Origin: Cytophagaceae bacterium
Lineage (GTDB): Bacteria; Bacteroidota; Bacteroidia; Cytophagales; Spirosomataceae
DNA length: 33,876 nucleotides
Assembly (NCBI GenBank): GCA_017984215.1
Contig: JAGOAA010000021.1
Location: 1-33,876, forward strand
Direction: 5' to 3'
This document shows positions 1 through 33,876 of the stretch, piece after piece. Position 1 is the stretch's first letter. Every line of letters begins with the position of its first letter. The notes beneath the pieces were generated by a model, which saw only the letters and a list, made by a program, of their open reading frames with translations, did not search any database and was not told the DNA's origin. A program made the translations under genes and the position numbers.

Positions 1-179
1 TCGGGATCGTCGGCGCCTTTACTTTGGTCGCCGGGGATGTCGCAGTTTTGTATGGTCTTTTTGATCAGCGCGCACCTTTGGCGGGTCTATCTGCCGTTCC
101 GATTGCGCTGTGGGAATTTTCATTGGGGATTTATTTGACAGTGAAGGGGTTTAAAGAAAATGCTGTAATTTTAAATTGA
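1..179 (+). CDS. DUF4386-type membrane protein, C-terminal fragment
   Basis: Only the last 58 codons are inside the window, read in the frame whose first full codon is at position 3 and ending at TGA 177-179. The visible part is hydrophobic and ends with a PIALWEFSLGIYLTVKGFK segment, which I recognise as the C-terminus of DUF4386 proteins, multi-pass inner-membrane proteins of unknown function. The stop overlaps the start of the next gene (TGATG), so the two are probably co-transcribed and translationally coupled. The family call rests on a short tail; the start and the rest of the protein lie outside the window. Confidence 0.7.
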   Translation, partial: GIVGAFTLVAGDVAVLYGLFDQRAPLAGLSAVPIALWEFSLGIYLTVKGFKENAVILN

Positions 180-964
180 TGAAAATACCTATCTACCAAG
201 TTGACGCATTCACCAACGAATGTTTCAAAGGCAATCCCGCCGCGGTTTGTCCTTTGGATGTTTGGCTTCCGGATGCCGTGATGCAGAACATCGCGCAGGA
301 GAATAATTTAGCCGAAACGGCATTCGTTGTTCCAGTGGGTGAAACCTATGAAATCCGCTGGTTTACGCCCACGGTCGAAGTCGATTTGTGTGGACACGCG
401 ACCTTAGCAAGCGCCTATGTCTTGTTCCATGAATTGGCTTATGCTAAAGACCAAATCAACTTTATTTCTCCGCGTAGTGGACCCTTAACTGTATCAAAAA
501 ACGGTTCTGTTTTAGCCCTGAATTTTCCCGTAGATACCTTATCGGAATTGCCTGTTGAAGCCGAGCATGGTATCGGATTATCTCGGGCGCCACGCAAGGT
601 TTTCAAAGGCAGGACGGATTACTTATTTGTCTACGATTCGGAAGCGGAAATCTTGGCTTTGCAACCCGATTTCGAATTGTTGAAATCCCATGATGTTCGC
701 GGAATTATCGTCACCGCTCCCGGCGAAACGACGGATTTTGTCTCGCGCTTTTTTGGCCCGGCTTGTGGCGTAAATGAGGATCCAGTGACTGGTTCGGCAC
801 ATACGACTTTGACGCCTTATTGGGCTGGGGTGTTAGGGAAAACGGTGTTAACGGCCCGACAATTATCCCAACGAACGGGCTCACTATCATGTAAATTATT
901 GGGCGATCGAGTGGAAATTGCAGGCGAAGCGGTGTTATATTTGCGCGGCGAGATTGAAATATAA
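179..964 (+). CDS. PhzF family phenazine biosynthesis-like isomerase
   Basis: This is a 261-residue protein, close to the usual PhzF length. PhzF-fold proteins are cytosolic isomerases with two similar half-barrels. The N-terminal half begins with the typical IYQVDAFT and GNPAAV motifs. The conserved glutamate that acts as acid/base in PhzF is visible as E46 in NNLAETAF. The C-terminal half carries the family block FGPACGVNEDPVTGSAH. I use ATG 179 rather than the TTG one codon upstream, because the ATG overlaps the upstream stop and gives the standard MKIPIYQVD start. Most PhzF-like proteins have unknown substrates, and no phenazine genes are nearby, so a role in phenazine synthesis is not implied. 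A small ORF follows after 2 bp. Confidence 0.93.
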   Translation: MKIPIYQVDAFTNECFKGNPAAVCPLDVWLPDAVMQNIAQENNLAETAFVVPVGETYEIRWFTPTVEVDLCGHATLASAYVLFHELAYAKDQINFISPRSGPLTVSKNGSVLALNFPVDTLSELPVEAEHGIGLSRAPRKVFKGRTDYLFVYDSEAEILALQPDFELLKSHDVRGIIVTAPGETTDFVSRFFGPACGVNEDPVTGSAHTTLTPYWAGVLGKTVLTARQLSQRTGSLSCKLLGDRVEIAGEAVLYLRGEIEI

Positions 965-966
965 AT

Positions 967-1128
967 ATGAAAAATAGTAAACGAGCAAATTCGGGCGGTA
1001 TGCTGGGGACACAAAAAAAACGTGTGTCAGATTTGCACAACAATGCAAATGCAATCGTCAAAAGTTCTTTTAAAAGTAATCTGGTCAAAACAGTCAATAA
1101 ACGAGTTAATAATCCTTATAAATTATAA
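967..1128 (+). CDS. Small basic hypothetical protein (53 aa)
   Basis: An uninterrupted 53-codon ORF begins with ATG 2 bp after the PhzF stop and ends with TAA 5 bp before the DinB-like gene. The protein is rich in Lys, Arg, Asn and Ser (it starts MKNSKRANSGGMLG and ends VNNPYKL), with no hydrophobic segment and no Cys. The tight spacing on both sides suggests a real member of the same transcription unit. I do not recognise the family. Its charge would fit a nucleic-acid- or ribosome-binding small protein, but that is inference only. It could instead be a chance ORF in a 169-bp gap. Confidence 0.5.
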   Translation: MKNSKRANSGGMLGTQKKRVSDLHNNANAIVKSSFKSNLVKTVNKRVNNPYKL

Positions 1129-1133
1129 TAATC

Positions 1134-1649
1134 ATGAAAAAATTATTCACCTTTTTTGCCATCCTAGCCATGGCCACCAGCTTAACAGCACAAACTCCTA
1201 AAGCGAACCTTTTAAAAGACTGGGAGCGCGCGCGTGCCTACACGAAAGAGTATTTAGATGCGATGCCTGAGACGGGATATGCCTTAAAGCCAACCAAAGA
1301 AATGCGTTCTTTCGCAGGTCAAATGCTTCACATTGCGGATGCCAATTACGGTATTGTTGGAACCGCTACGGAACTTACTCCAACCGTAAAAGATCTAGAA
1401 AAGTCGAACGATGTCGCAAAAGCGAGCGTTACGGAGAAAGTCTTAGCTTCATATGATTTTGCCATCAATGCCATCAAAAATTACCCAGATGCGAAATGGG
1501 CTGAGATGATTAAATTATTCAACCGTTTCGACGTAACACGCGGACAAGTCATCGACAAAGCTTTCGAACACCAAACGCATCACCGCGGCCAAACAACCGT
1601 TTATATTCGCTTAGCGGGTGCGACTCCTCCCGCAGAGAAGTTGTTCTAG
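1134..1649 (+). CDS. Exported DinB/YfiT-like putative metalloprotein
   Basis: This is a 171-residue protein with a signal peptide at residues 1-20, ending at an Ala-Gln typical of Bacteroidota exported proteins. The mature part has the DinB four-helix-bundle pattern. The usual three-histidine metal site is visible as H66 (QMLHIADANY) and H146 plus H150 in EHQTHHRGQTTVYIR, the HQTHHRGQ block being diagnostic of DinB_2-type proteins. Members include thiol-dependent transferases, but most exported members have no known substrate. It ends the leftmost plus-strand run and is followed by a hairpin terminator at 1669. Confidence 0.88.
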   Translation: MKKLFTFFAILAMATSLTAQTPKANLLKDWERARAYTKEYLDAMPETGYALKPTKEMRSFAGQMLHIADANYGIVGTATELTPTVKDLEKSNDVAKASVTEKVLASYDFAINAIKNYPDAKWAEMIKLFNRFDVTRGQVIDKAFEHQTHHRGQTTVYIRLAGATPPAEKLF

Positions 1650-1668
1650 CCTGAAACATTCTTTCTAG

Positions 1669-1703
1669 AAAAGGGTTTGTCTATTACAGGCAAGCCCTTT
1701 TTT
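1669..1703 (+). terminator. Rho-independent terminator or attenuator abutting DUF2256 start
   Basis: The arm AAAAGGGTTTG (1669-1679) pairs with CAAGCCCTTTT (1691-1701), with one G-T pair and an 11-nt loop, and a run of T follows to 1703. It ends the DinB gene. The run of T stops one base before the ATG of the DUF2256 gene at 1704, so the hairpin could also act as an attenuator or a translation-blocking leader for the photolyase cassette. Confidence 0.8.
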
Positions 1704-1841
1704 ATGCAAGGCGTTAAAAAACAACATTTACCCTCCAAAATCTGCCCCGTTTGCAATCGCCCTTTTGCCTGGCGCAAGAAGTGGGAGAAGAATTGGGACC
1801 AAATTATCTATTGTGGTGAAAAGTGCAGACGTAGCAAATAA
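1704..1841 (+). CDS. DUF2256 small zinc-ribbon-like protein
   Basis: This is a 45-residue protein with the complete DUF2256 signature: LPSKICPVCNRPF, then WRKKWEKNW, then YCGEKCRR. Four cysteines (C14, C17, C37, C41) form two CxxC/CxxxC knuckles expected to bind one zinc. The molecular role is unknown, but genes of this family are often found beside photolyase/cryptochrome genes, as here. ATG 1704 gives the normal family N-terminus. The 3' end overlaps the next ORF. The gene begins directly after a hairpin with a run of T, an arrangement that would leave it almost no leader unless transcription reads through. Confidence 0.9.
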   Translation: MQGVKKQHLPSKICPVCNRPFAWRKKWEKNWDQIIYCGEKCRRSK

Positions 1842-2109
1842 GTTTACCGACGAGGACATTGACCGGATCATCCAAATGGCCTGGGAAGATCGCACGCCTT
1901 TTGAGGCGATCGAATTTCAGTTTGGCCTAAAGGAAAAGGAGGTCATCGAATTCATGCGTTTAAATAGTAAGGAGTCTAGCTTCCGTATGTGGCGTAAACG
2001 AATGAGTGGCCGCGGTACCAAACACCTACAAAAACGCGTGGCTGTGGACCCTCGATTTAAATGCACCTTGCAGCGCAGCATCAGCATGAATAAAATCAGT
2101 AAGCGCTAA
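1816..2109 (+). CDS. TIGR03643 family (DUF2805) protein
   Basis: This is a small basic protein of about 97 residues. The conserved blocks are DRIIQMAWEDRTPFEAIEFQ, FGLKEKEVIEFMR, SFRMWRKRMSGRGTKH and a C-terminal SISMNKISKR, which match TIGR03643. The domain starts just after the DUF2256 stop. I place the start at GTG 1816, giving MKSADVANKFTDEDIDR and a 26-bp overlap with DUF2256; a TTG at 1765 would add residues not typical of the family. The stop overlaps the next start (TAATG). The helical, basic character suggests a DNA-binding or adaptor role, but no function is established to my knowledge. The family repeatedly occurs with DUF2256 and cryptochrome genes. Confidence 0.88.
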   Translation: MKSADVANKFTDEDIDRIIQMAWEDRTPFEAIEFQFGLKEKEVIEFMRLNSKESSFRMWRKRMSGRGTKHLQKRVAVDPRFKCTLQRSISMNKISKR

Positions 2110-3185
2110 TGAAGTTTTCGACAAAACTCGAAGAAGTACATGCGCAAATCGACCGATTTGACGTAGCGAAATATGCACGTTCACGTAATTTTATCACGGG
2201 TGGCGTTTCTTATTTATCCCCCTATTTATCCCGCGGTTTTATCACCGTGCCTCAAGTCGTTGAGCGATTGAAAAACCGTGGAATTGGTTTGGAACAAGCG
2301 GAAAAATTCATCCAAGAATTAGCCTGGCGCGAGTTTTATACGCGCACGTGGCTTCAAAAAGGCGATGCTATTTTTGAAGATATTCGCCATCCGCAGGCGG
2401 GAATTGAGCGATTTGGAATTCCCAAAGCGGTGCTCGAATCTACTACTGGAATTCAAGCTTTAGATGGGGCTTTAAAGAACTTCCCAGAAACAGGTTACCT
2501 ACACAATCACCTGCGGATGTACCTCGCCGGAACGATTTGTAATGTGGCCAAATACCATTGGTTTGAACCCGCCCAATGGATGTATTATCATTTGTTGGAT
2601 GGTGATTTGGCGAGTAATGCGCTGAGTTGGCAATGGTGCGCCGGGACCTTCAGCAATAAGCTGTATTACGCGAACCAAGAAAATATCAATCGCTATACGG
2701 GGAGCCAACAAAGAGGAACATATTTAGATTTCGAATACGAGGATTTGCCCTCGCAAGCGGTCCCCCAACATCTACAAAGCTCGGTCGAAGCATCGCTTCC
2801 ATTTACCCCGCCTACAACGAAGCCGCTCGAATTAATTGATGGAATTCCCACCTTCATCTACACCCATTATACGCTCGATCCTACCTTTCACGAGGGCGAG
2901 GCAGGTAACCGGATTTTGATCTTGGAACCGAGTCATTTTGCGAAGCACCCGATGGCGCCCAAAACGATCGATTTCATTCTTTCACTCGCTGAAAACATAC
3001 CAGGATTGCAGGTGTATTATGGAGAATATGCGTCACTTCCTGTCAAAGGAATTTTCCGGGATCATCCCATCAATGCCCATTTTCAAGGCGTACGAGAGGT
3101 GCACCCTTCGCTTGCTCCGGGTTTACAAGGGGAATTCAATAGCTTCTTTTCTTTTTGGAATAAACTAAGCAAACAGTTGCGCTAG
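2109..3185 (+). CDS. FAD-binding photolyase/cryptochrome-domain protein lacking N-terminal antenna domain
   Basis: This 358-residue protein starts directly in the FAD-binding helical domain of photolyases. The N-terminal alpha/beta antenna domain found in ordinary photolyases is missing. Visible motifs are GGVSYLSPYLSRGFIT (31-46), LAWREFYTRTW, the ETGYLHNHLRMYLAG block, and LLDGDLASNALSWQWCAG, where D164, D166, N170 and W174/W176 keep the flavin-contact and Trp positions of class I photolyases. After about residue 210 comes a different segment. From R268 (RILILEPSHF) it looks like an alternating strand/helix region. The ATG overlaps the upstream TIGR03643 stop. The 3' end overlaps the convergent gene by 21 bp. 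A light-responsive flavoprotein or repair enzyme is likely; its substrate cannot be read from sequence. Confidence 0.85.
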   Translation: MKFSTKLEEVHAQIDRFDVAKYARSRNFITGGVSYLSPYLSRGFITVPQVVERLKNRGIGLEQAEKFIQELAWREFYTRTWLQKGDAIFEDIRHPQAGIERFGIPKAVLESTTGIQALDGALKNFPETGYLHNHLRMYLAGTICNVAKYHWFEPAQWMYYHLLDGDLASNALSWQWCAGTFSNKLYYANQENINRYTGSQQRGTYLDFEYEDLPSQAVPQHLQSSVEASLPFTPPTTKPLELIDGIPTFIYTHYTLDPTFHEGEAGNRILILEPSHFAKHPMAPKTIDFILSLAENIPGLQVYYGEYASLPVKGIFRDHPINAHFQGVREVHPSLAPGLQGEFNSFFSFWNKLSKQLR

Positions 3186-4604
3186 AAAGTTTTCAGCGTT
3201 GTTTAAATGCGTTTCCTTTTTTTCCAAAGGCATTTTATCCCAAGTGCTAATCAGCATCGCCCATCTCGGATTTTTGCGGAAGGTCTCACGTTGTTTATCC
3301 AAGAATCGCCAAAACAAACCATCCCAAATTTCCTGCCATTCTCCCTTCGGATAATCGCTCATTTTCAGGATGTAATTGGACCCACAGATATAAGGTTTGG
3401 TCGTCATCAAACCGCCATCGCTGAATTGCGACATGCCGTATACGTTGGGCACCATCACCCAGTCATAAGCATCGATGTACATTTCCATGAACCAGCGATA
3501 GACCGCATCGGGCTTGATTTCGCATAATAACATAAAATTTCCCAGCACCATCAGTCGTTCGATGTGGTGGTTATAGCCCGTTTTTAACAGCTTGCGGATT
3601 GTTTGGTCGATGGGTTCCACCCCTGTTGTTCCGGTGTAAAAGGCCGCCGGCATCTCCTGCGTAAATCCCCAATAATTCGTGGTACGCTGTTGGACCCCGA
3701 TTTTCCGATACAATAATTGGACAAACTCGCGCCAACCTACCACCTGTCGGATGAACCCCTCCATACTATTTAGCGGTGCTTTCGAATTCGCGACACGTTC
3801 GATGACTTGTGTGGGAGTCAACAAGCCCACATTAATTAGCGGACTTAAAATACTGTGGAATAAGGACTTTTCTTGTGCCTTAATCGCATCCTCATAATCG
3901 CCAAAAAGCGGAATCCGCTCGCGAATAAATTGGTCCAATGCTGCCTTTGCTTCCGCATGCGTCACCGGATAATAGGCTCCGGAAAAAGGCATGTCGCTCG
4001 AACCTGGATTGCCTGGGAAATGTTCCGATACATACACAGTGGCCTCGCGAATATATTCGTTGGGAAGTACCTCAGGAAACGGAGCCGGGATGAATGTATT
4101 TTTCGGTATTTTCTTGCGATTTTCGGAGTCAAATGTCCATTGGCCACCCATCGGTTTTCCATCTTCCTCGATTAGAATTCCACGGTCTTTTCGCTGCTGG
4201 GTGTAGAAGGCCGTTTGAAAATAAGGCTTACGCGTACCGAGCAGCGATATATCTGTGTTGAGGAAGTTGGGGCTTGCTAATAAGTGAATGTCGCCTGCTC
4301 TGCGTAGGCGTCGCTCCAACAAATAATCATTCGGATCGAACATCCTTATCGCGCCTTCGATGGAAGAAACCAGTGCGACTTCTGAAGCGCGCGGATCTTG
4401 CGCATCGATGTATTCCACTCTTTTCCCCGCCGCACTAAGTCGGTCCGCAAAGGCCTGCATACTCGCTCGGTGGAAGAGTATTTTCTGCTTGTGAAAAGCG
4501 TATTGTTTGAAGAATAAATCCGATTCGACAAGGTAAAAAACCTCAGCTTCTTGCGTGAGCGTTTCTTCAAACAATTGATGTGGAAAGATCAGGAATGCGC
4601 TCAT
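3165..4604 (-). CDS. Photolyase-related protein (FeS-BCP/DPRP type) without cluster cysteines
   Basis: This 479-residue protein begins with the DPRP N-terminal pattern [11 protein letters not shown] and has the family core [19 protein letters not shown] and [16 protein letters not shown]. FeS-BCP relatives are (6-4) photolyases or cryptochromes that bind FAD and a [4Fe-4S] cluster through four Cys. Here one cluster-type Cys is plausible ([13 protein letters not shown]), but the expected SDYCxxC cysteines are P419 and E422 (SDYPKGEW), and the later ACP Cys is replaced in the [10 protein letters not shown] stretch. A cluster is therefore unlikely. C407 in YICG is not an obvious substitute. The start overlaps the upstream photolyase-like gene's stop by 4 bp (ATGA), indicating one operon. 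Function is probably flavin-based DNA repair or light sensing. Confidence 0.85.
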
Positions 4605-6064
4605 TTATTCACGTGTTTTTCGAGGATTCGCGCCACCTCTTGTCGGGCCTTTTTCGTTTTCCGCAACCCCCAAACTTGGTCGGAAGCCGTTTTTCTTGTC
4701 GCACCTAAATCCACCACGGGAACAGGGTAATCCACGCCTATTTTAATTCCATATAAAGTCTGTTCCATGTCACTTAGTTTCCAAGGTTCATGAATCAATG
4801 TTGAAGGAACCGCAGCTAATTCCGGCACCCATTTTTTGATGAAGACCCCGTCCGGATCATGGGTGTAAGAATTCTTAATCGGGTTATAAATGCGGATGGT
4901 GTTGATGCCAGTCACACCTGCTTGCATTTGGATTTGCGGGTAGTGAATACCGGGTTCGTAATCGAGAAATTGGCGTGCTAGAAAATGTGCCAAATCCCGC
5001 CAATCTTGCCAGAGATTAAAGACAAAAAACGAAACAACCATGGCGCGCATGCGGAAATTCAAGTATCCCGTCGCGACAACGCAGCGCATGCAGGCATCGA
5101 TGAGTGGAACGCCGGTTTGGCCGGTTTGCCACGCCTGAATCAAGAACTCATCGCGTGGTTTTTCAAGCGCCTGATAGGCTTTATTCACGGGCTCAAACTC
5201 CATCCTGGACTCATCCTCAAACTTCTGCATGAAATGCCCTTGCCAGTGCAGTCGGGACGTGAAATTGGCGAGGGCACGTTTGTTCGAAGCGCTTTTGTAA
5301 TGCTGCATGGTGTAGGTATAGGCCATGCGCATGGATATATTTCCGTAGGCTAAATAGGGGGAGATGCGGCTGCATGCCCGCCGACTAGCCTCTGGTTTGC
5401 TGATGTAAAAGCTATAATTTTTATGACGCGTTTCGATGAAACTTTTCATGTATTTCCAACCCCAATATTCGCCACCTTCTTGGAAAATTGGATTGCGTGT
5501 TTTGAATTCAAGAGGTAGTTCGGGCCCTTTCCAGATCTCATAAAATTCAGGCGATAATTGCAATAAATTCCAATTGTCCTCACGCACAAAAAAGGGTTCG
5601 TGTTTCATCGTTTCTTCCCAGCGTTGTTGCCACGTTTTGCGGGATTTTAATTTACGAATGACGCCACCTGTCCGAGTTTCCCTCCAGGCAATTTTTTCGC
5701 GTGCGCAAAATGCGGATACCGCTTTGTCCCGTTGAAAACTCAAATCATTCCCAATCTCCTGGTGGGAGAAAATTTGGCGTATGTCAAATTGTTCTGCCAA
5801 AGCCTGAAACACGGGGAGTACTTCATGATGGAAAATATATAGAGTCCCGTTTCGGTCTTCTAAGCGACCCTGCATTTCCATCAAGGATTCATGCACAAAT
5901 CGCCAATGCCGTAGGTCGCTGTCGGGGAATGCAATCATCGATGGCTCAAAAAAATACACCAATAACACCGGAATATTTTCCTCCAAAGCCCGGTACAAAG
6001 GCTCGTGGTCCGTAAAGCGTAGATCACGTTTAAACCAGACGATATTGATAGGCGATTTGGACAT
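4601..6064 (-). CDS. Cryptochrome/photolyase family protein
   Basis: This 487-residue protein has full photolyase architecture. The N-terminal alpha/beta antenna domain starts [18 protein letters not shown] and runs to about residue 135. The FAD domain includes [15 protein letters not shown] (about 230-244), [31 protein letters not shown] and [11 protein letters not shown]. The usual DGDLAxN-WQW loop is replaced by [17 protein letters not shown], with D368 retained. By alignment, the flavin-proximal Asn is His and both Trp of WQW are non-aromatic. This points to a divergent cryptochrome-like clade whose photoreduction route differs from E. coli PhrB. It is the first gene of the minus-strand pair. 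A plus-strand promoter for the next gene lies just upstream. Confidence 0.88.
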
Positions 6065-6090
6065 ACATAGGTAACCGAAAAAGCCCTTGG

Positions 6091-6121
6091 TTGTTTTCGG
6101 AAAGGGAAATACCTACTTTTG
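6091..6121 (+). promoter_or_regulatory. Bacteroidota-type promoter for the 6150 gene
   Basis: TTG at 6091-6093 is followed after 20 bp by TACTTTTG (6114-6121), matching the -33 TTG and -7 TAnnTTTG consensus. The predicted start is near 6128, leaving a leader of about 22 nt before ATG 6150. Confidence 0.6.
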
Positions 6122-6149
6122 CACCGATTTAATCCCCTAATGTATCAAA

Positions 6150-6779
6150 ATGAAACAATTGTTGGCCCTCTGCCTTATCCTCGCCGCCTTTACACTTAAT
6201 GCCCAATCGGGAAGTATTGAAATGAGTACCGGTGGGTTTTCGTTTATTCCTGCTTTTACCTCAAAAGAGCCTAATTTAATCATCAATGCGGGAACCAATC
6301 CCAAAAGACGCTTAACCGGTTCTTTGATGTACATGATGCGCATGAAGAGCATGACGCCTACGACGGTGGCTTTGTTTACGCGTTACCGTTTTATCGATAA
6401 GAAATTCAAGGCGACTGTGGGAATTCATATTCCAGCATTCCAAATGACGGAGGATTATGAGGTGACGAGTTTCTTTGGTCGGGAATTAACCTTGTCTTAT
6501 CCCGTGACTGATAAATGGAATGTGGGCTCGTTCATTTTGAACGGGAATGCGCGTAACACGGATTTCAAGGTGACTTTGGTATCAGGAAACACTAATTACC
6601 ATCACAATAAATGGAATTTACTCACACAAGGCTATTACTTGACAGTTGGGGATTTAACGGGTATCGCCGAGACCATCTCCTATGACATCAACAAGCATTT
6701 TCAGGCCAAAGCCTTTGGTAATTATACGATAACCAATGGGGAGGTGATTGCGACTGTTGGATTGAAATATAACCTATAA
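6150..6779 (+). CDS. Exported beta-rich hypothetical protein
   Basis: This is a 209-residue protein with a signal peptide (residues 1-19, ending NAQ). The mature part is made of alternating polar/hydrophobic strands with aromatic ends, such as TTVALFTRYRFI, FKATVGIHIPAF and EVIATVGLKYNL at the C-terminus. The C-terminal aromatic-hydrophobic pattern resembles small outer-membrane beta-barrels, so an outer-membrane or periplasmic location is likely. There are no Cys and no catalytic motif. I do not recognise a named family. It has its own Bacteroidota promoter and is followed after 18 bp by the Dabb gene, so the two may form an operon. Confidence 0.75.
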   Translation: MKQLLALCLILAAFTLNAQSGSIEMSTGGFSFIPAFTSKEPNLIINAGTNPKRRLTGSLMYMMRMKSMTPTTVALFTRYRFIDKKFKATVGIHIPAFQMTEDYEVTSFFGRELTLSYPVTDKWNVGSFILNGNARNTDFKVTLVSGNTNYHHNKWNLLTQGYYLTVGDLTGIAETISYDINKHFQAKAFGNYTITNGEVIATVGLKYNL

Positions 6780-6797
6780 CAAAATTTCTAATTTATT

Positions 6798-7157
6798 ATG
6801 AAAGCCATTTTATTCGCGAGTTTGATTTTATTGAGCCTTACCACTTTTGGTCAAACAGTTAAACCTTTTAAACATGCGGTAACTATTACATTTGCTGCTA
6901 ATGCCACAGATGCCCAAATCCAAGAAGTAGATAATTCATTTCAATCGTTGACAAAATTAGCTGTTGTGAAAGGTTACGAATGGGGGAAAGTGGTCGACCC
7001 CAAAGACCCCACTAAGAAACAGCATGTGTATATTTTTACATTTGATCGTGAATCCGACCTACCCATTTATGGCCAATCGAAAGAACATTTAGCGCATATT
7101 AAAGTTGGCGCCGACATCACCATTAGCGTCAGTGCGCTCGATTATTTCGTCCAATAA
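6798..7157 (+). CDS. Exported Dabb-like (stress-responsive A/B barrel) protein
   Basis: This is a 119-residue protein with a signal peptide (1-18) followed by one dimeric alpha/beta-barrel (Dabb) domain. Supporting motifs are FKHAVTITF at the start, GYEWGKVVDP in the middle, HVYIFTFDRESDLPIYG and KEHLAHI towards the end, which match the usual Dabb order. Cytosolic Dabb proteins include plant stress proteins and polyketide cyclases; exported Bacteroidota forms have no known substrate. It shares a bidirectional terminator with the convergent GH3 gene. Confidence 0.8.
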   Translation: MKAILFASLILLSLTTFGQTVKPFKHAVTITFAANATDAQIQEVDNSFQSLTKLAVVKGYEWGKVVDPKDPTKKQHVYIFTFDRESDLPIYGQSKEHLAHIKVGADITISVSALDYFVQ

Positions 7158-7180
7158 AAAAGGGGCCGAAGCCCCTTTTC
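7157..7180. terminator. Bidirectional terminator between Dabb and GH3 genes
   Basis: The hairpin AAAAGGGGC-CGAA-GCCCCTTTT has a five-pair GC core (7162-7166 with 7171-7175), a CGAA tetraloop and flanking A/T runs on both sides. It can end transcription from both convergent genes. Confidence 0.88.
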
Positions 7181-7181
7181 A

Positions 7182-9185
7182 TTAATACGAAAGTCCGTGC
7201 CCAAATGCGAAGAGCCCATAATTCGCTCCTTCCATGTGCCCCGGAACGTCTGATTTATTGGCCTCAACAGCCGCTTGGCTAATTGGCGTCGTAAATGGCA
7301 TTTTGCCCGTTGGCTTATAAGCCCCCGTCACGATATCCAACAAGGCATCTTGCGTGGTACCAAATGTCGCAATCACCGATGTAGCTTTTCCCTTATCGAT
7401 TTCCTCAATGACCCATGGGTTCGAGTAGTTGATTGCCACGATCGTAGGTTTGGCATTCAAGATTTCATTTACGTGATTTACGTCAATGCGGTTCTTAGAT
7501 AAATTTAAGTCGATTTTTGAGCCTTGCGAACTGAATAATCCACCAGCGGTAGGTACTAACCAAAGTAAAACGACATCAGCCTCTTCTTTGGTATTCACAA
7601 ATTCCAAGCCTGGATAGTTGGGTTTCGAAACCTTAATTGCTTCACCCGCATTACGTCCCGATTGGAAAAAAGTCTCGAAATATACTTTGGTATTCTTCGC
7701 TAACGGAAGACGCTTTTCGTCGTTGCGCAATAGAACGATTGATTTACGTAAGGCCAAATTAGCCGATGCCACTGCTTCCGCATTACCGATTGTTTTCACG
7801 GCCTCTTCCACATTTACATAGGGATTTTCAAAAAGGCCTAAGTCGAATTTCTCTTTCAATAATTTCGCTACGGATTGGTTAATGCGCTCCTCTTTAATTA
7901 AGCCCTTTTTAACTACCTGAATCAACGTGGTCGGATCCGCTGCCCCTGAGAAAATATCAACGCCAGCATTCAAGGCTTTTTGGTAGCGTTCCTCAATGCT
8001 CAAATTTTCGACTCCCCAAGGCATCATTTCGATCGGTCCCGTATCGGAATTAATAATTCCCTGGAAGCCTAATTTGCCTTGCAATAAATCGCCGATCATC
8101 GCCTTGTTGAATGAGAATCCAACCTCCTCAAATTCCTTGCCTTTCGGTGCAGAATAGTAAGGCATGATGGCTGATGTTCCTGCGGCAATGGCTGCTTTGA
8201 ATGGTTTGACATGGTAGTCGAACATCCCGCCTGGATAGTGAGCAAATTTTCCCCAATCAAAATGTGAATCTTGACCGTCTAGTTGCGGTCCACCTCCCGG
8301 AAAGTGTTTGGTGGTCATCGCCACCGAAGTGTTTGACAATTTATTTCCTTGAAACCCTAAAACGATTTGGGTAATCATATTGGATGTTAAATCCGCATCT
8401 TCTCCGAAGGTTCCTTCGACACGGCCCCAACGAGGTTCGGTGGCTAAGTCGGCCATGTACATATAGCCTTTGCGTAACCCCACGGCACGCCATTCTTTGG
8501 CAGCAGTTTCGGCAAATTTACGTGTTAAATCAAAGTCGCGCATGGCAGCTAAGCCTAATTCGCCCGGCCATTTGGAGAATGCGGTAAGACCAACGCTTAG
8601 GCCAACGGACGCATCCGTTGTCACGTGGTTTCGCGGATTAGAGGCAACGATGGCTGGGATGCCTAGCCGTGAACTTTCGCAGAGTTCTTGTAAATTGTTT
8701 GACCATTTGGCCATAATTTCGGGCGATGCACTGGCACGTAAAATGAAATGGCGCAAGTGGAATTGGGTTACGCCTTTGGTTGTTCCGGCTGCCGACATAT
8801 TTGGGGATGCCAAAGGTTTCCGGGTAAACATATTCGTATTTTGAACTAAATCTTCTTCATTAAATCCTTCGGTGATAGTCGTTTTAGGACCACCCCCTTG
8901 TACCCCATTTGCAAACACTTGATCACCTCCCATGCGGGTGGTGCTGATGAGCATGAAACCCAATTTTTCCTCGAGGGTCATTTGGGATACCAAATCCTTT
9001 ACACGTACGTCTACCGGCAATCGCCAGTCTTCGTATTTATCCAGTTTATTGTTTTTATTGAGATCTTTAAAAGACAATTTTCCTACACGCAACGTAGGTG
9101 ATTTCATGGCGACAAGGACCGGCTGCGTTTGAGCTAGCAATGAACTAGAGGCAAAAAGCAAGGCAATAAGCACACGTGATTTCAT
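7182..9185 (-). CDS. Exported glycoside hydrolase family 3 protein (beta-glucosidase-like)
   Basis: This 667-residue protein has a signal peptide (1-19). Next comes an EF-hand-like calcium loop, DLNKNNKLDKYED, near residue 42. The GH3 TIM-barrel follows with EPRWGRVEGTFGEDADLT, the substrate-binding KHFPGGG motif and GFQGIINSDTG, in which D381 is the expected nucleophile. The C-terminal alpha/beta domain ends in LFAFGHGLSY, where many relatives continue into a fibronectin-III-like domain, so that domain is absent here. The likely role is periplasmic or surface hydrolysis of beta-linked oligosaccharides; the exact sugar is not readable. No polysaccharide-utilisation (SusC/D) pair is adjacent. 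The leader AAAAAACCTATG directly precedes or includes the start. Confidence 0.93.
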   Translation of the reverse strand: MKSRVLIALLFASSSLLAQTQPVLVAMKSPTLRVGKLSFKDLNKNNKLDKYEDWRLPVDVRVKDLVSQMTLEEKLGFMLISTTRMGGDQVFANGVQGGGPKTTITEGFNEEDLVQNTNMFTRKPLASPNMSAAGTTKGVTQFHLRHFILRASASPEIMAKWSNNLQELCESSRLGIPAIVASNPRNHVTTDASVGLSVGLTAFSKWPGELGLAAMRDFDLTRKFAETAAKEWRAVGLRKGYMYMADLATEPRWGRVEGTFGEDADLTSNMITQIVLGFQGNKLSNTSVAMTTKHFPGGGPQLDGQDSHFDWGKFAHYPGGMFDYHVKPFKAAIAAGTSAIMPYYSAPKGKEFEEVGFSFNKAMIGDLLQGKLGFQGIINSDTGPIEMMPWGVENLSIEERYQKALNAGVDIFSGAADPTTLIQVVKKGLIKEERINQSVAKLLKEKFDLGLFENPYVNVEEAVKTIGNAEAVASANLALRKSIVLLRNDEKRLPLAKNTKVYFETFFQSGRNAGEAIKVSKPNYPGLEFVNTKEEADVVLLWLVPTAGGLFSSQGSKIDLNLSKNRIDVNHVNEILNAKPTIVAINYSNPWVIEEIDKGKATSVIATFGTTQDALLDIVTGAYKPTGKMPFTTPISQAAVEANKSDVPGHMEGANYGLFAFGHGLSY

Positions 9186-9247
9186 AGGTTTTTTCTTTCT
9201 TTGTATGCTAAAGGTGAAACTTTATAATTTCTAATCAAGAAATAACG

Positions 9248-9895
9248 ATGAAAGACCCGAATGTTGACGAGTTCCTACAAAGTGCCGACCAATGGTCTCA
9301 AGAAATGACCTATTTGCGTCGAATTTTATTGGATTGCTTATTGATCGAAACGTATAAATGGCAAACGCCTGTCTATATGTTTGGTACAAAAAATTTGATA
9401 GCCATTTCAGGTTTAAAAGAGCATTGCGCCTTGAACTTTTTTAACGGAGCTCTCATACGGGATGAGGAGGGAATATTAATCAAACCAGGCGAGCATACGC
9501 AATTAGGCCGTTGGATGAAGTTCGGTTCTGTTCAGGAAATAATTGCCAAAGAAGATCTGATCAAAGCATATGTTTTCGAAGCTATGGAGGCGCAAAGGTT
9601 AGGAATTACGCTCGAAAAGCCAGCGGAAATACCACATCCAGAAGAATTAACGGCAATCTTGGATAAAAAGCCTGCGCTAAAAGCGGCCTTTGAAAAATTA
9701 ACACCGGGTCGGCAGCGCGCCTATCTTCGGTTTTTTACAGATAGTAAACAATCGGCCACACGTACTTCTCGTATTGAGAAAAATGAAAAATATATCCTGA
9801 AAGGAATCGGATTAACCGATTGTATTTGTGGTTTAACGAAGCGAAAGCCGAGTTGCGACGGCTCGCATCGTGCGATTGAAAACTTTAAGAGATGA
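9248..9895 (+). CDS. YdeI/DUF1801-type protein fused to a CDGSH iron-sulfur motif
   Basis: In this 215-residue protein, residues 1-115 resemble DUF1801 (YKWQTPVYMFGTKNLIAISG, CALNFFNGALI). Residues 130-180 resemble the YdeI/OmdA C-terminal region, with the PGRQRAYLRFF and SRIEKNEKYILKG blocks. The end carries a perfect CDGSH-type 2Fe-2S motif, C192-x-C194-x2-T-x3-P-x-C203-D-G-S-H207. Canonical YdeI proteins end near the GKGL segment, so the cluster motif is appended there. CDGSH clusters are redox- and pH-sensitive electron or cluster carriers. No signal peptide is seen, so it is likely cytosolic. The neighbouring XRE regulator and the katG/oxyR locus may hint at redox stress, but that link is inference. 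Confidence 0.85.
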   Translation: MKDPNVDEFLQSADQWSQEMTYLRRILLDCLLIETYKWQTPVYMFGTKNLIAISGLKEHCALNFFNGALIRDEEGILIKPGEHTQLGRWMKFGSVQEIIAKEDLIKAYVFEAMEAQRLGITLEKPAEIPHPEELTAILDKKPALKAAFEKLTPGRQRAYLRFFTDSKQSATRTSRIEKNEKYILKGIGLTDCICGLTKRKPSCDGSHRAIENFKR

Positions 9896-9954
9896 CGTAA
9901 AGAAGTCATACAAAAGGCGTTTGTATAGTCTGTTTTAAACCTCAATTTTGGCCC

Positions 9955-10446
9955 ATGAATTTTGGAGAACAATTAAAGGAAATCCGTACCTCGAAGGGCT
10001 TTACGCAAATCGAGCTTTCTGAAAAATCAGGGATTGCCCTGCGCACGGTGCAACGCATGGAGCGAAACGAAGGAAAGCCGAGCTTGTATTCCATGAATGC
10101 GATCGGCGAAGTCTTAGGGGTGAATTTGACTTTGTTGTATGCTCCAGATGACGAAACCGAAAAACGAAATATTATGGAAAGTACAGACCAACAATTATGG
10201 CAGATTGCCAAAAGTCGTGCCAAATTTAAAAGAAGCCTTAGCGCTTATGCATTAGTGATCCCCTTTCTTTGGATCATCTGGTATATTACCATGCCGAGCG
10301 AAATCAGGTGGAATCACCTTCCTTGGCCTGTTTGGCCGATGCTGGGCTGGGGATTAGGATTAGGTATTCAATATGCCAAAGCCTATGTGATCGAAGCGGA
10401 CTCCTTGGAACAAAAGGAATACAATAAGTTGAAAGCAAAGCAATAA
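9955..10446 (+). CDS. XRE-family regulator with C-terminal 2TM domain
   Basis: In this 163-residue protein, residues 5-62 form a helix-turn-helix of the XRE/Cro type (LKEIRTSKGFTQIELSEKSG, then LRTVQRMERNEGKPS). Residues about 90-150 contain two hydrophobic helices (SAYALVIPFLWIIWYI and WPMLGWGLGLGIQYA) separated by a short loop, as in the 2TM domain of Bacteroidota regulators. A membrane-tethered repressor is the likely arrangement. The target is unknown; the neighbouring CDGSH gene, 59 bp upstream on the same strand, is one candidate. It ends at a strong bidirectional terminator. Confidence 0.88.
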   Translation: MNFGEQLKEIRTSKGFTQIELSEKSGIALRTVQRMERNEGKPSLYSMNAIGEVLGVNLTLLYAPDDETEKRNIMESTDQQLWQIAKSRAKFKRSLSAYALVIPFLWIIWYITMPSEIRWNHLPWPVWPMLGWGLGLGIQYAKAYVIEADSLEQKEYNKLKAKQ

Positions 10447-10447
10447 A

Positions 10448-10475
10448 AAAAGCCGGCCCAATCGAGCCGGCTTTT
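10448..10475. terminator. Bidirectional terminator between XRE-2TM and katG
   Basis: GCCGGC (10452-10457) pairs with GCCGGC (10466-10471) around an 8-nt loop, flanked by AAAA and TTTT. It suits both convergent genes. Confidence 0.9.
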
Positions 10476-10489
10476 CAATCAAACCCTAG

Positions 10490-12897
<2,408 letters not shown>

Positions 12898-12901
12898 ATC
12901 A

Positions 12902-13798
12902 GTGAATATACAGCAATTAGAATACATATTGGCGGTTGACCAATTTAAAAGCTTCTCCAAAGCAGCTGATTATTGTCATGTTACGCAGGCGACTTTGAGT
13001 GCGATGGTGAAAAAGCTCGAGGAGCAGCTTGATGTGGTGATTTTTGACCGGAAAGCAAACCCAATTGCAACGACGGAGAATGGGCGGGAAATTTTGGTTC
13101 AGGCCCAACAAGTCGTTGCACATGCCAATGCACTGCTTTCTTCTTCCAAGGCCATTAATCAGAAAATTGAGGGGAAGGTTAAGTTGGGGATTATCCCAAC
13201 GATTGCCAGTTCCATTTTGCCATTGATTATGAAGAAATTGGTGGATAAGTATCCAACGTTGCATTTGGAAATACATGAGGTAACGACGAATCAACTGGTT
13301 AAAGACTTGCGGGAAGGGAAATTAGATGTGGGTATTTTGAGTACGCCCATCGCTGCAACGGATTTGGAGACCTCTTTGTTGTATGTGGAGGATTTACGCT
13401 TGTATGGGTATTTGCCTTCAGGTAAGAAATCGATTTCAAAGTCAGAATTGAACCAACAGCGGATGTTTTTACTACAAGAGGGGCATTGTTTGCGGGATCA
13501 AATCATTCAATTGTGTGATTTAAAAAAGAATAAATCCTTGCCAGTGAATTTGTCAGTCGAGTCAAATACGTTTGATACTTTGTTGAATCTAGTGGATACA
13601 TTTCAAGGAATGACTTTGCTGCCCTCTTTGTATGCAAGGCAATTAAGCGAGACAAGAATGTGCCAATTAGTGGATATTCATGATGGCTCATTGAGAAGAG
13701 AAGTGAGTATATGTTATTACCGCCCTTATGCCAAATGGAATATCATTCGGCGCTTGCAAAGCGAAATCACGGAAATAGTGACTGATTATCTGAAATAA
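12902..13798 (+). CDS. oxyR: OxyR-type LysR regulator of peroxide response
   Basis: This is a 298-residue LysR-family protein. The N-terminal winged helix-turn-helix starts with the OxyR-like NIQQLEYILAVD and includes VTQATLSAMVKKLEEQL. The effector domain holds the two redox cysteines in the proper OxyR spacing: C196 in EGHCLRDQ and C205 in IQLCDLKK. They correspond to C199 and C208 of the E. coli protein. Known OxyR forms a disulfide on H2O2 and activates katG and other defences. The start is GTG 12902; the next ATG in frame is at residue 35, inside the DNA-binding domain, so GTG is the only sensible choice. The upstream operator overlaps its promoter. Confidence 0.94.
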   Translation: MNIQQLEYILAVDQFKSFSKAADYCHVTQATLSAMVKKLEEQLDVVIFDRKANPIATTENGREILVQAQQVVAHANALLSSSKAINQKIEGKVKLGIIPTIASSILPLIMKKLVDKYPTLHLEIHEVTTNQLVKDLREGKLDVGILSTPIAATDLETSLLYVEDLRLYGYLPSGKKSISKSELNQQRMFLLQEGHCLRDQIIQLCDLKKNKSLPVNLSVESNTFDTLLNLVDTFQGMTLLPSLYARQLSETRMCQLVDIHDGSLRREVSICYYRPYAKWNIIRRLQSEITEIVTDYLK

Positions 13799-13801
13799 TT
13801 C

Positions 13802-13831
13802 TTGGATTTATGTTTTTTCATTTTAGCTTTG
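13802..13831 (+). promoter_or_regulatory. Promoter of the three-gene membrane/regulator operon
   Basis: TTG at 13802-13804, a 19-bp spacer and TAGCTTTG at 13824-13831 match the Bacteroidota -33/-7 consensus. The predicted start near 13838 leaves about 15 nt before ATG 13853. It also argues against a longer reading of the first gene from TTG 13802. Confidence 0.75.
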
Positions 13832-13852
13832 TATCACAAAGTACTTTTTATT

Positions 13853-14476
13853 ATGGAAAAACACGAAGAACAATTAGCTGCGATTCAAGAAATGCGAAGC
13901 ATGATGGATCAAGCGACGCGCTTTAAATCCATCAGTGGTTTATCCGGGATTATTGCGGGTATACTCGCGCTTTTAATTGTGTACTTAATCTACCTGTTAA
14001 CAGGTATTTCGCCAGTTGAAGCGGAAGCTTTGGAACGGATTTGGCGATCTTCTTCTCAAGCTTTTGTCTTGTTGGCATTGCTAGGCTTATTCGTGATTTG
14101 TATTGGCATAGGCATATACTTCGCGATGCGCAATGCTCGTCAGTCGGGAAAACCAGCCTGGGATCATGCAGCCAAACGCCTTTTGGTAAGTTTAGCTATA
14201 CCGGTTATTGCGGGGGGCATTTTTTCTGGCTTGCTAATCCAACAAGGATTGGTTGCAATCGCGGCACCCGTTACGCTCTTATTTTATGGAATGGGCTTAC
14301 TGAATGCGAGTAAGTATACCTTGGATGCCGTTCGCGCGGTTGGGATCGTCTTTATTTTTCTTGGACTTTTAGCTATGTACTTTTTGGCTTATGGCTTATT
14401 GATTTGGGCTTTGGGTTTTGGGTTGGTACATATTGTTTACGGATTTATCATTTATGTCAACTACGAACGTGCCTAA
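13853..14476 (+). CDS. Six-helix hypothetical membrane protein
   Basis: This 207-residue protein begins with a cytosolic amphipathic helix (MEKHEEQLAAIQEMRSMMDQ), followed by about six hydrophobic helices, among them SGIIAGILALLIVYLIYLL, VLLALLGLFVICIGIGIYF and GIVFIFLGLLAMYFLAY. There are no catalytic motifs and no Cys. I know this only as a conserved Bacteroidota membrane protein found beside winged-helix regulators; I cannot name its function. ATG 13853 is chosen because the promoter lies just upstream and the longer TTG-start form would run through it. The 3' end overlaps the winged-helix gene by 23 bp, so the pair is probably translationally coupled. Confidence 0.78.
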   Translation: MEKHEEQLAAIQEMRSMMDQATRFKSISGLSGIIAGILALLIVYLIYLLTGISPVEAEALERIWRSSSQAFVLLALLGLFVICIGIGIYFAMRNARQSGKPAWDHAAKRLLVSLAIPVIAGGIFSGLLIQQGLVAIAAPVTLLFYGMGLLNASKYTLDAVRAVGIVFIFLGLLAMYFLAYGLLIWALGFGLVHIVYGFIIYVNYERA

Positions 14477-14771
14477 TTTTCTTGAAGATCTCAATAAGGC
14501 TTTTGAAAGTAGGGTCCGCTTGGGTATGATGTCTTTGTTGGTTGTGGAAGAGGAGATCGACTTTGCGCGCCTAAAAGAATCCCTACAACTCAGCGATGGC
14601 AACTTGGCTAGTCACATGCAAGCACTGGAAAAGTTGAGCTACGTCGAAGTCCGCAAACAGTTCATTGGACGAAAGCCCAATACGCAATATGCGGCAACCG
14701 AGCTAGGTCGAAAAGCTTTTACGGCTCATTTACTGACCTTGGAAAAACTGATCAAACAAATGCAATCATAA
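14454..14771 (+). CDS. Winged helix-turn-helix transcriptional regulator
   Basis: In this 105-residue protein, the whole chain is a winged-helix domain of the HTH_34/MarR-like kind. A helix opens it (FLEDLNKAFESRVRLGMMSL), the recognition region is LKESLQLSDGNLASHMQALE, and the wing is VEVRKQFIGRKPNTQYAATE. No ligand domain is present. It starts inside the upstream membrane-protein gene and is followed after 3 bp by another membrane protein. This arrangement suggests a regulator acting on its own operon, with the membrane proteins perhaps sensing a signal. The direct target is not shown by sequence. Confidence 0.85.
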   Translation: MSTTNVPNFLEDLNKAFESRVRLGMMSLLVVEEEIDFARLKESLQLSDGNLASHMQALEKLSYVEVRKQFIGRKPNTQYAATELGRKAFTAHLLTLEKLIKQMQS

Positions 14772-14774
14772 CTT

Positions 14775-16019
14775 ATGGAAAATCTCATTAAAGATAATGT
14801 GGGCCAACCGGCTTACTTGGAGAATTTATATCGGTCGAATCCAACGGCATTTGCGGACGCATTTCATCAGGTTTATCCTGAAATTCAGACGGAATTAACG
14901 GCTCAAATTTGGCATGAACGATTACGGAATACCCCAAATGAAATCACTTGGGGCGCGTCGAAAGATTGGATTTTTGTGGCTATCTCTGCACTCATCGTTG
15001 CCTTTTTGATGCAAATGCCGGATTTGTTTTCCATCTCACACGACTTCTATTTTCCACGTAATATGGCCTTTATCGCCATGCCTGGCATTGCTGCTTTTTT
15101 TGCGTTCAAACAAGACTTGTCTCTGAAGTCGATCTTGCCGCCTTTGGGTATCCTGCTTTTTTCGGTTGTTTTTATAAATCTCTTACCTGTCGGCCCAATG
15201 AGTGACACCTTGCTGCTAAGCTGTATTCATTTGCCGATTTTGATTTGGTTACTGGTGGGATATATCTATAGCGGTGCACAGTTTTCGCTGACCGAAAAAC
15301 GTATTGATTTCTTGCGATTTCATGGAGACTTATTGGTGATGAGTGTCGTAATTTTGTTGGCTGGCGGCCTTTTCACTGCATTAACGATTAATTTATTTGG
15401 GTTGATTGGCATCAAAATTGAAGATTTTTATTTCCGCTATTTGGTGCTTTCTGCCTTGCCTACCGTGCCTTTGTTGGCGACTTTATTGGTCCAACAAAAT
15501 CCAACACTTGTTAGCAAAATCTCCCCTGTCATTGCGCGGATTTTTACTCCTTTGGTTTCGTTGATGTTGATTATTTTCCTCCTGACATTTATTTACTCGG
15601 GGAAGGATCCGTATAACGATCGGGAGTTTTTGTTGATTTTCAATGGGATTTTGATCGGCGTGATGGCTTTGTTGTTGTTTTCCGTGAGTGAGTCGACGAA
15701 GGATGCCGCTTCTCATTTCCAAAGGCTCTCGCTCATTATTTTAGCCTTTTTAGCGATTATCAATAATGGAATTGCCTTGTCTGCCATTGCCTTTCGATTG
15801 TTCGAATTGGGAATAACGCCAAACCGATTCGCGGTATTAGGAAGTAATGTACTTGTACTTGTAAACTTGGTTTTCGTTACACGGGAGTTATTGGGCTTGT
15901 GGAAAGGAGTCAAAGGTCTAAAGGATGTAGAAGCTAGCATGACCCGTTTTTTGCCTTTTTATGCCTTGTGGGCGGCCATTGTGAGTTTTGTTTTTCCGTT
16001 GATTTTTTCTTTCCAATAA
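14775..16019 (+). CDS. DUF4153-like multi-pass membrane protein
   Basis: This 414-residue protein has an N-terminal soluble stretch of about 65 residues rich in Trp, Asn and Glu, then roughly ten hydrophobic helices. Near the C-terminus is ELGITPNRFAVLGSNVLVLVNL, in two overlapping parts, which resembles the GITPNR-type motif of DUF4153 proteins. The last helix is followed directly by the stop. No transport or enzymatic motif stands out. It closes the operon with the winged-helix regulator. The family assignment is moderate; it could be another conserved integral membrane family. Confidence 0.65.
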   Translation: MENLIKDNVGQPAYLENLYRSNPTAFADAFHQVYPEIQTELTAQIWHERLRNTPNEITWGASKDWIFVAISALIVAFLMQMPDLFSISHDFYFPRNMAFIAMPGIAAFFAFKQDLSLKSILPPLGILLFSVVFINLLPVGPMSDTLLLSCIHLPILIWLLVGYIYSGAQFSLTEKRIDFLRFHGDLLVMSVVILLAGGLFTALTINLFGLIGIKIEDFYFRYLVLSALPTVPLLATLLVQQNPTLVSKISPVIARIFTPLVSLMLIIFLLTFIYSGKDPYNDREFLLIFNGILIGVMALLLFSVSESTKDAASHFQRLSLIILAFLAIINNGIALSAIAFRLFELGITPNRFAVLGSNVLVLVNLVFVTRELLGLWKGVKGLKDVEASMTRFLPFYALWAAIVSFVFPLIFSFQ

Positions 16020-16040
16020 GTAGATATTGATTATCAGTTT

Positions 16041-16103
16041 GAGCGCTTCGATTGCGCTCGCACCTCCGTACCTTTGGCAATCCTCCAAGGTTTGCCAAAG
16101 GTA
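16041..16103 (+). repeat. Two tandem hairpins in the 16020-16170 intergenic region
   Basis: The first hairpin pairs GAGCGC (16041-16046) with GCGCTC (16054-16059). The second pairs TACCTTTGGCAA (16069-16080) with TTGCCAAAGGTA (16092-16103), a perfect 12-bp stem with an 11-nt loop. Neither is followed by a run of T, so a simple terminator is doubtful. They could protect the upstream mRNA end or bind a regulator for the TolB-like gene. Confidence 0.75.
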
Positions 16104-16170
16104 AAGCGGCATGTATCAGGATAGGAATCTCCTACGTTTCTACGTAAACTTACATCAATCTAAACCTATC

Positions 16171-17085
16171 ATGAAAAAAATACTCGCCCTGGCGCTCATC
16201 GCCAGCTCGCTTTCGGCACAAGTGCCTGCGGGCAAAAAAGTCATTAGCTCATTGTACATCTATGACCTCAAGTCTGGAAAATCCGAGAAAATTTTGGAAG
16301 AAAAACGACATTTTGAGGCGCCCAACTGGTCGCGCGATGGTAAATTTCTGCTCATCAATGCCTACGGAAAACTCGAAAAAATCAGCCCGCAAGGTGAGAA
16401 ATTAGGTGGATTGAATACAGGAACCGTGCAGAAGGCGAACAACGATCACGGCTTTTCGTTTGATGGAAAGACCTTATATATTTCGAGTGCAAAAGCCGAC
16501 ATAAAAGAACACACATCCTTTATTTATCAAGTGGCTGCGGAAGGTGGAACACCGGTCCAACTTACACCCTTGACCCCTTCCTATTGGCATGGCGTATCTC
16601 CCGATGGGAAAACGGTGGTCTATTGCGCCGCGCGAAACGGGAATTATGATGTCTATGCCATGTCGACAAACGGTGGAGATGAGATTCGCCTTACGAGTAC
16701 AGATGGCCTAGACGATGGTCCGGAATACTCGCCCGATGGAAAATACATCTACATCAATTCGTATCGCTCAGGTATGATGCAGATTTGGCGCATGAAGGCA
16801 GATGGAGCTGATCCGGAGCAGATGACCTTCGACAACTATTCCAATTGGTTTGCGCACATCGCACCGAATAATAAAGTGGCAACGATTATCACCTATTTGG
16901 AGGATCAGGCGCAGGCGCATCCCTTTGGCCGACAAATCAAATTGCGTTTGTTGGATTTGAAAACGAAAAAAATCAAGGATCTGACGGAAGCGTTTTACGG
17001 CGGACAGGGCACAATCAACGTTCCCTCGTGGAGCCCAGACGGAAAAAAATTCGCGTATGTGCGTTACGCATTAGAAGATTTGTAA
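16171..17085 (+). CDS. Exported TolB-like beta-propeller (PD40 repeats)
   Basis: This 304-residue protein has a signal peptide (1-17, ending SAQ), then about five to six WD40-like PD40 blades with repeated SxDGK motifs: NWSRDGKFL, GFSFDGKTLYI, GVSPDGKTVVY, YSPDGKYIYI and SWSPDGKKFAY. The size and motif match a single six-bladed TolB-type propeller without the Tol-Pal N-terminal domain. Such periplasmic propellers act as binding or scaffold modules, or as sugar-processing accessory domains. ATG 16171 starts the signal peptide; the longer form from 16111 is unlikely. A Tat-exported oxidoreductase follows after 26 bp, so the two may be transcribed together. Confidence 0.85.
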   Translation: MKKILALALIASSLSAQVPAGKKVISSLYIYDLKSGKSEKILEEKRHFEAPNWSRDGKFLLINAYGKLEKISPQGEKLGGLNTGTVQKANNDHGFSFDGKTLYISSAKADIKEHTSFIYQVAAEGGTPVQLTPLTPSYWHGVSPDGKTVVYCAARNGNYDVYAMSTNGGDEIRLTSTDGLDDGPEYSPDGKYIYINSYRSGMMQIWRMKADGADPEQMTFDNYSNWFAHIAPNNKVATIITYLEDQAQAHPFGRQIKLRLLDLKTKKIKDLTEAFYGGQGTINVPSWSPDGKKFAYVRYALEDL

Positions 17086-17111
17086 ATTAGTGCCTGAAAA
17101 ATAACCTATTT

Positions 17112-18512
17112 ATGAAAGATAACAGTTCCGCATCACGCAGACGATTCCTGCAGCAGATTGGTGCCACAAGTATGGTAGCCGCTGCGGCGCCTTTGCAATC
17201 ATTCGCTGCACAGCAAAAAGCAGATGAGCGTATTTTACGTTACGAAAAACCGATTTCTGTTGGTGATAAGATTCGCCTAGGTGTCATTGGTTTTGGTGTT
17301 CAAGGTCACTTCGATTTAGCATCTGCCCTAAAAGTTCCCGGTGTCGAATTAGCCGGAATTTGTGATTTATACACGGGTCGTATCGAAAACGCCAAAGAAA
17401 TTTATGGCAAGGATTTATACACCACCCGCAACTACAAAGACTTATTAGACCGACCGGATATCGATGCGGTGATCATTGCAACACATGACGTTTGGCATGC
17501 ACGCATCACAATCGACGCGCTAGCTAAAGGCAAGCACGTATATGTGGAAAAACCGATGGTTTATAAAATTGACGAAGGCCATCGCGTGATTCAAGCACAA
17601 AAGAAATATAACAAAGTGTTACAAGTAGGTTCCCAGCGCGTAAGCAGCATCGGTTTGGCGAAGGCTAAGGAGATGTTGGCCAACGGCGAAATCGGGAAAC
17701 TGAATATGGTGAATGCAGTATATGATCGTCAAAGTTCGATTGGAGCATGGGAATATACCATTCCGAAAGATGCGGATGCATCTACGTGTGATTGGAATCG
17801 TTTCATAGAGGCGACAGCCAAAATGGAATTTGATGCGAAGAAATTTTTCTGGTGGCGTGCCTTTAAAGAAGTAGGAACCGGTGTGGCAGGTGATTTATTT
17901 ATTCACTTATTGAGCGGCACCCACTTCATGACAAATTCGAATGGCCCGGAAACGATTTTCTCTACGGGTCAATTCAGCCATTGGAATGACGGTCGGAACT
18001 TGCCAGACGTGATGTCGGGTGTTATGCAATACGGAAATACCGCCCAGCATCCTGCCTTCCAATTAACCTTGCAAGTAAACTTTGTGAGTGGAACGGGTGG
18101 TCAAGAAGTGATTCGATTGATTGGTTCGGAAGGGGTGATGGATGTGAAGGGAAATACGATTTCGGTGAAGCATAGCATTATGCCAGAAGCACCGGGATTT
18201 GGTGGATACGATTCCGTATTTACCTTCTCGAAAAGCATGCAAGAAGAGATGACGAAGGATTACAATGCCAAATGGTCGGAGGCTCAGCGCAAACGCCCAA
18301 TCAAGGAGGACGTGATTTTCAGAGCGCCAGCAGGTTATGATGAGCATGTGGATCACTTTACGAACTTCTTTGATGCCATTCGCACAGGGAAACAAGTTGT
18401 GGAGGATGCAACATTTGGATTTAGAGCGGCAGCGCCAGCGTTGGCTTGTAATGAAAGTTATTTCAGCAAGAAGATTATCCAATGGGATCCAGAAAGCATG
18501 AAACTAAAATAA
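17112..18512 (+). CDS. Tat-exported Gfo/Idh/MocA family oxidoreductase
   Basis: This 466-residue protein has a Tat signal (RRRFLQQIG at residues 9-17, then a hydrophobic Ala-rich segment). The Rossmann domain begins at GVIGFGVQG (57-65) and the conserved EKP appears at 146-148 (VEKPMVYK). The C-terminal alpha/beta domain includes GTGVAGDLFIHLLSGTHF. NAD(P)-dependent Gfo/Idh/MocA enzymes oxidise or reduce sugars and cyclitols; exported members carry a bound cofactor across the membrane by Tat folding. The substrate is not readable. Neighbouring genes (propeller protein, GH3 further left) agree with sugar metabolism only loosely. It ends with a strong terminator. Confidence 0.93.
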   Translation: MKDNSSASRRRFLQQIGATSMVAAAAPLQSFAAQQKADERILRYEKPISVGDKIRLGVIGFGVQGHFDLASALKVPGVELAGICDLYTGRIENAKEIYGKDLYTTRNYKDLLDRPDIDAVIIATHDVWHARITIDALAKGKHVYVEKPMVYKIDEGHRVIQAQKKYNKVLQVGSQRVSSIGLAKAKEMLANGEIGKLNMVNAVYDRQSSIGAWEYTIPKDADASTCDWNRFIEATAKMEFDAKKFFWWRAFKEVGTGVAGDLFIHLLSGTHFMTNSNGPETIFSTGQFSHWNDGRNLPDVMSGVMQYGNTAQHPAFQLTLQVNFVSGTGGQEVIRLIGSEGVMDVKGNTISVKHSIMPEAPGFGGYDSVFTFSKSMQEEMTKDYNAKWSEAQRKRPIKEDVIFRAPAGYDEHVDHFTNFFDAIRTGKQVVEDATFGFRAAAPALACNESYFSKKIIQWDPESMKLK

Positions 18513-18513
18513 A

Positions 18514-18542
18514 GGAAGGGCGCTCATTCGAGCGCCTTTTTT
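18514..18542 (+). terminator. Rho-independent terminator after Gfo/Idh/MocA gene
   Basis: GGCGCTC (18519-18525) pairs with GAGCGCC (18530-18536) around an ATTC tetraloop, followed by six T. A textbook intrinsic terminator. Confidence 0.92.
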
Positions 18543-18604
18543 GTATAAGCGATACGTATAGCCAGATAATTTGTTATTTTTAGCGTATTCTAAACCTGAA
18601 TTAC

Positions 18605-19672
18605 ATGAAACCATATATTTTTCAGACCTGCTTGGGTTTGGGATTTCTTGCGGCGATTGCTTCTTCCATTTGCTTTTTCTTAGGTATTCCCGGTACGACG
18701 CTCGCTTTAATGCTAAGTTTCATTTGCCTTGCCCTAGGCTTCCAAGGCTTTCGCATTTTGAAAGGATTCTCTTATACGCTTTTCATCTTTGCCGCGTCCA
18801 CGTATGCCTTGAATTACCCCGAAAACCTCGTAAGTTTTCACGGATTTCCACTAAAGAAACTGGTTACTCCTTTGTTAGTATTGACCATGTTTGGCATGGG
18901 CATTCACATGAATTTGACACGCTTTGTTGAGATCGTCAAAGCACCCAAACCGATCTTAGCAGGGATCTTTTGTCATTACTTAATCATGCCAGGTATCGGA
19001 TTCGCTTTGGCGATGACCACCGACCTGCCTCCCGAAATCGCCGCAGGAATTATCCTCGTGGGCTGTTCGCCCAGTGGCGTAGCATCTAATGTCATGGCCT
19101 ATATATCTGGAGGGAATTTAGCTTTGTCGGTGACCGTCACGGCAATTTCCACGCTCTTAGCTCCGCTTGTCACGCCTTTATTGATGAAGCTATTGGCAAA
19201 TCAATTGGTACCCATTAACTTCTGGGATATGTTTTGGCATATTTTGGAAATTGTGATCTTCCCTGTGTTAGCGGGTTTGGTGTATAATAAATACGCTTAC
19301 GGGAAGCAGAAATGGCTTGACGACTTACTTCCCATCCTGTCCATGGCATCCATTATTTTTATCGTCGCATTAACGGTGTCTGCGGGTCACGATACACTCC
19401 TATCGATTGGTTGGTTATTGATTCTAATTGTAATCATACATAATCTTTCGGGCTACTTTTTTGGATATAAGATTAGCAAGTGGATGGGAATCAATGAACA
19501 AGATTCGCGGACGATCGCCTTTGAGGTTGGCCTGCAAAATGCAGGCTTAGCCACGGGAATTGCGGCTAAAATGGGTTTCATGGCGACGATGGGTTTGGTG
19601 CCTGGTATCTTTGGTTCGATGCAGAACATAACTGCTTCTGTTTTAGCTAATTGGTGGGGTCGTAAAAAGTAG
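18605..19672 (+). CDS. Bile acid:sodium symporter (BASS) family transporter
   Basis: This is a 355-residue integral membrane protein. Three extra N-terminal helices precede the BASS core, which begins around LLVLTMFGMGIHMNLTRF. Diagnostic motifs are GCSPSGVASNVMAYISGG with ALSV, and AFEVGLQNAGLATGI, which form the sodium-binding crossover region in the family. BASS transporters move bile acids, pantothenate, pyruvate or other organic anions with sodium; the substrate cannot be assigned here. It lies between a terminator and a sterol-desaturase-type gene 22 bp downstream, likely its operon partner. Confidence 0.92.
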   Translation: MKPYIFQTCLGLGFLAAIASSICFFLGIPGTTLALMLSFICLALGFQGFRILKGFSYTLFIFAASTYALNYPENLVSFHGFPLKKLVTPLLVLTMFGMGIHMNLTRFVEIVKAPKPILAGIFCHYLIMPGIGFALAMTTDLPPEIAAGIILVGCSPSGVASNVMAYISGGNLALSVTVTAISTLLAPLVTPLLMKLLANQLVPINFWDMFWHILEIVIFPVLAGLVYNKYAYGKQKWLDDLLPILSMASIIFIVALTVSAGHDTLLSIGWLLILIVIIHNLSGYFFGYKISKWMGINEQDSRTIAFEVGLQNAGLATGIAAKMGFMATMGLVPGIFGSMQNITASVLANWWGRKK

Positions 19673-19694
19673 AATTTTGTTGTAATATTGCAGC

Positions 19695-20459
19695 ATGGAT
19701 TTTTCAATGCCCAAATTTCTGGAGATTTTAACGATTGTAGGTAGCCGCTATTTTATCCTGGCTGGAATCGTTTTTGTGATTAGTTATTTGTTGTTACGCA
19801 ATCGCATTGCCAAGAAGAAAATCCAATTAGCCTTCCCCAAAAACACCGATTACCTGCGCGAAATGGCCTATTCGTTTTCGAGCATGGTCATATTTGCTGT
19901 GATTGTTACCGGGGTTGTTTTTAATCCAGCGGTACGGCCGTATACGAGCATTTATTCAGACATTTCGCAATATGGCTTGGCCTATTATCTATTGGCGTTT
20001 CCCATCATGTTTGTTGCGCATGACACGTATTTTTATTGGATTCATCGCATGATGCACCACCCGCTGTTATTCAAATGGTTTCATTTGGTACACCATAAAT
20101 CGACGAATCCATCCCCTTGGGCAGCCTATGCCTTTCATCCATTAGAAGCAATTCTGGAAAATGGGATCATCATTTTGTTTTATTTCACCCTCCCGATGCA
20201 CGTTACACACGTGCCGATATTCTTCTTATTTTCCATCATCTATAACATTTATGGACACATGGGCTGGGAGCTTTATCCCAAGGGTTTTAATACAACGCTG
20301 ATCGGTCGTTGGGTGAATACCGCCGTCGCACACAACCAGCACCACAAATATTTCAAAGGCAATTACGGCCTTTATCTGTTATTTTGGGACCGCGTGATGG
20401 GTACGATGCGAAGCGATTATGATGAGGCCTTTGATCAGGTCAAAAGCCGTAAAATTTAA
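19695..20459 (+). CDS. Sterol desaturase/fatty acid hydroxylase superfamily protein
   Basis: This 254-residue membrane enzyme has the di-iron histidine clusters of the family: HDTYFYWIHRMMHH (109-122), HLVHHKS (130-136) and AHNQHHKYF near residue 216. About four hydrophobic helices surround them. Members use O2 and a di-iron site to hydroxylate or desaturate lipids, carotenoids or sterols; which lipid is used here is unknown. It follows the BASS symporter closely, so both may handle a lipid-like molecule. Its stop overlaps the convergent TolC-like gene by 4 bp, with no terminator between them. Confidence 0.92.
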   Translation: MDFSMPKFLEILTIVGSRYFILAGIVFVISYLLLRNRIAKKKIQLAFPKNTDYLREMAYSFSSMVIFAVIVTGVVFNPAVRPYTSIYSDISQYGLAYYLLAFPIMFVAHDTYFYWIHRMMHHPLLFKWFHLVHHKSTNPSPWAAYAFHPLEAILENGIIILFYFTLPMHVTHVPIFFLFSIIYNIYGHMGWELYPKGFNTTLIGRWVNTAVAHNQHHKYFKGNYGLYLLFWDRVMGTMRSDYDEAFDQVKSRKI

Positions 20460-21844
20460 TTTTCGTACAAGACCCCAGCACTTGCCTGCAACGCAAAGGT
20501 CGTTTTCTGTAGGTAGGCTTTCAGGTCGGCCAATTTTTCTGCGGCTTCGAGGGATTTCATTTCCCGACTGTTGATTAAGAACAACGACGATTCTCCATTT
20601 TCAAATCGCATTTCTTCTGCTTTGACCAATGATTGGTAATTTGTGTAGGCGGATTCTTGTGTCCGAATCTGTTTTTGTAGGGCCTCAAATTGATTGAAGT
20701 AGTTACGCACTTTGACCGCTACCTGAACCTGCTTTTGATTTAAATTCAATTGCTCGGTTTCCAACTTTAATTTGGCCGCTTGGTATGCCCCGCGTCCTTC
20801 CGAAAGGCGCAGGGGTAGCTCAAATTTGATGCCGTATTTATAATTATTCTCCAGAAAGGAAGCGCCATACAACGAGGGTCCGCCCTTCGATAAATGATTG
20901 TAACTGACGTCGAGTTTAGGAAGCAAACTTTGGAATTTCAACTTCTTCTCAATGCCTAATACATCCAACTTGTTTCGGTAATTATTGATTTCCGGATGAT
21001 TTTGCATAGCCTTATCTAACAGGCTTGTTAAGTTGAGGTCAGCATTTGCGAGTAAACGTATTTCTTCATTGGCCGCCGGAACGACATCATCCGATAGGTC
21101 CACCGGGCTATTGTCCGCATTCCACAAGAAGGCAGAAAGACCCAGTCGGGCATTCATAAATTCCACGGCCTTTGCAGTTAACATATTCTCAAATGTTTGC
21201 TTTTGTGTTAAGGCCTCCAGCGTATCCACCGCAGGTCTATCCCCAAACTCCACACTCTTTCGCACGAAATCAAGGCGCTTTGTAGCATTTAGGTAATTGG
21301 CTTGGACAAGTTGTAAAACTTGGTAACTTCTAACCCAAGTGATGTAGCTTTCCATGGCGTTCTGCAACAAGTTATTAAGCTCTGTGCGCTGATCTTGAAT
21401 CGCCATTTTTTGCATGATTTTAGCTTGCTGAAGCGCGGCTCTTCGCTTATCCATTAACAGATTTTTGGCCAAGGGAATTTGAACGCCGAGGTAGCTCGTT
21501 TGCCCAACGGTCTGGCTGGGGTCTAGGCGGGAGCCTTGGATATTTTCAATCCCTGCACTGAACTCAATGCCGTACCATGTGGGAATGCTCAGGGAGGGTG
21601 CATGGTAATCCAAGTAGTTTTTGCCGTCTAAGGTTTTTTGCGTGCTGTAATGCTGGAGCACGGGATCAAATGCGCCACGCGCAATGGTCAACGAAGCATT
21701 TGATTGCTTAATGTCAATCAACGTCTGCTTGACGATCGGATGAAAATTCTGTACGATTTGCCAATATTCAGTTGAGCTTAAGGACTTTTGTTGACCCCAA
21801 CCCACATGGAAAACCAGCAAAAATAGTAAGACCTTATTTTTCAT
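20456..21844 (-). CDS. TolC family outer-membrane efflux protein
   Basis: This 462-residue protein has a signal peptide (MKNKVLLFLLVFHVGWGQ). It has two repeats of the TolC/OEP coiled-coil pattern, with Gln/Ala/Leu-rich helices such as QAKIMQKMAIQDQRTELNNL and LKLETEQLNLNQKQVQVAVK. ATG 21844 begins the signal peptide, whereas the longer ORF to 21916 would add a basic non-signal extension. The start overlaps the HlyD-like gene by 11 bp. It forms the outer-membrane channel of the adjacent ABC-HlyD export complex. Confidence 0.9.
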   Translation of the reverse strand: MKNKVLLFLLVFHVGWGQQKSLSSTEYWQIVQNFHPIVKQTLIDIKQSNASLTIARGAFDPVLQHYSTQKTLDGKNYLDYHAPSLSIPTWYGIEFSAGIENIQGSRLDPSQTVGQTSYLGVQIPLAKNLLMDKRRAALQQAKIMQKMAIQDQRTELNNLLQNAMESYITWVRSYQVLQLVQANYLNATKRLDFVRKSVEFGDRPAVDTLEALTQKQTFENMLTAKAVEFMNARLGLSAFLWNADNSPVDLSDDVVPAANEEIRLLANADLNLTSLLDKAMQNHPEINNYRNKLDVLGIEKKLKFQSLLPKLDVSYNHLSKGGPSLYGASFLENNYKYGIKFELPLRLSEGRGAYQAAKLKLETEQLNLNQKQVQVAVKVRNYFNQFEALQKQIRTQESAYTNYQSLVKAEEMRFENGESSLFLINSREMKSLEAAEKLADLKAYLQKTTFALQASAGVLYEN

Positions 21845-23147
21845 TCTTTTGCTTTTTATCCTTTTTCCCCTTGTAATAATCTGCTGGAAAACCATTAATG
21901 TTTCGCCACAATTCATACCAAACAGGGACGTCGTTTAGCAAGGCGATACCTTGAGCACCCGCACCGATACGCAATTGTTTTGGCCATCGTTTCCCCGAAG
22001 GATCTTCCTCGACAATAACACGGAAAAGCCCCTGGTCATTGATGGTGTTTTCAACTGCCCGAATTTTCCCTGGGAATGTTCCAAAGCTTTGGTTCGGCCA
22101 ACCGCCTGCAAATAAGATGACAGGATACCCGTCAAAAATCAATCGAACTTCCTCGCCAGGAACGATGAGGGGTAAATCAACCGGCCGTACAAAAATTTCG
22201 ACCGCCACATTCGTATTGTTGGGCACGATGGTAAGCAAATCTTCACCCTCCTTAATAATTTCACCTAAACCGGATTTGGTCGCTTGGATGATTTGTCCTG
22301 CTTGTGGGGCAATGATGTAATACATTCCATTCCGAATGGTGTAATTCGTCACTTGATTTTCGAGCTTTGCAATGTCTCCCTTATTGGTTTCTACTTGGCC
22401 CAAACTTTGGAAACGCTCGCCTTCTGCTTTATTAATTTTCTCGCGGTATTCTTGATCTACACCACGTAATTCAATTTGGGCATTGGCAATATCTTGCAAG
22501 GTTTGATTCACTTTATTCTCAGCCGTCGTTTTTTTCGCAAATGCATTTTGCATGGCCACATTACGCTGTTGATATTGTGTCTGCGAGATGAGCCCTTCGC
22601 GGTACATTTTTTGGTTACGCTCAAATTGATCTTTGGCAAGGTTATAGTCATTTTGCGTGGCATCAAGCTCCGCGCGTTCCCCGGTTATCTTTTGCTGCAA
22701 CTGTTTGATTTTATTCTCAACCTGGCTTTGCTTTAAAGTTAATGACCGCCGTAGGTTGTTCATTTGATCTTCTGTTGCTTGAACTTTTTGCTCATAAAAA
22801 CGAAGGGACCCAACTTTAGCATTAAGCTGTTCTTGGGTACGGGAGATTAAGTTAGGGTCAAGGTATTCGCCCTTAATCTCGGTTATCTTAGCCAAGGTGT
22901 CACCTGCTTGAACGGTATCACCCTCTTTCACCCACCACCGACTAATTTTTCCGGCGATTGGGCTATATATTTTTTGCGGTTTTTGTTCTTGGAATAAGCT
23001 GGTGACATTTCCTTTGCTGCGGATATTTTGTGTCCAAGGCAAAAATATAATTGCCAAAGTCAACACCAACAAGGAGATTAGCCAAGGTTTAATGGCCGTG
23101 CTTTTCCCTTCCTCATAGATGTGGTCAAACGCATTAAATTTTTCCAT
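21834..23147 (-). CDS. HlyD-type periplasmic adaptor (membrane fusion protein)
   Basis: This is a 437-residue protein with one N-terminal transmembrane helix (KPWLISLLVLTLAIIFL), then a biotinyl-lipoyl segment (IYSPIAGKISRWWVKEGDTV). A long coiled coil of about 170 residues follows (QLNAKVGSLRFYEQKV to QVETNKGDIAKLENQ), then the second lipoyl half (IIAPQAGQIIQ) and a beta-barrel region. The order is standard for HlyD/type I secretion adaptors. The Lys-rich tail KGKKDKKQKNEK is odd but harmless. It bridges the ABC protein upstream and the TolC protein downstream; its start overlaps the ABC gene's stop by 14 bp. Confidence 0.93.
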   Translation of the reverse strand: MEKFNAFDHIYEEGKSTAIKPWLISLLVLTLAIIFLPWTQNIRSKGNVTSLFQEQKPQKIYSPIAGKISRWWVKEGDTVQAGDTLAKITEIKGEYLDPNLISRTQEQLNAKVGSLRFYEQKVQATEDQMNNLRRSLTLKQSQVENKIKQLQQKITGERAELDATQNDYNLAKDQFERNQKMYREGLISQTQYQQRNVAMQNAFAKKTTAENKVNQTLQDIANAQIELRGVDQEYREKINKAEGERFQSLGQVETNKGDIAKLENQVTNYTIRNGMYYIIAPQAGQIIQATKSGLGEIIKEGEDLLTIVPNNTNVAVEIFVRPVDLPLIVPGEEVRLIFDGYPVILFAGGWPNQSFGTFPGKIRAVENTINDQGLFRVIVEEDPSGKRWPKQLRIGAGAQGIALLNDVPVWYELWRNINGFPADYYKGKKDKKQKNEK

Positions 23148-24777
23148 GGCGCATATAAATTTGTTGGTCTGTCAATCGATTAAAATCGGCATCATCCGAC
23201 ACCACAATCACGGTTGTATCAGCAGGTAAATTTAGCAAGTAGTGCTTCAATTGTTCTTTATTTTTCGTCTCCAATCCGGCCCATGGCTCCTCAAGCAATA
23301 AGAGTTTTTTCGGTCCACATAGTGCGCGAAGCAAGAGCACCTTTTTGATGATGGTTTGGGGCGTTTTCTTCCCTATAGGCTCAATGATGGTGTCAAATCC
23401 AGCAGGGAAATGACTTAAGAAATCATCAAACCCAAGTTCCATGGACTTCTGAAGAATTAGGTCAGCTGTGATTTCTTTTTGACCCAAGCTGATATTTTCC
23501 CAAAGGCTTCCGCCAAAGATTTCTTGACCATGTAAGACAACCCCGGTGTTTTTCCTTAAATCTTGTAACGCGTAGTTCTGAATGGGAAAATGATTTAGCT
23601 GAAAGCTCCCCTCAAAGTCTTGGTAATTACCGGTCAACATACGTAATAACATCGACTTACCTGAACCTTCCGGGCCATCAATGCTCACCTTTTGGCCCGG
23701 CTTGATGTGGAGGTTGATGGATTCAAGTATTTTCTTACTTGCATCGAAAGAAAAAGAGAAGTTGGACAGTTGGATGTCCAAGCCTTTTTGGATGTTTAGC
23801 TCCATGGTCCCTGATTTCTCTAATGGACTCTCGGTGACACTCGCAATCTTTTCTAAGCCTGTGATAACATCATAAGCACTATCTAAGCTGGTTATCAGTT
23901 TTTCCACCGCACCGATCACCATTAAAATGACGATTTCAGCAGCAATAAATTCGCCAATGTTCAATTGCTGGTCAATCAACAAGTAGGTTCCCAAGGTGAG
24001 CATGAGCACTGTCAAACTAACCTTGAAGAAAATAAGCGTTTTGTATTGGAACAATAACACGTGAAAATGTTGGGTACGGGCTTCTAAATACCCCCGCGTA
24101 TGTGCATTTGTTTTCTCCAAATTAAGATCAGAGCCTTGGCTAAATTTGAATGATTTTAGGGTACGCCCCATCTCATTGAAAAAGCCTACGACCTCATATT
24201 TATAATTGGACTCCTCAATGCTCGTTGATATACCTCTTTTGCTCGTCAAATTAAATATTATACCCAGCAAAATCAGCAGAAAAATACCTAATAAAATAAA
24301 GAGTGGGTGGTACAAGGAAAGTAGCAAAATGCCAAAGATGATTTGAACGCTTGCGATGGGAATGTCTAGCAATAGTTTGGCAAACCCTTTTTGAATATTA
24401 ATGGTATCAAAAAAACGATTGACCTTTTCTGGAATGAAATAGTGGTCCATTTTTTTCAAGTCCATCCGCGGGATCGTATCTGCAAAGGTATAGGCGTAAT
24501 TTGCAAAGACGCGTTGCTGTATCGTCTCGATGATTTTCATTTGATTAATCTGCAATAGACCTACCAGAAAAACCCCCAACACAACGAGGAAAATAAGGAC
24601 ATATATGGAGCTAACCATGGTCGCTCCCATCACTAATCCGATGATTGTTTGAACGCCTAAGGGTAAGCTTAAATTGATTAAACCACTCAACATCGAGAAG
24701 AGGTAGATGGAAACGACCTCCTTTTTATGTACGTTGACAAGTTGGGCAATTCGCTTTAACGGATTGGAAGGTGTCAT
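23134..24777 (-). CDS. ABC transporter, fused permease-ATPase, with degenerate motifs
   Basis: This is a 547-residue half-transporter. The N-terminal 300 residues hold about six membrane helices. The ATPase domain has Walker A GPEGSGKS (K374) and a Q-loop-like HGQEIFGGSLWENI. The LSGGQ signature is absent, with the region reading IGKKTPQTIIKKVLLLRAL. Walker B is LLLLEEP (E496-E497, Asp replaced by Glu), and the H-loop His position reads SDD (D528). It may hydrolyse ATP weakly or act with altered coupling. I take ATG 24777 rather than TTG 24798, because the latter lies inside the -7 promoter box. With HlyD and TolC it forms a tripartite type I-like exporter; no cargo gene is evident. Confidence 0.9.
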   Translation of the reverse strand: MTPSNPLKRIAQLVNVHKKEVVSIYLFSMLSGLINLSLPLGVQTIIGLVMGATMVSSIYVLIFLVVLGVFLVGLLQINQMKIIETIQQRVFANYAYTFADTIPRMDLKKMDHYFIPEKVNRFFDTINIQKGFAKLLLDIPIASVQIIFGILLLSLYHPLFILLGIFLLILLGIIFNLTSKRGISTSIEESNYKYEVVGFFNEMGRTLKSFKFSQGSDLNLEKTNAHTRGYLEARTQHFHVLLFQYKTLIFFKVSLTVLMLTLGTYLLIDQQLNIGEFIAAEIVILMVIGAVEKLITSLDSAYDVITGLEKIASVTESPLEKSGTMELNIQKGLDIQLSNFSFSFDASKKILESINLHIKPGQKVSIDGPEGSGKSMLLRMLTGNYQDFEGSFQLNHFPIQNYALQDLRKNTGVVLHGQEIFGGSLWENISLGQKEITADLILQKSMELGFDDFLSHFPAGFDTIIEPIGKKTPQTIIKKVLLLRALCGPKKLLLLEEPWAGLETKNKEQLKHYLLNLPADTTVIVVSDDADFNRLTDQQIYMRHGKI

Positions 24778-24795
24778 GTTTTTTAGATTAATGGT

Positions 24796-24803
24796 CAAAA
24801 TTA
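24796..24803 (-). promoter_or_regulatory. -7 box of the ABC-HlyD-TolC operon
   Basis: CAAAATTA on the plus strand reads TAATTTTG on the minus strand, a perfect TAnnTTTG box. The expected start near 24789 leaves about 12 nt before ATG 24777. I see no clear -33 element. It supports ATG 24777 as the start. Confidence 0.55.
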
Positions 24804-24856
24804 TAAATACTTTTTTAAATAATAGTAATGCTATCTAAAATAATATCGAAATATAT

Positions 24857-24887
24857 TTTGTAATAGTGTTAATATCGGTTAATTTTG
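24857..24887 (+). promoter_or_regulatory. Promoter of the TetR-family gene
   Basis: TTTG at 24857-24860, a 19-bp spacer and TAATTTTG at 24880-24887 match the Bacteroidota consensus well. The predicted start near 24894 leaves about 14 nt before ATG 24908. A near-palindrome CGAAATATATTTTG (24847-24860) overlaps the -33 element and could be an operator for the regulator. Confidence 0.7.
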
Positions 24888-24907
24888 AACGCAGATTTTA
24901 ACAGGCT

Positions 24908-25579
24908 ATGGATTATTCGTTGAGTTTTAAGGTGAATGAGAATATCTATTTGCGCGATCCGGAAGGTACGGAGCTCGGCAAGCAGATTATCAAGCACGCC
25001 ATTGAACTCATTCACGAGATAGGTTTTGAGCATTTTACCTTCAAAAAACTAGCGATTGAAATGAATACGACAGAGGCTTCAATCTACCGTTATTTTACCA
25101 ATAAGCACCGTCTACTGCTCTATATTTTGAATTGGTATTGGTCTTACATGGAGTATTTGGTTGTGGTGCAGTTGGAGCCCATTCAAGACCTACGTGCCAA
25201 ACTTGAACGCGTCGTAGAATTATTTACACACGAATTGCCGGAGCGTTTAGGTCAATCGGATTACAATAAGAATCGTTTACATCAAATCGTCATTTCGGAA
25301 AGTAGCAAAGTCTATCTGGTGAAAGAGGTGAAGGAGATCAACGAGAATGAGGTGTTTAAACCTTACAAAGATTTGTGTGCGCGTATTTCGGATTTAATTA
25401 AAGCCTACCAGCCCAACTATCCCTACCCGCATTCGTTGAGCACAACGCTAATTGAGACGGCGCATTCCCAATTATTTTTCAGTACTCATCTTCCAAAACT
25501 CACAGATGTTCAGGACTTGTCCAAGCCAAGTTTCGTGGAACAATACTTAAAGGATTTGGTATTTAAAGCGCTTGCGTAG
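24908..25579 (+). CDS. TetR/AcrR family transcriptional regulator
   Basis: In this 223-residue protein, the HTH lies at about residues 25-70 (KQIIKHAIELIHEIGFEHFT, then KKLAIEMNTTEASIYRYFTN, then KHRLLLYIL), with the typical TetR recognition helix ending in YRYF. The rest is helical and would bind a ligand that cannot be predicted. It is divergent from the ABC-HlyD-TolC operon with a 130-bp shared promoter region, the classic layout for a local repressor of an exporter. It ends at a bidirectional hairpin. Confidence 0.9.
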   Translation: MDYSLSFKVNENIYLRDPEGTELGKQIIKHAIELIHEIGFEHFTFKKLAIEMNTTEASIYRYFTNKHRLLLYILNWYWSYMEYLVVVQLEPIQDLRAKLERVVELFTHELPERLGQSDYNKNRLHQIVISESSKVYLVKEVKEINENEVFKPYKDLCARISDLIKAYQPNYPYPHSLSTTLIETAHSQLFFSTHLPKLTDVQDLSKPSFVEQYLKDLVFKALA

Positions 25580-25585
25580 GCACAA

Positions 25586-25613
25586 AAAAAACGACCCCTT
25601 AGGGGCCGTTTTC
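25586..25613. terminator. Bidirectional terminator between TetR and OMP genes
   Basis: AAAACG-A-CCCC pairs with GGGG-C-CGTTTT around a TTA loop, with one A-C mismatch, flanked by a run of A and T-rich sequence. It suits both convergent genes. Confidence 0.82.
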
Positions 25614-25633
25614 ATTTTATTGTTTTCCTAATC

Positions 25634-28243
25634 TTATTGCTGCATTTGTTGCATATCCGCGCCACTGTTGTTGTTACGCTTCATTTGGCTCATATCAAAT
25701 TTTCCAAAGCGAACTGACAAGGTCAAGCGAACTTGTTGGGGATTTGAAATCCGGTAGCTCGTTTGTACAAATCCATCACCGATCGATACACGGGTATTTC
25801 CACGCGTCTTCATGATGTCATTAAAGGCCAAGGTTAAGGAAGCCATGTCATTTTTCAGGAATGATTTTTTGATTGCCAAGTCAATGCCATAGTACGGTTC
25901 CACGTAACCTTGTGATGAACTTTGCGCCTGCATGCCTGGAGGGCCCATTTGACCTTGGTTTTGACTAACCGGCATATTTGTTTTTCCTTGGTAATCGCCC
26001 GACAACTGAATCACCCACTTTTTAGGTAAAACAAAATTGTTATTAATCTTACCAAATGCCGTCCAAATACCATCGCTCACTGCTCCGGCTCCTTCAATGT
26101 TGCTTGTGTTGATTTTTGAATTATACACGTTCAAGTTGGCCGTAAAATCCCACCAATTAAAAAACTTGTTCACATAGGTCGCCTCAACACCATAATTGAT
26201 ACTGGAGTTTGCGTTGATAAACGTGTTAATCAAATCCATTTTTCCGCTGACAGGATTGATCTCCTGGCTATAATACCGCGTAATTAAATTGTCTGTGTAT
26301 TTATAATACCCCGATAACAAGAACGTTGCAGATCCTTTTGTCTTGCTATAAGAAAGTTCGCCTGACGTCGTGAATTCAGGAACCAAATCCGCATTTCCTC
26401 GTGTAATATTTAAGCTGTCGCTGTAATCGACAAATGGAATAATTTGGAAGAAATTAGGTCGATTTACACGGCGCGTTACGCTCAATTGTAATTGATCTGT
26501 TTTCGATAAATCCTTCTTTAAGAAGATAGATGGAAATAAACTCAAAGGAAAATTATTGCTAAACTGCTGTTTTGTATTCAATAATTCGCCCGTATAATTT
26601 GAGCTCTCTCCACGCAATCCAATTTTGTAAGAGAAGGCAGGTGTTTTACCTGATACCGACATATAGGCCGCGTACACATTATTTGTACTGGTGTAATTAA
26701 TCGAAGCGGATGTAATTTCTTTGTATACGTCTGAGCCAACGGCCTTTAATGTATTTACATTTTTATTCGCTAATTCATTGATCTGTGCGCGAAGACCCAT
26801 TTCGATGGTACCTTCGTTTTTAATGGGCTTCACATAATCCGTTTGAATCGTGATGAATTTATTATTCCCTTCGCCGGCATTTTTCTGAATCTGCGTACCT
26901 GTGATGGCACTGTTGTTCAAATAATTTGTCGTAATCAAGGACTCATTTTTGTTCGTACCTCCAAAGAAGTTCATGTCCATGGTTAACTCTTCTCCTGCTT
27001 TCGGGAAGGTGTGTTTGAAGCCCAACTGGAATCCTTGGGGTTTAAACTCACGCTTACTTTCCGTATAGCGATTACTGAATGATTTAACTCCATTGACGGT
27101 ACTCGTAATGTCAAGTGTTTCGATAGGCTTGAACTGGCCTCCGCCTCCAAAGAAAGCACCTAAGGTTACTGTCGAACGGTTCGTTAAAGCGTAATCTGCT
27201 GAAAAACGAGGAAACAACATGAATCCTTTTGTCTTATTATCAGAAGACTGGTAAATCGATGTAGGAACGTCGCCGATGCTTGCCTGACGATCACTATATC
27301 CATTCGATTCATTGCGCTCCATCATGTTCATGATCGTCGCCGTTAGGTTCCATTTGTTTTGTTGGTAGCTGAAATTACCCATCAAGTTGGTACCCCCTCT
27401 GCGGTTAGCCCCAGCATTCACCATCCCATTGTAGCCATTCTTTTTGTTCTTCTTCAAGACAATGTTGACGATTCCTGCCATACTTCCAGACGCGTCGTAT
27501 TTGGCAGATGGGTTCGTGATTACTTCTACTTTATCGATGATATCAGCTGGAATTTGATCCATGGATAATGTTGTAGGTCTTCCGTCGATGAATAGAATTG
27601 GGTTCGCGTTACGAACTTTTACATTTCCATCGATGTCAACTTGTACGGATGGAATATTGCGCATCACATCGATCGCGGTACCCCCAGAAGTCACGATGTT
27701 TTGACCTACGTTAAATGATTTTTTGTCGATGTCCATTTCGACCAAAGCTTTGGTTCCCGTCACCACAACAGCATCTAATTCTTTTGAATCTGTGGCTAAT
27801 TTGATGTTCCCTAAATCTTTTTCGAAGGCTGCCATCATTTTAGCCATCATTTCGGGATCGGGTGCTTGACCAGGTTTCATTCCACCCATCGGAGGCATCG
27901 CGAAAGCCACGGGCGCCTCGTACGAGGTAAAACCCACAAAGCTGATTTTGATTTTCAATTTGACATTGATCGGAATCTCTTTGAAATTAAAGTCCCCGTT
28001 CAGTTCAGCTTGTTGGGCCTTCACTAAAATATCTTTCGGTTTTTTGGTTGCTGGGTCGATCGTCGTTTTCAATAAAACAACGGATGCGAATTCAACCGGT
28101 TTTCCTTGATCGTCAACAACTTTTCCATATACATGGCCCCGATTCATGTCGGGCATTTTGGCTCCGGCTGGAGCTCCTGGAACTTGTGCGAATGCAAAGA
28201 ATGTGCTTATCGAAACAAGGGTAATCAGAATGAATTTTTTCAT
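25634..28243 (-). CDS. Outer-membrane beta-barrel family protein (TonB-receptor-like)
   Basis: In this 869-residue protein, a signal peptide (1-19) is followed by a carboxypeptidase-regulatory-like domain (about 34-115, GHVYGKVVDDQGKPVEFASV). A plug-like region comes next (about 155-270), with GTAIDVMRNIPSVQVDIDGN and NPSAKYDASGSMAGIVNIVL, then the OMP_b-brl_3 barrel. The C-terminus is Gln/Met-rich (DMQQMQQ) after a final barrel strand (VRLTLSVRFGKFD). These features match the Bacteroidota outer-membrane beta-barrel family (PF14905). No SusD partner is next to it, so a transport substrate is unclear; an envelope role is also possible. Confidence 0.9.
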   Translation of the reverse strand: MKKFILITLVSISTFFAFAQVPGAPAGAKMPDMNRGHVYGKVVDDQGKPVEFASVVLLKTTIDPATKKPKDILVKAQQAELNGDFNFKEIPINVKLKIKISFVGFTSYEAPVAFAMPPMGGMKPGQAPDPEMMAKMMAAFEKDLGNIKLATDSKELDAVVVTGTKALVEMDIDKKSFNVGQNIVTSGGTAIDVMRNIPSVQVDIDGNVKVRNANPILFIDGRPTTLSMDQIPADIIDKVEVITNPSAKYDASGSMAGIVNIVLKKNKKNGYNGMVNAGANRRGGTNLMGNFSYQQNKWNLTATIMNMMERNESNGYSDRQASIGDVPTSIYQSSDNKTKGFMLFPRFSADYALTNRSTVTLGAFFGGGGQFKPIETLDITSTVNGVKSFSNRYTESKREFKPQGFQLGFKHTFPKAGEELTMDMNFFGGTNKNESLITTNYLNNSAITGTQIQKNAGEGNNKFITIQTDYVKPIKNEGTIEMGLRAQINELANKNVNTLKAVGSDVYKEITSASINYTSTNNVYAAYMSVSGKTPAFSYKIGLRGESSNYTGELLNTKQQFSNNFPLSLFPSIFLKKDLSKTDQLQLSVTRRVNRPNFFQIIPFVDYSDSLNITRGNADLVPEFTTSGELSYSKTKGSATFLLSGYYKYTDNLITRYYSQEINPVSGKMDLINTFINANSSINYGVEATYVNKFFNWWDFTANLNVYNSKINTSNIEGAGAVSDGIWTAFGKINNNFVLPKKWVIQLSGDYQGKTNMPVSQNQGQMGPPGMQAQSSSQGYVEPYYGIDLAIKKSFLKNDMASLTLAFNDIMKTRGNTRVSIGDGFVQTSYRISNPQQVRLTLSVRFGKFDMSQMKRNNNSGADMQQMQQ

Positions 28244-28359
28244 TAGGCGGATTGAATATTATTGTATCTCAAAGATACATTTAGTGATTTTTAGTTTGTT
28301 ATTTTTTCTGCTCAGCGGTCGAATGTATAGATGAAAGCGGGGATTGTTGAGTTTAGACG

Positions 28360-28456
28360 TTAGTAAAATAGTCCGGAGTCCGAAGTCTGCAGGATTGTTT
28401 TACTAATGTTTTGACTCAAATTTTCCTTCGGACTATTTTCCTCCGGACTTCGGACT
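28360..28456. repeat. Clustered inverted repeats at the MFS gene 3' end
   Basis: AAAATAGTCCGGAG (28365-28378) pairs with CTTCGGACTATTTT (28426-28439), with one G-T. Alternative pairs are TTAGTAAAA (28360-28368) with TTTTACTAA (28398-28406), and AGTCCGAAGT (28377-28386) with ACTTCGGACT (28447-28456). The hexamer AGTCCG occurs twice forward and three times inverted. The right part encodes the last residues of the MFS protein. The 28244-28359 stretch before it holds nothing else I can identify. Confidence 0.8.
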
Positions 28457-29644
28457 AATTACTATTTTCCGTCCTACAATAAACAAAATCGTATTCGCCA
28501 GTGCCGCACATCCAAAGATGATGATTGCCATAGTGAATGGTGTCCCATCAAACAAGAGCCCGACAAGTACGGAGCATACCGCACCCCAAGCCATTTGGAT
28601 GGAACCCAACATCGCTGAGGCCGTTCCAGCACCTTGGTGAAAGGGACGCAACGCAAGTGTCGCGACGTTCGGGAAATTGAACCCTTGGCAGCCCATAATT
28701 AAAAACAATAGAAAGATGTTCAATTCCATGTTCAACAAATCAAATTTTGCCAAAAGCGACAAAAGTAAGCCTAAGGCCAACTGTGTAGGCAAAGTCACGC
28801 GCAATACTTGTAAACTCGTGTATTTCTTCAGGACGATGCGATTCAGTTGGCTCGCTGATATGATACCCGAAGCAACAATCGCGAACAAAAACCCAAATGT
28901 CGACTCACTGACTTTGTAATAGGTTAAAAAGGTCAAAGGAGCCCCACCCACATAAGTGAAAATACTTCCCGCACCAATCGCTCCTGTGAAGGCAAATACC
29001 AAATATTCTTTTTCCTTGAACAGCGCCCGGTAAGCTTTTATAATTGTTGAAATCTTAAATGGACCTCTTTTTTCATGGTTTATTTTTTCCGGTAACCACG
29101 ATTTGATCAAGAAGATGATGACCAGCAGGATGCCAGCTAAGACTAAGAAAATCGCTTTCCAACTTGCGAGCGTCAACAATAAACTTCCTAAGGACGGAGC
29201 CAAAATAGGCGAAACCCCTAAAATTAAAATCATCATGGACATGATTTTAGGACGCTCTTTTTCTTCGAACGTTTCTCGAATCACGGCGTTTGGAGCAACC
29301 ATACCTACGCTACCACCAAGTGCCTGGAACAAACGAAAAATGGTTAAAGCTTCCACGGTAGGAGCAAAAGCACAGGCGATGGAACTTAATACATAAATAG
29401 AAAGTCCGATGTATAATACATTTTTCCGTCCAAAATGATCCAACAAAGGCCCACTGATTAATTGGCCTAAACAAATTCCAAAAAAGAAACTGGATAAGGT
29501 ATACCCCATTTCCTCCTGTGAACAATTCAGCGCAGCAGCAATATTCTTAAATGCCGGAAGGTACATGTCAATTGACAAGGGTCCGATGGCTGATAAAATG
29601 CCAAGGATTAATATAATTTTTGTCCGGGTTGATGATTGCGTCAT
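28433..29644 (-). CDS. Bcr/CflA-type MFS multidrug efflux transporter
   Basis: This 403-residue, twelve-helix MFS protein has a typical Bcr/CflA start (ILGILSAIGPLSIDMYLPAF) and motif A (GPLLDHFGRKNVLYIG). The TM5 region has MMILILGVSPILAPSLGS, characteristic of drug/H+ antiporters of this group. ATG 29644 is chosen because the longer ORF to 29680 runs over the promoter -7 box. The C-terminal tail SPKSGGK is encoded by a repeat that is present inverted just downstream, which suggests the tail arose by repeat insertion or drift. A role in drug or metabolite export is likely; the substrate is unknown. Confidence 0.92.
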   Translation of the reverse strand: MTQSSTRTKIILILGILSAIGPLSIDMYLPAFKNIAAALNCSQEEMGYTLSSFFFGICLGQLISGPLLDHFGRKNVLYIGLSIYVLSSIACAFAPTVEALTIFRLFQALGGSVGMVAPNAVIRETFEEKERPKIMSMMILILGVSPILAPSLGSLLLTLASWKAIFLVLAGILLVIIFLIKSWLPEKINHEKRGPFKISTIIKAYRALFKEKEYLVFAFTGAIGAGSIFTYVGGAPLTFLTYYKVSESTFGFLFAIVASGIISASQLNRIVLKKYTSLQVLRVTLPTQLALGLLLSLLAKFDLLNMELNIFLLFLIMGCQGFNFPNVATLALRPFHQGAGTASAMLGSIQMAWGAVCSVLVGLLFDGTPFTMAIIIFGCAALANTILFIVGRKIVISPKSGGK

Positions 29645-29665
29645 TTTGGTAAGTTTATTGGGGTG

Positions 29666-29673
29666 CAAAATTA
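29666..29673 (-). promoter_or_regulatory. -7 box of the MFS gene
   Basis: CAAAATTA on the plus strand reads TAATTTTG on the minus strand. It is the same octamer as the -7 box of the ABC operon. A start near 29659 leaves about 15 nt before ATG 29644. No clear -33 element is seen. Confidence 0.55.
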
Positions 29674-29823
29674 CCACCATTTCGCGGGGATTAAAAACGG
29701 GACCTAATTATAAGCCGTATAAATAAGGTTATCTCGAAATTTTCATCTTTCGTCTATAAATAGTTGTAAATCAGGACATTCATTTGTTCTTTCATTCTGA
29801 CATTGAAGTACAATTCTAAACCT

Positions 29824-32562
29824 ATGAAACGAATTCTAACTTTTGGCCTATTGGGCATGGGTCTTTTTATGGCATTAAGTGCCGCAAAGCAACCTAATTT
29901 GCCTAATGCTCTAGCGCAAGATTCTCTTCGCATACCTGCTGGCGTTGACCCCAACGATGAAAATTGGAAAGGTATCGACCTTACTCCTAAAGATCCCATT
30001 AAACCTCTAAGCATTGAAGAAGAAGCGAAGCGCTTTCAATTGCCTCCCGGGTATAAAATTCAGGCTGTACTGACAGAACCTGCTATCCAGCAACCCGGTG
30101 AAATTGTCTTTGATGGAAACGGCCGGATGTATGTTCTCGAATTGCGCTCGTATATGCTGGATGCGGATTCCAAAAATGAACTCGAACCCATTAGCCGCAT
30201 TTCTCGTTGGGAAGATAAAAATAACGACGGCGTCTATGAGACAGGAACTACTTTTGTCGATAACCTGATCTTTCCTCGTTTTGTGTTACCCTATGGCAAG
30301 GATGCAATCTTGACGATGGAATCGGATGCGGATAATATTTATAAATACACAGATACGAATGGTGATGGCAAGTCTGATAAAAAGGAATTGTTTACGACGA
30401 AATATGGCCGGTCGGGGAATGTGGAGCACCAACAAGCCTTCTTGTTTTATGGCATGGACAATTGGCTTTACAGCACGGTCAATGCTTTCCGTATTCGTGA
30501 GACACCGAATGGTATTATTCGCGAGAAGACAGGTGCCAATCGGGCACAATGGGGAATCACCCAGGATGATAATGGTAAATTATGGTTTCAAGGGGGCGCT
30601 TCAGGGGTCCCATCCTATTTCCAATTTCCCATTCAATACGGAAACTATGATGTACCCAATGAGTTAGCGAAAGGTTTCGAAGTTCCGTGGGGTGCAGCTG
30701 TGAAGATTGCGGATATGCAAGGTGGGATGGATGAAATCCGCCAACCGGATGGATCACTAAATCGGGTGACCGGCTCCGCCGGAAATGATATCTATCGGGG
30801 GGATCGTTTACCGACTTCGTTACGTGGTCAGTTGTTTTACGGAGAACCTGTGGCGCGAATCGTCCGCCAAATTAATCCCGTTGTGAAGGAAGGATTAACA
30901 ACTTTACACAACGTATTTCAAGACCAGAAATCAGAATTCTTAAAATCGACGGATCCGCTTTTCCGTCCAGTTGACATGGCCACTGCGCCCGACGGAACAA
31001 TGTACATCGTAGACATGTACCATGGCATTATTCAGGAAGGACAATGGACACCCAAAGACTCTTATTTACGTTTGAAGATTGACCAATACCGTTTGGACAA
31101 AGTGGTCGGACTTGGACGTATTTGGCGCATAACCTATGATGGACAAGAGCGCGACAAAAAGCAAGCTCGGATGTACGATGAAAAATCAGCGACGCTGGTT
31201 AATTATTTAAACCACCCGAATGGTTGGTGGCAGGATATGGCGCAGCAGGTTTTGGTCTTACGTAAAGACAAATCGGTCGTGCCGGCATTGAAGCAAATGG
31301 CCTTAAGTGGTTCGACAATCAATGGTCGTATTCATGCGCTTTGGGCACTGGAAGGTTTGGGTGCATTGACCGCACCGACGGTACAAAAAATGGTTGTCGA
31401 CGCGAATCCGCGTATCCGCATTCAAGCTTTGAAAGCTTCGGAAACTTTGTACAAAGCGGGGGATAAATCGTTTGCTGCGACGTATCAAAAAAGCATGCTG
31501 GACAAGGACCCTGAGGTGGCGATGCAAGCAATTTTCTCCGCAAAGTTTGTGAAGGCTCCCGACCTGGAAACGCAGGTTAAAGCGAGCTTAGCGAAACACC
31601 CAACGGGTGGAGTGAAGTTGGTGGGTGAACAAACCATCACACCTCCGAAACCCCGCCAAAACGGGCCATTCAATGGAACAGAATTGAGTAAAAATCAAAA
31701 GGAAATCTTGGCTCGTGGTGAACTGGTATTTGCTGAGTTGTGTTCGCAATGCCATGGCAATGACGGCATGGGGAAATCGATGGGGAATAATAAGTTGCTT
31801 GCTCCAGCTTTGGCAGGAAGCTTCCGCATTCAGTCGCATCCGGAATATGCGGTGCGTGTTTTATTGCATGGTTTAGATGGAGCGGTAGAAGGGAAGAATT
31901 ACGCGGGAGGCATGATGCAACCGATGAGAGAGCAGTCGGACCAATGGATCTCCGATGTCGTTTCCTATATCCGTAGTGGTTTATCGAATGATGCTTCATT
32001 TGTAACGCCCCAACAAGTAGCAGCGATTCGCGCCAAAACGTCGAATCAAAAAGCCATGTATAAATTTGAATCTTTAATGAGCCAAGTTCCGCAGGAATTT
32101 CCGGTGGAGGCGTCTTGGAAATTTGCGGCAAGCAATACCGTTTCTACACGTGTGGGAGGAAATGCCTCACCGCGCAGCGCTACGAATTATGAAGGTTGGT
32201 CTACGGGAATTACGCAGGCCAAAGACATGTGGTATCAGATTGAATTTCCCCAGTCGTTCAATTTATCAGAATTTCACTTTACATCGAACACGACGTTTAA
32301 GCGTCCCGCGAAGCCTACGCCAGGTGCGGTGCCAACGATGATTCCCACATACCCGCGCCTCATGCATTTGGAGACCTCCATAGATGGAATCAATTGGAGT
32401 ACACACGTGGCAAATTGGAAAGGAAAAGAGGGTGACAATGTCGTAAGTTTTGACCCTGTCAAAACGAAGTTTGTCCGCTTGAAATTAGGAGAAGGTCTAA
32501 CGAAAGAGGCCGACGATATTCCGTGGTCAATGCGCCAAGTAAAAATTTATGGACTAAAATAA
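29824..32562 (+). CDS. PVC-type dehydrogenase with HEAT repeats, cytochrome c and discoidin-like domain
   Basis: This is a 912-residue exported protein. A signal peptide (about 1-25) is followed by a beta-propeller of the PVC-type membrane-bound dehydrogenase family (about 60-440; motifs EIVFDGNGRMYVLELRSYM and PLFRPVDMATAPDGTMYIVD). HEAT-like helices follow (about 450-580). A cytochrome c domain has the haem motif C640-SQ-C643-H644 with likely axial Met in GGMMQPM. The C-terminal F5/8-type discoidin-like beta domain (about 760-912) would bind carbohydrate or surface. Ca2+-type loops (DKNNDGVYETG, DTNGDGKSDKKE) are visible. It probably oxidises a sugar or other alcohol in the periplasm. A carboxylesterase follows 14 bp downstream. 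Confidence 0.9.
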   Translation: MKRILTFGLLGMGLFMALSAAKQPNLPNALAQDSLRIPAGVDPNDENWKGIDLTPKDPIKPLSIEEEAKRFQLPPGYKIQAVLTEPAIQQPGEIVFDGNGRMYVLELRSYMLDADSKNELEPISRISRWEDKNNDGVYETGTTFVDNLIFPRFVLPYGKDAILTMESDADNIYKYTDTNGDGKSDKKELFTTKYGRSGNVEHQQAFLFYGMDNWLYSTVNAFRIRETPNGIIREKTGANRAQWGITQDDNGKLWFQGGASGVPSYFQFPIQYGNYDVPNELAKGFEVPWGAAVKIADMQGGMDEIRQPDGSLNRVTGSAGNDIYRGDRLPTSLRGQLFYGEPVARIVRQINPVVKEGLTTLHNVFQDQKSEFLKSTDPLFRPVDMATAPDGTMYIVDMYHGIIQEGQWTPKDSYLRLKIDQYRLDKVVGLGRIWRITYDGQERDKKQARMYDEKSATLVNYLNHPNGWWQDMAQQVLVLRKDKSVVPALKQMALSGSTINGRIHALWALEGLGALTAPTVQKMVVDANPRIRIQALKASETLYKAGDKSFAATYQKSMLDKDPEVAMQAIFSAKFVKAPDLETQVKASLAKHPTGGVKLVGEQTITPPKPRQNGPFNGTELSKNQKEILARGELVFAELCSQCHGNDGMGKSMGNNKLLAPALAGSFRIQSHPEYAVRVLLHGLDGAVEGKNYAGGMMQPMREQSDQWISDVVSYIRSGLSNDASFVTPQQVAAIRAKTSNQKAMYKFESLMSQVPQEFPVEASWKFAASNTVSTRVGGNASPRSATNYEGWSTGITQAKDMWYQIEFPQSFNLSEFHFTSNTTFKRPAKPTPGAVPTMIPTYPRLMHLETSIDGINWSTHVANWKGKEGDNVVSFDPVKTKFVRLKLGEGLTKEADDIPWSMRQVKIYGLK

Positions 32563-32576
32563 ACAAGCAATATCCT

Positions 32577-33876
32577 ATGAAATCAAATCGCAGAAATTTT
32601 ATTCAATCCTTGGGATTGGGTGCCGCCTCGCTCAGCGTGGGGAAACAAATGACAAGCTCCGCGGCGGCGAATACAGACGATCAAGTCTTATTCGTAGGCG
32701 ATCAAATTGCCGTAGCACAAACCGAATATGGGAAAGTCCGCGGATTTATCTTGCGTGGAATTAATCAGTTTTTGGGGATACCGTATGGGGCGGATACGAG
32801 CGGTAAAAACCGTTTTATGCCGCCGCAAAAACCGGCTGCTTGGTCGGAGGTTAAACCTTGCGTTTGGTGGGGAAATACCGCTCCGCAAATCATGGAGAAA
32901 CGCTATGCGAATGCTTATGCTTCGTTTGTTGATCATTGGAATTACGATGATGTATCCGAAGATTGTTTGCGCTTGAATGTATGGACCCCGGCGATTGATT
33001 CGAGTAAGCGTCCCGTGATTGTCTGGTTGCATGGCGGTGGTTTTACGAATGGTAATGCAATTGAACAAGATGGCTATCATGGCGAAAATATTTCCCGTTT
33101 GGGCAATGTCGTTTTTGTGTCGATTAATCACCGTTTAGGGCCCTTTGGCTATTCGCATCTCAAAGCGGCTGGCGGCCATCCACATTCAGGAAATGTGGGG
33201 AATTTAGATATGGTTGCGGCATTGGAATGGGTCAAAAATAACATTGCACATTTTGGTGGCGATGCTGCTAATGTGACCATCATCGGGCAATCGGGCGGTG
33301 GAGCGAAGGTTACTACGTTGATGAATATGCCTTCGGCCAAAGGATTGTTTCACAAAGCGGTGGCCTTGTCTGGAACTTCCTTGGGTGGGGTTAATAAAGA
33401 ATATGCTGAAAAGTTGGGTGTAAAGGTGATGGAAGAAGCAGGTTTGAATGTGGGTGAAATTGAAAAGCTCCAACAAATTCCTTGGCGACAATACATTGAT
33501 ATTACGTCTCGCGCGGTGGAGAAAATGAATGAAGAAGCTAAGAAAATGGGCATTGCTCGTGGAGGATTTTCGCCCGTGGCGGATGGCGTTACGATGAATG
33601 ATCAACCCTTCTTTAGTGACCCGAATCATTTCTCTGCGGATATCCCGTTAATCATTAATACAACATTCCACGAGTTTAGTCCTTCTCGTACTGATGCGAG
33701 TTTGGAATTGATAACACTTGCGGGTGTAGTTGACAAAATTAAACCACGCTTTGGCGATCAGTCGGCGGCTATTGTGGAGGCCTTCCATCAAAACTTCCCG
33801 AATGCCAAACCGGTTGAAATTTGGGCGATGATAAATTCAAATCGGAAAGGTGCCATTGCGGCTGCTGATGCGAAAT
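32577..33876 (+). CDS. Tat-type exported type-B carboxylesterase, 3'-truncated by the window
   Basis: The gene runs off the right edge after 433 codons. The N-terminus has a twin-arginine pattern (SNRRNFIQSLGLGAASLS), indicating Tat export. The alpha/beta-hydrolase core is a carboxylesterase type B: the N-terminal GKVRGFILRGINQFLGIPYG, the EDCLRLNVWTP block, the oxyanion HGGGF segment and the nucleophile elbow GQSGGGA with Ser239. The catalytic Glu and His would lie further on: the Glu probably near the HEFSPSRTD region, the His beyond the window. It follows the PVC-type dehydrogenase closely and is likely co-transcribed; ester cleavage releasing an alcohol for that enzyme is speculative. Confidence 0.9.
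   Translation, partial: MKSNRRNFIQSLGLGAASLSVGKQMTSSAAANTDDQVLFVGDQIAVAQTEYGKVRGFILRGINQFLGIPYGADTSGKNRFMPPQKPAAWSEVKPCVWWGNTAPQIMEKRYANAYASFVDHWNYDDVSEDCLRLNVWTPAIDSSKRPVIVWLHGGGFTNGNAIEQDGYHGENISRLGNVVFVSINHRLGPFGYSHLKAAGGHPHSGNVGNLDMVAALEWVKNNIAHFGGDAANVTIIGQSGGGAKVTTLMNMPSAKGLFHKAVALSGTSLGGVNKEYAEKLGVKVMEEAGLNVGEIEKLQQIPWRQYIDITSRAVEKMNEEAKKMGIARGGFSPVADGVTMNDQPFFSDPNHFSADIPLIINTTFHEFSPSRTDASLELITLAGVVDKIKPRFGDQSAAIVEAFHQNFPNAKPVEIWAMINSNRKGAIAAADAK

Follow-up and report, generated by a model that had tools for sequence, protein, structure and literature searches.

The five-gene island at positions 1,704 to 6,064 of the window (the whole analysed stretch of 33,876 nucleotides) is probably a photoreactivation module, in which three flavoproteins, FADO, DPRP and PHL, are accompanied by two small proposed accessory proteins, DUF2256 and DUF2805/TIGR03643. 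The host is a freshwater bacterium near Aquirufa. All five genes described in the earlier note were found in this interval, and their families were assigned by profile search:

DUF2256, 1704..1841, plus strand: small Cys4 protein of 45 aa, TRASH-clan zinc-finger type (PF10013, E 9.9e-22)
DUF2805/TIGR03643, 1813..2109, plus strand: small basic helical protein (PF10985, 8.4e-33; TIGR03643, 111.9 bits)
FADO, 2109..3185, plus strand: 358 aa, predicted inverted-topology short photolyase (PF03441 at 67-188)
DPRP, 3165..4604, minus strand: prokaryotic (6-4)-photolyase-type protein (PF04244, 3.6e-43, plus PF03441)
PHL, 4601..6064, minus strand: photolyase-like, related to but outside CRY-DASH (PF00875 and PF03441)

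The three plus-strand genes converge on the minus-strand pair of DPRP and PHL. The start of DUF2805 is uncertain (GTG at 1813 or 1816) and appears to lie inside the 3' end of DUF2256; the DUF2805 stop overlaps the FADO ATG in a TAATG at 2107-2111, the 3' ends of FADO and DPRP overlap by 21 nt, and the PHL stop overlaps the DPRP start at 4601-4604. PF03441 gave three matches in this incomplete genome (86.6% complete), all from the island. Scanning the window for Rfam families and tRNAs gave no hits, and promoter- and terminator-like sites were fewer than in shuffled sequence.

Small proteins and their genomic associations

DUF2256 scored 77.3 bits with PF10013 (cut-off 25), and across 29 sequences Cys14, 17, 37 and 41 show conservation of 90% or more. 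In a draw of 148 Bacteroidota genomes, DUF2256 and DPRP were found together in 46 genomes and apart in 7 (DUF2256 only in 4, DPRP only in 3), and 95 had neither, where the DUF2256 counts include two weak matches (G069, below cut-off, and G138, partial). Their presence also agrees within families (CMH p 5e-8, taking in the 115 of 148 genomes with a family label listed). DUF2256 was present in 43/43 DPRP genomes with FADO or CRY-DASH, and in 3/6 with neither. It was kept in 30/32 genomes with an Fe-S DPRP and in 16/17 with an Fe-S-less DPRP; therefore DUF2256 is not simply an Fe-S factor, and that role for DPRP was ruled out.

The two genes lie within 5 kb of each other in only 21 of the 46 genomes with both. 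Among the plasmid records listed for both, DUF2256 was within 500 bp of DPRP in 14/20 (7/11 name groups), and such pairs among the records listed came from seven pseudomonadotal genera, on plasmids in each case. Pantoea, Azospirillum, Hirschia and Thioclava each have one plasmid in which no photolyase was found within 6 kb of DUF2256.

The DUF2805 protein scored 111.9 bits with TIGR03643, above the cut-off of 66.55. In 58 of 80 named loci its gene immediately precedes that of FADO; the same 80 loci have DPRP within 3.5 kb in 58 cases and DUF2256 in 49. The distance from the DUF2805 stop to FADO Tyr22 was 50-99 nt in 76/81 same-strand pairs, with a median of 62 nt; the window, with its overlapping stop and start, has exactly this value. 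All 14 FADO genomes carried DPRP and DUF2256, and 12 carried DUF2805, a frequency not different from the 25/35 in other DPRP genomes (p 0.47). DUF2805 is not photolyase-specific: 6 of 43 DUF2805 genomes in the 148-genome draw had no DPRP, the gene occurred on plasmids without adjoining photolyase genes, and of its 79 viral contigs 78 had no photolyase or DUF2256 in flanks up to 6 kb. Four DUF2805 proteins gave no match in PHROGs, and no fusions were found in the ORFs scanned.

A doubtful alternative is that the small proteins regulate a UV or light stress regulon that includes the photolyases, DUF2805 by HTH-like binding to DNA and DUF2256 in the role of a zinc-finger factor. The DUF2805 model is small, basic and mostly helical (pLDDT 79), which is consistent with such a role, as is its placement beside unrelated genes on viral contigs, for example flavodoxin-fold reductases. 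A Foldseek search with the model returned nothing at E<=0.001, and the HTH-like matches below significance were weak (GcrA, TrpR, FFRP). Against regulation stand the abutment of DUF2805 on the FADO start at window-like spacing, an arrangement that would be more usual for jointly made partners, and the promoter scan of the island, which gave 4 sites against a shuffled mean of 6.9.

Strict contiguity of the five genes is a genus-level feature, and their parts form a recurrent Bacteroidota module. Within the genus, one genome (G036, locus L159) carries DUF2805, CRY-DASH (479.6 bits), an Fe-S-type DPRP and DUF2256 instead, and a second (G019, locus L152, at a contig end) looks like it, with DUF2256 on another contig. 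Scattering of the genes in relatives had been named in advance as evidence against a joint system, and it was found in part: beyond the genus the island genes occur in other arrangements, and many genomes have them at several separate places, but the DUF2256/DPRP and DUF2805-FADO couplings recur. The within-family agreement of DUF2256 and DPRP and the recurrence of the DUF2805-FADO coupling across Bacteroidota support a functional module over a chance neighbourhood, as the earlier note had supposed.

Flavoproteins of the island

PF03441 is the sole Pfam domain matched in FADO; phmmer matches to photolyases extended over about residues 18-187, and the FADO model matched 1qnf in Foldseek with prob 1.00 over 205 columns. 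D164, D166, N170 and W174-Q175-W176, already seen to be kept in this protein, are invariant in 19 aligned FADO sequences. Its former label of "FAD-only" was rejected, since the same alignment and the structure model contain a conserved, confidently modelled alpha/beta domain at about residues 245-358 (elements 248-330, model pLDDT 93). By sequence and model, FADO has an N-terminal FAD domain followed by the second domain, without an N-terminal antenna domain.

The 49 DPRP genomes comprised 14 with FADO and 30 with CRY-DASH, including 1 with both, and 6 with neither, an exclusion with Fisher p 1.2e-6, not corrected for descent. Each of the 30 CRY-DASH proteins was over the TIGR02765 cut-off. 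G155, G059 and G047 were called CRY-DASH by proxy only. With a narrower CRY-DASH list (15 genomes, without longer forms) the exclusion fell short of significance (p 0.075). One further candidate FADO genome (G060) was removed, lowering the total from 15 to 14, as its protein fits PHL (score 240) better than FADO (72). The place of FADO in the CRY-DASH slot points to a CPD photolyase of the single-strand kind.

In phmmer, most of the DPRP sequence aligned with 8ijy, 7ykn, 3zxs and 4dja, and the PF04244 and FAD domains of DPRP and its homology to PhrB-type structures place it with the prokaryotic (6-4) photolyases. The loss of Fe-S cysteines noted earlier is real, but it reaches all four rather than most of them (0/4, outside the FeS-BCP subtype), and the Fe-S loop is shortened in alignment with 8ijy, 7ykn and 3zxs. 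In the 49 DPRP genomes, 17 proteins lack all four cysteines and 32 have all four; counts of Fe-S state against neighbouring FADO genes were set aside, since loci chosen by FADO bias them. Judged from its sequence, the window DPRP is most likely a (6-4) photolyase in Fe-S-less form.

Class I photolyases carry a DGD..N...WQW-type motif at the FAD site. PHL has D[YF]E..IH....QMQ[AS]G in its place and so lacks the Asn and both Trp, as the first reading of the sequence had it. A PHL-type motif is present in 56/95 aligned photolyase-like sequences, one more has QMQSG, and the rest are CRY-DASH or class I types; the losses are common to PHL relatives, and are thus clade traits. Together with the Fe-S loss in 17/49 DPRP genomes, this speaks against the idea that the residue losses are special to the island. 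Among NCBIfam models PHL scores highest with CRY-DASH, which also supplies its best-matching solved structures (1np7, 6kii), and true CRY-DASH occupies the same operons in other genomes, but PHL is under the TIGR02765 cut-off (152.4 against 317.05 bits) and its FAD-site motif is different. As a predicted third flavoprotein, PHL belongs to a conserved family related to DASH.

The proposal of repair plus light sensing, in which PHL would be a cryptochrome-like photoreceptor signalling via the small proteins, is very unlikely. The missing FAD-near Asn and WQW Trp of PHL and its relatives fit such a receptor, and according to excerpts of PMC9426592 a V. cholerae phr1-like gene encodes a cryptochrome, Phr1 being only a candidate link to PHL. 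By profile ranges, however, a PHL-type match was present in only 3/14 FADO genomes (G000, G099, G202), against DUF2256 in 14/14, and therefore the small proteins are not dependent on PHL. Least likely of all is an island of unrelated sunlight-resistance genes, co-selected and co-transferred in UV habitats without physical or functional link, which would fit the splitting of the genes in many genomes and their presence on plasmids, but not the DUF2256/DPRP concordance within families, the exchange of FADO for CRY-DASH, the window-like DUF2805-FADO spacing, or the DUF2256-DPRP adjacency that recurs in Pseudomonadota.

Proposed module and comparison with known systems

In the photoreactivation module, FADO would most likely be an inverted short photolyase, NewPHL/SPL-like, that repairs CPD in single-stranded DNA in place of CRY-DASH, acting beside DPRP and with PHL as the putative third flavoprotein. 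The suggested division of labour survives to the extent that the flavoproteins may have differing jobs, given FADO in the CRY-DASH slot and DPRP in the (6-4) class. DUF2256 and DUF2805 (about 90 aa) would be accessory repair proteins whose production is tied to that of the enzymes by the overlapping genes, and perhaps they help the enzymes to get to, or stay on, damaged or exposed DNA. Gene content, overlaps, domain order, co-occurrence and FADO/CRY-DASH exchange are observed here; the enzymatic activities, and any action of the small proteins on enzymes or DNA, are inferred.

More tentatively, and rather unlikely in full, DUF2256 and DUF2805 may be accessory proteins dedicated to bacterial photolyases, the first of their kind: a zinc-finger and a basic helical subunit of a multi-protein photorepair complex, in which they would guide either the inverted single-strand CPD photolyase or CRY-DASH, together with the (6-4) photolyase, to damaged DNA. 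Phages would have borrowed DUF2805 for use with other flavoenzymes. Most work on photolyases treats them as stand-alone enzymes, and in the excerpts of open-licence literature no link of DUF2256 or DUF2805/TIGR03643 to photolyases was found. If the reading is true, two DUF families would gain a first concrete, easily testable role, and Bacteroidota would serve as a natural exchange experiment, with CRY-DASH and an inverted short photolyase alternating in one operon slot. The two small proteins recur with photolyase-type enzymes in other bacteria and are for that reason good candidates for unrecognised UV-repair helpers.

DUF329 is presumably YacG, a gyrase inhibitor. DUF2256 stands alongside DUF329 in the TRASH clan in an excerpt of PMC4047054, the likeness being one of clan placement alone. 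In parts of other papers, DUF2805 is placed near translation domains by metagenome correlation (PMC3597751), and one of the two small families ranks with the Pfam domains often met in bacterial proteins no longer than 50 aa (PMC11796252). The prokaryotic (6-4) photolyases are divided in an excerpt of PMC9178010 into FeS-BCP (PhrB, CryB, SePhrB) and an Fe-S-less group, for example PromaPL, whose missing cysteines are paralleled in the window DPRP with its shortened loop; Fe-S-less Phr2 forms may repair CPD instead of (6-4) lesions, according to a passage of PMC9426592.

The FAD domain of FADO is homologous to four presumed NewPHL-type proteins (plasmid proteins of Ruegeria, Peteryoungia, Asticcacaulis and Deinococcus; hhalign prob 100), and the alignments to these alphaproteobacterial and Deinococcus proteins cover the FAD domain only, with none for the C-terminal domain. 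NewPHL or short photolyase-like (SPL) proteins were reportedly treated by Emmerich 2020 and Xu 2021. As described in an excerpt of PMC13274461, NewPHL/SPL proteins have an N-terminal FAD domain and a C-terminal second domain, the order seen in FADO. Phr4/Phr5 and Phr6 of marine Synechococcus/Cyanobium are inverted photolyases with four Fe-S cysteines in excerpts of PMC9426592, whereas a single Cys, C144, is almost invariant in the 19-sequence FADO alignment, unlike the four of Phr4/Phr6 type; set side by side by description, these proteins and FADO have the inverted order in common, with the FAD domain first.

Gene content of the island

The five open reading frames that the earlier note claimed at 1704–6064 are all present and, by profile match, belong to the families it named:

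1704–1841, plus strand, DUF2256 (small protein of family PF10013)
about 1813–2109, plus strand, DUF2805/TIGR03643 (second small protein)
2109–3185, plus strand, FADO (flavoprotein matching PF03441)
3165–4604, minus strand, DPRP (prokaryotic (6-4)-photolyase type), converging with the plus-strand genes
4601–6064, minus strand, PHL (photolyase-like protein)

In the window sequence, the DUF2805 start apparently lies within the DUF2256 gene, TAATG combines the DUF2805 stop with the FADO start, and the DPRP start is overlapped by the PHL stop. FADO and DPRP overlap tail to tail in the window (3165–3185), as they also do at those of the genus loci L162–L179 where the two genes converge (gap values of -14 or -46, in units of the locus scan). 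A terminator-like hairpin, AAAAGGGTTTG...CAAGCCCTTTTTT, occupies 1669–1703, with its T tract directly abutting the DUF2256 ATG; the arrangement recurs at several other genus loci (e.g. L146, L148, L153, L156, L157, L163), is missing in others, and could be the terminator of the preceding gene or an attenuator.

The source genome (86.6% complete) has no PF03441 matches beyond the three flavoproteins of the island, and an extra full-range match (profile 1–154 to 1–156) of class I type, typed by likeness, is present in 32/38 genus genomes. PHL is closest to CRY-DASH yet scores well below the cut-off of the family model TIGR02765 (152.4 vs 317.05 bits); its odd FAD-site motif is common to 56 of 95 aligned photolyase-like sequences, including one from Salinivibrio (L246), with a near-PHL form in one further sequence.

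Conservation of the module

Presence of each family was counted in 148 genomes drawn from Bacteroidota, giving DUF2805 in 43, DUF2256 in 50, DPRP in 49, and PF03441 in 93. DUF2256 was associated with DPRP (46 genomes with both, 4 with DUF2256 only, 3 with DPRP only, 95 with neither; Fisher 8e-30), also after stratification by family (p 5e-8, 115 genomes with a listed family), and DUF2805 was associated with DUF2256 (38 with both, 5 and 12 apart; stratified p 3e-5) and with DPRP (37 with both, 6 and 12 apart; stratified p 1e-5). DUF2256 lay within 5 kb of DPRP in 21, and of some listed PF03441 gene in at least 32 (weak PF03441 matches left out), of the 46 genomes having both DUF2256 and DPRP, and DUF2805 lay within 5 kb of DUF2256 in 14/38. 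The set is thus retained even though its genes often lie apart. Among 80 named FADO loci, the best of 564 confirmed candidates when ranked by likeness to the window and not an even sample, DUF2805 was directly upstream of FADO in 58, and DPRP and DUF2256 were within 3.5 kb in 58 and 49, respectively.

Aquirufa antheringensis is a named relative (FADO identity 92%). Within the genus, DUF2805 was found in 30/37 genomes and DUF2256 in 30/38. All seven genomes without DUF2805 also lack DUF2256; most are incomplete, and one at 99% completeness (G024) retains only one PF03441 match, which is class I in type. Eighteen of the 30 loci with DUF2805 were read: 15 of them keep DUF2256, DUF2805 and FADO together, 13 have a convergent DPRP after FADO, and 6 show the five-gene set in its strict form. 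One genome (G036, L159) carries DUF2805, CRY-DASH, an Fe-S-type DPRP and DUF2256, replacing FADO and the Fe-S-less DPRP; another (G019, L152, at a contig end) resembles it, with DUF2256 on a separate contig and CRY-DASH typed by likeness only. This gene content points to module exchange inside one genus.

On plasmids, 14 of the 20 records listed for both families had DUF2256 and DPRP no more than 500 bp apart, covering 7/11 name groups (Rhizobium, Ensifer, Novosphingobium, Sphingomonas, Variovorax, Aeromonas, Acinetobacter), among the matches listed (60 of 91 DPRP records, part of 132 DUF2256 records). DUF2805 faces DUF2256 and DPRP on Acinetobacter plasmid pYH12138-1 (L242), a Vibrio parahaemolyticus plasmid carries an SDR gene, DPRP and a CRY-DASH gene facing DUF2256, and in Salinivibrio a PHL-family gene is overlapped by DUF2256, with DPRP far off. 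Of 14 control genomes, two (Caulobacter and Synechococcus elongatus) had both DUF2256 and DPRP, Haloferax had only DPRP, and none had DUF2805. Counting against the link, four plasmids (one from each of Hirschia, Azospirillum, Thioclava and Pantoea) carry DUF2256 with no photolyase within 6 kb, and three others (from Nostoc, Vibrio europaeus and Pseudoalteromonas) carry DUF2805 in the same situation. On 78 of 79 environmental viral contigs (L277–L355), DUF2805 likewise had no photolyase in flanks of up to 6 kb. The proposed joint system stands in the form of a conserved repair module, for which DUF2256 is a strong candidate accessory protein and DUF2805 a weaker one. The light sensing that the earlier note also suggested is hypothetical.

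The small proteins DUF2256 and DUF2805

By alignment, DUF2256 is a Cys4 protein, placed in the TRASH clan alongside DUF329 in passages of PMC4047054. Short photolyase-like fragments adjoin an intact DUF2256 gene at L122 and L128, which suggests decayed photolyase genes outlasted by DUF2256. DUF2805 is modelled as mostly helices (pLDDT 79), and a Foldseek search with this fold returned nothing significant. The distance from its stop to the FADO Tyr22 codon is 62 nt in the window, also the median, and 50–99 nt in 76/81 same-strand pairs. On 24 of the 79 viral contigs (25 pairs; contigs partly redundant), DUF2805 has a flavodoxin-fold NAD(P)H/FMN reductase gene within 500 bp on its own strand, and the two often overlap. 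On pYH12138-1, nudC (NAD+ diphosphatase) adjoins DUF2805/DUF2256/DPRP, and a DUF2805_zf-NADH-PPase_NUDIX architecture is on record in passages of PMC6856373. No earlier report tying DUF2256 or DUF2805 to photolyases was found in searches of an open-licence library, and the novelty lies in linking these two unstudied families to them.

FADO, DPRP and the CRY-DASH slot

Homology search and alignment place the window DPRP in the PhrB/CryB class. The earlier note had most of its Fe-S cysteines missing; the loss is confirmed and extends to all four. Across the 49 Bacteroidota genomes with DPRP, all four cysteines are present in 32 and none in 17, and FADO accompanies the Fe-S-less form in 12/17 genomes and the Fe-S form in 2/32, a pairing that may be explained partly by descent. 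At L136 and L137 (two genomes), a further photolyase-like gene comes after the Fe-S-less DPRP. The one at L136 is of class II (TIGR00591, 643.8 bits), and neither FADO nor CRY-DASH is in the lists for these genomes.

The same 49 genomes have FADO in 14 and CRY-DASH in 30, with both in 1 and neither in 6 (Fisher 1.2e-6, ignoring descent); all 30 CRY-DASH proteins scored above the TIGR02765 cut-off, and CRY-DASH absence from the other FADO genomes is based on the PF03441 match list. All 43 genomes that combine DPRP with FADO or CRY-DASH have DUF2256, compared with 3 of the 6 that have DPRP alone. Passages of PMC9649867 and PMC13274461 describe CRY-DASH and NewPHL alike as CPD photolyases acting on ssDNA, from which the simplest inference is that FADO would do this job in the slot filled elsewhere by CRY-DASH. 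Homology and exchange make likely a division of labour in which FADO would repair CPD in ssDNA and DPRP (6-4) lesions; passages of PMC9426592 suggest that Fe-S-less forms may repair CPD instead, which would weaken the (6-4) assignment of the window DPRP.

The FAD residues named for FADO are invariant in a 19-sequence alignment. Its description as 'FAD-only' is contradicted by the same alignment and the model (pLDDT 93), which have a conserved C-terminal alpha/beta domain, PF03441 being the sole family match. Sequence matches to photolyases span about residues 18–187, and Foldseek aligned 205 columns to 1qnf (TMq 0.46), leaving the C-terminal domain with no match of its own in either search. 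FADO has an inverted domain order, which passages of PMC13274461 give for NewPHL/SPL and section 5 of PMC9426592 gives for Phr6 and Phr7.
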